Shown here in pieces: positions 1 through 64,000 of a stretch of DNA of 64,000 nt. Below the pieces are notes generated by a model that was not told the origin of the DNA, searched no databases, and worked only from the letters and a program-made list of their open reading frames with translations. Origin of the DNA: Cladocopium goreaui (taxonomy: Eukaryota > Sar > Dinophyceae > Suessiales > Symbiodiniaceae); NCBI GenBank assembly GCA_947184155.2, contig CAMXCT020002643.1, positions 1 through 64,000 on the forward strand, in the 5' to 3' direction. How positions within the stretch are numbered: position 1 is the stretch's first letter; each line of letters opens with the position of its first letter. The position numbers were made by a program, and so were the translations under genes.

Positions 1-222
1 CATTCTTTCTGACATATATTCTGGCATATCTTCTGACATTTTTTCTGGCATTCTATCTGGCATATCTTCTGACATTATATCTGACATATCTTCTGACATT
101 CTTTCTGGCATATCTTCTGACATTCTGTCTGGCATATCTTCTGACATTCTTTCTGACATTCTTTCTGGCATTCTATCTGGCATATCTTCTGACATTCTAT
201 CTGACATATTTTATGACATTCT
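1..222. repeat. Short-period tandem repeat (CTGACATT/CTGGCATA units)
   Basis: Units of roughly 12 bases such as ATTCTTTCTGAC, ATATCTTCTGAC and ATTCTATCTGGC follow each other from the window edge. On the minus strand the array is open and would read as a Cys/Gln/Lys/Glu-rich peptide, but this is a by-product of the period being divisible by three. The array runs directly into the 40-bp minisatellite. Confidence 0.85.
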
Positions 223-540
223 TCCCGTTGAGGTCCGGCAGTGCCCACTGCGATCTGGAAGTCGCGGTTGAGGTCCGGCAGTGCCCACTGCGATCTGGAA
301 GTCGCGGTTGAGGTCCGGCAGTGCCCACTGGGATCTGGAGCTCGCGGTTGAGGTCCGGCAGTGCCTACTGCGATCTGGAAGTCGCGGTTGAGGTCCGGCA
401 GTGCCCACTGCGACCTGGAAGTCGCGGTTGAGGTCCGGCAGTGCCCACTGGGATCTTGAGCTCGCGGTGGAGGTCCGGCAGTGCCCACTGGGATCTGGCG
501 CTCGCGGTGGAGGTCCGGCTGTGCCCACTGGGATCTGGAC
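223..540. repeat. 40-bp minisatellite, about 8 copies
   Basis: The motif GTTGAGGTCCGGCAGTGCCC recurs at 227, 267, 307 and on to about 507, always 40 bases apart, with the rest of each unit reading ACTG(C/G)GATCTGGA then GTCGCG or CTCGCG. The minus strand is open in more than one frame because 40 is not a multiple of three and no unit carries a stop. It is related to the 41-bp minisatellite at 8455-8697. Confidence 0.9.
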
Positions 541-606
541 TGCGAGGAGGAGGGGGCGGAGGAGATGGAGGAGGAGGATGCGGAGGCGGAGGAGGAGGAG
601 AACAGC
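541..606. repeat. Purine-rich GGAGGA tract
   Basis: A GAGGAGGAG-type tract ends in GAACAGCT directly downstream of the 40-bp minisatellite. The same succession (minisatellite, GGAGGA tract, GACAGCT) is seen at 8455-8803. Confidence 0.75.
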
Positions 607-970
607 TCTGATAAAATCTAACAACCCTCACCTGGCAGGTGGGGAAAAAAACATTCCGGAGATTCCAACCCTGAATTCATAAGGAAAAACGACCATGTTC
701 CTACAGTTGTTGTTTTTTTCCCTGAAACAAATCCATTAGGAGCCTTGGTGTTTCTTACCCTTGGGGACATCGAAAAATAGCAAAAATGTTCAAACAGACT
801 TTTCCCTTTAGAAGAATCCATTAAGAGATCCTGGTGTTTCTTACCCTTGATATGTTTCCCTCAAAAGGAATAAAACACATTGATCATGGTTAATAAGGGG
901 AATCATCCACATAGCTGTATTGATACAACTTCCTCAATGTCTCCATTAATATATCATCCTCACAAAAGAT
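607..970. other. Spacer, no gene seen
   Basis: No coding signal or RNA gene is visible. A short direct repeat (TGGTGTTTCTTACCCTTG) occurs at about 748 and 830. Confidence 0.5.
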
Positions 971-974
971 TAAT

Positions 975-1400
975 ATACCATATACCATTCGCTTATTTAA
1001 CCTAGCTATAGCAAATCACCATTCTTAATGGGTAAATCAATGCAAATCATCTATAAATTGGCCATGTTCCATACCTATGTTAGTTTACCAGAGGGAAAGT
1101 TCCCTACATTTTTTCCCTTCTCCAAGAGCCTGTTGCCATCTCGACCAGGAGTCAAGTTCCTCCAGTCGTCCAGGTGAGACATCTGAGTTGAAGCACTGGA
1201 AGAACTGGAAAATTGCCATGGTAATGGCTAAATCACCATGTTTCTCATGTATAAATGGGCAAGTTTCCATATTTATGTTGGTAAATAGGCCATGTTCATT
1301 ATTTTTCATCCATAATGTTCATCTATTTAATTAGAAAAGAACAAATCATCTATCAATGGGCTATGTTCATCCATTTTCTATGTTAGATAACCAGAGGCTA
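975..1400. mobile_element. Degenerate copies of the CCCTCTGG inverted-repeat element
   Basis: Two or three decayed copies are recognisable from internal words such as GGAAAATCACCAT, TTAATGGGTAAATC and TAAATGGGCCATGTTCCAT. The best-preserved right end is GTTTACCAGAGGG near 1087. Boundaries are approximate. Confidence 0.55.
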
Positions 1401-1548
1401 ATCACTGGAAAAGTGTGCGTTTCCAAAGTTGTGGCATGTCATTGTCAAAGAGGGTTTTTTCATTCTGTGGAGCCACTGGATGTCAGAAACAACAGAGCAA
1501 CGGGGGGTTCAATGCCAACGTCCGATAAGGTCCGATATTTCAAAGATA

Positions 1549-1653
1549 TACCCTCTGGTTATTTAACATGGCCATGGAAAATCACCATGTTTAATAGGTA
1601 AACCATCTATAAATGGGCCATTTTCCATGGCTATGTTAAATAACCAGAGGGTA
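1549..1653. mobile_element. CCCTCTGG element (MITE-like), complete
   Basis: A 105-bp near-palindrome begins TACCCTCTGGTTATTTAACA and ends TGTTAAATAACCAGAGGGTA, so the ends are inverted repeats flanked by TA. The TA may be the target-site duplication, as in Tc1/mariner-derived MITEs (inference). No coding capacity. Confidence 0.85.
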
Positions 1654-4040
1654 AAATATTAGCCTCTGGTAACAAAAAGCATGGCAATTGGGAAATGGAA
1701 ATTGGATGATTTGGATCCTAAAATGTCCAGTTCATTGCCATGATCGACTCTAGGAAGATCCGAAAGTAGATTCGCTCCGTGACATCGCAGCAAGAACTTT
1801 TGATCCGAAATGCCATGGAGCTTGAGATTTCACTTGAGCCATGTCTTGCTTCAAAGGGTGGCATCAAGAATTTCTTCAAATCCATATGGAGATGGGGTCA
1901 AAACCCATGGACCTTCCCAGATTTTGGGGGGGATGAACATCCACTAAAACCGAGTTAGCAACTTGTCGAAAAGATACAAAGGATGACCCTCAAGACTAAC
2001 ATGTTTTTCCCCAGTTCATCCAGGACAGGCTGCCAAGCCGTTGCTACAGGAGTGGGCAGATAGTGCTGGAAGGCTTTTGAAAAAGACGCTGCTTGTAGTT
2101 ACTAATGTTATCTAATGTTTATAATTATATATTTATATATATATGTAGCGTATGTAGTTATATTGCTGTCATGGGATATCGTTTGATATATAACCACATG
2201 TTTAACCAAGACGGTGAAATGGTCAATAGTGGTTGAGTTTGGGAAACAGATTATATATGTGTGTAGCGAAGAAATTTCCTGATTCCTTGAAGGTTATCCT
2301 TTGGCAATCGAACATGGCCATGGCTGAAAGTCACCAACTCACTGCTATGTTTTTTTGGGGAACATGTCGCCGAAAATGGCATACATATTCAGACATATGT
2401 ATATACATATAACGTATGATAGATGTTTATATATGTTTATACCTGTAAAAAAAAAAGCTTATGTATATGCAGTATATTCATATACAGAGGAGGCCCCCAC
2501 ATGCGAAGCCTGATTTCAATTGACTTTCCGGCCCCAAAAATGGAACCTGAAAGCGCACATCTGTTATCAGCTGTCTCCGTTCCCTGGCTCCAATGTGGCA
2601 ATTGCGATGCAGCACCACCCAGGCAACATTCACCAATCCTTCGCTACTCCGCGCTACTCCGCTACTCCGTGCTATGTTTTAATTCAATCACCCAATGTAA
2701 TTGACACGATATCGAAAAGATGACGGAGTAAGAGAGCCTTCAATACTTCACCTTCCCACATCTTTCCCTAACCAGATTCTTACTCCATCCCGTTTTAAAT
2801 TTGTACTATTAACCAATAACGGGATTGACTGAAAAGATCTTGGTTCATGTTCTTTCCGGGCTGAAAACTTCGGTAGGAGTCTAGACAGTTACCCCATTGA
2901 ATACTCAAATTGACTGTGACCCATCCCACCTGGAACTGGATACCATGCATTGAAAAAGTCAATCCCTAAATCAAACCATTTCCGTCAATACCCAAGGCTT
3001 CATGTTGAGGGAACCTGGAAGTCAGGATGAATTTCAGGCCGTGCAACATGAACGTACAACACAAGATGTGCAGATGTCATCAACTGCTACATGTAAAATA
3101 CTCAAAAGAGGCTAGGTTCTGACTCTGCTTGAGCTGCTTGGTGAAGGAAAATCCATTCTGACCCTTGCTATCTCGGTATCGTTTGGTGGTTGTTGAGGAT
3201 CTCTTCGGATGGCCTTTGGCACACGCTTCCGGCTTAAGGTCCAGAAAAGCGGTTGGTTCGTGAGGATCATGCTGGGCTTTATGGCCGGGGCTCCAAAGGC
3301 TTGCATCCAAAACCGGATGCAAAATACTTCAGCACCGTGTCACTGCTTGGAAATGTTGGAAACTGTGGTGGGTGGATGGCCTTTCAGCATGAAACAACGA
3401 GAAACTGGCTGCCCATGAAACCGTGGCGCTTTGGAACCAGATCGCCAATAGCTTCAAGGCCGTAGCTCAGGGTGCAACAGAATGGTTGAAGAGCTCGGGT
3501 TCCCCAGGATAAAGTGGATCCCAAGCACACTCGGGAGAACAATGATCAATGCCACCCTTACAGAGTTGTTTGGGTGCAACATGAAACTGATAAACATTAT
3601 GTAACATATTGTAAATCAAAATTCATTATTTCCATGAACCAATGGCTGAGAACTATTTCAAATCCTTATGAAGCTTTGTTGGAAAAGGTGAGAAATTTCC
3701 TTGGGGTGAATTTGGAAGGGCTGCCTGCCACCTAAAGCTGAAAACCCATTATCAATCAAGTACTTTCACCAAGCATAGTATATGACATGTGCGAATGTAT
3801 GCGGTACAACTGATTTTTGGCAAGTCGAGCTCATGTGATTTCGATGCAGCCCTTTGGATTCGCCAGCCTCAGCCTCTAGCTCTAGCTCTGCCATGGTGCT
3901 TTTTGAGATGGCACCTTGTCCGCCTTGCAACGTTTGAAGTGGGAATCCGTTAAGCTACGGTTTCTCAAAGGGCTTCTCAGGAACAGTTGTAGCAGCCCAT
4001 AGTTGTTCTACAGTGCTGCTACAACTTCCAACAACTTAAC
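1654..4040. other. Spacer with no supported gene
   Basis: Mostly AT-rich non-coding sequence with short TA tracts near 2125-2150 and 2400. An open stretch around 3209-3465 has a more coding-like composition but shows no recognisable domain and no convincing splice borders. I see no RNA gene. Confidence 0.4.
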
Positions 4041-4642
4041 GTTTTTTGTTTTCTCTTCTTTTCCTTCAAAGGCTTGAAACGCGCCTTCCACTCAGCTGAA
4101 TTTCTGAGGCAAGCGGCTCAGCTGTCTCCAACATTGCGGCGGCCTTCCAACTCCTCAGTTCGTGCTTACTTGGCACCTTTGCAGCCCAGGACCGGTGTCT
4201 CTGTTGACGGTAGCACCCTTAGCTCTTCCGCGCTTGCCGTCTGCTAGCCAGTCTAAGCGAGATTGTGCTGGCCTGGGTGAAAGGTTTCGACTTTTGACAC
4301 CGCACTGGCAGATTTCATCAAGCTTTCACAACCGAACACGATATCCATAAACATGCGCTTACCGCTTACATATGCCCTCGCTCCACATGTTGGGTGGGGA
4401 CGCGTTTCAAAGTACTACCTCGGTCTGGCCAAAGCTTGGGGGCAAACCCAGGCAGGAGCAGTCGCCAGAGACAATGACATAGGCGCCAGCAGGCGCAAAA
4501 TCCCCCCTGTGGCCAGGAGCACTTGCGGGAGCAAGAGAGGCGCCGCCAGCAGATGCTCTCAGACTATGCGGATTTCGTGTTCGCCGGAGCCTACCAGGAG
4601 GACCACCAAGTAATCTATGCAGCTTAGCGTTCACTTGAAGAC

Positions 4643-4800
4643 ATGGAGTGTCGCTTGATTGCAGCGGCTACGTCCCTTCTGCCCGCTCGCTTTTGCTGCC
4701 AGGAGCCTCTGATTCGTGGAGACCGCCTTGGAGGCGGACTTTTCGGAGAAGTCTTTACCACATGGCGAACCTCGGCGATTCCTGTGACCGATTCCTGTGA
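4643..4800 (+). other. Possible exon with a kinase-like glycine loop
   Basis: The plus frame reads GDRLGGGLFGEVFTTW at about 4717-4764, which matches the GxGxFGxV glycine-rich loop of protein kinases by eye. No other kinase motif (VAIK, HRD, DFG) is seen nearby, so this may be a lone exon or chance. A neighbouring open segment at about 4514-4610 in another frame is rich in Arg, Glu and Gln. The whole 4.04-4.92 kb stretch is GC-richer than its surroundings and could be a decayed gene. Confidence 0.22.
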
Positions 4801-5169
4801 CCTTTCGAACATTATATCTTCACAAAGTTCAGGCAACATTTCTCACCCTGTTTGTTTTGATTTGCTGCTAGCAGCTGTCAACACCTTGCAGATTTTCAAG
4901 CACTTGTGTCAGTAGATGCGTTCTTTAAACACTCTTTGGGGTCTCTTTTTGGGATGCCCTAGTGGTTGGTTGACAAGCAAGGCTTCGGTCGCCTGGTGGT
5001 GGTGAAGACACCACGCGTCGGCGGCCCATTTGACGATCCCGGGCCTATATTGCGCATGGAGTTCCAACGTGCCTGCCGACTCAGCAACATGGCGAAAAGA
5101 CAACATCGGCTTTTGTGATTATAAGCAAACCCGCTGACACAGCACGGGGCGGCATCATGTGCATGTTTC

Positions 5170-5500
5170 ATCATGTTTCATGTGCCAGCCACAAGGTTGA
5201 GTAAGGTACAGGACCAAGAGTGCAACAGAGCCTATGGCGCTTTGCCCCACGCGCCGTGCCGTTGCCGGCCCAGGTCATCCGCACTCGGTCCGCGCTTTGG
5301 GCCGAATGGACGTGGCCACTTTTTGGGAGTTTGTGGTTGGAAACCCTTGGCGCCCTCAAACTCTGCGGCATATTCCTCCACTGAAGCGAGCCAAGGCATG
5401 ACAAAGTATGGCATGAAGTATGGCAGCCAATCAACCCTGAACACTGTATGGATACCTGCGTGCATGCATGTATACTATGTATAACCAGCTCTGGGCACAT
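5170..5500. other. GC-richer open segment, unassigned
   Basis: Several frames on both strands stay open for 60-120 codons because of base composition. None shows a recognisable family or clear splice borders. It may be a relic exon. Confidence 0.2.
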
Positions 5501-6170
5501 AGAATGTGGACTCGAACGTTCTAGGGCAGAAAACACCTTCAGGAATGGAAACGCACATGCACAGAACGCCGCTCAAATGCACATAGAATATGTTCTTTGC
5601 TTTGGGATTACGGTTTTGGTTTGCATTGGGCAGTCACCAATAGCTTGTGTTTTGTAATCGCTTGGTTTTGGTATTTGCAATGGGCCTGAGTGCCCGAAAA
5701 TGAACACCTATATACAACAACAGGTTTCAAAGGCTACTCTTGCAAATGGTGCCCAAATTGTTTTGGGACATTTGCGGACATTAAAAGCATTTTTCAGTTT
5801 GAGCATTGATGGCAAAGAGACTTGAAAGGTTTTGATCAGCTTTGATACGTTTTGGTATCCTCCATGAGGTGGCGACGACACATGAGTAGAATATGTTTTG
5901 CCATCCCGCAGATTGCCCGGAGATGTCCCACACAAATAATGCCGCAGACTTGCAGTTTTGAACCGTGTTCATTTGTCAGCTGGAGGTGTCAACAGCTTCA
6001 ACCAGAAAGGTAAAGACAGGTGCATAGAATATGGGTGTTTGAGCAATCCGAAATATGTCCATTAATTGTGTTTTACCACATGGTTTTGTTTTGGGTCCTG
6101 TCTATGTCATTATAGGTTTTGTTTATTTGGGCTGCGGGATTGGACATATTGATATTCTATCTACTCCAAG
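5501..6170. other. Spacer, no gene seen
   Basis: A repeated word ACATAGAATATG occurs (for example at 5580), suggesting a diverged dispersed repeat. No coding or RNA signal is supported. Confidence 0.35.
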
Positions 6171-6660
6171 TTGATGATTTGTATGTATGCATGCATGTAT
6201 AAATGTATGTATGTGCATGTATATGCATGTATGGATGTGCATGTGCATGTGCATTATGTGTATATAAATGTGGGTAAGTGTGTGTGTGTGTCTGTGTTTG
6301 TGTCTGTGCATGTGCATGTGCATGTGCATGCGTTTGCCTGCGGGTATGTTTATGTTTGTGTATGTGTACGTGTGTGTGTGTGCGCATGTAAGTGTGTATG
6401 CAAATGTATGCGTAGGATGCATGTGTGTGTGTATGCATGCGTGAGTGTACATGCATGCACAAGTGAATATGCACACGTATGCCGTATGCTTTTATGCATG
6501 CATGCATGCAGGTACATATTCATGTGTATGTACGCATCTATGTATGTATTTGGGTATGCGGTTGTGTGTGTGCGCATGTGCGAGTGTATGTGTAAATGTG
6601 TGAGATTGTGTTTGTGTCTGTGCGTGTGTGTATGTGCATGCGCATGTTTATGCCAGCGGG
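6171..6660. repeat. TG/CATG-rich microsatellite tract
   Basis: About 490 bases of alternating purine-pyrimidine sequence (TGTATGTATGCATG, GTGTGTGTGTG). The long open frames on both strands (Cys/Val/Met on plus, His/Thr on minus) are products of the repeat, not genes. Such tracts can adopt Z-DNA. Confidence 0.9.
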
Positions 6661-6720
6661 TGGAAAACCGCGCGTGTAGTCGTGCATATTTTTGTACTTG
6701 TTGTATCTCTCTCTGGGTTT

Positions 6721-6855
6721 CGGATGGGGGGGTTGGGGTGGGGGGGTGGGGGGGGTGTAATAACGTCAATGTGGACACCTTCTTGATTCTTGCGTTTGTA
6801 ATATTCTGTGCGGTTGTTTCTCGGGGGTTTCGGGTGGGGGGGGTGGGGTGAAGCG
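6721..6855 (+). repeat. Two G-run clusters with G-quadruplex potential
   Basis: GGGGGGGTTGGGGTGGGGGG at about 6725 and GGGTGGGGGGGGTGGGGTG at about 6832 each have four or more G runs. Both follow a GGTTTCGG(A/G)TGGGG word, so one is probably a duplicate of the other. Confidence 0.7.
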
Positions 6856-6859
6856 GGGC

Positions 6860-7685
6860 CCTAGCGTCTATTCAAGATCAGCTAAGGCGTCTTCCCAAGA
6901 CAGCTCACACGTTTTTTACGCTCGGCTTATTGCCAGTCCGCGCGGTGTCCACAGGGTTACTCTAGATACCTCTTGAGCCTTGAAGCGCGCATATAGATGT
7001 GCTCAATACTCATGCATGTACCTGGCTAGGTATTGGTTCAAAATAAAAACAAAGGCACAAATTCAAAAGCAATGAGTAGAGCACTACGCCTTGCTGTACT
7101 CAATCAGTATTAAGAGTATCTTCCTGTTTATCTACACAATGGCAAATCGGCAAAACTATGCGGAAGTCACGCAGTGGGTTCGCGAAAAATACTTCAAAAG
7201 AGACGGATTGCCCTATGGACATGTCTAGCGGAAGCAGCGGATTCGCTAATTTTCCGGTGTGGCCAATGGTGCGCGAAGCACGGTCTCTCCAAGCAAAATT
7301 GCCTGCTCTACCAGTGTGAAAAGTTCCTCTATCGACATGCAAGATTCAGAAATGTTGGTCGGACGAAAAACAGTTGACCGAATCACGAAATAAACGGACG
7401 CAGCGGATCTCCAAAGTTGCTCATTCAAACGAACAATGGACAAAATTCGAAGTTGGTATATTGATTTGCTCCATTCGGAGGTGTTCTGCTCAGCGGAAAG
7501 TTCATGAAGACAAATTGTTGTAGTATCTCTATGTGCATGAGTATCTATCTACATTAAATTGTAATTCCGACACTGTAGTGACATTATCTCTTTCTAGTAG
7601 AGTATATGCAATCTTGCGTAACAAGCTTGTGCACAGAAAAACTGTACAAGGCCTCTCATGCTGTGTTATCTTCATCTTCGGAAGT
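6860..7685. other. Spacer or decayed extension of a minus-strand ORF
   Basis: Open minus-strand pieces (7246-7443 and 7529-7720) have mildly coding-like composition and lie directly downstream, in transcription order, of the broken ORF at 7690-8434. They may be its decayed 3' part. No domain is recognised. Confidence 0.3.
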
Positions 7686-7689
7686 ATAC

Positions 7690-8434
7690 ACTCACTCATA
7701 GCCAGCAGCTTGTTCTCCATGTTCCGGACGAAGAAGCTGAGGATCCACCATAGCCAGTGTTGCGTTGATCGTGCTCTGCTCGATCTTCATAACCTTTCCT
7801 CTTGTTCTGCCTCTGAATTTCCTTCCGTTGTTCCTTGCGTTTGATCTTCACCTGACTAGGTTTGTATTTGCTTCTCTCATTCCAAGTCATTTCAGAAGGT
7901 GCCAAATGAACAAGAATAGGATTGTGAGCATCACGATCTGTAGGTGCAACCATGAAGATATTGTGATCATTGTTCAAGCAAGTTTCATTAACCTCGAAGT
8001 CAAATTCACCCACATAGTTCATGGGATCTTCATCTTCAAACGTCCTCTGCATACTCCATACGTGCATGTCCCCACTCAACAGCCGAAAGCATACAACAAC
8101 CACCTTTATCTGTTGTCTTCTTTACAAGTTCCTCAGTGTATGTTGCTGCTGTACTGCCATCCAGATGTGTTGCAAGAAAATCAAGTTCTCAATAACTGCA
8201 AGAAATGAAACGTTTGACCCTGACTGGTGGGCAAGTGCTATCAAAGTTCTTGCGTAGAGATTGTGTTGCAACATCCATCATCTTGTTGATCCAGTATTGT
8301 AAAAGACTGTGTTCGTATGTGGGGACTCCTGGTGATTTTGGCGTGGTGAGATAGCATGCCTTGTTCCCATCGCCTGCGATCACGTCAACTTGGTATCTGG
8401 CACATTCGAAAGCCATAATATAATGGCTAAACAT
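7690..8434 (-). pseudogene. Decayed endonuclease/exonuclease/phosphatase-like ORF, probable retroelement relic
   Basis: Reading from 8434 down, one minus frame gives a protein with the segment DVIAGDGNKACYL, an in-frame stop at about 8187, then ELDFLATHLDG and on to VEWGHARMEY. A frameshift near 8045 moves the reading to the frame containing VGEFDFEVNETCL and RDAHNPILVHL (ending at 7696), followed by a Lys/Arg/Gln-rich tail. GDGN and DAHNPI sit where the GD(F)N and DHxP motifs of EEP-superfamily nucleases would be (inference by eye). EEP domains are common in non-LTR retrotransposons; no reverse transcriptase is visible here. The ORF is clearly broken and starts next to a minisatellite, so its true 5' end is lost. 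An unrelated host nuclease pseudogene is the alternative. Confidence 0.5.
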
Positions 8435-8454
8435 TCACCACTCAGCTGGGAAGG

Positions 8455-8697
8455 TCCCAGGTTGAGGTCCAGCGGTGCACACTGAGCTCGGAAGGTCCCA
8501 GGTTGAGGTCCAGCGGTGCACACTGAGCTGGGAAGGTCCCAGGTTGAGGTCCAGCGCTGCACACTGAGCTCGGAAGGTCCCAGGTTGAGGTCCAGCGGTG
8601 CACACTGAGCTGGGAAGGTCCCAGGTTGAGGTCCAGCGGTGCACACTGAGCTTGGAAGGTCCCAGGTTGAGGTCCAGCGGTGCACACTGAGCTGGGA
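8455..8697. repeat. 41-bp minisatellite, about 6 copies
   Basis: GTTGAGGTCCAGCGGTGCAC begins at 8461, 8502, 8543, 8584, 8625 and 8666, giving a 41-bp period; the rest reads ACTGAGCT(C/G)GGAAGGTCCCAG. All three minus frames are open through it. The unit is alignable with the 40-bp unit at 223-540. Confidence 0.92.
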
Positions 8698-8734
8698 AGT
8701 TGGCGAAGAGCTTGGCGAAGAGTTGGCAAGGCGG

Positions 8735-8803
8735 AAGTGGAGGTGGAAGTTGATGCAGACATGGTGGAGGAGAAACTGGAGGAGGAGGAAGAGGACAGCT
8801 AGC
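8735..8803. repeat. Purine-rich GGAGGA tract beside the minisatellite
   Basis: GGTGGAGGAGAAACTGGAGG then GAGGAGGAAGAGGACAGCT, matching the composition and order seen after the first minisatellite (541-606). Confidence 0.65.
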
Positions 8804-9258
8804 GGAAGGTTCCATGGATGTACAAGTCTTTGAAGGAAATCAGGGCCAGAATGACACCCAATTCTGGTTTGGCGGGCTATTCTGGATTTTGGGGAGCAGC
8901 TGGACAACTGCTTTGGCGAATAGACCGGGATAAATCCTGACCGGAAGGCACAGGGGGGCACGGGGGGCCAACAAGGGGCAGTAAAGTATTCAAGACAATC
9001 ATTCAAATGGAAGTCGGCCACCTGCGCGAAAACCCGCAAACTCTGCAACAGCAAGAAACACCTCAAGCAATCACCTAACGCCGCAAAAGGCTGATGGCCC
9101 TTCTTTTACCAGCAAACAATCAAGCCACCAGACGAAACGAAATGATAAGAAAGAAGCTAACTTGCTTGCTCCGACGGACCCAATTCTGGGTCCGGAAACC
9201 TTCTCAAAACCGGCTTCGCTCAAAAGGGCCTCCCTAGTATATATATATATATATACAT
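8804..9258. other. Unassigned segment, possibly relic coding
   Basis: Plus-strand frames have a coding-like composition (Ser/Lys/Pro-rich around 9000-9230) but contain stops and no recognisable motif. A TA microsatellite (9237-9256) closes the segment. Confidence 0.25.
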
Positions 9259-9376
9259 ATCCCCTCTGGTTATTTAACATAGCCATGGAAAATCTTTTAT
9301 AAATGGAGGTTTTAATGGGAAAATCATCTATAAATTGGCAATTTTCCATGGCTATGTTAGTCATGACCAGAGGGTA
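9259..9376. mobile_element. CCCTCTGG element
   Basis: Begins with CCCCTCTGGTTATTTAACAT and ends ATGACCAGAGGGTA. It carries the typical internal CCATGGAAAATC and ATTTTCCATGGCTATGTTAG arms and sits next to a TA microsatellite. Confidence 0.8.
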
Positions 9377-9511
9377 TATAGGTAATTTCCGCATGTTCAT
9401 TGCGAGTGCTCGAGTGCTCCACCCCTTGAACTAATCATGATCAGCATGAGCAGATAAAACTGGCCAAAGATTTTGAGAAAGAAGCACATAAACAGACAAA
9501 AACAATATAAA

Positions 9512-9608
9512 TCAATGGATTGGTTTAAGGGAAAACCTACAGGAAACCATAGATTTTCCCATTAAATATGGGGTTTTCCTGTAAAATGTCCCTTAAACCA
9601 ATCCATTG
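9512..9608. mobile_element. Palindromic element with 21-bp perfect inverted ends
   Basis: Starts TCAATGGATTGGTTTAAGGG and ends in its reverse complement. The interior is also partly palindromic (GGGAAAACC...GGGGTTTTCC). A partial relative (GGTTTAAGGGAAAATCCC) occurs near 17812. Non-autonomous MITE-like repeat. Confidence 0.8.
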
Positions 9609-9907
9609 AATAAACCAACACGAACACATCTGAGCAGGTCTGGTTGTGGTACTGCAGCGTCTACCCGGAGGTCTACCTCTTCTTAGGGCTGCATCCCAGC
9701 TAGTAATTGGGTAATATCTATATCTTGTACAACCCAGTTCTATAAGGAATATTATGGAATATCCCCACGTATCCATGGTATACTTATGATTACGTATATA
9801 TATATATGACAATGCATATTGTATTATATATATATACTATATTATGGATTATAAACCATCACCTCAAATGCACGCCCAAGCCGATTCTTCCAATTGTTTC
9901 GCTAAAC

Positions 9908-9912
9908 CTTAG
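9908..9912 (+). promoter_or_regulatory. Candidate trans-splice acceptor before the ten-exon gene
   Basis: A pyrimidine-containing stretch ending CTTAG lies 7 bases upstream of the ATG at 9920. In dinoflagellates mRNAs receive a spliced leader at such AG sites (established); use of this one is inferred. Confidence 0.4.
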
Positions 9913-9919
9913 TGCCCCG

Positions 9920-12900
9920 ATGACCCAGGAGCCTCTGAGTCAAGACACGCCAGTGGTGGTGTCTCAAGCAGAGGCAAGGGGTGATGGGGCGTTTTTGTAT
10001 GGAATCCTCAGCAAAAATGATGGTTTTAATGGGAAAATCATGGGAAAATCCCGGAAAATATCGAGTGATACCACTGACAGCACTGGTTTGGATGAGAATG
10101 GTGATATAATTGGGATAAACATCTGGGGATCCATGGAATAGTTGGAATAGTTGAGATAGAATGGGGACAACTTATCTGCAAAAACTATAACGACGTCACT
10201 GCGACGTCAGCAGAATGATGGGAATTGGATTGTGGTAAATTTTCACAAAATGGCCTAGGTTGATGGATGATTCTAATTCCAGATGATCCAGATGTGTCTG
10301 AAGGTGATACCCAGCTGATGATTTGTCAGCTTTTGCAGGGTGTTGGCTCGATTACCCCTTCGAGGATTTCCCAGCCACGTTTGATGACAGTACTTCGTAG
10401 ACTTCAGACAGTTCACCATGCTGACAAGATTAATTGATGTTGATATATGTTGATTGCGTACGCATTCGGACTCGGTTGATATCCCAAGTTCCAGAGAAAT
10501 CTGTTTCGGCGGTCCAGGTTTTAGACGTTCGAACCTGCCGAACCACAGTCGGGGTCAAACCTTCAAAGTTGGATTCGAATCCCTAGGGCCCGTCATGTTG
10601 GTGTCATGTTGGTGTCATTGTTCAAATCCTTACTGGTTGATGGTTTGGAACATGTGTTATTATTTCCATAATATATGGGATAATCCTTCCAATTGACTAA
10701 TATTTTTCAGAGGGTTAGGTATACCACCAACCAGAAATTTAATTGCTTTCTGTTGCTGTCAAGTTGGCCCCCTTTTGTCAGCAGCATGTTGGTTGGCCCA
10801 CAGACTGTTTGTTGCTGAAGCGCAAAATATGCTGCGAAGAAATTGTCATGTTTCCTGTGGCTGGTATCCCCCTTGCAGCACCCCGAAGATCCGGTTGAAA
10901 AAATCCACACGTTTTGGAACATGATAATGCTAATATTGATCATTGGTGATGAAAACTAAACTAAAAAAACAGATAGAAGGAAACAGTGTGACAATAATTA
11001 GTAATGATGATAATGAAAGTGATGATAATGAAAGTGATGATAATGAAAGCGATGCTATGTGATGTTGGCGATGGTTTATCCACCTGCCATTTTTGGGATA
11101 TACCCTCTGGCTATTTAACGCTTTGCGAAGTGGAACATAACCATTTTAAGAACGGTAAATCATCGGCCGTGTATCATCTATTTTCATGGCCCTTGGATGG
11201 CCATGGCTACTATAGTTATGTTAAATCATCAAAGGACAAACCGTAAGGAATGCATTGTTGTCATCATCAATTATCCTGATCAGTACTATCATTTTGAGAA
11301 GGAAATTCTACAAGTGTCCCCAAATGGTTGATACAGTAGTTGGTCGAAAACTCCCCATTCTTGTTACCCTCCAAAAATTAAACATGCGAAAATCCCCTAG
11401 CCATATGGAGGTTTCCTAAGTCATGGGGGCACCCCCAAATCATGAATTTTAACCGGATTTGGGGATCCACCATTTATGGAAACTCCCTAATATAGTTCGG
11501 TGATTTTCCCATCTAGTTCAATGCCCATTGCTGGTTCGTGGGTTTCCCAGCCCGCCATCCTCAGCATCCTCCATAAGGCGGTTTCTCCCTCAGTTATGTT
11601 TGATGGTTTATACCTTCTAGTGGTTTCACGTAGCTATGGAAAATCAACATGTTTAGTAGGTGAAACATTATCTATATATAAATGGTTTAATAGCTATCAT
11701 CTATAAATGTTTAATAGGTGAGCCATCTTTCTGGTGGTTTAACGTAGCTATAAATGGGCCATGTTCCATAGCTATGTAAAATAACCAGAGGGTAACCCCC
11801 CTGAGTACCTGAGTGATATATCTACCATAAAGCCAGCAGTTATTTCAGTGAACTAAAGCACCTCGTATCACAGCATACATAATCTGGTTTGTGGTTTGGA
11901 ACATTATTTTTTTGACTTTCCATTCAGTTGGGAATAATCATCCCAACTGACGAACTCATATTTTTCAGAGGGGTAGGTATACCACCAACCAGTAATAATT
12001 ATGTATGTATGTAATTGTATGCGTATATATATATATGTGTTAAATATTATTAAATCATTATTCACACATGTCACAATTTGCCATGTATATATAGAGAGAG
12101 AGATATACATATATATATATATATATTTATATATACACACACATATATATATATACATATATATATATATATGTATATATGATTTATTGCTAATTCATTG
12201 ATGAATATAAAACCACCATGTATGATCACAAATATATAACAATGTATATATATATATACACAAAAAAAAAACATATAGACCCGCATGTAAGATATAATTA
12301 ACTTTAATCCCGTAGTTTTAATCCCATAGTGATAGGCAATAATCCATACATAGTTCACTTGTCAATAATATGACTACGTGATGGGATTGATCCGTAGTAA
12401 ACCTAGTTATCATATGTTATCATCATGTGGTAACATGTTATAATTACATTGTTTTTTGTATATAACTTTGTTTATATATGTATCCACTATGCAGTCATAT
12501 CACCATATATAATAGTAATAATAATAGTAACAATAATAATAATAAATGATTACATTACCATCACCATATATAATCATATTTTTATATATGATATCACCAG
12601 AAACCAATAAACAGGTTGCCGAGGCGGTGGAGGACATGCGCGCACAGGGCGCGTCGGTGCTGAAGCAAGGTGCAGTTTTTTGCTAAAATGCTGGGAAGAT
12701 GCTGGGAAAACGAGGGAAAACCATGGAAAAATGTGGGAAAAAACTAGGGAACATGATATAATGTTGGAAAACGACGGAAAGGTGGAAACATGTGGAAAAG
12801 AAGTTGTTTTTCGGGGGAAAAAATTGGGGAAGAAGAGGAAAAGGCATGGAAAGTGAACACGGAAATCACGAAGAATGAAAGAATATATTTTACAAAAGCA

Positions 12901-15900
12901 TTGTGTTGGATCCCATTGTTCAATTTTGTGAAGTGTTTTTGATTTGAATTGTGGATGCCAATAAGATGTGGAAGCACGAAGTGCAGTTGTATCAGTCCAA
13001 AAATCGTCGGTGTTTGATGAGGCGAGGTGTTGAATTCCATACCACCTAGACCCACCAGAAGGCAAAGGCGGCCGTGGAAAATATGTGTTCAATTTCATAG
13101 GCTACCCTCTACTTATTTAACATATCCATGGGAAATGACCCATTTATAGATGGTTTACCTATTGAAAATGGTGATTTTCCATGGCTATGTTAAATAACCA
13201 GAGGGAATGGCAAAGGAGTCATCGTTTCAGTGCTATGCCCATGGTTATTTACCTACCAGCTATTCGCAAGCTTCAGGGGGCATCCGATCTCAGATAGTTT
13301 CATGATAACCAGATCTCAGATATCGGGATATCAACCAACTACAGGATCAAATATCATTGAGATATCCCAATAAAATATGATCAACCAATTATCAACCAAC
13401 TATCAAATAACCAAATACCAACCAATCGCATCAAGAGTTTCCATGATTTTTTGGGTGAAGGCGCCGAGGCAGCTCACGCGGCACGGCAGAAGGCGGAGGC
13501 GCCCATGGTTAGATGTCTGGGTGTCGCTGGGAAATGTCCGAACGAACGATGGAGCTTGATTTTTGTTGGCGTTGAACCCCCAACTTTACATGAGTTTATC
13601 ATGAGTTTATCATAGTTTATCATCGTTGATCCACATTCCCAGACAAGACTCACCTTCGCCGCTTCGCCCCAAGGCGATTCGGAAGGCAGGCGCAGACATT
13701 GCGCATAGCTCGGCGGAGTTCTTTCATCATGGCACTGAGGCAGACTTGTCAGATGGGGTGATGGTGATGGTGAGATCCGGTGTCATCACATGGCTGGAAA
13801 CTGCCGGCTGCCGGAGCCAAATGGAGGTGTTACCCTCTGGTAATTTAACAGTTTGCTATTGAAAATGGCCATTGAAATAGTGAGTTTTCCCATGAAAAAT
13901 TGTGATTTTCCATGGCTTTTTGTATGTTTACCAGAGGGTATCATAAATGGTGGATTTTCCAGCCATGGATGACGGGAGCTTATGGCTTTGTCATATGGCA
14001 GCCCGAAATCCAGTGGTTGCCTTGGATGCCCGTGGCATCCCATGGTGAAATGGGCGGTATACGCCCAGAAATCCTGGTGAAATATGAGGGAAATGGATGG
14101 AAATTGAACTCAGGGCTGACGCTTGCCCTGTGGTAGTGTGAGATGTAACGGATAAGAATCAGGTTAAATGGCGCTTAACCAATCAAGGATTCAAAAAATA
14201 AGGCATGTCCTTGCCTTGCTAGCAATCTATCGCAATCTAAACATGCCTGGCTGGAAACCCATATTGGGGTTGCCAGGCAAGACAGGTTAGATAGATTGCG
14301 GGAGAAGGGTCGTTCAGTGGGGTTATACAACAACAAGTTTCTAATGGGAATAGTTAAAGGAGCAATGTGGACAGCTATGGTCAAGATTAAATTGCACACA
14401 TTGCATTATAAATATGAATATAAGTTTAATTATCAATTAGAATTAAACATATATAGTATACAGTATACACATGTATAGTTATATATATATATACACAATT
14501 ACATCATAAATGTAGTCATCGCCTGTTCTGCTCATCGGAGAGCCACAGTTCATCGCACACAGTTCCTTGTCGTCGGGACTCGGAAAAGCCATCGGAATCG
14601 GTATGGGATGCGACTTTTCTATCTTTTTGTTGGGGGGTACATGGTGGTGCCCCATAGTTAGCTAAGTTGGTTTATAACTCCCATTTCACTATGGTTTATG
14701 GCAGATATAACTATAGTTAATGGGGTTTATAAACCAACTTATAACTGGGGATACCATCCTGTATCTTTCTACCATTTCTATCTGTTGCAGCATGGTCAGC
14801 TCCAAGGTGGCGCGCGCCAATTGGCAGCACGGCGCCGAGGCCTGCCAGCGGGGCCTGCACGAGGCCGGGATGAGGGATGTGGGAAGAACGGTTGACATAT
14901 GGCGAAATGGGTCAAAAGAATGGATGGTGGATGGTGAATGGTTGGTGAATGGTTGGTTAATGGTTGGTTAATGGATGGATAATGGTTGGTTAGTGGATGG
15001 TTAATGGATGGTTAATGGTTGGTTAATGGATTGTTATTTGCTAGAATAGTTGGTGAATACCCAAACGTTACCCCAGAAGAGTTGGTTGATGGCTATTCCC
15101 CCAGTGAGTCATGGTAATACCCTCTGGTAAACTAACATAACTATGGAAAATCACCATTTTTAATGGGAAAACTCACTATAAATGGCCATTTTCAATAGCA
15201 AACTGTAAACGTTTACCAGGCCGGGTAGTTCATATTGACCCATCCCCACTGGGTCAACCGACTGGTTCGATACGAAAGATTCACCATGTATACTGTACAC
15301 AGGAATGGTAATTTTTTACGTGAATAATGTGAAGAAAAATCATGGGAATGTAATCCCATCCCCCTAATTTGAAACACCCAACCAGAACCCATGGTGGATG
15401 TAGGGGAGGATGAAGTCACATATTGGGGGGGAGAGGCTTCTCACTGTGGGAATACACTTGACATAAACAGTATTCCCACTGTGGGAATATTTTGGGAATT
15501 TGGGAATATAATGTTGGTTGGTGGTTTGGAACATGAATTTATTTTCCCCAATAGTTGGGATGATGATCCAATCTGATTTTCATATTTTTCAGAGGGGTGG
15601 CTCAACCACCAATTAGAATGGGATACAACCTACCCCATGCCCATGACGCCCCAATGCTTCGTTCTTGGGATCACCTTTCCCAAAAAACAATGTTCGATGA
15701 CACCGGAAGGGTGCCCAATAAAATTGAGCTATGACAAAAGACCTGTCCCATCCCATGAAAATACTGATTGGATGATTGGTTAGTAAATAATAGTACATAT
15801 TCCTGATGAAATTGGTTACAATCCCAATTCAACCAGGTAGTATCACCTCCTACAAAAAAAACTACCAACAGGGGTATGTTCCAGGTGATTTTCGCTACCA

Positions 15901-18900
15901 AACTATCTGGAACATAATTATTTGTAAACATGTGTGGGGTTCCAGTTACGTACCGCCGCATGCTAAACCCAATCTGTTCATTATTGGACTTTCAGAAAAA
16001 ATAAATCAAAACCCACGAGAATGTTTTTTGTTTCCAAAGTTTAGCTGTAGAAGTATGTGCCATCTGTCAGAATCATTATATAATGCAAGACTATATATAT
16101 ATGATTATATATGTATATATAGATAGATGATGTACCTACAAAAACGATGACTCCCACTTGTTTGTACAGTACACCATACTTAGATGAGCCATGGAGTTAG
16201 TTAATTAGTCAACTAATTGGTAAATGGATTATACTTAGGATATAGCGGTGTAGCCACCCTGTCCATCGCAGGCCTCTGAAGCGTGGCGCCAGTCGGCTCC
16301 CTACCTGGACAAGGCGCGTGAACTGCGGGATACAATGTTTTTTTGTTTTTTTACTTGTTCTAATGGGTTACTGAAAATCAAGTGTTTCCTTTTAGATATT
16401 CTCCAATATATCAGATGCGTGTGCTTGAAAATGTGAAATTGACCAGCAAGTTATCTGCATAGTTTGAAACAACCCCAGATACAATCAGAAATCGATTTTC
16501 TTCTGGTTGAATCCACATTTTTACAGCTTGATATGTTTAGAGAATATGTCAGGTTAGGAGTGCAATCCACTGCTGGATAGTACTACATCATGAAAGTGGG
16601 AGAGGGTTTCAGCAACATGGTTTGATAATATGTGTTCGTACGTATGCTTTGATCGGTGTTTGCATGTTTTTTTTTAATAAGGCATGAACTTGATGTTTGA
16701 CTTTCCCATTGATAAACGTTTTGGCGGGAACTGCGCATCACGTGGAGTATTTCGTTTGTGGGGGGGTGATTAAAATCCAGGAATGGAGAGAAGCAAGTAG
16801 AAGATGGAGACAAGCAACAACAGAGGGAGGGTGATGAGAATGAGCGGAAAGGGGAATGGGATACAAGCACTGTAAAAAGCAAACATGGGGGATAGCACCC
16901 GGTACAAGAAACACACACTAAGAACTAACCAACGAAAATGAGGCAAACGACTCACAACCCAAAATAGGATTGGTTTCCTAAACTCAAAATCACTTCAGCA
17001 GGGAGGGTTTCCCAACTGAAGGTCTGGGAAAACATGTGAAAACCATCTATATATTTTGGGGGTTCCGTAAATGGGGGTACCCGAAAATGGATGGTTTATA
17101 ATTGGGGGTACCCCTATTTCAGGAAACCTCCATATATATATATATAAATAAATAAATATATAATATATGATAATATTCACCAATCAGCCCTACACAAGTC
17201 ACGTCAAGTTGTGACATGCTTTAGATCCCAGCGCGAAAGGGCATCTTGCTGACCAACGTCATCATGGCCATGTGCATTGGAGGCAGCCTTCCACTTACCT
17301 GGTGACCAGGGTGATTTTACCATGAATTTGGGCTTGGGTTGCCCATCTCACAGTTCCGGCTAAATGATAAATAGACAAAAACACGACAATATAATTGATA
17401 TAACCCACAGACGCCCTGTGTTGCCCAGACATTTTATATACTCGTACCAATGAAAATGATCTAAGAAACAACCGCCTCTCTTGTGGGGCATTTGCATGCT
17501 CAAGTTCTGATAAGTTCTGTCGGGGTTTGGCACTGGGGATGGGTCAAGTTACCTATGAAGATTACCATATGACTAGGGGAAGAACCATCCATTCTCAAGC
17601 TGTTTTAGGGTAGGGCACCATGGTTTTGACTCGTAGCCAAGTCACGAACTGTTCATAACCTGAGCCACCAAGGCAGAGGCGGGATAACCAGTAGGAATGT
17701 GGTGATCACGTTATTCCAAGGAACTAGAACCATGAATAATGAGAAGTATCAACGGCATGACGGCACATTGCTCCATTGCGAAACCTCAGTCACCATCATT
17801 CCTAGAATTGGTTTAAGGGAAAATCCCAGGAAAATCCCCTGAACAGCTGGTAAAATCCATGGTTTCCTGTCGAGTTTCCGTAAAAAATCCACCCGAATCA
17901 GGTTTTGTGGTCATCGGCACCATGCTGGTGTGCACACCCTTGAAGCCCGAGCACACCCACCATGGTGCTGTGGTGGACCGCATGTTCTGGGTGACACAGG
18001 CGCAGTGCCTGCCTGGCGTGGCTACCCCCAATGCCCAAGGGATGGCCATCATTGGTTCCATCAAAATCTGGCAGGCAATGTTGGTAAAGCAATGTCATAA
18101 ACGGCCCATATAAATTGATGGTTGGTGGTTTCGAACATGAAGTTTAGTTTTCCATATATTGGGAATAGTAACCCCAACTGACGAACTCATATTTTTCAGA
18201 GGGGTTGAAACTACCAACCAGAAATGGATGGTTTCAATCACACCCATAGATTGCTGTTCATTGTTTTTCAGCTAGGGATATCACCATCCAAAAAAACAGG
18301 ATTGACGTTCGCCGCAGCAGAGATGGGACATCATGCAGAGTGATGGCTGGTGGCGCGATTCGTATCAGTATCACTATGTTTACTCGGTGAATGTTATTTC
18401 AATCATCTTGAAATGGGAGACTTGCCAGGCTGCCAGGTTTGTTTTCCTAAGGTTTTTACTCAGGGTTGATGAGAGTTCGAATCTCCACCGGTTGGTGGTT
18501 GAAATGTCGCCCAAGTCTTGGCGTGTCATGGGTGTTTTTCGATGTGCAACAAGGGCGTCTACCTCATTGCCTTCAGCATTCCCGCCCTAGTCGCCACAGT
18601 GCAGTGGGGATGCTCAAAGCCTTGGGGATTTGGGAAGTTGGGTCCACAGCTTGGTACAGTAGATCTTAGTCTGGTCGAGCCAGCAAAATGTCTGATGTAA
18701 TCTTCATGGTATCTGGGCGTGGGTATCTGGTTGGTGGTTTGGAACATGGCTGTTATTTTCCCATATATTGGGAATAATCATCCCAACTGACTCATATTTT
18801 TCAGGGGGGTTGAAACCACCAACCAGGTATTGGTTTGGTTGGACATTGCGGACGAAGCGGGAATAGCACATGGAGATAGATGGGTTGTGATGGGTTTCTG

Positions 18901-19196
18901 TACATCCAATAGCATTAGCTGATGTGTGGTCAGTTTGAAGCATCGAATATGGATGATGTACCTGATTTATATGTTTTAGATGGATCAAAGTCAACCAGTC
19001 CCTGTCTTTTCGTGTTGTATTTTAACATAGGCGATGTGTTCAACATTCCTTAGGAAACATTTGCAAAGAGCAACAAAGCATGGTTTCTTCATGTTTCTTT
19101 TCTGCCATAGGATCAGCTGCCAGTTCGTGGGCGTCTGACCCCATCTTGATGCTGCTAGTCCTTCTTCTATGGGACAAAATAAACCTGAAACAATAA
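9920..19196 (+). CDS. Ten-exon gene, Ala-rich helical N-terminal half plus membrane segments, function unknown
   Basis: Assembled by eye: 9920-9973, 12614-12668, 13461-13507, 13674-13769, 14807-14890, 16272-16328, 17240-17303, 17902-18083, 18554-18653, 19111-19196 (TAA). Reading phase is consistent across all nine junctions and gives 274 residues. Acceptors are mostly (A)AG/G. Donors are GT (for example GTGAG at 13770, GTAAAG at 18084, GTACAG at 18654), GC at 9974 and GA at 16329 and 17304, all known in dinoflagellates. Residues 1-18 are polar (MTQEPLSQDTPVVVSQAE); about 19-131 are Ala/Glu/Gln/His-rich and probably helical; hydrophobic segments begin near 132 (GILLTNVIMAMCIGG), 214 (GVYLIAFSIPALVATVQWGC) and 256 (DPILMLLVLLLW). 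No family recognised. The first exon link and the two GA donors are the least certain parts; transcript evidence is lacking. Confidence 0.6.
10633..10734. mobile_element. TGGTTGGTGG element (second MITE family)
   Basis: Begins CTGGTTGATGGTTTGGAACA, contains ATATATGGGATAAT and TATTTTTCAGAGGGTT, and ends ACCACCAACCAG. It lies inside the first intron of the ten-exon gene model. Confidence 0.75.
11000..11055. repeat. 15-bp tandem repeat
   Basis: The unit GATGATAATGAAAGT/C occurs three times in a row. Confidence 0.75.
11101..11232. mobile_element. CCCTCTGG element, degenerate right end
   Basis: The left end TACCCTCTGGCTATTTAACG is clear. The right arm is recognisable only as GGCCATGGCTAC and AGTTATGTTAAATCAT. 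Confidence 0.6.
11602..11794. mobile_element. CCCTCTGG element(s), nested or duplicated
   Basis: The right end AAATAACCAGAGGGTA is intact at 11794. The left half contains two diverged arms, suggesting one element duplicated or inserted in another. Confidence 0.6.
11884..11992. mobile_element. TGGTTGGTGG element
   Basis: Starts CTGGTTTGTGGTTTGGAACA and ends ACCACCAACCAG, with the conserved interior GGGAATAATCATCCCAACTG and CATATTTTTCAGAGGGGT. Confidence 0.8.
12080..12180. repeat. TA/TATACA microsatellite
   Basis: Runs of TATATA with CATA and CACACA interruptions. The open frames across it (Tyr/Ile) are repeat artefacts. Confidence 0.85.
13103..13206. mobile_element. CCCTCTGG element
   Basis: Left end TACCCTCTACTTATTTAACA, right end TGTTAAATAACCAGAGGG. 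It lies in the intron before exon 3 of the ten-exon gene. Confidence 0.75.
13831..13940. mobile_element. CCCTCTGG element
   Basis: Both ends are complete (TACCCTCTGGTAATTTAACA ... GTTTACCAGAGGGTA). It is intronic, 61 bases after the donor at 13770. Confidence 0.85.
14655..14755. repeat. Inverted repeat (AAGTTGGTTTATAAC)
   Basis: AAGTTGGTTTATAACTCCC near 14664 is answered by GTTTATAAACCAACTTATAAC near 14730. Pieces of the same family occur near 20710-20770 and 27548-27620. Confidence 0.55.
14925..15030. repeat. (TGGTTAATGGA/TGGTTGG)n tandem tract
   Basis: Four-base-like units TGGT, TGGA and TAAT alternate in a quasi-regular array. Confidence 0.7.
15118..15227. mobile_element. CCCTCTGG element
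   Basis: Left end TACCCTCTGGTAAACTAACA; right end GTTTACCAGGCCGGGTA carries a small change in the terminal repeat. Confidence 0.75.
15514..15616. mobile_element. TGGTTGGTGG element, diverged
   Basis: TTGGTTGGTGGTTTGGAACA at the left; CATATTTTTCAGAGGGGT and AACCACCAATTAG at the right. Confidence 0.7.
17040..17135. repeat. Short inverted repeat of the TTTCCTAAAATGGGGGTA type
   Basis: GGTTCCGTAAATGGGGGTAC at the left and GGGGTACCCCTATTTCAGGA at the right form a hairpin-like unit. Related units lie near 20950-21020, 48855-48955 and 58460-58556. Confidence 0.5.
18117..18221. mobile_element. TGGTTGGTGG element
   Basis: GGTTGGTGGTTTCGAACATG at the left, CATATTTTTCAGAGGGGTTG and ACTACCAACCAG at the right. 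It lies just after the donor of exon 8 (GTAAAG at 18084). Confidence 0.75.
18727..18826. mobile_element. TGGTTGGTGG element, well preserved
   Basis: CTGGTTGGTGGTTTGGAACA and GTTGAAACCACCAACCAG form a clean inverted repeat around CATATATTGGGAATAATCAT. Located in the last intron of the ten-exon gene. Confidence 0.85.
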
Positions 19197-19435
19197 CAAA
19201 CCATCAGAGTTTGAAGTGGCTTTATGATGAATCAGTATTAACGATGCTGATTTCCAATCTGAGTCCCTGAAAATGATCCGCGGTCTCAGTTGCAGTCACG
19301 TCAGCCAGCCATAGGTGCGGAGTGCGTCGCAACGGCTTCGAGAATTGGCCCGCGTGGATGCGTGCCGAGATTTGGTTGGGCATTCTGCATCTTGGCAGCG
19401 TGGAGGATCCTGTTGATTGGTTGAGGGGGTTAGAC

Positions 19436-19543
19436 TACCCTCTGGTAAACTAACATAGCGAACTGGAAAATCACCATGCTATTAATGGGATCATCTATTT
19501 CTGTGGGCCATGTTCAATAGCTATGTGAAATTACCAGAGGGTA
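19436..19543. mobile_element. CCCTCTGG element
   Basis: TACCCTCTGGTAAACTAACA ... GTGAAATTACCAGAGGGTA, 108 bp, both ends intact. Confidence 0.85.
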
Positions 19544-20410
19544 TCTTTTACTAAGTTTTCATGGGGTTATGACCCATGGGAATCCTTACTCACCAGTATA
19601 CAGGGATGGGATACGGGGTATTGTTCATGGCTCACATTATCGTTTTGCACCAAAACCCAAGTTTTCTTACATAAAAAACCTGAGGTCTTACACTGAAACC
19701 TTTTCTGGTGCAACGGCTATGGTTCTTGCTAAGTTCTTACTGAACTTCCGCAGAATACAATGGATTATTTGTAGACGCAGTTCAAGTCATACGAATCTAT
19801 GGAAAAAGTAGGAGATAGATACAGTAGTAGGGGAAACGGGTGCAATGAATGTTCAGTGCGTTTTTCTCGCAAGCACAAACTCTGTTCAACCAAAAAATGC
19901 AACGTACAAAAGATACAGGTGTAAAACCCTAAATAATCATTTCAGAATATTGAGTTTGTAAGTGCAAACCGATAGATGAATGCCTCAGCGACTCAGCGGC
20001 ATTAAACCCGAGGTTTCCCCACAAAACATCACAAAACCCTAACCCGAGCTATGATAACACGAGGTTTACGGCGAAATCCAGAAAAGGGAAAAAAACAGGT
20101 TTGGGTATGGATGGACTAACTAGAATCATGTATTTATATAATCTATATATATACAGATACACTATTGTTTTACATATATACACATAAAGGATATATCATC
20201 CCCATGGATTGATTCAGATATGTGACATGGAAAATAGAATTGTAAAATTCATAGGGCAACAACGCAACCAACTAAGGTTCAAATTGGGTCAGCCATTCCA
20301 TCCGTTTCCATCCTATCAACTTAAAAAGTCCATTCCAGCCCGAGAAGTTGCTTGTGGAGATTTCAATTTTGACCCCCAAGTCTCAAAAAAAGGTGGTGCC
20401 TTCCGACTCC
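19544..20410. other. Spacer between the ten-exon gene and a minisatellite
   Basis: An 80-codon plus-strand open frame (19569-19811) has no recognisable domain. Its words GTTCATGGCTCACAT recur near 46270, suggesting a diverged dispersed repeat. No RNA gene seen. Confidence 0.35.
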
Positions 20411-20724
20411 CGGTATCTCCCAGTTATGTATGTGTGTTGGTTTATAACCCCATGAAGCATACCGGTATCTCCCAGTTGTGTATCTGTGTTGGTTTATAAC
20501 CCCATGAAGTATACCGGTATCTCCCAGTTATGTATGTGTGTTGGTTTATAACCGCATGAAGTATACCGGCATCTCCCAGTTGTGTGTGTGTGTGTTGGTT
20601 TATAACCCCATGAAGTATACCGGTATCTCCCAGTTATGTATGTGTGTTGGTTTATAACCCCATGAAGTATACCGGTATCTCCCAGTTATGTATGTGTGTT
20701 GGTTTATAACCCCATGAAGTATAG
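20411..20724. repeat. 52-bp minisatellite, 6 copies
   Basis: The word CGGTATCTCCCAGTTATGTA starts at 20411, 20463, 20515 and onward at 52-base spacing, each followed by TGTGTTGGTTTATAACCCCA and TGAAGTATAC. Copies differ by only a few bases, so the expansion is recent. Confidence 0.92.
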
Positions 20725-21486
20725 TCTTATCTACCATAAACCATAGTTAACCTATTTTTGTGAACCAAGTTAGCTATTGTTTGGGTGCGCCTTGTTTCAC
20801 CTCGGGCTCACGTCAGCAGCCCACCCAGGAAATTTCAGCTGGGTCGAGCAGTCTTTTTCATTGGCGTAGCATGGCACGGGCAGTCGGGTCGGGCAAGGCA
20901 TTGAGCATTGAGAGATGCAGTAGCTTTGCTTATGCTTTCTTTGGTGGGTTCTTAAAATGGGGAACCTCAAAATCATCCAAAATTGGTTATTATCAATGGT
21001 ACCCATATTTTAGGAACCCCTCTGTTTGCGGATTGAAGCATTTTCAGGACATTGCACTTTCTAGCTTGAATATACAGCACGTTTGTGTTTTTTCCTGTGC
21101 CAAGCGAGTGGTACAATCCACGTTTGTTCTCAAGGTCGGACGCATGGTCCATTCTAAGGGATAGCAGACATGGTAGCAACAAATTCTGCGACACTGCTGC
21201 TTGCCCGCCGCCGTCAGAGTGATACGGGCCGTTGTAGAAGTACATGCTGCCAGTTTCTTGTGTGGCACACAACCAACAAACATAAACATAGAGCTGCAAC
21301 TTTGGGATCCTTTTTGTGAAAAGAATCCCAGCCTCCCCAAGTCTTGTGTTGAACAGCCAGACCAACAAGGACCTTTTGTAGGAATATGTTGTTAAGTTGG
21401 ATATCCCCTATATATCGTTCTGAACGGCGATGGGGCATGCGGACATCTTCTGAGGATATTTTGTCATATGTTGTCCCAAGTCGGAA

Positions 21487-21506
21487 TCCCTGTTTCCAAC
21501 TCTTCA
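21487..21506 (+). promoter_or_regulatory. Candidate trans-splice acceptor for the BTB gene
   Basis: CCCTGTTTCCAACTCTTCAG is a pyrimidine-rich stretch ending in AG, 38 bases upstream of the ATG at 21545. It would be a good spliced-leader acceptor. No relic spliced-leader sequence is clear between it and the start. Confidence 0.5.
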
Positions 21507-21544
21507 GGTGAAAAAAAGGTGCCCAGTGAATTCGCTTAAGGGCC

Positions 21545-23215
21545 ATGGCATCGGCACAGCTTGAACACTCAAACCTGGTCCAGCATCAAGTCGGCCTCAT
21601 GGAGCAGTTTCGCGAATTTTGGATGGAAAACCATCTCTGTGACGTTGTGCTGAAGAGCAATGATGGTGCAGAGCACAGTGCCCACGCTGCTGTGCTATCG
21701 GCCGCCAGCACTTTTTTCAAAAAGTTGCTTGGCGGATCCTTTGTGGAAGCAAACCAGGTACAACGGGGACAGCCAGTGGAAATCACTGCTTCTAATGCAG
21801 CTGTATCTGCTTTGCTTGACTATATCTATGGAGGGCAGCCAGAGGTGAATTTAGATGTTGGTCTTGAACTCCTACGACTGGCGGAAGCCTACGGCTTGCC
21901 AAAGTTAGCAGGTGCGATTGAAACAGGTTTCCGTTTGTCACTGGACAGCAATTCTGCCCTGCAGGTCTTACTAGAAGCACCCGGCTTGTATGCTTTCAAG
22001 GCTGCATGTGAAGAGAAGGTTGCTGCAGATTTTGAGGCTTGCAGCCAACACCCAAAGTTTGGGGAGCTGAGTGCCAGTCAGCTGACCCGTATTTTGAAAC
22101 GAGAAGATTTGGGTGTGTCTCGAGAGGAGACGGTGTTGAAGACCATATTTCAGTGGCTCAGAGTCTCTCAGGACAGGAATGGTTTGTTGGGAATGCTGTT
22201 GCAACTGGTGGATTTCCAATCAATTTCAGTTGAGAATTTGCTCCGGCTTGGCCGCATGAAGCAATCCGGTCCAAACGCGGACGAACTACACAGAGAAGTT
22301 GATGAAGCTTTGCGAATTCGGCAACGAAAGAGAACCCAAAGTCCACAGAACTTTCAACCAAAGAGGCGTTGTTTGCGACATTGGACACCAGATTTGGGTG
22401 CCAGCTCCGAAGCTTTGGGACGAGAAGTGCTTCCTAGACCATGTTTCTCCTTGAGATGGCACGAAGGTTCCATTTATGCCATGGACTTCGACGGTAACAT
22501 CCTGTGTTGGAAGCCAGGTGACTCATCTGCACGACGAGTTGTGGGTGAAGGCGCCAGAGTGAATGGAATCAATGGCCTGGAGCGCGGTCCTGAATTTAGC
22601 ATGGCCATTTCGCCAACCGGGGAGATTTTTGTCTCGGATTACGACAACAGGAGGTTGCTTAGTTTTCACAACGGCTCTGGACGGATAGTGCTTGGCGATG
22701 TCAATTGTGGGCGCCTGTTTTGCTCGCAAAGTGGAGTGCTTTATATGCTGGGCAATGGGGAAGTTGTGCAGAAGTTGGTGGGTTCTACACTTCAGACAGT
22801 GATTGGCCGCGAGAGTCTTCCAGCTGACTTCTGCTGGGCCATCGACATGTTTGTCACCAAGGAAGAGGTGATATACCTCTTGGATTATGAGGAGAATCGC
22901 ATTCTGCGCATCAATCCAGCTGAGTCCCTGAAAGCTGTTGTGGTGGGACAAACCGAGCACGACTCAAACCTCCAGAACCTGTTTGTAACTGAAGGCGGGA
23001 CAATCTATGTGTCTGATTGGGCCATTCAGAAGGTGCTGGCCTTCCGTCCAGGGTACACAGGCTCCACTGAAGTCTTGCATTTTCCGGGGACGTGGCACCC
23101 AAACGAAGTTCTGGTTCAGGGCAGGTCGCTGTTTGTGAGCATTGAGGACGATGACCAAGGCGTGAAGGGCATCTATGAATATGTGCTGCCTCCAGAGCTT
23201 AACCTTGAGTAAACA
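21545..23215 (+). CDS. BTB-BACK protein with C-terminal NHL-like beta-propeller
   Basis: An uninterrupted 555-codon frame, the only long intact gene of the window. Residues 31-128 form a BTB/POZ domain (LCDVVLKSNDG, AHAAVLSAASTFFKKLL). Residues about 133-250 fit the BACK domain, including an LTRILKREDL-like helix and a late IFQWL. A basic linker follows (RKRTQSPQNFQPKRR, 261-275), possibly a nuclear signal. Residues about 300-548 contain repeated blades such as SPTGEIFVSDYDNRRLLSF (356-374) and GGTIYVSDWAIQKVLAF, typical of NHL-type six-bladed propellers. BTB-BACK proteins with a C-terminal propeller usually serve as Cul3 ubiquitin-ligase substrate adaptors (family knowledge); the substrate here is unknown. 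Lack of introns beside a ten-exon neighbour suggests a retroposed origin. The first ATG is chosen because it lies just after a good acceptor and directly before the domain. Confidence 0.88.
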
Positions 23216-23447
23216 AAAATTAGAGCGAGCATTCCATGAACTCCTAGGTTAGCCCAAAAAACCATGAAACAAACATGTTTTTCCAGTTCCGTGCCATCTC
23301 TTGGGAGTGCCCCAGATATATTTTGGATTAATTTGGTTTGTTGACCATGTAACTATAGATACAATCACCACAAACTAACATCCACAAACCATCATAAACC
23401 CTATTTGTTTGCTAGTGAACTAAAAAAAAACGTCGTTTGACGCTGCT

Positions 23448-23531
23448 GAGGCAGGCTTCTACATCTTTCCAGTGATGGACAACTTTGGGCTGATGGCCAA
23501 AGCCACTGTGATGCACGGGATTTTCCGAGTT
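23448..23531 (+). CDS. Candidate exon with hydrophobic segment
   Basis: After GAG at about 23450 the plus frame reads AGFYIFPVMDNFGLMAKATV and on to HGIFR, followed by a GTTGGG donor-like site. The composition is coding-like and hydrophobic. Which gene it belongs to is unknown; it lies 240 bases after the BTB stop. Confidence 0.35.
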
Positions 23532-25629
23532 GGGAGTTCCGTCCGAGTTGGGACCCGTTTATTGATATTTACATGGTATTTCAAGAAGAACGTATTCTTC
23601 AAAATGAGCTTTTCGTTGAAATTAGACCATTGTCATGCCATACAATGTATTTACTATTGGAGTCTCCAGTTGTTGAGCCAAGTATTTCGTGACTATGTCG
23701 CCCTAGTAGGGTTGGTGACTCACGGGTGACTAAAAAAGCGTTGCGACATCTAAGTTGCGACGTCACAAAGTAAATGATGGTGAATGTAAGGGTAACTATA
23801 TATATATATCTCAAAATGACATAAGATGACTTTTATTTTTGTATGTGTTGTTTTTTTCATGTATCTAGAAACCTTCACCAGTTCTTGAGGACACTATGAT
23901 TCATAAGGGTTTGAGTAACCCACCATTCATGGAAAAGTGTCCTAGGAATACTGTAGGTTTTTCGCACGCAATTTTTCTGGAGAGTAATGCCGAGACTGAC
24001 CCAGGATCATCCGTGGCTTGTTTCTTTTGTGGATCTTTCAAGGACGTTTGACCTAGGGCCATAGCAGGGGTTGCGAGGATGCCCTTTTTAAGACTCTGTT
24101 TGGCTTTACAATCATTTGACCAATCTTTTGGCGGATTGGCCACGCATTTTCAGGCCAAAGCACCAGATATACTGGTGCTTTCGCTCCTTTAACGATGTTC
24201 AACCATAGTAACCATAGCCCAGATGCCCCCTTTTGTGCTGGAAGAGTTACTGCCCCATTTGCCCTAAAAATTGCCCAGTTTTGTAGGTAAATATACCAGC
24301 ACCATGGAGCATCTAGGGGATGATCCCCCCAGGGGATCGCCAGGTGGAGACTTGGCCCAGGGTCTTGTCCTACTTTCTAGGCGCGCCAGGGCATGGTTTT
24401 TCGGGTACGCCTGGCGATATTTACTGGGCATGTATAATCAATTGAATGATACTTCATGTAGATGCACAACTACATATTATATATATATATAATTATATAT
24501 ATGAATGATTTGTGTTGGTCTGAAAATGGTTCGTATACCCTTCAAATGCGGAATTTATATGGAGAAACCATATGTGTCTTTGAAACTTAGATGTTTTGGG
24601 AGGTCGCCTATTTTCTGACAAACCCATTTGACCAAGTGCTTGCATTTTTTCTGGGCAGGCTGGGCAGGTATTGTTGTACATTCACAGATGAGAACCCCAA
24701 AAAGGCCAAAGAGGAGAAAAACCCAAAGCAAAGGACCTGAAGAATCGTTCAGATGACCTACATGGTTTTCTTGAAAGCCTGTGAGCCAGGGGTTTCCCTC
24801 AGGATGCACTAAGTCACTGAATATGGATGATGGTTTCAAGATGTCATTCCAGGAGTCATTCCACTCGGACAGGCTTAGCTTTATGCCACTGTTGTTGAAT
24901 GCCACTGTAGTTGAATCCCCACCAGATATCTAGATGCTGCTTTCAAATAGTTTCTGCATTCCGAACTCAAAGTTTTCCCATCCGTTTTGTTTTTCGATCT
25001 GGAAAGCAAATTCAGGTAGTACCCAGTACACGTAAAAGATATATACTTCAACCCATCACTTGGGTAGAACGAGTGCAATTGGTTCATATTGGTTGATGTT
25101 CGTAGGCTGGTACTATGATAATTGGTTCATTTCAATATTGGTTCGTATTGGTTCATCAACCATTATTCATATTTAAGCAGGTATTATGTTCCGTCCCTAT
25201 TCGATAATTCAAATTGACGGTTCTTAACATTGCTTGAAACCTTGAAACCATCGGTTTTTCTCAGCTTTTCCACTGTCCCATGTGATGATATTCCCCTATC
25301 ACGGATGCTCAATGAACCGTCAAAGATAGGCAACAAATCAACATAAAAAGGGCAATAATAATTGAATATAGCCTATAGCCTATAGCTATTGTTATCGTAC
25401 CCAACATATCGGTGATCAGATACTATGATATAGATGTTATAAGGATATAATTATATACCTGATAGACTGATAGATCACCTGATTGAAACGATGATATGAT
25501 GATATAATGATAATGGTCAGTGTCCGGATTTGTTTGGATATAATTTGATATAATGATATACCTAATAGGATCATATCCTGACATTGATATCCTCAAAAAC
25601 CATCAACACAAAACGGGCCGCTGCTGCAG

Positions 25630-25716
25630 GTGTGGTCTCCTTGCTTTCGGGCACCTTTCTGCTGATCTTTGACGTGGTCCTTTCCGTGCATCTCGCTGGG
25701 AACCGGATCAGAAGTG
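25630..25716 (+). CDS. Candidate exon encoding one membrane helix
   Basis: Acceptor GCTGCTGCAG ends at 25629 and a GTTAGG donor starts at 25717. In phase 1 the exon reads VVSLLSGTFLLIFDVVLSVH followed by LAGNRIRS, a clear transmembrane helix followed by a basic stretch. GC content rises sharply within these borders. It resembles the short membrane exons of the ten-exon gene upstream but cannot be joined to it, since that gene has a stop at 19196. Confidence 0.5.
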
Positions 25717-25739
25717 GTTAGGAACTGGGGGTTATAACT

Positions 25740-25835
25740 TACCCTCTGGTAAACTAACATAGCTATGGAAAATTACCATTCTTAATAGGTAGCTCAACTA
25801 TAAATAGGCCAATTTCCAGTTTCCATATAACTTAC
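25740..25835. mobile_element. CCCTCTGG element, right end degenerate
   Basis: The left end TACCCTCTGGTAAACTAACA is intact. The right arm is lost after AAATAGGCCAATTTCCA. A further arm fragment lies at 25880-25915. Confidence 0.65.
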
Positions 25836-25931
25836 TTATAACTGGTTGTAACTGGGGTATAATATATGGTTATTGGTAAACGATTACATAACTATGGAAA
25901 ATCACCATAACTATCATATATATATATATAA

Positions 25932-26047
25932 CTGGTTGATTGAAGTTGGTGGTTTGGAACCATGGAATTTTATGACTTTCCATATATTGGGAATAATAAT
26001 CCCAACTGACTTTCATATTTTTCAGAGGTGTTGAAACCACCAACCAG
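25932..26047. mobile_element. TGGTTGGTGG element
   Basis: GTTGGTGGTTTGGAACCATG, CCATATATTGGGAATAATAA and GTTGAAACCACCAACCAG are all present. Confidence 0.8.
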
Positions 26048-26079
26048 ATAACATCTTTTAAACCATCTAGAAATGGGAT

Positions 26080-26217
26080 AATGTCAACCCTGGATTAATA
26101 AACCCCGAACGGCTGTTTAATTGGGAAGGTACCATAAAGAAAAGTATCAAATTATGACTGTTGGGGGAATACCGCCCTAATTAATAAACCATGGTTTATT
26201 AATCTGGGGTTGACATT
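26080..26217. mobile_element. Palindromic element with 25-bp inverted ends
   Basis: AATGTCAACCCTGGATTAAT at the left is matched by ATTAATCTGGGGTTGACATT at the right with one mismatch, around a short unrelated core. It directly follows the preceding repeat. Confidence 0.7.
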
Positions 26218-28680
26218 AACCCCTCTATAAATGGGGACTTACTCACTAAGGTTTTTATCATGTACTTAACACTTACAAAAAAGGGGAGAATCCTCCAAGT
26301 ACCAAAATTCTGGTTTACCCAATTTAGTCCCCGTGGGGGATGCACAGCACGCTGGTTAGTTGAGCAAACCCTATGTGTTGCGCTTGATGTTGAATGATGA
26401 GAAATTATCCATGTTGATGATGGGTGATATTGAAGCGTAGATTCCCAAATGCCCATTGCGGGTCGATAAATAGAGGGGTCTCCGGTATCGGATAGACCAG
26501 GGTTCCTGGTATGCCAAGTGACCGAAGATGTGGACCCAACTCTACATCCAAACGTTTGGGACTCTTCTGACATCAAACTGAGCTCATGCGTCACTGATTT
26601 TCAGAAGATCAGTGACTAGCTTAGTTACAGAAGATAACTCAAGGCTGCAGAAGTATCATTTTCTATTGGCTTGTTGGGTGGCTCTTGTTGGTGGGCATCA
26701 GCATGTCAGCACGTTTCACAAATTGGTTTCCATGATTTGAGTGTGGGTAAACCATGGTCCCAGCAGCGGCTAGATTCATGTGATTCTTACCAAATCTTAT
26801 CGCCGACGAAGCTCCTGAGGTATGTTCGGCAAGCGATGTACGGAAAGGTTGAGCAGACCGAGTCGGCATCGTGAGGGAAGACGCGAACACGTTGGGAAGG
26901 GGTCGAGCTTGACATTTGCATTGCAGCGAAATCAAGGGGGCAAGAGGTTCAAGAGATCACATCAGGGAGATTGTTCCTAAAAAATCCAAAAAGTGATGTC
27001 ATAGCTATCAAAATAGGACCCCCAGCATAACAAACGGGGGGTTAATGTTTAAAAAAAAACATAGAAATCATGGATAAAAACCCACAAAAATCCTGCGTTA
27101 ACATTAGAACAGTAGAAGTATTATTCTGGGTGTGTTGCAAGTCCAATTTTCACTGTTTGAGTACTGCAAAGATGTAGAAAAAGCTGGCCGAAATAGGGAG
27201 CTCCACCCAATTCACAACTGCCAATGTTTCACTTTATAGAACGAAAAACGACCATTGCTTGAGAAGCGGCTGACAGGTCCCGGATTGGGCAACCAAACGT
27301 GGATTCATTGGGTTTCGTTGGCTGAAAATGGATGTGTCTGAAAAATGTATATATCATGATATATCATGATGATATCCAAAAATTGCGTCCCTTTTACAGG
27401 GAAAACATGGAAAAATGATGGAAAATGATGATTAGCCCGTGGATTTTAGGGGGAAACTATTTTTAGGAAGGTCATCGTGGCGTCCTCTGCTGGGAAATCC
27501 ACGAAGTAAATCTTAACATATCTCAACTAAATAGTGCCCCCCCCAGTTACAAGTTGATTTATAATCCCCTTTAGCATCCTTTAACTATACAAAAAAAATG
27601 TTCCCCTAATCAACCAACTAGTTATTGGACTTATTTGCACCAACTTAGCCAATGATTAGGGGCCCCATCCTGTAACTAAATGGAGGTGTTTTTCAAGGAC
27701 AATCATCGAACTATGTCTGGTATGTTGTCCGTTACCATGATTACCAGACGCTAGAACTATCTGAGAACTCCGGATGTCCTGTTCAAAGTACTGGAATGAA
27801 TTTCAACCCATTCCCCCACATGGTTGATAGTTGAGGAAGGTTTATTATGACCATGTGTGGGCTAATGTTGTATCCATTTATATCATTCTATATCCCATTT
27901 TTGTATATATTTTTGTGACTTGTTGGTCGCAAGCTGTTGTTGGCTGTTTGACCCGGCTGCCGGTTTTTTCACAGGTCATCTTTATGGGAAATCCACCAGA
28001 AACATACATTTTGATTGTTAGAGTGGGATGAATCCTTCTGAAAAAAAAAAAAGCAAAGTGGTTGCGGAAAAACATGGATAGCAAGCCACAGTCCCTTAGC
28101 TCACTTAAGCTGGGTTGGCTATGGGATTCCAGGAAATCTGTTCTGTTTTAGCATCGTTTCTAGGGGTTTTCTGTGGGTTTTCTATCCCAGCGGGCTCTTT
28201 TCCACCCAAACGGCCCAGACCGCGTCAGTCTTTGAGTCACTGGGAAGTCTTCCAACCCTGCCAAAACCCAACGGTAATATTGAACTGGCTGGAAATAGTC
28301 ATTAAGTCATTCTAATATAAAGGGAACAACAGTGACTAGAATCATGGAACATAGTGGAAACGAGAGCCATCTGTGTGTTCTTCTTATTTACTGAATCAAG
28401 AGAACAAATATATAAGGATCGAGCAAATGTACAGTGATACAGCTATGGGTTTAAACCTCTGATACCATCTGAATGGGAGGACATCCAGAAGAACCCATAT
28501 CCATCATGTGTATTTTACATCGCTAATAGCATCGCTTTTGATCCATCCATATCCATATCCCAATCCATATCCATCCATATTCCATCCAGATCCATCCAAA
28601 AATCCATATCTCAGAATATCTCAGAATATCCCGTAGCATTTACCTTTACTAGAAAACAGCACAAAAATACAGTCACCCCA
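26218..28680. other. Long spacer, no gene supported
   Basis: Open stretches around 26199-26935 on both strands lack recognisable domains. A repeat of the GTGTCTGAAAAATG type lies near 27320-27430. GATCCATCCATATCCATATCC arrays occur near 28540-28600. No RNA gene is seen. Confidence 0.35.
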
Positions 28681-28701
28681 CATCCGCATCCTCCAATAGC
28701 C

Positions 28702-30544
28702 ATGGCTACGGATTCCCATTCCCAGAGCCATGGTGGCTCCGGTTCGCGGCGAAGTGAACCTTTGGTGCCCTTGGAGATGGAACGCACAGGTCCTGGAAAT
28801 TTCACCATCAACGATCCGGGAGTTTTGAATGGGATGTTCGATTTTTTGGGGATTTTGTTGTGGGTGAATGGGATAGAATATGGGATTTATTTTTTTTAGG
28901 ATTTCATGAGATTTTTCAGATTTAGTGGAATTTATAATGGGGATATCCAGATGGATGAAGGTTAAATGGGTTTTAAAAATATCGGAAAAAGTTGGTACAA
29001 ATTAGCACATGGTCATTTTCAAGTTAGAAGATGAGGGGTATACTTATCTAAACAAAATGCAAGATGACTTATGTCAACATGAAGAATGGGAATATTGCCC
29101 GCGAAGTATATAAATGAAAAGGTGTGGATCCTTAAAAGACTGTAATACTGCATTATAAAATCATATTATTAATTGATGGGGCCGCTTTTGAGTGGAAACT
29201 TGAGAAGTATGTTTATCCACAAGAACAGCTAGTGGTGATGCATCCTGGATGTGTTATTTTCCGAAACGAGATGATGATACCACAGACAGAGGGGTTCATA
29301 TTCTGATGTAAGACAACCTGCCTGCCGTTGCGGAACATGGATGACTGTCCATGGTGAGGATTCCCAGTCTTTTTTAGGTCAAGCAAGCTGGGAAATCACC
29401 CATTTCCAACCAATGCATCCTGCGGTAAAGGGCCAAGCTGTGCAAACGTGTAGAATCGTGTCCGAAAATTCCTGCGTTCAGCGGAAGTTCAGCAACACAA
29501 CCTCATGCAGTTTGTTTGTAACACGTAACTCTTGCAGGTGAAAACCTAAATATATATATATATATATACGTTATATATATATGTTTCTAAATTGCATTTT
29601 TGGCAGGTGAAAATCCCATGGTGCTGATTGGAACCCATTGCTTTAGAGGCAGCCGGCGCAGCAGTGTCAAAGCGACGCTGACGGACATGGCTCAGAGAAA
29701 CTTGGAATCCGCAGCCAAGGCTGGGAGGCTGGGAGGCTGGGACTGAAGCACCCAAGAAAAAAGAGGGACCCTCTGGTGATTTTCCCATTAAATGGCCATA
29801 GAAATAGTGGATTTATAGTGGATTTAATGGGATTTATAGTGGATTTAATGGGATATGAATGGGATATACCCTCTGGTAATTTGTTACATAGCTATTGAAA
29901 ATGGCCATAGAAAATTACCAGAGGGGATGTTTGCCAAGAAAAATGGGACAGAACTTTGACTTGACCAGCAGAATTCTGGGCTTTCTGGACCGACCGGATG
30001 GAAATAGCAACTACATTTTTTGGCCAATTGGATGGGTTTTTCTACTAATCAGCTGAAAAATGCCATGTTGTTCTGCGGTCTCTAAGATTGGCCATGGAGG
30101 GGTGTCCGGAAATGGCCCTGCCAGGGAGCCAGGTTTGGGGAAGACATGGGAAGACATTTTTTGGGCATGATCCCCAACCGCCAACCAGTAGATGCAAAAA
30201 TCCCCTATTTGACATCATTTGCAGATCATGTTCCTTTCAGACATGGGGGAAAATGCTGAAACATTCTTGCTTGTGCCCATTGTTCTTGATTAAGAACCTG
30301 ATTTTCTGCGATTTTTCAGCTATGTTTTCGTGGGAGATAGGCTATTACTCTTTGATAACTCTATCCCCATGTTTTAGTGCTGGTTCCATCATTTGTCCAT
30401 CCCAGCATCCCATGGCATCCCGTTGTGGGCGATCCCGTTGGGCGACCAGGCGCTGGAGGCCAAGAAGCATTGGGCCGTGCAGCAAAAACTGGCGGACTCG
30501 GAACGGTTTCATACCACGGCGTCGTGGCAGAAGGGCGGCGAAAG
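28702..30544 (+). CDS. 5' part of a second multi-exon gene, same style as the 9.9-19.2 kb gene
   Basis: Three exons chain in phase: 28702-28789 (start ATG just after an AATAG acceptor; donor GTCCTG), 29607-29719 (acceptor TTTTTGGCAG; donor GC) and 30450-30544 (acceptor GCGACCAG; donor GTCGAG). The first encodes a polar Ser/His/Gly-rich leader ending EPLVPLEMERT, the second ends MAQRNLESAAK, and the third is ALEAKKHWAVQQKLADSE plus a short Trp/Gly/Lys tail. The Ala/Lys/Gln helical character resembles exons 2-6 of the ten-exon gene, so the two may be paralogues (inference). Downstream exons were not joined with confidence; membrane-type exon candidates follow at 34996 and beyond. Confidence 0.42.
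29537..29582. repeat. TA microsatellite
   Basis: TATATATATATATATA with one ACG interruption, inside the inferred intron before the exon at 29607. Confidence 0.8.
29767..29926. mobile_element. Two overlapping CCCTCTGG elements with a TTTATAGTGGATTTAATGGG repeat
   Basis: One left end (ACCCTCTGGTGATTTTCCCA) lies at 29768 and another (TACCCTCTGGTAATTTGTTA) at 29867, with a right end AATTACCAGAGGGG at 29926. Between them a 20-bp unit (GGATTTATAGTGGATTTAAT) is duplicated. Confidence 0.7.
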
Positions 30545-30849
30545 GTCGAGTGGTCAGGGGGGCTTTGCGGTAGATATGTCTGAGATAAACAGAAAGTCAG
30601 ACAGCAAAGATGGTGATTTGATGTGATTTGATGAATGAAAAGTGGAATCTAGATCGTAGAAACAGGCATTGAGCCAATCTGGGGATCAAGCCAAGATTGA
30701 ACCCATATTTGACCAACAAAAAAACAACACTTTAGCATGGCAAAATGGGCATTGGCATTTGTGATCTCTCTGGGATTGCAGCCTGATGTTCCCCATCATG
30801 TCGTAAACCTGTTTTTTTCTATCTTGTTTGGGGATTGCATGAGATTTTC

Positions 30850-31765
30850 GCACCATATATATATAGTAAATTATAATATGATATATATACATATATATAT
30901 ACATATATATTTGTATGTGCATACATATATACATATATATATATAGTAAATTATAATATGATGTATATATATATAATTGTATGTGCATACATATATACAT
31001 ATATATATATAGTAAATTATAATATGATATGCATATATATATATATATTTGTATGTGCATACATATATACATATATATATAGTAAATTATAATATGATAT
31101 ATACATATATATATGTATGTGCATACATATTTACATATATATATATAGTAAATTATAATATGATATATACATATATATATATATATTTGTATGTGCATAC
31201 ATATATACATATATATATAGTAAATTATAATATGATATATACATATATATATGTATGTGCATAGATATATACATATATATATAGTAAATTATAATATGAT
31301 ATATACATATATATATATGTATTTGTATGTGCATACATATATACATATATATATAGTAAATTATAATATGATATATACATATATATATGTATGTGCATAC
31401 ATATGTACATATATATAGTAGATTATAATATGATATGTACATATATATATATGTATGTGCATACATATATACATATATATATAGTAAATTATAATATGAT
31501 ATATACATATATATATATATGTATGTGCATACATATATACATATATATATAGTAAATTATAATATGATATATACATATATATATATGTATGTGCATACAT
31601 ATATACATATATATATAGTAAATTATAATATGATATGTACATATATATATATATATATATGTATGTGCATACATATATACATATATATATAGTAAATTAT
31701 AATATGATATATACATATATATATATATATATGTATTTGTATGTGCATATATATATATAGTATTA
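30850..31765. repeat. TA-rich minisatellite, about 13 copies of 65-80 bp
   Basis: Each unit contains AGTAAATTATAATATGATAT followed by ATACATATATATATGTATGT and GCATACATATATACATATAT. Unit length varies through the TA runs. All six frames have long open stretches (Tyr/Ile/His) that are not genes. Confidence 0.92.
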
Positions 31766-31940
31766 ATACTGATAAAATGGAAGAGCCAAGGATCCAATGA
31801 AGTTCCACGGGTTCCCGGGCTCAGGCTGCTTATCCCCTGCGCTATCTCTGGCACCGTCCGCGGCTTTGTCTTGATCCAGCGGAACGAGAGGACCATCAGG
31901 TGCGGTGGCGGTCGAGGTTTTTTTCCCTGTGAAAATGACA

Positions 31941-32048
31941 TACCCTCTGGTAAACATACAAAAAACTATGGAAAATCACCATGTTTAATGGGTAAATCCA
32001 CTATTTCTATGGCCATTTTCAATAGCTATGTTAAATTACCAGAGGGTA
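31941..32048. mobile_element. CCCTCTGG element
   Basis: TACCCTCTGGTAAACATACA ... TGTTAAATTACCAGAGGGTA, 108 bp, complete. Confidence 0.87.
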
Positions 32049-32159
32049 AAATGGGAGGCCGTACACCATTTTATATGGGTTTACATGGGTTTTTGTTTGA
32101 AAATGGGTAGGTTAGGGAACCTATGGATCTGGCCGGTTCTTTTCTGAAGTGGGACTGGG

Positions 32160-32215
32160 GTATGATTTGGGGGTTTAAGTACCTTCACAGGAGGTGTTTG
32201 GATCCATATATATAT
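32160..32215. repeat. Partial GGATCCATAGGG-type repeat
   Basis: GATTTGGGGGTTTAAGTACC and AGGAGGTGTTTGGATCCATA match, in reverse complement, one arm of the inverted repeat at 39818-39909. Confidence 0.55.
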
Positions 32216-32500
32216 ATACAGTTATTCTTCCTGGTGATTGGGGATTGTTATGCTCTCCACTTGGAAACTCAATGCGCTAGTCGCTGTGTGCTGCGTCCAG
32301 GTGGTGTAACGAAATATACTTGGGAAATTCATGGAGTATTCATTTTTATCCCATCCTCCGTTCATATTAAACGCCATCATTCTATGGTCCCCTTTGGGTG
32401 TGTAAATCCCCTACTTTTTGCCATGGTTTCTGGGGCATGTTTTTCATATTAGGGGAAATGGATTGGTTCAAGTGACGGTTGGTTCCATTTGTTTGATATT

Positions 32501-32604
32501 TACCCTCTGGTAATTTAACATAGCTATTGAAAATGGCCATTTATAGTGGATTTACCCATTAAACATGGTGATTTTCCATAGCTATGTTAGTTTACCAGAG
32601 GGTA
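32501..32604. mobile_element. CCCTCTGG element, well preserved
   Basis: TACCCTCTGGTAATTTAACA and GTTAGTTTACCAGAGGGTA bound a 104-bp near-palindrome with ATAGCTATTGAAAATGGCCA inside. Confidence 0.88.
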
Positions 32605-33282
32605 CCCAAACTGGCTGATGTGTTTGTTCTTATATATTGATAGGGAAAAGATGATTCAAGCACAAAAATGTGGGCTGAGTTCTTCCAAAACTGAACAATA
32701 GCACAAATTTGGAGACAAGCTTTCCTGTAGATGTTCCCTCAACCAACCTGATGATATTCATATATATATATATCCGGTATTTTCCAGTGATGTGCAACCC
32801 GAATATGCGAAATTAATCCAAGCAACAGAAGCGACTGCATAAAGAAGGCGACACGATGGCGCCAAGTTTGACCTATGCCAATAGCATGTACAGAGTCCAG
32901 AAGCGTTAATACCTTCATGCAACCTCTTCATGCAAACTTAGGGTCCGGAATGAGTCCCACACATTGTTGATTTTTCTGGGTCGTTGCCCTATGTACACAG
33001 TACACACTAAGATGGGAGTTTCCATTCAAAGGGTATGGGGCAACATGTCATCATGTGGTGCAGTTATATAGATGGTTTCAATACTCAAACAAACCCAAAT
33101 CTACGTAGTTGTTTTCTCAGGCCCATGTGTGTTGGAGTTTTTCAAAATGTGTTGTTGAAGAATCCCAGGCCCATCCCCTCGTTGGAAACGCTACAGTCAC
33201 TGTATCTTGCCCCAGTCTGTCGGGGATTTCATGGTAGATTCAGATTCCTGGCGTCCTGTCCAGCGGGGTCACAGCAGGAGAA

Positions 33283-33460
33283 CAGCGAGATTCATGATAT
33301 TCATGAGATTCATGAGCACCTTGGCACAGACAAAAGGGACTTCCGCCGGAAAACTGTGGGTCCTTGACGAAAAAACGGGGGGCGACGCCGGGCGTGGGTT
33401 TTCTTCCAAAGCCGCTTTTCCCAACGCAGCCTCGAAACAGTTCCATCCTCGAAACCTGGC
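33283..33460 (+). other. Possible coding segment, unassigned
   Basis: Two plus frames stay open over a GC-rich stretch. One is rich in His, Glu and Asp (ENSEIHDIHEIHEHL), the other in Ala, Gly and Lys. An acceptor-like CACAGCAG precedes it. I cannot decide which frame, if any, is real. Confidence 0.25.
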
Positions 33461-33510
33461 CATCTTCAAGTTCCATCCTGGCAGATATGGGGTGTCTTGT
33501 AAAAGACAAT

Positions 33511-33601
33511 TACCCTCTGGTAAACTAACATAGCTATAGAAAAATCCACTATAAATGGTTTTCAATAGCTATGTTAAATTTCCAGAGGGATCCAGAGGGT
33601 A
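33511..33601. mobile_element. CCCTCTGG element, shortened
   Basis: TACCCTCTGGTAAACTAACA ... TTTCCAGAGGGATCCAGAGG, with the terminal CCAGAGGG duplicated at the right end. Confidence 0.8.
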
Positions 33602-34990
33602 AAAATATGGTTTCCTGCAAGCGTTGGACCACCGACACTTGGGTCATCTTGCTGTAGGCATTGGATTGAATTGAAGCTCGGCAGAAAGTCTGGCAGTCTA
33701 TGTGTGTGATTTCGGTGACCCCCGAGGAACCGAAACTAAATTGGGTTGATGATAGTTGGTGTTAGGGTTTCAGTTGGAGCCAGCTATTGAAGTTGTTTTT
33801 TTGGTAAGCCTGCTAAGTATTCTGACTATGGCTTGGCTGCCTTCCCAAAAGAAAATGCGGAGTAAAAAAACTGTAAAAAAAACTGTCTTTGTCTTGGTCT
33901 TCACATCCTCAAAAAACAACAGTTCGCAAACGACTAGCTGCATAATCCCGCCGTTGATACCGAATTCATTGGGTTGTTGCTATTGATACCACCTGTTTTC
34001 CTGGTTGGAGGTGCACATGTTTGAACCGGGAATTGAACCTGCTATCCAAATCCAATTTGATCCAAGACGCCTTTTTTGCAGAACGGATGAGAATAAAACG
34101 AACAGAACTCATATGGCACGATGCATCGCTCCATGTCAAGACACAAGCTTGGCAATTTAGACTTCAGTCAAAACCTGTGATCCAAGAATTCAAACCCCAA
34201 TATTTCAAAAGCCCAAATTTCAACCTCACCAGGCCCAGTTTTTCATCTTGGAAAGCGAGGTTTAATGATTTGATCATGGTGGCTATGCTGTCTAATTTGG
34301 CACATACCTTTGAAGTCGGAGGCCAAAGTGCCTCTTGGATGCAGGAAAGGCCCGGGGAATGAGACAGCGATATACTCGTAACAGTCTCAAACAAATGTCA
34401 TTACACAATATTCCATTATCATACTGGTTGGTTACGAATATTGTTGGTTAATACAGTTAATACAAGTAGGGATCCCCATAGTGGATGATGATAATTCCCA
34501 ATGTATTATATAATTAGATCATAGTATTATGATGATAATCACCGATGTATTACAGTAATATATATTATTGCATAGTACAACCCCCTATAACCATCAGCCA
34601 ACAGTGGTTTTCAACACTGCTCAAATGAGTCGCAGTCCGAAATTGTCGCAAGGGAATCGTCCAAAATCGTCCATGCTGAGAAGGAAAACCATGGAGCACC
34701 ATGGAAGAGGATGGAAAAGGGCATGTCCAATTCTGTGCTGAAAATTACGACAGGAGTGGAATGTGTCACGCAGGTTAGTGTACACTTAAATGAGACCATA
34801 CATCTTCCCCAAATGTATCCAGATGCATTGGTTTCAAACTGTTTCAAGTATAGATTTCCCAACAGATTTTCATGATTTTCCATTTTATCAGATTCCCATG
34901 ATAGATCATGATAAATCAATGGGAATTGGATGCATTTTTGTGGCCGGAGATATCCGGAGATGCCGGAGATGGCCATTGTCCGAATCGTCC
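33602..34990. other. Spacer, no supported gene
   Basis: A 113-codon open frame at 34021-34362 has a plausible composition but no recognisable motif, and the opposite strand is also open. Nothing else is seen. Confidence 0.3.
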
Positions 34991-34995
34991 TGAGG

Positions 34996-35108
34996 TCACC
35001 AACTTTGCGTTGAGCGTGATCTTGTGGATTTTGGCGATGCAGTCCATTCAGTTCGTGTCATATGTCCCTCGATTCGAACGGAATTGCCATAGAATTTCCA
35101 ATCCGAGA
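34996..35108 (+). CDS. Candidate exon encoding one membrane helix
   Basis: After GTCCTGAG the plus frame reads VTNFALSVILWILAMQSIQF and then VSYVPRFERN before a TGA at 35109. The segment is a convincing membrane helix. The 3' border is unclear; a donor may lie before the stop. Confidence 0.42.
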
Positions 35109-35350
35109 TGAGGGGAAAAGGTGGAGATCACTATTCGTTTGGGTCGGTTTCTTCGCGCTGAGATTGTGGTGCTAGAGTTAGTTTTTTTTGCACCCCTAAA
35201 TCCGCTGATTCGTCACATGTTTTTCCTGTTGAAATGGTGATTTGAGGATGTTTGAGGATTATTTAGGGTATACCCATGTTTACCCCATTTTCAGACATAT
35301 CAGACACGCTTGCATGAGAAGTGTCAGGCAGCTGGACAAGAGAGAGAGGG

Positions 35351-35371
35351 AGAGAGAGAGAGAGAGAGACA
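35351..35371. repeat. (GA)n microsatellite
   Basis: GAGAGAGAGAGAGAGAGAGA following an AGAGAGAGGG start. Confidence 0.85.
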
Positions 35372-35704
35372 GAGTTGGACAGTCCCAGATCTTCCTGTTT
35401 CCTATTTCTCGACAATAGATATGTGATTTATGTATGATTCATTGTATGAAAATCATGTGGCTGGTCCCTGGAGCCTTCCGAGCCAGCCACACTGTCCCAA
35501 TCCCAGCAGCCCACTACTTGAATGTGCATCCCAGTTAGTATCCAGTTCAAAACCCCATATAGAATATATAGCCAATATATTATATATATACACAGTATAT
35601 AACGTATATCTAGTTGGGTTACAAGATGGTTACTAGATGTTATTAGGAGTACTATACATGATATATATATATATACATATAATGATGTTTCCTTCCCTAC
35701 TAAG

Positions 35705-35828
35705 GTGGTAAATTTATATCAAATCGACGACCTCTTCTTGCTGCTGTGCTGCTTCTGCAACACCTTGGGCACACTTCTCATGTCTGCTAGCGCGCCTCAG
35801 ATGTGGGACCTGGTTGATGCATCCTGTG
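35705..35828 (+). CDS. Candidate exon encoding one membrane helix
   Basis: An AAG/G acceptor ends at 35704 and a GTGGAT donor follows 35828. In phase 0 the exon reads VVNLYQIDDLFLLLCCFCNT then LGTLLMSASAPQMWDLVDAS. The Leu/Cys-rich core is a probable transmembrane helix. It precedes the bacterial-gene unit by 0.7 kb. Confidence 0.48.
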
Positions 35829-35879
35829 GTGGATGGTGAAACAGAGGGCTATAGCCGTAGTAGTAACCGTGGTGGTAGT

Positions 35880-36068
35880 GGTAGTAGCAGCAGTTGTTGT
35901 TTGTTGTTTGTTGTTTGTTGTTCGTTGTTTGTGGTGGTTGGTTGTGGTTGTGGTTGTGGTTGTGGTTGTGGTTGTGGTTGTGGTTGTGGTGGTTGTTGTC
36001 GTTGTCGTTGTCGTTGTCGTTGTGGTTGTTGTTGTTGTTGTTGTTGCTGTTGTTGTTGTTGTTAATTC
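35880..36068. repeat. GTT/GTGGTT trinucleotide tract
   Basis: TGTGGTTGTGGTTGTGGTTG then TTGTCGTTGTCG and TTGTTGTTG. Three plus frames are open and would give poly-Val, poly-Cys/Gly or poly-Leu; none is a gene. Confidence 0.88.
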
Positions 36069-36354
36069 TTAATTCTTAATTCTTAGTAATTATAAATGAT
36101 TAGTATTGATTAGTGTTATTCATTATATGTTGTTACTATTAATAGTGCTACTATTGTTGTATCCACTATGGGAATTGGGGATTTGCATGAAACATTGTGA
36201 AAAAAGGAGATGACGGGAGATGCTGCCCATCAACTTGTGCCGCCAGTTGAATCAGCCCATTGTCAAAGGGAGAAACCGTTGGATCTCATTGGTGCATCCC
36301 AGTTGGTAAGTGGCTCATGTTCAGAATCCATGCCATATCATTATATAAATTACA

Positions 36355-36499
36355 TATATATATACATATATATGGGTAAATTATAACGACCTCACTGCGA
36401 CCTCACTGGAAATCATGGTTAGTAAGGGAAATCATCCCCAAATGGCCTTAATTCAGGTTAGTGAAATATTATAATTTACCCATATATATATACATATAT
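36355..36499. mobile_element. Inverted-repeat element (TATATGGGTAAATTATAA ends)
   Basis: ATATATATGGGTAAATTATA at the left and TATAATTTACCCATATATAT at the right are perfect inverted copies. The core ACGACCTCACTGCGACCTCA and GGAAATCATGGTTAGTAAGG recurs at 56806-56915. The right end stops 5 bases before the C-run of the bacterial-gene unit. Confidence 0.75.
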
Positions 36500-36640
36500 G
36501 GTAGCCCCCCCCTGAGATCCACCTCAAAGCCTCTTGTATCATATCCTTCAAGACACACACACACATAGATAATATAAACCCTGTTCATTATCTTGGTATA
36601 TCTGAAAGCTTGTCATATGTAGAGAATGACAATAACCCCA

Positions 36641-36925
36641 AAACATCAAAACCAAAAACCAGAAAACCAAAACTTTGAAGAAACTGTTTGGTTTAGCCTC
36701 AAAAGATTGTTTTTTTGGTTTTACTTGTGTTTTTGTGGTTTTTGGTGATTTTCTCCAACCATAAACCTTCAAAAAACAAAACACACACGAGTTTTTTTTT
36801 TGGTTGTTGCATTTCAAAACCAAAAAAGACAAAAAAAAACACAATTTGAAAAAAAAAAAACCTTTTGAGGCTAAACCAAAAAGTTTCTTCAAAGTTTTGT
36901 TTTTTTGGTTTTTTGGTTTTGTGTT
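36641..36925. repeat. Foldback element with A/T-rich arms
   Basis: AAAACTTTGAAGAAACTGTT and TTGGTTTAGCCTCAAAAG on the left arm (about 36668-36705) are repeated inverted as CTTTTGAGGCTAAACCAAAA and GTTTCTTCAAAGTTTTG at about 36862-36900. The interior consists of TTTGGTTTT/AAAACCAAAA tracts. The 114-codon minus frame across it is an artefact. Confidence 0.7.
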
Positions 36926-36997
36926 TGCTTTGGTCCTTTAATCCATGTACATGACCTGAAGCTTTCTACTTAAGCACTCTTTTTTGTCCTTGTCTTG

Positions 36998-37028
36998 CAC
37001 GAGCTATGGCTCGCATTCCTCGTGCATG
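36998..37028. repeat. Short hairpin at the edge of the bacterial segment
   Basis: GCACGAG and CTCGTGC form a 7-bp stem with a further GAG/CTC inside. It lies immediately before the first recognisable TatD codons. Confidence 0.5.
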
Positions 37029-37367
37029 AATAAACAAGTTAAAGCATCAATGCATTGTTTTTCTTCTGGAAAAGATTTAGCAAAAGCGGCTTTAGATCTA
37101 TGTTTTTACATTTCTCTATCTGGTATCGTAACTTTTAAGAATGCTAAATTACTTCAAGAAATAGTACAGTATTTGCCAATTGATAGAATTTTAGTTGAAA
37201 CAGGCCTTTTAGAGGAAAGCAAAACACTCCAGCAAAAGTTGTTTATGTAGCACAAAAAATAGCAGATCTAAAAAAAAATATCTTACGATTTTGTAGTAGA
37301 AAGCACTACAAACAACTTTTTACATTTATTTGATAATGAATTACGAAGGCAATTTTCTTGTAATTAA
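37026..37367 (+). pseudogene. tatD: TatD-family DNase, C-terminal half only, broken
   Basis: The plus frame reads KASMHCFSSGKDLAKAALDL and then FYISLSGIVTFKNAKLLQEI and YLPIDRILVET, which is the conserved C-terminal half of TatD metal-dependent hydrolases, including the HCF histidine. The family continues ET-DSPYLAPVP-RGK; here the sequence jumps from ET to the PFRGKQNTPAKVVYVAQKI segment, so about 25 bases with the DSPY aspartate are deleted and the frame shifts. A second shift in the A-run near 37272 leads to SYDFVVESTTNNFLHLFDN and a TAA at 37365. The N-terminal half with the first HxH metal site is missing. AT-rich codon use is unlike the BTB gene. The bacterial, Rickettsiales-like origin is inferred from composition and wording; the family assignment is secure. 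Confidence 0.85.
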
Positions 37368-37880
37368 TTCACTATATTTTTTGGATATTTATTATTTACA
37401 TGGTGCAAAGCTTATGTTTTATGCAAGTTGATTAAGGAATTGTTTTTTAATAGTTGCTGTTTATGTAGCTATTGGTATTTGTGTATATTCTTTAAAATAA
37501 ATATTGCCATAATTTAATGGATGCTAATCTTATTTTAATTAGTAGCTGTAGTTTTGTTTGAAATTTACATTGATTGTTAAGGCATAGTTTTTAAAAACCT
37601 TTAGTATGCTCTGTTATTTAGCTTTATGTTTAGACTGCAAACTGTTTTTATATAAGATAACAAGTTAGGCTGTATAAGATTAACAAGGTTTGTAACATTT
37701 GAAGTGTGCATATTAATTTATAGTGTAATAATCATATGAACAAACTAACGAGAAAAATCGAAATAATGAACAGTGTATTAAATTTAAATTATGTTTTAAG
37801 CTGTTGTTAGATGTGCAAATAATTGTATTTACACTAAAAAAATAATTACATTTTATCAATTTTATGCAAAATGTTAATAC
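37368..37880. other. AT-rich spacer between the tatD and miaA relics
   Basis: About 510 bases of very AT-rich sequence. Short open pieces exist but no recognisable protein; probably bacterial intergenic DNA or a decayed gene. Confidence 0.45.
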
Positions 37881-37967
37881 TATTATTTTATTTGCGGCCC
37901 TACCTGCACTGGTAAATCTAGTTTTGCTATTAATTTATCGAAAGAATTTACTGGTGTTATAATAAAT

Positions 37968-38017
37968 AGTGATGCTATGCAAGTTTATAAATAGTGATGC
38001 TATGCAAGTTTATAAAG
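37968..38017. repeat. 25-bp tandem duplication inside miaA
   Basis: ATAGTGATGCTATGCAAGTT with five flanking bases occurs twice head to tail. The 25-base step creates a stop and a frameshift directly after the MQVYK codons. Confidence 0.9.
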
Positions 38018-38225
38018 GTTTAGATCACATTACTTCTAGTCCTAGCAGCATTCAAAAATATATTACACCTCATTTATTACATATTTATGTAGATATAGAA
38101 GATAAATATGATGTTGTAAGGTATGTTACTGATGTAAAAAAGATATTAATAATTTTAGCAATTTAGGAAAAACAAATAATTATAGTTGGAGGAAGTATTT
38201 TTTTATATACATTCTTTATTATATA

Positions 38226-38885
38226 GCATAGATTACCCGGCGGATGGGAAACCGCGCGAGCGTTTTGATTGTTTGCTTCCAGGAGAGTCACAATCACCTG
38301 TAATTTACAATATAAAATGCTCTTCCGAACTCTTTGGATAACTGAATTTTGGTTTAAAAAAGTGGATGCAAAATCTATTGATTTTTGACAAATCCAGGTA
38401 AACATCATGTGCATCAGACGTGGATGCTCAGATTTTTTTTAACACTCTTCGTCGGCTCAGCGATCCATCACTGTGGAAGCTGTCTTCGACAGCAAGTTGC
38501 CATTATGGCACTCATAACGCCACTGCCAGCAACGCAGGTATAGCATGACATCTCAGCAGCGTAGCAACATGTCACGTAGTAAGCGATCCCAGAGATCTTA
38601 GCAACATGGCAATATATCATGTACGAAGTAGAAGGAACGTTAGGATGCCCCCCCACCCCACCCAACCCCAACCCCAACCCACACCAGAGATCTCAGCAGC
38701 GTAGCAACATGTCGCGTAGTAAGCGATCCCAGAGATCTTAGCAACATGGCAATATATCCTGTACGAAGTACAAGGAACGTTAACATGCCCCCCCACCCCA
38801 CCCCACCCCAACCCCAAGACAAAGAGCAATACTCAAAAAAGAAGCAAATCGCACGTACGGTTTTCCAGCCGTAGGCATAGATTAC
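38226..38885. mobile_element. 638-bp MULE-like element inserted in miaA, with 11-bp target duplication
   Basis: GCATAGATTAC stands at 38226-38236 and again at 38875-38885. The enclosed DNA begins CCGGCGGATGGGAAACCG and ends CGGTTTTCCAGCCGTAG, an imperfect inverted repeat of about 26 bp (roughly 19 matches). Its GC content is far above the surrounding miaA DNA. Reading one copy of the duplication across the gap gives an uninterrupted SLLYSIDYMPHISCATKEHV segment. A 9-11-bp duplication suits Mutator-like elements (inference). Inside, a unit of about 145 bp (38548 to about 38815) is duplicated, each ending in C-rich CCCCCCCACCCCACCC. Confidence 0.82.
38548..38820. repeat. Internal tandem duplication with C-rich ends
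   Basis: The block from CTCAGCAGCGTAGCAACATG to AAGGAACGTTA and the following C-rich run occurs twice with few differences. The C-runs give G-quadruplex potential on the minus strand. Confidence 0.8.
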
Positions 38886-39539
38886 ATGCCACACATATCT
38901 TGTGCAACCAAAGAGCATGTTAGTAATTTAGGAACAAACAACAGGTATCAAAGCTTTGTATGATATATTAACAAGAGAAGATTAAAAAAAAACATATTGA
39001 CGAGTATAAGATATTTTCTAAAGATAGATATAGAATACTAAGAGCCTACAGTGTTTTGCATGAGACAGGAAAATCCATATATAACATCTTATTTTAACAG
39101 ATGTTAGTTTGTTTAATAAATATTTTATGTTATATGTAATCCAGATAAAGAAATTTTATATAAAAAGTGTAATAAGCGCTGCTCTTATTTAATGAATGAA
39201 GCAGGTATTAAAGAAGTAAAAATAAAACAAAATAATTTAGAAGAAAATTTTGCAAATAAGATTATAGGTGTAACAGAATTATTAGGGCTTACTAATATGG
39301 ATACTTCTTACTTAGATGCTGTGGAAAAAGCCACGCAGCGTACAAGAAATTATGCTAAAAGACAATTAACATGGTTGAGAACATATTTTAGCAATAATAA
39401 TGTGTATTTAACAGCAGACTATACACAAATAAAAATGCAACAGTTATGTAAAACATTACCTTGTTTATTTTGAATTTTATTTACATTTATGCAATTTAAG
39501 GATTCTTGTTTGATTTAGCTGATAGTAGTTTTATATAGT

Positions 39540-39722
39540 TTGTTTTTACAAAGGCTATTTAAATATATTCTAGAAAACAAATTAAGTTATCTGATGATTT
39601 TATTGTATATAAACTTATTTTTCTTTGATCGTGAAAAGTTTTTATCAAAAGATATTTTTTTAGTGAACTTATGTACAGAATACTTTTTCCATCTAGATGT
39701 ATATGCTGTATGGGCTTTATAA
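39540..39722 (+). other. 60-codon AT-rich ORF after miaA, unknown
   Basis: Reads MFLQRLFKYILENKLSYLMI and then hydrophobic and Lys/Asp-rich segments to VYAVWAL. It has the same AT-rich composition as the bacterial genes and lies within the unit. I do not recognise the family; it may be a fragment of a third bacterial gene. Confidence 0.35.
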
Positions 39723-39817
39723 ATAGTTTTGGTAGTTTTTGCTCTACATGCTGAAACTCATTGCAAACAGCTTCAAAAGTGGATCTCAGGGGGGGGCGAA
39801 TATATATATATATATAT

Positions 39818-39909
39818 CCCTATGGATCCAAACACCTCCTGAAAAGGCACTTAACCCCCCAAATCATGCCCCAAACACTTCCTAAGAAGGTACTTGGATC
39901 CATAGGGTA
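39818..39909. repeat. Inverted repeat with CCCTATGGATCCAA arms
   Basis: CCCTATGGATCCAAACACCT at the left and GGTACTTGGATCCATAGGG at the right form a hairpin-like element next to a TA microsatellite, just outside the bacterial-gene unit. Confidence 0.65.
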
Positions 39910-40093
39910 TATATATACACAGTCCATATGATCACATCCAATAAATTCCGCCAGGGTTTCGCACAGGTGATGTGCCTTTTATGGGGTTTCTTAACTATAA
40001 TAGATATGGGGATATACTTTATAAATGAAGGAATTATCACATTCCATGGCTGACTTCCGGCTGCTGATTGTTTTCTCTGCGTAAACGGCCGAG

Positions 40094-40215
40094 ATGAAGA
40101 CGGATGCTCATCCACCCTGCACGGCAATTTGGTATGACAACTTCAAGTATGTTGGAAGGTCCGACTGGGCGACTAGCGTGCTGGGATGGAGCGGGTTGGG
40201 ATCAGCTGCAGTTAC
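40094..40215 (+). CDS. Candidate exon, unassigned
   Basis: From the ATG of GAGATGAAGACGG the frame reads MKTDAHPPCTAIWYDNFKYV and then GRSDWATSVLGWSGLGSAAV before a stop. Composition is coding-like and GC-rich against AT-rich flanks. Borders are approximate. Confidence 0.38.
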
Positions 40216-40510
40216 CAGTTAGCCATCGCTCCACCATGGTCCAGTGGTCAAAATCCCTGAGTAGCCAAGACTATACTGCCTGGTAGATTGAGGGGAGTAT
40301 CATCCATTTTCACTGGGAATCCCGTTGCCCACCAGGATCAAATGGAATGATATTTTGGGTTTAGCAGCCACTGCTCACCTGTGGATTTCAAAGATAAACC
40401 TCGAACAAAGCCCCGACTGAAAGAGGCAAAAAAGCAGGATCACCAATCGCTACACTCCGGTTACAAGTAAGACATGTTTCTGTCATAGTTAATAGAGGGT
40501 TAACAAATAG

Positions 40511-40642
40511 ATGGTGAAAACAATCGTCGTGTTTTTGCTGTATGGTGGCTTTGGCACTGAAAAGATCGCAACCTATCTGGCGATGATAGGATTATACTGG
40601 ACCCACGCCTGGAATCATCACCAAATTGTCACCGTTGACAAG
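40511..40642 (+). CDS. Candidate exon with membrane segment
   Basis: Exactly 44 codons between an AAATAG acceptor and a GTCGGA donor. It reads VKTIVVFLLYGGFGTEKIAT, YLAMIGLYW and THAWNHHQ. It ends in phase 0, matching the phase-0 start of the next candidate at 40890. Confidence 0.5.
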
Positions 40643-40889
40643 GTCGGATCAACTTTCATAAAATGACACTGTTTTTTTCCCATGAATCAAGCAGAAAAGA
40701 ACTGGAGAAAAACTGCTCGGACATCAGAAGGGTTTTGCCCAAGGTGATGATATGAACTTGGATGACCCAACAGATTATATACTATATAATCATATCTACA
40801 TTATTTATATATATATATGTGTATGTATACATACTGCAGAGGGATGATTCCACGAACTAAACAGAAAATTTGTCCCGTTCTTTTTGCCA

Positions 40890-41058
40890 GTGCCTTGGAG
40901 CCACCCCCGGAGGGTCGCAGGACTTCGGTGTTTCGTTCGCAGGTTCGAGCAGGGCTTTGTGTTCAGCTGCGCTTCTCAACTGGCCACGTGGCCGGTTTAA
41001 AAAAGGCCACCCGGGGATGAAGCTGCTGGGTCCCAGCAGCAACAAAGATGGACACGTC
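40890..41058 (+). CDS. Candidate exon, continues the 40511 exon in phase
   Basis: The acceptor TTTTTGCCAG ends at 40889 and a canonical GTATGT donor starts at 41059. The frame reads CLGATPGGSQDFGVSFAGSS and later ALLNWPRGRFKKGHPGMKLL. GC content is high within the borders. Function unknown. Confidence 0.48.
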
Positions 41059-41271
41059 GTATGTCGTATGAATATAACACAAGGATACACCAGTTGGTCA
41101 TGCTTGATCTAGAAAAATTGGTGATCTATTGCTTAAGTTTATTTACAACACATATAACCACATTAAAATAACCATAGATAGATTATTAGTAATTATATAT
41201 AATTACTATTGGTTTATTGATTTCATTGTTGATATTTACTTCTTCTATGGACGTAAAATAGCTACACTACT

Positions 41272-41330
41272 CGGATCGCGCGCTTCAACGCGATCCGAAT
41301 CTGTAGAGACCACGGGTCTCGTTGCGCTGT
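41272..41330. repeat. Two CG-rich hairpins in AT-rich DNA
   Basis: CGGATCGCG and CGCGATCCG form a 9-bp perfect stem with an 8-base loop. GAGACC-ACG-GGTCTC forms a second stem 17 bases later. The flanks are strongly AT-rich. Confidence 0.7.
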
Positions 41331-41394
41331 GTATTTGTTGCACTAACAGATGTAGAAAAACGTGTACAAACACGCACACAAATGTGATAATCTG

Positions 41395-41475
41395 ATAGTA
41401 CACATATATAATCATATATATATAATTATATACAAACACACGTATATATACATATATATATACAATTATACGCAC
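41395..41475. repeat. TATATA/CACGTATA microsatellite
   Basis: CACATATATAATCATATATA and similar runs. Confidence 0.8.
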
Positions 41476-41528
41476 ATAATTATATGTGTCTTGTTGGATG
41501 ATTGACTGAATTAATCTGAATATGCCCT

Positions 41529-41927
41529 TTGATACCCAATGACCAAGGTGATTCTTTTACAATGTGCACTCTTTGCGCCTCTCTCGCGGAACCATGTGGA
41601 GCCTTGACAGCCCTCTCGAATGATCAAATCTCATGTGGGGAAATTCCTGTAAGAATTTGTAAGACCCTTTTTTTGGTGCATTTGATGGATTTAACCTATG
41701 GCGGTCATATGGGGAAATACCTATGGCGGTTTTTTTGGGGAGATGAAGATCCATGTCGCCGCCATTTCGATGTTCACCAGGGTACCAACGCTTTTATTGC
41801 CATGTTGGCATGGAACAAACGCTCAAAATTATGGTGGGGAAATGTCAGGGCCTCAGATCCCCATTCATATCTAGCGTGTCGTGATAACCCACTAAGATTG
41901 TTGGGAAATATATATAGATTTTTTTAG
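41529..41927 (+). other. 132-codon open frame, unassigned
   Basis: The longest plus-strand frame of this area contains a repeated CTATGGCGGT word (41697 and 41723). It shows no recognisable domain and could be chance or a relic exon. Confidence 0.25.
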
Positions 41928-42084
41928 TTACCATTTCTAGCCATATTGCTTGACCTCTCATTTCCATTTGGTAGCCAAAGGTCCCTCATTTGTCTGCCAC
42001 CCATCAGATATTGCCTGCGCAAAGGCCTTGTTTTAACAGATCAGAAACGACCCGACAACATTGGTGATCTAACTATCTAACCAT

Positions 42085-42190
42085 TACCCTTTGGTTATTT
42101 AAACATAGCCATGGAAAATGACCCGTTTGTAGATGGTTTACCTATTACAAATGGTGATTTTCCATGGCTATGTTAAATAACCAGATGGTA
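42085..42190. mobile_element. CCCTCTGG element, end variant
   Basis: TACCCTTTGGTTATTTAAAC at the left and TAAATAACCAGATGGTA at the right. Both ends carry single changes, indicating an older copy. Confidence 0.78.
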
Positions 42191-42217
42191 AATCCCATTG
42201 AACTCCATTGAGATTCC

Positions 42218-42780
42218 GTTAAAATCTTAGCATGTTCATTCGGTACGGTGGTTGCGTTCGGAACGCGCGTTTTAAAAACTCGCGTTCCGGAATGCGCGTT
42301 CTGAGTGGATCCTTTTTCCAATAATCCAAAGTTAATGTATTTCATGGGCCTGGACACTGAAACCTTTCCCCCCAAATAAAAATGGATTGCAAGAGCTCTT
42401 ATGGGCTCAAACTGGTGGATGAAGCCACCAGAAAGTTGATCTTCCCAACTCCGGATCCTTTTTTGACTGAAGCAAAAAAGGTTCTGGCCTCACCAGGTTT
42501 GTGGGGCAAGTTAGATGTCCTTCCTGGATCCTTTTTTTCTCTGAAACAAAAAGGTTCTGACCTCTCACAAATTTTATCGTAGTGCTATTTACAGAGGTCA
42601 AAGAAGCAAAAAAATGAAAAACTCTATGTGACACAGCGGATCCATTTTGCAAGGAGCCAAAAAAGGATTGGGCGGCTTCTGGAGCCAAAGACAAGTATAA
42701 ACCCCGCCTGCGTTCGGAACACGCGTTCCGCAACACGCGTTTTGCGTTCTGCGTTTTGGCCGTGCTAAGGTTAAAATCCC
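42218..42780. repeat. Segment bounded by CG-rich GCGTTCCGGAAC-type inverted words
   Basis: TTAGCATG and TGCGTTCGGAACGCGCGTTT near the left are matched in inverted sense by AACACGCGTTTTGCGTTCTG and CGTGCTAAGG at the right. Inside, GGATCCTTTTTTTGACTGAA and GGATCCTTTTTTTCTCTGAA start two diverged copies of an approximately 80-bp unit. Probably a diverged repeat element. Confidence 0.45.
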
Positions 42781-43640
42781 ATGAAAGTCCCATTGACTGC
42801 TAGGTGATTCTTACCATTGGTGGTTTTAAACATGTTATACTTCCCATCCTTCCCTGAGAGATGATGACCCCTACGTGCGGATGTGCGGCAAGGGCCCTGC
42901 CACGAAATCGCTATGGTTTGGTTCAGTTCACCTTCGATGAATTCTAGGGTTTATGGTAGATATATCGAATGATAGTCATCCTGGATGGAATCTGGAAACA
43001 TCACTTAAAATCCTCAGAAATATGATGAAGTATGTTTGAAAATCCCATGTCATCTATCTACTTCACGATCACTGTGGTTGTATAATGGAGTTCTTTTTTT
43101 CCCTCGGGCCCCACAGCAGCCCAGGTAGTCATGGCAACTGGAAAGATGGGGAGTCTGTTGATCCTGATGATCCTTGGTGAATGTGGGCCCCAAGGTATAT
43201 TTGTTGGGTTACAATTTTATATATAGCGATACGTATTGGTTTTTAGGCTATGATAGACTATGATATAGTTACTTGTTGGAAATTCTAGCAACTGTTGGTT
43301 TTTAACTATTTAACAACTAAGTTGCTTGACTATAACAACTAAGTCGGTTAACTATAGCAACTAAGTTGGGCTTACGGGGTAGATATGTTTGGTGGCATGG
43401 GGATTAGAACAAGGATACATCCGGATGTGACTGAAAATGGGGTATTCCAATAGAATGGCCAAAAAATGTGGGGATACTGAGGATGAACCAATGGATTGGA
43501 GAGGGCATGATAGCAGTGATAACAACCATGGGGATATAGGTATGATATAATTTGGGTAAAACTGTAAAACAATGTCATTTGCAGCACCCCCTAGTCATCA
43601 CCGTTTTTTGGTAGGTGGTATGGTTACGATTCCCAGTCAT

Positions 43641-43735
43641 GGGTGACCACTCAACGCTGCTGACCCGAGGCTCCTTCCGGGGCAGCTCACGCATCTTGAC
43701 GAAGCGCCGACTTTCTTGGAATGGGTACGGCATGC
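43641..43735 (+). CDS. Candidate first exon, unassigned
   Basis: The acceptor-like CGATTCCCAG is followed two bases later by ATG; the frame reads MGDHSTLLTRGSFRGSSRIL then TKRRLSWNG. The Ser/Arg-rich start resembles that at 28702. No downstream exon was joined. Confidence 0.33.
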
Positions 43736-43799
43736 CTGCTGATGCCTGGTGCACAACATACACAAGTTACAAAAATCATTGGGTACACATGTCCTGATT

Positions 43800-43960
43800 T
43801 GAATAGATTATATACATATATACATATGCGTATATATATATACGTATATAAACCGTATATATATATATATACATATAGAGATATACATATATAGAGATAT
43901 ACGTGTATATATATACGTATATATATACATATATAGATATATATACATATATACACACAC
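43800..43960. repeat. TATACATA microsatellite
   Basis: TATATATACGTATATAAACC and ATATATATATATATACATAT runs; open frames across it are artefacts. Confidence 0.85.
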
Positions 43961-44384
43961 TTGTATTTCTGTATGTGTTTTTGTTCTGCATGTATCACGT
44001 AAAGGCGAGCCCCACATTGCACCATATTTCTGCCATCTTTTTTTTTGGACCTTGGGAAGCCGATGTCTTGGTACTTTCGATTCAAACATGTGATTTGGTC
44101 AACGGGAATTCCAAGATCTAAAATGGAGGTACGTTAGTACCATACAAGGCCATATTTTGGGTGTATATTCCTGAAATGGCCATTGATTTGGGGGAAGTCC
44201 TCCAATCTGTCCAACCTGGCAACAGAAACTTGTCACTTTTCCATCGTAGCCTCCAACGAGATTGCGTAAAAAGTTTTTACAGGATGGTAGTTCGATGATA
44301 GTTCCCTAATTAATTGATATTGGGATTGCGGTATAGCCAACAATCATGAAAATATGGATTGCTCGTGTTTGATTGTTAGATCCT

Positions 44385-44502
44385 CTAAAATCCCATCAAT
44401 CCCATTGAATTCCATTAAACCCCATTAAAACCCATTAAATCCCGTTAAAATCCCATTGAAATCTCATTCAGATCCCATTGTTATCCCATGAAAATCCCAT
44501 TG
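44385..44502. repeat. ATCCCATTAAAA-type 12-bp array
   Basis: AATCCCATTGAATTCCATTA and similar near-12-bp units; comparable arrays occur near 42190-42230 and 53255-53335. Confidence 0.65.
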
Positions 44503-44784
44503 AACATGTTCGCTGCAAACCCTAGGTGTGCCCGCGGCGAATCCCGCATATCCTTTGACATGCTCAAATCCGTGCGTAGGGTTTAAGTTTTTTACTTTCG
44601 AAAACAACAAACCCTAAAACCCTAAAACCTAAAACCCTAAATCCTGAAAACTTATAAAGTGAAAATCACTGCGTATAGCCAGTGTTTTCATTCATCCTCT
44701 GATGATAAGTATATCATAGTATATCATATTGTTTGGATGTGTTGTTTGAGTGTGGGCGAATCCGGGGTTTGGAGGGAACATGTT
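44503..44784 (+). mobile_element. 282-bp element with telomere-like core, copy 1
   Basis: Starts AACATGTTCGCTGCAAACCC and ends with the near-complement GGGTTTGGAGGGAACATGTT (18 of 20). The middle holds AAACCCTAAAACCCTAAAAC, resembling the CCCTAAA telomere repeat used by dinoflagellates and plants. An inverted copy is at 49633-49905. Confidence 0.75.
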
Positions 44785-44959
44785 TTTTTTTCTCAGCACC
44801 TTCTCATCCAGGAAGTACCTCATCATGGCACTCCTTGTGGCACCTCGGAAGTGCGATTTTGGGCGGAATGGCAGCAGGTTCATTGGTCGTTGGTCATTAA
44901 TGTATATGTGTTTTTTAATTGATATTATATTGCTAGGATATACTATTTTATGTTATATG

Positions 44960-45065
44960 TAAATATAATGATATATATATATATGTATATGTGAGTATCT
45001 CTATAATCTGTTGATTCATGTACACATTTGTATATATATATATATACATATTATATATATATCAT
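44960..45065. repeat. TA microsatellites
   Basis: TATATATATATATGTATATG and TATATATATATATACATATT tracts. Confidence 0.8.
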
Positions 45066-45198
45066 GGGGATTACCACCAAATCATCCAAACCATTAGATC
45101 ACTGAAATGTATGAAAACCTATGGTGACTTTCCCCGGGATCCATGGGGATCTCCCATGGAGATTTTGCCGGTCCAAAAAATGCTGGTCCTGCAGGGGA

Positions 45199-45345
45199 TA
45201 TCATGGGATAAAGTCACTGGAATTACGGTTCAGGGGTACCTATCCCACAATGGCTGGGAAGACATGCGAGAGACAGTCCGCGATGTCCGCGGGTCACCCC
45301 TTGGGCCTTGGGGGGCCTTCATCGAAGGGAACCGGCCATACTTTT
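45199..45345 (+). CDS. Candidate exon, unassigned
   Basis: After the acceptor GGTCCTGCAG the frame reads GISWDKVTGITVQGYLSHNG, WEDMRETVRDVRG and WGAFIEGNRP. Composition is coding-like; no family recognised. The 3' border is uncertain. Confidence 0.38.
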
Positions 45346-46954
45346 CAGAGTGAATGATTCAAATCTATCCAGTTTCTGAAAATTGATCATGACTTTGATG
45401 GGATCCAAAAATGGCTCCGCAAAGCCATGTATTTGGGGATTCACAAGTTTTTCGAGAGTGTATATCGAGCTATAGGCAGAATGATGTTGCAGTACTAGTA
45501 CCATGTTTCCGGCTTCGCAGAACCCTCCTAAAATTGATATGATGAAAGCTAGTGAAGTACGACATCTTGCCCGCCAATCTCATGCCAAAATTAGAGTATA
45601 TACCAAAATTAGATAAGTTGGATGATTTTGGGCTCCCGCACCTTGTGAAATTCCAATTTAATGTTAACTATTATGATGGGTAATAGCCATTATTCCAACC
45701 ATGAACCATTATCAACCATACCAACACATTACTATCCACCAGCCTGAAAAAATATGTGAAACAATGTTGGTCTCATTGTTCTTTGCCAACTTCGCTGTCG
45801 TTTTTCCTGTGGATTGGGTCCGGTTGATCTGGATATATCTGGATCCTCTTGAGATTTGTTCGATAAAAATTGCGATAGATTACCACCATTTGACCATCAT
45901 TGCCAATGACATCAATCTTTGGGTTTGTCTCAAACTTAATATCTATATTATATGGCGTTGTCTCAAAATGGATATCTATGGGGACAAGATGCATCAAAAG
46001 TAAAATCTATGGCTTTGTCTAACATCTTGCTTTTGTTTAATATCTCGGCGGGATACCCAAGAATTGCTAAATTTTGATATTTGAGAAAAATGTCGGAAAC
46101 CATGGGATAGAGGCCTGATGGCGGGAACCAAATTTTAAGACAACCCCCACTTCTGAATTGTCTTCAAACGCCTCCTGTCATTCTATTATACTGGTGGTTT
46201 ATTGATGGGTGTCCCGCGATGAATCAGGTACTATAAGACCTTAAAATACTCAAGCAACAGTGGTATTTTGTTCATGGCTCACATAATGCATTTCCAGCTG
46301 CCTAGGCTGTGCCCTTGCTTAGGTCTTGGTCTATGTGATTTCGTGGAAGTTCACGAATATCTTAACCTTGCTCGAGCCATGGATTTCTTTCAGAAAAGCC
46401 GTTGCAATGGGGATTGAAACCAGCAAAATGTTGATTTCAAGACATGAAAATTGGTAATAAAATGGTGCTTTTGCCCTACATTTTCATACATGTTCTCTTT
46501 TTTGGCCAGGGCAACCGGTGGCAGTCCAGTTGTGGGTCAAGTTATTTATCTAAGCTTGGCCTCTGGTTTGCAGATTGGCAGTTTCTAAAATCCTGTGTCT
46601 AGGAACTGTACTGCGTATATAGGGAGAATTTGGGTTTCTCCGTGTAGAACCAGACTTGAAATGAAATTATCCTGTTTCGGCTGAACAGTGAGACGGCCCT
46701 ATCGTGAGTTTCGCCAACAATGCGAAGGAAAATTAGGGGGGCAAAGGTTGGTTGATATGACACCTCCTTGCTGATTTGCTGGGAAATTTCTACCGCACTC
46801 AAATGATCTTCGTTGGTTCGTGAAGTTTTTCCACGCTACCCGTGGGTTGGAAGGCGAAATTTCGCCAAGATGGGTTTGGCTATGGCAGCAGTTGAAGAGA
46901 ACCGTGCTGAGCGATGCACTCCTAAGTCCTTGGTTTGTAAATCTATATCGATAT

Positions 46955-47040
46955 GTATGTAATGTAATGTAATGTAATGTAACGCAATGCAATGCAATGA
47001 AATGCAATGCAAATGCAATGTAATGTAATGTAATATAATG
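46955..47040. repeat. (AATGT/AATGC)n microsatellite
   Basis: Five-base units AATGT then AATGC then AATGT. Confidence 0.88.
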
Positions 47041-47109
47041 TATGTGTGTATATATTTAGAATAATATCAATCTAGAAGTCGAAGTATCTATGCAACATAT
47101 TTATATATA

Positions 47110-47480
47110 TATATATATACATGCATGCATACATACATACATGCATGCATACATACATACATACTGCCATACATACATACATTCGTTCATTCATTCATAC
47201 ATTCATTCATTCATTCATTCATACATACATACACACATAAATACATACATACATACATACATACATAAATACATACATACATACATAAATACATACATTC
47301 ATTCATACATTCATACATTCATACATTCATACATACATATATACATACATACATACATACATACATACATACATAAATACATACATACATACATACATAC
47401 ATTCATACATACATACATAAATACATACATACATACATACATACATTCATACATACATACATATGTATATATATATATAT
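47110..47480. repeat. (CATA/CATT)n microsatellite
   Basis: About 370 bases of four-base units ACAT and TCAT with occasional AAAT. The 208-codon plus frame starting at 47090 is an artefact. Confidence 0.92.
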
Positions 47481-47554
47481 GTGTGTGTATGTATACGCTT
47501 ACCCAGCCTCAAGATGATAACCATGACCTGTTCCCAGGATCTTCATCACCTCCG

Positions 47555-47613
47555 AGGGCGCATGGACTTGATGGTCCTGGTTGCGCTGGGATTCTCGTGC
47601 CCTCGGGAGTAAA
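47555..47613 (+). CDS. Candidate short exon with hydrophobic stretch
   Basis: One frame reads GRMDLMVLVALGFSCPRE within a GC-rich island; the other two frames are also open, so the assignment is weak. Confidence 0.25.
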
Positions 47614-47978
47614 TCTTATTGGTTGGAGTAGAACAGAAACAAATTATTACCCAGATGCTCCATGGTGCTGGTATATTTACCTACATGTGGTTCATTTATG
47701 GGGTAAATGTTGGTAAATATTCCATACATGGAGCATATGGGTTATTGATACAAACTATTAGACAAATTACTGTTTAGTACAAACTATTATTGAAGACATT
47801 AGACACAAATCACTATGGTAGCTAGATTTCGGTCCCGAGTTCGGGGTTGAAAGTGGGCAGAGATGATTGCTTCGGCCCTGACAGAGGCTGGAGGTGGTTT
47901 TGCATGATTCCAGCCCTGTATGTGCCATGGTCGAACACAGCTTGCTTTCCCATACTGGTGGATGGTCATCAATCTATT

Positions 47979-48087
47979 TACCCTCTGGTAAATAAACATA
48001 GACCCTGAAAATCACCAATTTTTAATGGAAACTAGTCTTCCAACCCCGTTTTCTGCCAGGGTCGAACTGTTAATTTACCAGAGGGTA
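47979..48087. mobile_element. CCCTCTGG element
   Basis: TACCCTCTGGTAAATAAACA ... AATTTACCAGAGGGTA, 109 bp, with an unusual GC-rich core (CCAACCCCGTTTTCTGCCAG). Confidence 0.82.
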
Positions 48088-49258
48088 TAGTGATTTATAT
48101 ACCCATTATGTCTGGATGTCCAATGTGGGATGGATAACCATAAACCATGACCATCATGTTTTGACCATGACACATATGTGACCCAAGATGTAGGAACATG
48201 CGGGAACGACATTGATACTTGGTGGTTGGCACGGAACAATCAATGCTTCTGGGTGAGTCATGTGTTTTCACCAAGCAGTTCAATTTCGGTGAACTATCAT
48301 AATCTATTGAATCTATTGGCACAGGAAAACATATTTGAAACTGGTGAAGTTCTCTGATTCAGACAAGATTTTGAATATTTTGGTGATTAGTCGTATGTCC
48401 TACTTGCAAGAATATCTCATTCGTCCATGCCGCGTGAGTTCTTTAGATCCACAACTACCAAGCCAGTACCAAGGAGATCTGATGGGATGATCCTCAGTTT
48501 ACCATGCCCTGGCTTTTGAAAACAGCCTCTGCGACACTTTCACAAAGTCAAATGTCCAGTGATTGCCAGAATTCGAACTTGTGCCAATGATGATTCTAAG
48601 GAATTGAGACATGAAAATCATGAAAATGGGTGTGTCTGAAAATCGGGATACCACCAAAATGGCAGTTCAACAGGGGAAAATGATGAGAAACCTGTTATTT
48701 AGGGGGACCCTATTTTCAGATAAGCCCGAACAACATAAGGATGCATGAAGGTTGTTTGTTGCGCGAATAATGTGAACGATTACTCCATGTCGGAAATCCC
48801 AAGCATGATCCAACAAAATTATTGTACCAACCGTCTCATGCATAATCGGTCCATTCCAAAATGAGAGTTTCTAAAAATTGTGGGTACCACCAAAACATTG
48901 TTTCAGATGGCTAATAACTTGGATGATTGGGCGTCCATTTTAAGAAATCCCAATTTGTTAGTAACCAGTGTTATTGATAAATATCATGGCAACCATGATA
49001 TCAATTATCAATTATCAACAAGCATACTTTTTTTTTCTCAGTAGTATCAAGCAGTATTATCCAGCATTTTTTCAGACACCCATAGTATCAGCCCATCTCG
49101 AAATCCATCGTTTAAAAATCGTTACGCCGTCTAAGGAGAGTGGGTCATCACGGCCATCTTGAGGGAGACGAGCTTTGAGATGATTGTGACCCGAAGTGTG
49201 TCATCGCCCCACCGTTAAATCGTGAAACGACAAAGAAATCCTGGGGAAGGAAAATGTG
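48088..49258. other. Spacer with diverged short repeats
   Basis: Inverted-repeat relics of the GTGTCTGAAAATCGGGATAC type (48630-48725) and of the CCAAAATGAGAGTTTCTAAA type (48855-48955). No gene supported. Confidence 0.4.
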
Positions 49259-49300
49259 GTTTCAATATGTTTCAATATGTTTCAATATGTTTCAATGGTT
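49257..49300. repeat. 12-bp tandem repeat (GTTTCAATATGT)
   Basis: Four head-to-tail units, the last one changed. Confidence 0.85.
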
Positions 49301-49632
49301 TGTGAAATCTGAAAACCCGAAACCAAGATTTTGCTGTTCACATGAAATATATATGAAAATGTCCGGTTTCAATTTTCCCTGACAAACCAATCCATTGAAT
49401 TTACTGTTGGATGATATTGACTGATATTGTATATTTATGAATTTGTGTTTGTTCTGTGTGCGTGTTGCACGCTTGATGTATCTATCGATCGATCTATGGA
49501 TCTATCTATTGATATACACATACATGTGCATCTAGTTGTACATATATAGATATATGTATGTGCATATGTACATGTGTTAAATAAAGGTGTCTATATATAT
49601 ATACACATGTAATCACATGTATGTGTCTAAAA

Positions 49633-49905
49633 AACATGTTGGCACCAAACCCCACGTTCACCCACACCCAAAGAACACACCCAAATGATATCATATACTT
49701 GTCATCAGAGAATGAATGAAATCAGTGGCTGTACGCAGCGATTTTGACTTTAGGTTTTTAGGATTTAGGGTTTTAGGGTTTTTTGGGTTTTTGGGCTTTA
49801 GGTTTTGGAAAGTAGAAAAATGCTAGCCCTACGCAGGGATTTGAGCATGTCAAAGTATATGCGGGATCCGGTGCGGGCACACGTGGGGTTTGCAGCGAAC
49901 ATGTT
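49633..49905 (-). mobile_element. 273-bp element with telomere-like core, inverted copy 2
   Basis: Starts AACATGTTGGCACCAAACCC and ends GGGGTTTGCAGCGAACATGT. The core TTTAGGGTTTTAGGGTTTTT is the TTTAGGG sense. Flank words GGCTGTACGCAGCGATTTTG and CTACGCAGGGATTTGAGCAT correspond to the reverse complement of copy 1. Confidence 0.75.
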
Positions 49906-51538
49906 TAACAAAATGAGTATGCAATGTACGCTATTATGTATATGTGTATATATGGTGCCAGTGATGCATATTTGCGCTGGTGTCACCCGTTTTCCGTTTG
50001 GAGTCCCCCATTTTATCGACACGAATCATAATCTTCGAAACCCATCTTATCATATATTTTCGGGGTGTCATGATATTGTGTTTGAGGAAGTAGAATCGAG
50101 ATATATCAAACCAGGTCACAGGGTCTGGATTGAAAAGCCTTGGGACATGTCAACACCCGGCGGCTTGCATGGGATTTAGTCAAAAAAAACAGAGCATTTC
50201 TAGGCCCCAAAAACGTCAGGCAGTCAAAGCCCCAAAAAAGACCGTGGCTACCCTTTGTCGAAGCTACGTGCAAGTATATACTTGGGACGGGGTGGTGGGA
50301 TGTGGTGGGTACCTCACGATTGCATCCTGATCCAAAGTTCTTTGGGTTTCCTGCCCCCCTTTGCCATTTGCACTTCATGCATCAGCACCCAAGATGATCA
50401 CCTTGCGGTGAGGTGGCGCAGACGGCTCTCGCCTTGATGTTGGTCCGGCGCCGAGATTTTCGCAGCCCTTTATTTCGTTGTAACTGGCCTGGCCAAAGCC
50501 ATAGTATTCAAACTTCTGTGGTTGATTTTTGGAAAATGGTTGATATTTCCTAAAGGGAGGGGGGTGTTGTGAGCGCCAAAATGTTTGCATTTTTGACATT
50601 TCATTTCTGCAAAAGATACCAAACCCTGTTCTTTCCAGAACCAAACATTGTTGCTTCTGTAACAAAAGCAACCACTGTGCATTCCCAACAGCTCTCCCAA
50701 TGTCCTACATAGATACATAGTTTCAGCCAAAGCAAACATGAATAATAGATAAAAACAACAAAACAAACAAGTGTGAGTGCCTTTCCAAAGAGTGCAGCAT
50801 TGCTTTAAAAATGTATAGACTCTACATCTCTACAGGAGTTTCCCTCAACATATGCAATAGTTCTTTTGGACATGTGCATTCTAAACAGGTACCAATTTAT
50901 GCAATATGTTCTCTATAAACAATGAAGGAAATATTGTGTGTTTTTTTGTTTTTCCAAGGTTTTTACCAAGTGTGGGGTGCTTCAAGGAAACTGGCATGAA
51001 TCACAGGCAAAGCTGTCAAAGTGCCTTGGGGAATGCAGTAAAACATCTCAAAACATCATCTTAAATCATGGGAAAACTGCACTCCCAGGGGCTGCCGTTC
51101 TGCATAAGAAAGCCAAGAAGCATCATGAGCGGATAAACGACTGCCAAACACACGCGAATGAGAGCAATTGGGGATAACAGCAATGCCAGGACCTATCCTT
51201 TAGTTTTCTGTTTGGGGGGGAGCTGAGAGCTCCTAAAACTTTGAAAAAAACAAAAAAAACAAAAAAAAAATGGCAACTAGTCCAGACATCAGAGTAGTTG
51301 TGGAAACATTGTTTTTTTTATTTTTTTTGTTTTTTTTGGTTCGCTCCAGTCGAAAGGAAGAAGTCGCGAGTCAATCCGCGAATCTTCGCAGGACTAAGCA
51401 CTGCGAAGACGACAATTTTGCAGTTCGGGTTAGACGATTGCGCAGTTCGCGTTGGAGGACTTTGTAGTTCGGGTTAGACAGCAGACAGCAGACATTGGTT
51501 GCTTAGTATATCAAATGATTCGTGCTACTCACACAGGC
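49906..51538. other. Spacer, no supported gene
   Basis: A 124-codon frame at 49805-50179 overlaps the repeat above and is probably chance. TTGTGAGCGCCAAAATG at about 50567 is a lone arm of the element at 51539. Nothing else is recognisable. Confidence 0.35.
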
Positions 51539-51623
51539 TGTTGTGAGCGCAAAAAAACATGAAACCATCCATAGTATCAAGGCTATATATCCCCAAAATT
51601 TCGTTTTTTTAGCGCTCACAACA
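51539..51623. mobile_element. 85-bp inverted-repeat element (TTGTGAGCGC ends)
   Basis: GTTGTGAGCGCAAAAAAACA at the left and GTTTTTTTAGCGCTCACAAC at the right. Very short MITE-like unit. Confidence 0.7.
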
Positions 51624-51984
51624 CCCCTTTCTGTTCCTAAAATGGTGGCTTTGCAAAATTTTCTGGTTGTTTCAATACGAAGAACCCCCAAATGGATCCA
51701 AATGGTGCTGAATTCATGATTCGTAAGTGCGCGATCCCCAGCCGCTTGGGGAGCAACACGGCAAAAACACATTGGAGATGACCGTGCCATACCGTGCATG
51801 TTTATGCTGCCCTTGTATTTCCATCGAATCCATGATGCCAGCCATTTTTTGGAACTATTTTGATGACCCATACGATCCAATGCCTTCAAACCCGACACTT
51901 AAGTAATGGTTAACTCACCAAAAAAGAAGCTAATATCCCTTTATCATTGTTTATCGATGTTTCTCCCTGTTTTTCTTGGCTAAA

Positions 51985-52128
51985 TGATGCACTTTACCGA
52001 GAAAACAAAGACCTTGGGTTTGCCTTGTCAATTTGATGAGGCCGCCGAGTTCTTCAATACGCGACAGCACGGAAACTCGGTGTCTGATGAGTTTTTCCGC
52101 TTCGAAGGGACAGGAGTTTTGTCGGAAA
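51985..52128 (+). other. Possible exon, unassigned
   Basis: The plus frame reads MHFTEKTKTLGLPCQFDEAA then EFFNTRQHGNSVSDEFFRFE, a coding-like composition. The opposite strand is also open and the borders are unclear. Confidence 0.3.
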
Positions 52129-52819
52129 ACAACCAAGGTTTATTTGGGGATATAGCACGAGTTAGATGGGGTTATAAACTATAAACCAACAAACGTCATT
52201 TTTTGGGGCCCCTGGTATGGTTTGAAATGCTCGTTTGGTCGGGACATGTATGGGTAATATGGGGGAAGCCAATAACAAACTCCAAGCATTTGGGAAGGTT
52301 TATAGCAGGCGTCTCGGGGATGGCACATGATTGGGTGCAAGCCACGTTTTTTCATCTGAAAATTGCCATAGAATGGAACCCCTATCTTCAGACACACCAT
52401 TCTGTAGCCAAAGAAAAACCCTATTCCTATTCCATGGCATGGTGTGGAGTCGAGGAGATTCCATGCAGTTTTTTGTTTGAGAATAGGGTAGCCCTAAATC
52501 ATCCACAGGTTGATCATCATGTTCCTTGTAATCGCCATTTGGAGACTCACCATCGACAGACCCTGATCCTGGTAAAACTTGGGTATCCCTAACCGATGGA
52601 TGCTATATCTAATGCAGTGACCATAAGTTAACTGGTCCATGGGTAGTCCCTTCCACCGAATGTGGCGCCAAGGAGCTCAGTTCCTCAAAATCGTTTGTTG
52701 GGAAAACGCAGAAGGTTTGGTATGACTTTGAGATGTCGTGCATAGTAATATACAATGATCAATGATGATCAATATGTATACCATATGCCTTATGATATAA
52801 AAGTACATAACTATTTGTG

Positions 52820-52865
52820 TATTTAATATGTATATATATATATACATATATATTTATATTTATGT
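52820..52865. repeat. TA-rich microsatellite
   Basis: ATATATATATATACATATAT with TTTATGTGTGAATATTTATG repeats downstream. Confidence 0.75.
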
Positions 52866-53051
52866 GTGAATATTTATGTGTGAATATTGATGTATGAATA
52901 TTTGTCTTTTTTGTACATGTATGTATATTTATGTATAATTGTGTATATATATGTGCATATGTATTCATTATTCTGTATATAGTACGTGTATAATATGTGT
53001 ATCATTATATATCAGTGTTTGGTATAATTGTTTGATATATACATATATTAT

Positions 53052-53133
53052 CTGGTTGGTGGTTTGAAACATTTTTTATTTTCCATAGTATATGGGATGT
53101 CATCCTTCCCATTGACTGATATTTTTCAAGATG
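53052..53133. mobile_element. TGGTTGGTGG element, truncated at the right
   Basis: CTGGTTGGTGGTTTGAAACA and TGATATTTTTCA are present. The right terminal repeat is missing and a CCCTCTGG element starts three bases later. Confidence 0.75.
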
Positions 53134-53135
53134 GT

Positions 53136-53250
53136 TACCCTCTGGTAAACTAACGTAGCTATGGAAAGATCCACCATTTTTTTCATGGGTAAATCAACTA
53201 TTTCCGACTGGGCCATAAAATCAGTAGCTACTTTAAATTACCAGAGGATA
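53136..53250. mobile_element. CCCTCTGG element
   Basis: TACCCTCTGGTAAACTAACG ... CTTTAAATTACCAGAGGATA, inserted at the broken end of the preceding element. Confidence 0.8.
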
Positions 53251-54210
53251 TATCCCATTCATAATCCATTAAATCACTATAAAGTCCCATTAAACCACCA
53301 TAAATCACCATTAAATGACCATACCAGTTATAAATGACCACGGTATGTGACTACACTGGCCTTCTGGCCGGGGATCGCCTGCACCCACCCCAGGACACAT
53401 GGCGGCCTTAGCGACCCTTGGCCTGTTGATCCAACCCTAACGTACGAAAAGATGTGGAAAACCCAGCATGAATGTAGATCATGTAACGGGAAACCTATGG
53501 GCTTTCCATATCTATGTCATTTTTTGGCCTAGGGTAAGTTGACCAGAGATAGTATGTGTTTGTTTTTTTGTTTTGAGATGTTGTGGCCCAAAGGGGTAGA
53601 GAATGAATGAAGATGTTTGTAGACTAATTACCGGACGAGAATGGGAACAATTATAATGTTTGACTGTTGGGAGCTTGTACCACCATTTGCAAGGGATCTT
53701 CAGCTGGATATATGAAAGCCCTATTAACCCATTAACCAGCCTGTATTTATTTGCGGGATCTCCCAAAGGTCTTAGTGGTCCTGTGCTAATCTACGTACAA
53801 CATGAACAAAAAAGGGGCAACAGACGGCAACAGGACTGAACCAAGTAGCTGCAGTTGTTTCAAATGATTAATGATGATCTATATACAATATTATCTGGAA
53901 GATGGCTCCACATGTGTTGCAAATATAGAAGAGTACACACTAGAAAAGTAATCATCCTTTCAAGGAGATGTAATTCACATTTACTCCAGATAACTTGCTG
54001 ATCAGATATGTCCCAGGTGCCTCAAGAGACCTTTCTCTAATCAAATATAGCACTTGGAAGTGGCTCTCTATTCTCTATGATTTTTCAGAATCAGTACCAC
54101 CTTTGACTTTTCGACTTTTCCGTGGTTTTCCTATCAGACACCCATCGTTTCTCCATGTTTTACTGTAGCTGACTGTAGCTGGTTCTTTCACGTCCCGGGC
54201 CCCGGGCCCA

Positions 54211-54345
54211 GGATGTCCGCACGCACGGCCGTGTCCTTGTTGCAACTGGAGTCGATCGAATTGGTTCTGCTACACGCCATCGCTGCTCGACCAAGCGACC
54301 GCTTGCGCGGCAGTGGAAAAATCGTGGCTACCCACAGTCAACCTC
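54211..54345 (+). other. GC-rich open segment, possible exon
   Basis: After CCCAG two plus frames are open over a GC-rich island. One reads MSARTAVSLLQLESIELVLL. No family recognised. Confidence 0.28.
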
Positions 54346-54952
54346 CAAAATCATGTTGGCCCGGCGGGAAGGGGGTGCCATTCTATGTCATTCTTGAGCT
54401 AAATGCAACATAATGCAACTAAATAACCGCATCATACTGAATGTAGAAATTAATCCAGATAGGCCTCAGGAGTAACAAGTCAGCCAGGAGCATGTGGAAG
54501 TGGCACAAAAAATCAGGTTTCTTATGATGTGAGGATCCCCAAATCATCCATGGATTTTCCATTAGAACCATCCATTTTGTGCTATTGTCCATTCCTGCCT
54601 TACTGTTTGTTTCTATACAGTAATTTTTTAAAAGCCGACTTGGCGACGGTTTTTTGAAAATTGGATGAAACCAGTTTGACAGAGCAAGGCCATACTTCTC
54701 TTCTTCATTCCTGCCACAATTGCAGTTGCAGAAGACTATGAGGCTTGGCATTGCTGGGATATCATGGGAATATATTAGGAGATTCGGAGATGTGGTGATT
54801 TAATGGGACTTTAATGGAATTTAGTGGGATATCATGGGCTGCAAAAGCTGCTACAGTGGAATGGGCAGCACCGTTTCAGCTCCATGGTATAACCGAGGTG
54901 CTTTTCATGAAGAGACATTGTCATAGCAAATTGAAGGAGTCGAAATATGAGA

Positions 54953-55050
54953 TACCCTCTGGTAATTTAACATTGAAAACGGCCATTTATAGTGGATTTT
55001 CCCATTAAAAATGGTGATTTTCCATAGTTATGTTAAATTACCAGAGGGTA
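54953..55050. mobile_element. CCCTCTGG element, shortest complete copy
   Basis: TACCCTCTGGTAATTTAACA ... TGTTAAATTACCAGAGGGTA, 98 bp. Confidence 0.87.
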
Positions 55051-55142
55051 CATAACGACAATCAATCACCATTATAATCAACATACGATGTTTTGACCAT
55101 GGCACACGGAGGACCTTGAAACTTCATTTCTGGGATTCACCC

Positions 55143-55203
55143 TATCCCCAACCCTTCCCCGCCCTTCCCCACCATTCCCCGCCCTTCCCACCCCCCTCCC
55201 CCC
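55143..55203 (-). repeat. C-rich tract (G-quadruplex potential on minus strand)
   Basis: CCCCAACCCTTCCCCGCCCT repeated two to three times and ending CCCACCCCCCTCCCCCC. Confidence 0.75.
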
Positions 55204-56470
55204 TAATTAACGCTAAAAGGCTGTATAAACATAGCAAACGTGGGTGCTCAAAGTGAGTTCGTTGCAGCGGTGTCGAAAGTGAGTCCCTAAGCCAGTGGAA
55301 CCGGGATGGCTGGAGTTGAAACCGCAGGGACTGGGACATCTGGGACTGGGCCAGCAGTAGAAACACTGGAGTCAGTAAAACACCTTGTCTCATGACAGAA
55401 AGGCCGTACCCAACATCTTGGCTGTCACTCCTCTCAGAAAAATGGACACGGACCCTAGAACCCCAAGCGACCAGAAAAATCGGAGCATTCCCCATCAGAA
55501 AATGTCATGCAAGTGATGAAGCAGTTGGCTCAGGACATTTCAGTAGCGAAGATTGCCTTTAGTTCAAGAGAATCATGTATGACACCTATTTCTTGGGTTT
55601 GTCTGAAACTAACCACTGAAACCACTGGTTTAGAACCCAAGTGTTATCAATATTGCCAATTTATCAGTGTCCCATCTTGAGACACGCCCAAATCGCATTG
55701 TGACAGTATGGATAAAAATATGTATCCCGACTGTACCCCCATGATATTCCATCAAAATCCAATATAAATTGCCATGATCATATCAAATTCCATGATCTTA
55801 AGTTGGTGAAATAAGCACGATGACCATTTAATAAAAGTGGATGATAGCGGGAGGTATTTAATTTGAGACACCAACTATCCACGATGTCCCATTTTGAAAT
55901 TGGTGATATTTAAGTTGGTATAATATTATATATATAATATATATAAGTTCTAACCATATATAGATATCACCATTGGTATAAGATATTTTAATGAAACCCA
56001 ACTAACTACAGGATATAACCATTACTAAGTCATGTTCAAAGGACTGCCCGGGGCCGGCCGCTGACAGGAGTCCCAGAAGTCGCACGGCCACGGACGCGCC
56101 TTGGCGGCGGGCGCTAAAGGCCATGCTGTGTGCCATATCGATGAGACCTGGTCGCGGGAGGCGTGGTGACCGGGCTGACTGGTTGTAATTGTAATGGTCA
56201 TAACATAACTTATGAATACATATAATATGGTTCATTTAGAAATTTAGATTTTGTGCTAAAAGGGTGTTGCTTATATTATGTATTGTAATATCAGATGGTA
56301 TAATTGCGTCAGATGCATATATCTTCACAAGTGGAATTCCAGCAGCAAAAGTCGTTGGTCAGAAGATGATATATGCATATATTGTGATATGATAGCAGAA
56401 TGCACCATAGAACCATTGAACCAAGCGCAAGTGAGACTTCCACCTTGAGAATTGGAATTTAGCCAGCAAA
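55204..56470. other. Spacer, no supported gene
   Basis: A 117-codon minus frame at 55142-55495 includes the C-rich tract and has no recognisable domain. A GC-rich island at 56040-56180 is open in several frames without motifs. Confidence 0.3.
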
Positions 56471-56489
56471 GGTCATGTATAATGTGTAT

Positions 56490-56690
56490 GTATGTATGTA
56501 TATATATATACATATATATAATTATATATATATACACATATATATACATATATATTTATATACATATATATACATATATATACATATATACATATATATA
56601 TACATATATATATATATACATATATATATACATATATATATACATATATGTATACATATATATATATATACATATATATATATACATATT
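56490..56690. repeat. TATACA microsatellite
   Basis: About 200 bases of TATATACATATA. Long Tyr/Ile open frames are artefacts. Confidence 0.9.
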
Positions 56691-56805
56691 TTGAAATTTG
56701 AAAGTTCAGAATTGAACCACATGATAATGGGAATGATGTCCAAAAATTGCACGCATTTGCTTCAACATGTCACGTCGATTGAACATGCAACTATGTTGTA
56801 CAATG

Positions 56806-56915
56806 TTATGTCACAACATATCACTGCGACCTCACTGGAATCATGGTTAATAAGGAGAATCATCCCAAAATGGCATTATCTCAGGTTTGTGAATTATTAT
56901 CATGTGCCTATATAA
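56806..56915. mobile_element. Second copy of the GCGACCTCACTGGAA element
   Basis: ATCACTGCGACCTCACTGGA and ATCATGGTTAATAAGGAGAA match the core of the element at 36355-36499. The terminal TATATGGGTAAATT arms are not preserved. Confidence 0.6.
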
Positions 56916-57096
56916 TTGAAGATATATATATATATATTGTACTGTATATACACCCACTTGCACTTCGATTTGTTTGCTGTTGGAATCTGACCGATCGAAG
57001 AGGCACCCACTAGGAACGTTGACCCTGTCGGTGGATCATGGCCCAAAGATGGCAAATGATGCATGAAGAAAGGGCGAGCATGCAATAGCATATACT

Positions 57097-57318
57097 ATGA
57101 CCACCTATGATACATCATTCAACCAGCGGAAATGTCTAGTAGGTATTTCCCCCAGGCCTTCAATGTGCCACGGTTGTGTACTAGCCCCATCCACAGGCAT
57201 TGAGGATCCACACCGCAGCGATGTTGTTGATCACACGATCCTTGGGCGCAAGCTTGCAAATGACCACCAGGTCAAAAGGGGGTTAGAAATATCTCAGAAG
57301 CAGCCTCCAAAAAGATAG
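57097..57318 (+). other. 73-codon open frame, unassigned
   Basis: Reads through STGIEDPHRSDVVDHTILGR with a coding-like composition. No family recognised and no neighbours support it. Confidence 0.25.
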
Positions 57319-58454
57319 AGAAATCATGTACCACTATGTGATTAGGATTTTACACTTATATCTTTTTCGGGGTTGCTACAACCACTAACCTACTGTAACT
57401 TAGATGTTCTTACCAGAGAAATGGGACAATAAATCCATTTGCGACTGACGGACCCATCATGAGTTGTGGCTGTGGGCTACCATCCGATCATCAAATGTGG
57501 CTGGAGAATCCCCCATTTAGTTCGATGATTTCCCATGAAGTTCTCCATTGGTCTTTTACAGCTTGCCACGTTTGATTACCAGAAGGTATGTGGGCCTAAG
57601 TTTCTCTAGCTGTCTTCACATCTTGGAAGAGTTTCTGAGATTGGCTGGGACATACCTTATCAGCAATGCCCACAACCCCTGCTAATTCATGGTTAAACGA
57701 GCTCCATACCACCTGGTTCTTTCGGGGAAAGTTACACTTCATCTATAATCCCCCTCAACTATGTAGCAGGTTTCCGCTTAAATCCAGATACATCCAAAAG
57801 TTTTGGGTCAGCATCAGGACGCACAACAAAATTCGTACATATTCATGGACATCTAGTTCAGCAAATTGAGACTCATTGGGACACGCCAAATCCATCCCGC
57901 CCCAAGGCCTGATGCTGCTGTTTCTTCGGCACATCCGAAAGTGCAAGATTGCAGAGCTACCGATTGCTGGGAAGAAGTCGCTCAGTTGAAACGTGCAAAA
58001 CGCGCGGTTCATGCGCGGTATTCTTCGCATGGCGAGAGTGTCAGAATTTGGATAAAAGGTAACGAGCGACAGCATCCGTATGACAACCAGTGGCGGCAAA
58101 TGGGCCGCAAATGGGCCGTAAAAAACGATGACTATGACCTTTCTGGATCATCAATCCTGGTGGGCTTGTTTTTTACTTGGAGTGGTTCCTGGTAGTCCAG
58201 GCCTGAGAAACTCAGATCTTCGGGGCCTCCAATCCATTTTTTGATCGGTGCTTGGAGGGTCACCCCATGGATTATAAGTGGTCAATATCCATAATCATAA
58301 TATATTACTGAATATTAACCACCATAAGTGGATCATAAGTGGACTATAATTTTGGTTCCCCCATTTATAGATAGGAGAAGCCACTGAATGGCTACTAGGG
58401 CCAGGGTTACTGAGCAGTTACGTTGCATGGGATGATCTGGTAGATGGTATATGT

Positions 58455-58556
58455 GGCTTTCCTAAAATGGGGGTACTCCACCATGGATGGTTTACAATGG
58501 AAAATCCCCATCTAGAAGTGGATGATTTGGGGATATCCCTATTTTAGGAAACCCCC
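58455..58556. repeat. Inverted repeat of the TTTCCTAAAATGGGGGTA type
   Basis: CTTTCCTAAAATGGGGGTAC at the left and CCCTATTTTAGGAAACCCCC at the right, with a CCATGGATGGTTTACAATGG core. Confidence 0.65.
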
Positions 58557-58727
58557 ATATGATTGACTACAAAAGTTGCCCAGCCATCTGTTTGGCGACT
58601 GAGGTTCTACGTTCGTACCTTGCTGGCAGCTCCGCCTTTCCCCCATAGAGGATGTGTCCTCCGAAGAAGAATGTGGAAATCATCCAAGAAGAACCCAGAA
58701 TATCCCAAAATGAGTCTGTGACGAGTC

Positions 58728-59099
58728 TTGATTTTTGTGTTCATTTTTGAAAGAAACCTCTTGTGTGTGTATGTGTCCTTTTTCGAGCCTATCGACCAAG
58801 GTGTGGGACTGTGCTTCCTGCACCTGTTGGTTCCCTTTGTGGGACGCCTGGGACACTTGACTATCGTCGTGGAAAATGGTGCTGAAATGAACCGAGATCA
58901 TGTTAAACTACAGGCACATGATGGCACATGTGTTTTCCTGCTCATGGTTGTTTTCGTTGTTTCAAGCATTGCGTGTTTCGACTGGTTGAGACCCAATTTC
59001 TTGAGGTGGTGCCTCCCCAGGATTGTTGGTATTGCTGGTTCACGCCAGCCACCCCAAAGAATGCTGACTCAGATCACAAAGATTCCTTCAGAATCATAA
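58728..59099 (+). other. 123-codon open frame with two hydrophobic stretches
   Basis: Contains GVGLCFLHLLVPFVGRLGHL (about residues 26-45) and a second hydrophobic stretch VFLLMVVFVVSSIACF. It could be one or two exons of a membrane protein, with a possible GTGCTG donor at 58880. Not recognised. Confidence 0.3.
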
Positions 59100-59136
59100 C
59101 CCTTTGCTATACCAGAAACTCGGAGTTGACTATTCT

Positions 59137-59165
59137 CTGGTTGGTGGTTTCAAACCCAAGGCTCA
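59137..59165. repeat. Fragment of TGGTTGGTGG element
   Basis: CTGGTTGGTGGTTTCAAACC only; no right end. Confidence 0.5.
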
Positions 59166-59190
59166 AAAAGGGATTCTTTTGAGTGACACC

Positions 59191-60330
59191 ATGAGAGTGT
59201 CAGTAGTGCAGAGCGGTAGAGAAATTGACATGATGGATGAGGAATCGGAGAGTGCTAGAAACTCTCGAACAAGGAGTTTGAGAAGACAGCTGCAAGCTAA
59301 TCCAGCTCCAGAGTCTCCATCGGCATCACAGAGGCTTCGAGCTGTGGAACAAGGGACTCCTGACAGCCCAATTCCAGAACTCAACACCCAGATGATGACC
59401 AGAGGCACCCGAGGCTATACAGCCGCGGCCGCAGCACCGATGCCCTTCGTGCCGAAAGAGCTTGTGACAGGCGTCATGAGCATGGCCGACAGATGGCGCC
59501 ATCAGGTTGAGGAGAATTTCCAGCTAAAGCTCATATTGGGAAAAAGAGGCAGAGATTAAGATGAACCAGTTAGAAAAGAGAGAGGCTAAACTGAGACTGA
59601 AGGAAGCTCAGGTTGAGATGAAGGCCATGTAGGTAGAAAGGCGTTCAGCTGAGCAAGATGCAGTCGCAGCTAGAAGTGCTTCCAGCGTTCAATGCCAGCT
59701 CCAGCAGTACCTCAGCCGAAGAGACACGCAGAAGCTGCACCTCCACCTGTTCAAGTTATCAAATTTGAGGTCATCTATACTTTGGTCTGGACTGGCACCA
59801 GACCTTCCAGAACCGGACACGGCTGCTTGGTGAGCGCTCAAGAACCCTAGAAATTTTCATAGTTTTAGCGTCGTTAAAACATCGAGAAATACCATTCATT
59901 CTCTTTGATGGTTAGCAAAATCCCTGGGACGGTTTTAGCGTTTCATGATTACCACCAGACGTTAAAACATCGAAAAATAGTACCATACTTTTTTTCTCTC
60001 AATCGAACCAGGTTCCTGGGACGCTTCCAGATGCAGCAGCTGGTGCTGGAGTTGGTGGGAACGATCCTGCCTTCCTAGCACTGAGAATGAGATGAGTCTA
60101 CTATGGGAACGCTTGAGCATCATGCACTCTTCTACATTCGTTGCCTGCACTTCATTTGCTTCAACCATCTTCAACCTCAAGAGTTGTGGTGACGGGAGCA
60201 CCATGAAACCGCAGGACCCATTCCCTACTTCTGAGCGTGACTTTGTGCTGTCAGATGCAGATGCCAAAAAGGTTGCGGCCGTTGAGAAGGCCTGGCACCA
60301 ACGAGCGGCGTCGATCACGAAGAAGAAGTA
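59191..60330 (+). pseudogene. Broken coiled-coil ORF with one intron
   Basis: From ATG 59191 the frame encodes an acidic/Arg/Ser-rich start (MMDEESESARNSRTRSLRRQ), an Ala run (TAAAAAPMPFVPKEL) and MADRWRHQVEENFQLKLIL. A one-base shift near 59535 moves to a frame giving WEKEAEIKMNQLEKREAKLR and KEAQVEMKAM, a strong coiled coil, then an in-frame TAG and a further Arg/Gln-rich stretch. A GTGAGC donor at 59830 and a CAG acceptor at 60011 bound a 182-bp intron, after which a frame leads through MSLLWERLSIMHSSTFVACT to ITKKK and a stop at 60331. I do not recognise the family. It may be a dead host gene or the gag-like part of a retroelement. Confidence 0.42.
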
Positions 60331-60516
60331 GAAGAAGCAGAAGAGCACCAATTATCATAATATCGCGTGCATTCATGCAGCACTGGCCATTTGCAGAGGA
60401 ATGCGAGTCAAATTTGCTGTTGAAAGATGTTGACAAAATGGTTCTATGCAACAAACAGATGGAAGCACGATGTGAATGGGAACGCTCAAGAGCTTGCAAC
60501 CAAGGCACTTCAGACT

Positions 60517-60620
60517 GCAGTTGACGTTGTCTCATTATTATTGCAGTTGGCGTTGTTTCATTCTTATTGCAGTTGACGCTGTTGCATTTTTATTGCAGTT
60601 GACGTTGTTTCATTTTTGTT
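60517..60620. repeat. 26-bp tandem repeat, 4 copies, each ending like a splice acceptor
   Basis: Units GCAGTTGACGTTGTCTCATT ATTATT follow each other four times. Each junction TTATTGCAG resembles a 3' splice site. Confidence 0.8.
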
Positions 60621-60735
60621 CCACAGAACGATAGAGAAGCACCTGCCCATCACGAGATGATTTTGTTAATCAAAGGGGCGCCATCTTCCCTGAAGCGCCT
60701 GTGGGGCTGTGGCGTCCAGCGGTTGAGAAGCCAAA

Positions 60736-61077
60736 TTGGCTGGATATAAGCTTTACCAGCCTACGAAAGGTCGCCACATGTCCTCGGCCAAGCTTGGAAC
60801 CAAGGAGCTGATCAAGTTGGGCGCTTCGCAGTTTCCGGACTGCATCTGCATTGGCGGACGTGTCCAACATTATGCTGAATCCTTTCCCGAAGGAACCAGG
60901 TTGAGGGCCGTGCACTGTATCATCCTATGTGGTTCTCAACGTCGCGCACCAGTGCTGGAATCCGTATGCCATCAGCACTTCACGATAGAAGGCTACCAGA
61001 AGGACAACTTCTCAACTGGTTCCAAATTACACCACCGTAGGCCCCAAACAATGGGTGGAAACAAGACGTGTTTTTGA
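60736..61077 (+). other. 113-codon open frame, unassigned
   Basis: Contains HMSSAKLGTKELIKLGASQF and CICIGGRVQHYAESFPEGT. Composition is coding-like but there is no recognisable family; it may continue the relic at 59.2-60.3 kb. Confidence 0.3.
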
Positions 61078-61104
61078 GGAACAGGGTCAAACACATGACA
61101 TGAG

Positions 61105-61310
61105 AAAGCATTCAGAACCCTTAACCGCACGCTCTTTGGGAAAAAACACAAAATGAGACCACCCGCCACAAAGGGAAACAAGAAGAGAGACAAACTGGGA
61201 GACAAGATAGGAGACAAGACCGCGGGAAGGCGGGCACACCATCCAACACCAAGGCGGACACCTTAAGAAAGCATTAAGAACCCCTAACAGCACACTGTTT
61301 GAGTTGCCGC
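61105..61310. repeat. Direct repeat pair
   Basis: GAAAGCATTCAGAACCCTTA with following ACCGCACGCTCTTTG near 61105 recurs as GAAAGCATTAAGAACCCCTA with ACAGCACACTGTTTG near 61267, about 161 bases apart. Confidence 0.6.
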
Positions 61311-61584
61311 GCATGGTGCAGACACTGTTGGACTTGGCAAGGTGCAACCCAGCTCAGCTTGAGGAACGGTTCCAACGAAACCGAAAAAAACAGCAAAGAT
61401 GATCGCTGAACCAGCGGCAAGCGTTTCACCGGACCCTCTTCCTCCAGAGGAAACCATGGCACACAGGGGAAACAAAGGAGTGCCCTTTGTTTTGTGGTCA
61501 GCTCTAGATAGTCCCAACTGACTTGGATATTCGTGTTCATTACTTGACATTTCTGATGCTAATTCCCACCACAAGCAGAGGAAA

Positions 61585-61713
61585 TATGTCTGAGTCGGCT
61601 CCGACCCCAGGTTTGGCGAATGAGCCGAAGCTAGGGCCTCTGTTTTCGAGCCATGCCGCACCCTGGCCGTACAGGTGGTGGAGCCGGTTGGCGTTTGACA
61701 AGGAAGGCATATA
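61585..61713 (+). CDS. Possible first exon, unassigned
   Basis: ATG after an AGCAGAG acceptor-like stretch; the frame reads MSESAPTPGLANEPKLGPLF then WWSRLAFDKEGI before TAG. A Ser/Pro-rich N-terminus is plausible for a gene start. No downstream exon was found before the AT-rich block. Confidence 0.3.
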
Positions 61714-62114
61714 GAGAACTGTTTGGTAACCACGGGGTCTTGGGTAGCACGCCATTTCCGCGAAATGAGGTGACCGGTTGTTTTTTTTGTTTCTGGTGGA
61801 AACCATAGTTCAACAATCTTCAACATAGTTCTCATGTGCCATCATTGCAGAATGTTGCAAAAATATTGCCACGTTTCATTGAGTTGGAAGTGAACGCGCC
61901 CAACTTCACAAAATTTTGGGTAGAATACGGTACAATCACAGAATTTCACCGGATTTCATTGTGAACTTTGGCAATGCAGGGCCTTCTGAACAGTGCCTGG
62001 ACCAAGGCTGTGATGTTCATCGACCTCACGGCAGAGTTGTCCTTGCACCAACTGGCGGTACCTGGGACAGATGGCTTGTGCGCTGACCAAATGCATCGTT
62101 TCGACGTCTACAAT

Positions 62115-63560
62115 TTTAAAGAGACTATATAATACTATATATATATGTAATATGATATGATATAATAGAATATAACGTAATATAACAAAATACAATATTA
62201 AATCAGATTATATTATATCATTTAATAGTTTACTCTATAACATAATATTAAATTGTATAATGAAAATGTTATTTCATGTAATATTTTTTATTTTTCATAT
62301 AATATTTCAGATAAAACAAGAGCTCATATAATTTAATATTTAATATAATATATAATGCAATTTAATATAATAGTATAAAAAATATTATATCAATTAATAT
62401 GTAATATAATATAATTGAATATTTTATATAATAGATATTTTAAACAAATATATAGTTAATATATAATAGTATTGTGTATTATATGTGTTTATTACTTTCT
62501 ACTTTTCTTTTTTTGTATAATATTATTTTTATTCTCTTATAATATATTACTTTCTATTTTGTTATGCTTTTGTTATAAGATAATAGAATATATCAAAATA
62601 TAATATATTAAAATATATTTGTTTAATACTACATATAGTAGCTTAATATAGCCTAATTAAATATATGATATATAAAATATAATATTTGATTTGATCTTGT
62701 ATGTAGTTTAAAAATATGATTTAAGATAATATATAGTTTTAAAATTTATCATATCATATCATATAATTTGATAGATAGTGTATTACAATATAGTTTGATA
62801 TCATATCATATAGTACCAGTTAATTAAGCATATAACTTGATATAATTATTCTAATTTAGTATTTAATTTAATTTAATACTATAGATATATATATATTATC
62901 TATGTATTATCACAAAAATGCATATATATATATATATATATAGCATTTTTACAAAATATATCATATAAAATATATAATTTTCAATATTTAATATTTAATA
63001 TGTTTGATAATATATATAATATAATATATAAGATATAAGATATATTTATGTACTAAGAAATGATTTATAATATGTAGTATTATATATATATAGTTAATAA
63101 ATAATATAAAATATATAATATAATATAATATAAGATTTTTATATATATAATGAATATTTTTAATATATAATTTATAATTTGCTTATTTTTTAAATATTTT
63201 TATATATAATATATTTTTTATTTTTTATTTATTATATATATAGTATATTATATTTAATATATTATATATTGTATTTAATATAACATATAATATATAATAT
63301 ATATATATAATTTATTATATACAATATATCATATTTAATCTTTAATTTATAATATATAATACTTAGCATTTAATATTGCTCATTTCATTTAAAATATATC
63401 ATATACAATATAATTCAATATGTATACATAATAATAGTAGATATAGACATAGAACTATATTTTTATTATATGTACATATTTTATATTATACATATGTAGT
63501 TAAATAAGATCTTTGTTAGTACAACCAATAAACAAGATCGATATTGCTATTTATGATGTG
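62115..63560. repeat. 1.4-kb extremely AT-rich block
   Basis: Almost only A and T, composed of irregular TAATATAATATATAAT, ATATTTAATATT and AATTTAATAT words with no fixed period. No ORF of note and no rRNA or tRNA-like sequence is visible. GC-richer coding-like DNA resumes at about 63600. Confidence 0.85.
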
Positions 63561-63601
63561 ATCTATTGACGAAAATCTATATATCAATATCTAATTACAG
63601 C

Positions 63602-63776
63602 ACATCTAAAAAACAAGTTGTAGCAATCCAATTCATCCTGGTCGCTGACCCAGGCCAGAAGAGCTCCTTGGCAGCGCTGATTTTTTGGGGGTCGGGTTCA
63701 AGGGATCCGCGCATCGTCGATGGATTCATGCTGGTGGAGTTCTCCTTATTCCCTGCCCTTTTTGTTTCGATGATTT
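63602..63776 (+). CDS. Candidate exon with hydrophobic segments, ends at a stop
   Basis: After an AATTACAG acceptor the frame reads KKQVVAIQFILVADPGQKSS, LAALIFWGSGSRDPRIVDGF and MLVEFSLFPALFVSMI before TAG at 63777. GC content rises sharply. It may be the last exon of a membrane protein gene. Not recognised. Confidence 0.38.
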
Positions 63777-63812
63777 AGACATATTCCTTATGAAATGGCC
63801 ATAAATTGGAGA

Positions 63813-63870
63813 TACCCTTTGGTAACCAAACATGGCTATCTGGTAAATCGACTCCAAATGGATGTTTGAA
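63813..63870. mobile_element. CCCTCTGG element, partial
   Basis: TACCCTTTGGTAACCAAACA with ATGGCTATCTGGTAAATCG; the right half is not recognisable. Confidence 0.5.
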
Positions 63871-64000
63871 TCAGGAAAACATCGGAGTTTGGTTGGGGAT
63901 GTTGGGGATGTTGGGTAGTTTAACAGTTTTAGTAGTGATTTCTTTCCAGAAGTGGGATTTTCTACTCAAAGTGGATCAAAAAGGAGTTATTTAGAGATTG

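Follow-up and report, generated by a model that had tools for sequence, protein, structure and literature searches.

A transposon-like element family with bacterial gene relics in the genome of Cladocopium goreaui

How did fragments of bacterial genes enter the nuclear DNA of a dinoflagellate, and what carried them to their present sites? This question is raised by remnants of bacterial tatD and miaA in a stretch of 64,000 nucleotides from Cladocopium goreaui (the window), which had been interpreted from the letters alone (the sequence-only reading) as an endosymbiont-to-nucleus transfer that lies between host-type repeats and exons. We found that both relics are the cargo of a 3.3-kb transposon-like element with inverted terminal repeats, which lies in (TA)n and, at 36500-39798, extends beyond the 37026-39473 interval of that reading. 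Furthermore, related elements elsewhere in the genome hold different bacterial genes. This suggests capture and copying by the element itself: bacterial DNA seems to have been taken up by a jumping element and multiplied with it at sites across the nuclear genome.

Bacterial relics in a eukaryotic contig

The window comes from C2643, one of 6202 contigs. Since it belongs to an assembly of 1.166 Gb and contains a BTB-BACK gene (21530-23209), we consider it eukaryotic; indeed, this gene bears out the earlier claim that the bacterial relics lie in a eukaryotic contig. The relics had also been described as lying in AT-rich DNA. This held for the 1-kb bins at 37-38 and 39-40 kb (GC 0.27 and 0.29; most of the window, 0.38-0.50), but not for the bin between them (38-39 kb; GC 0.39), which holds an insert of 640 bp. 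No tRNA or Rfam match was detected in the window, and a spliced-leader pattern applied within the window gave 0 matches. The features of the locus, in window positions, are as follows.

36374..36481, unstranded: small inverted-repeat element on the left side of the main element, sharing its (TA)n tract (inverted-repeat analysis)
36500..39798, plus strand: whole element from left to right end with the bacterial cargo inside; ends common to C1528 and C6041 (right end also to C4749), flanks unrelated
36500..36522, plus strand: left terminal inverted repeat, adjoining (TA)n (inverted-repeat arms)
36500..37030, plus strand: left host-type module, recurring on C1528, C6041, C231, and C227; its first ~370 bp on C5799
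36641-36926: A/T-rich fold-back in the left module, with arms 36641-36716 and 36851-36926
37029..37345, plus strand: bacterial tatD relic, C-terminal half (PF01026, E = 2.5e-16; alignment of copies)
37890..38236, plus strand: bacterial miaA relic, 5' part with the P-loop GPTCTGKS, in two frames (TIGR00174, E = 5.6e-10 and 1.9e-8)
37962..38016, plus strand: 25-bp tandem duplication within miaA, in all four copies (repeat search; alignment of copies)
38236..38879, plus strand: younger 640-bp inverted-repeat element inserted in the miaA relic (matches on ~35 other contigs; 9-11 bp target duplication)
38886..39473, plus strand: bacterial miaA relic, 3' part from DRYRILRA to the C-terminus (TIGR00174, E = 3.8e-10; PF01715, E = 6.3e-13)
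39747..39798, plus strand: host-type module on the right, including the right terminal inverted repeat (28-mer at 14 genome sites, 0 in the control)
39818..39907, unstranded: small inverted-repeat element on the right side of the main element, sharing its (TA)n tract (inverted-repeat analysis)

The C-terminal TatD motifs that had been read as a bacterial relic were confirmed by profile matches at 36984-37247 (Pfam PF01026, E = 2.5e-16; NCBIfam TIGR00010, E = 7.8e-19). The window retains TatD as a C-terminal half only, with a frame that is broken by a 22-bp deletion. Likewise, miaA was substantiated as a bacterial relic by three separate pieces of TIGR00174, located at 37890-37991 (profile positions 4-37; E = 5.6e-10), 37969-38163 (positions 26-80; E = 1.9e-8), and 39192-39470 (positions 217-283 of 288; E = 3.8e-10). 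In a six-frame genome search, the C-terminal part corresponded to positions 153-242 of the Pfam profile. The gene has no intact reading frame, being disrupted by frame changes, the 25-bp duplication, and the 640-bp insert. We conclude that the tatD and miaA cargo is dead and without protein function, and that the element is what persists.

A genome search for MiaA gave seven matches (8/8 candidates scored), namely one intact gene on contig C1 and six AT-rich pieces, all of which lie within four loci: the window, C1528, C4749, and C6041. The assembly apparently also has bacterial DNA. Contig C1 (7.38 Mb) looks bacterial from a 3.7-kb piece with 62% GC that carries the intact miaA.

Copies with common ends and the order of events

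The relatives on C1528, C4749, and C6041 showed 84-92% DNA identity to the window over the matched pieces. Alignments of the window, C1528, and C6041 have a common starting point (36484-36488), and alignments of all four loci have a common stopping point (39815-39818). The flanks of the copies are unrelated, and (TA)n tracts contain or adjoin the ends of the copies. Both ends were seen at three of the four loci; the copy on C4749 is cut by the contig start and comprises no more than the stretch between a point shortly upstream of miaA and the right end. When the C1528 copy, which lacks the insert, was used as the query (15/15 candidates scored), the tatD-miaA block was found at these four loci only, and nine further loci had the right ~50 bp alone.

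The terminal arms (36484-36522 and 39779-39817) comprise 39 nt including TA tracts and are 90% complementary. The family ends read (TA)n-GGTACCCCCCCTGAGATCCAC on the left and, inverted, GCTAGCCCCCCTGAGATCCAC on the right, and the insertions are in (TA)n, where target duplications are unreadable. The "host-type repeats" said to flank the relics are in part the element's own ends, which other copies share. A single endosymbiont insertion was rejected on the basis of the copies and their common ends: in place of a one-off event, there is a repeated element at four loci, with relatives that hold other bacterial genes.

Junctions of this kind could in principle be a product of contamination or of chimeric assembly, in which bacterial reads are joined onto host contigs, and the bacterial-looking C1 piece with its intact miaA would fit such an origin. 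However, that piece is GC-rich, whereas the relics have about 25% GC, and contamination from C1 was rejected by this difference in composition. Furthermore, the same junctions are present on separate contigs, with 6-15% divergence and decayed frames, and also in other sources. Four protein clusters of 139-152 aa from JGI and ENA (P0004-P0007; 82-93% identical) represent the same truncated TatD. Three of them (P0004-P0006) begin with MNKQFKAL, which matches the window junction, and P0004 is found on contigs of up to 1.17 Mb. The occurrence of a truncated TatD with the same junction in other sources counts against an artefact of one assembly. No relative of P0004 was found in viral contigs, a set that may omit records from this genome or close to it. 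Since identical junctions recur on separate, diverged contigs, we regard a chimera, which the sequence-only reading had named as an outcome that would refute it, as exceedingly improbable.

Sequence identity between the copies is uneven. The tatD block (36930-37350) is 94-97% identical (3-6% differences), whereas the rest of the cargo (miaA, intergenic, and downstream DNA) is 85-94% identical (6-15% differences). Moreover, the tatD frame is open over 114 aa in C1528 and is open in P0004 (142 aa). Both observations would be expected if the element or the host had recruited the truncated TatD frame and selection were acting on it. Yet the window and C6041 copies carry deletions in tatD (22 bp and about 37 bp, respectively), conserved residues were changed, as judged by eye (the glycine of SGIVTF and the leucine of RILVETD), and the host-type left end is equally similar between copies (0.93-0.98). 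Changes of this nature make selection on the TatD block unlikely, and we give it very little credence.

The 640-bp insert belongs to a separate, younger inverted-repeat family. It matched ~35 other contigs, the best pieces being 79-98% identical (40 of 554 candidates scored), and its boundaries and a 9-11 bp target duplication were read in eight copies. At the other three tatD-miaA loci, it is missing from this place. The 25-bp miaA duplication is present in all four loci, and the same tatD truncation is found in all three loci that hold tatD. Therefore, miaA was dead before the element was amplified. The sequence of events is miaA lesion, amplification, and then insertion of the younger 640-bp element.

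Family members with other bacterial cargoes

The assembly was searched for the right terminus (28-mer) and the left terminus (29-mer) with up to 3 mismatches, a reversed pattern serving as the control for the right one. The right terminus was found at 14 sites and the left at 11, with 0 matches in both controls. In all, this gave 16 loci at 15 distinct sites, C3619 and C2710 being one site assembled twice (99.7% identity over 3 kb including flanks). At nine loci (C2643, C1528, C6041, C2846, C231, C2710, C3619, C5799, and C3546), both ends were present and correctly oriented, with an end-to-end distance of 1.3-6.2 kb. At 5 of the 14 right-end loci, no left end was detected at up to 3 mismatches, and one of these (C4749) is cut by the contig. 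Except for the twice-assembled site, the sequences flanking the right terminus at its 14 sites have only short repeats in common.

Bacterial cargo was found at 13 of the 16 loci, at two of them on weak matches. The tatD-miaA class comprises four loci, C4749 with the miaA part only. A second class, in which RMD1/DUF155 faces the 3' part of rpsA, comprises six loci (C231, C2710, C3619, C5958, C6190, and C2846). Here, DUF155 was matched in C231 (E = 3.3e-15) and ribosomal protein S1 (rpsA) in C5958 (E = 5.6e-7), the rpsA side alone was seen in C6190, and distinct copies differ by 7-16%. The third class, a FabH C-terminus facing RNase HII (E = 5e-17 and 8e-12), is represented by one locus, C3546, where the ends are 5.4 kb apart and the part read is mostly host-like DNA. 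Two loci with a left end only gave matches below curated cut-offs: on C227, both RbfA halves are in order and are followed by TruB (E = 0.0019, 0.0028, and 0.00024), and C121 has a CNNM-like protein (E = 7.7e-5).

The cargo is reflected in the base composition. Of the 14 right-end sites, the 11 that have bacterial genes showed a GC content of 0.23-0.30 in the 400 bp inside the right end; the range was 0.36-0.41 at C5799, C1169, and C924, where no bacterial gene was noticed by eye. The C231 element was read from end to end. Its left module of ~500 bp is 74% identical to that of the window and 83% to that of C1528, its right module of ~55 bp is that of the window element, and DUF155 and rpsA are the cargo between them. 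C5799, a member of 1.34 kb, has the same ends around an interior of ~0.9 kb, mostly of 0.38-0.58 GC. Thus, the family has shared ends, unrelated flanks, three clear cargo classes (two of them multicopy), and a miaA lesion that predates amplification.

If bacterial DNA had been inserted once in the nucleus and later copied by ordinary segmental duplication, the existence of four similar copies would be accounted for, and C3619 and C2710 are truly one site present twice, flanks included. However, the other compared flanks have only short repeats in common, and every copy is bounded by the same inverted repeats in (TA)n. Moreover, the bacterial genes differ in relatives that have these ends. We therefore consider segmental duplication very unlikely. 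The ends themselves could be bacterial if they reached the nucleus, together with the cargo, as part of a bacterial insertion sequence or composite transposon, and bacterial DNA does adjoin the right end at 11 of the 14 right-end loci. Against this, the same ends in C5799 enclose an interior mostly of 0.38-0.58 GC in which no bacterial gene was noticed, and the ends sit in (TA)n like the two small inverted-repeat elements beside them. In addition, the region 36900-40000 was unmatched in 50,697 phage records. A bacterial origin of the ends is in our view improbable.

We conclude that, with high probability, a non-autonomous nuclear DNA transposon family took up several AT-rich, Rickettsiales-like fragments and multiplied some of them. 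The element in the window is most likely a Pack-TYPE-like non-autonomous DNA transposon with pieces of an AT-rich alphaproteobacterial genome.

Capture, precedents, and donor

Among the frames given to Pfam, which were part of all frames, there was no transposase or autonomous partner; likewise, no DNA polymerase or integrase of the Maverick type was detected in the scanned part. The element would be moved by a transposase supplied in trans. In plants, the stretch of DNA that separates two neighbouring insertions is mobilised again as a single element (PMC8903248). By the same Pack-TYPE model, two neighbouring insertions could have been remobilised around bacterial DNA that was already in the nucleus. 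Alternatively, capture could have occurred by faulty gap repair on symbiont DNA. With (TA)n as its target, the element may have a preference for AT-rich bacterial DNA, and if such DNA was first in the nucleus, its AT-rich stretches could be struck often.

The right host module begins at the identical base in three unrelated cargo classes, and the left junctions differ between the tatD and rpsA classes. The shared start of the right module fits independent random captures poorly, and neither capture route explains it simply. The right-module motif is repeated subterminally several times in C5799, and such a repeat might act as a capture hot spot. Tentatively, the (TA)n-targeting family might even be a recurrent capture vehicle for AT-rich endosymbiont DNA that spreads the fragments, which we hold to be possible rather than probable. 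If this were true, transposon capture would be a general route from bacterium to nucleus in protists.

As described in PMC8903248, the Pack-TYPE elements of plants are also non-autonomous, have terminal inverted repeats, multiple copies, and varied interiors, and carry coding DNA between conserved ends. In line with this, the elements described here are bounded by terminal inverted repeats, occur as separate copies at unrelated sites, and differ in the coding DNA that they have captured. The plant cargo, in contrast, consists of host chromosomal genes, whereas the cargo here is bacterial (PMC8903248); "bacteri" and "protist" have 0 occurrences in the main text of that article.

The element provides a concrete vehicle for nuclear bacterial DNA, with defined ends, varied bacterial cargoes, unrelated sites, and an order of events. 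Consequently, the copy number and scatter of nuclear bacterial relics need not imply many separate transfers. Furthermore, the terminal sequences can be used to seek the donor and the transposase.

Bacterial DNA in eukaryotic transposons is known in outline, and the present case is a distinct variant. In tsetse, endosymbiont DNA from Wolbachia has reportedly been found as nuclear inserts. There, as here, genes of a bacterial endosymbiont are in a nuclear genome, but by their description those are inserts, whereas the pieces in C. goreaui are enclosed by an element whose ends are defined. Mavericks, for their part, are large and self-replicating. In three Curculio weevils, 93-97% of the Rickettsia-derived inserts lie in Mavericks, according to a July 2026 preprint (PMC13419823). 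Among the literature matches listed, this is the closest precedent, with DNA from Rickettsia or Rickettsiales in nuclear DNA transposons that is amplified and mostly decaying. The weevil Mavericks, however, are in insects, whereas the elements here measure 1.3-6.2 kb, carry short inverted repeats, and repeatedly have exactly the same ends. None of the literature matches listed reports short inverted-repeat elements with bacterial cargo. Helitrons with bacterial domains in the fungus Pleurotus (PMC4289320) are a further example of a eukaryotic DNA transposon with bacterial-type sequence, but Helitrons are without the terminal inverted repeats that the element here has.

The Rickettsiales-like source proposed in the sequence-only reading was upheld by a TatD tree of 103 rows and 257 columns, which contained 80 loci, 21 proteins hand-picked from the best 120 of 5618 TatD matches, and 2 element rows. 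The latter were C1528 and P0004 rather than the window copy, and filled 42-43% of the columns. The element TatD is in a 16-row clade (support, 95/85) with L098, L117, and L121, which are Rickettsiaceae-labelled, and with P0079, which is named Rickettsiales; the three L rows are from MAGs labelled Rickettsia typhi in their records, and these labels are doubtful. This clade is inside a 26-row clade (96/91), in which the named members are mostly alphaproteobacterial and two are Marinimicrobia. Based on one gene (TatD) and on composition, a donor that is probably Rickettsiales-like is supported to the level of this clade, without a genus.

The other genes had more distant relatives. The MiaA C-terminal piece as a query gave three distant matches, 46-54% identical over part of its length, and the best bacterial-looking full-length relatives of RMD1 were ~44-55% identical. 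In the flanks of the 80 bacterial tatD loci, several of which are short, miaA was not found beside tatD. DUF155 was present in 0/14 control genomes and in 3/15 bacterial genomes, namely G002 (Rickettsiaceae-labelled), G011 (Legionella), and G008 (an alphaproteobacterial MAG), and was absent from two other Rickettsiaceae-labelled genomes, G001 and G003. Since DUF155 is patchy and present in Legionella, it is alone no pointer to Rickettsiales. In the C. goreaui assembly, a DUF155 search gave nine matches (13/13 candidates scored), five of them in element loci. The match on C6196 is a decayed relative that has kept part of the left module, with neither terminus found in the 3 kb examined, and the three remaining matches, which are short and lie on C1779 and C1968, resemble host-gene exons.

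Insertions in and around the tatD-miaA element

Across the related tatD-miaA copies, the TatD block (window 36930-37350) was 94-97% identical between copies in the alignment, compared with 85-94% for the remaining cargo. The miaA relic contains a younger inverted-repeat insert, and the (TA)n tracts on both sides of the transposon-like unit each hold one small inverted-repeat insertion:

36374-36481: small inverted-repeat element, (TA)n tract on one side
38236-38879: inverted-repeat element within miaA, ends CCCGGCGGATGGGAAACC ... GGTTTTCCAGCCGTAGG
39818-39907: small inverted-repeat element, (TA)n tract on the other side

The 38236-38879 element has sequence matches on at least some 35 other contigs, with 40 of 554 candidates scored. 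Boundaries read in eight copies revealed a target duplication of 9-11 bp, similar to CATAnACA. This family is young.

Bacterial-type genes at other loci

An intact miaA was found on contig C1 of the same assembly (locus L001; 7.38 Mb), with a GC content of 62% in the 3.7-kb piece examined. This contig probably represents a bacterial chromosome that entered the assembly from a co-culture or as contamination. A 2-kb ENA contig encodes P0124, a 317-aa protein in which an RMD1 fragment (80% identity to the element cargo) is fused to a further tail, presumably resembling a Ulp1-type protease domain. P0124 is perhaps another broken copy located elsewhere.

Host gene, repeats and composition

Among ten frames scanned for domains, the BTB-BACK frame was the clearest host gene.

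21530-23209: open frame, 560 aa, BTB and BACK domains
30854-31759: tandem array, 0.9 kb, AT-rich unit of 66/136 bp
44609-44651: short interstitial array, TTTAGGG-like repeats
49749-49806: short interstitial array, TTTAGGG-like repeats

The segment 62001-64000 is AT-rich (GC 0.18-0.24), and its CpG frequency is near expectation (0.92, versus 0.63 over the entire window).
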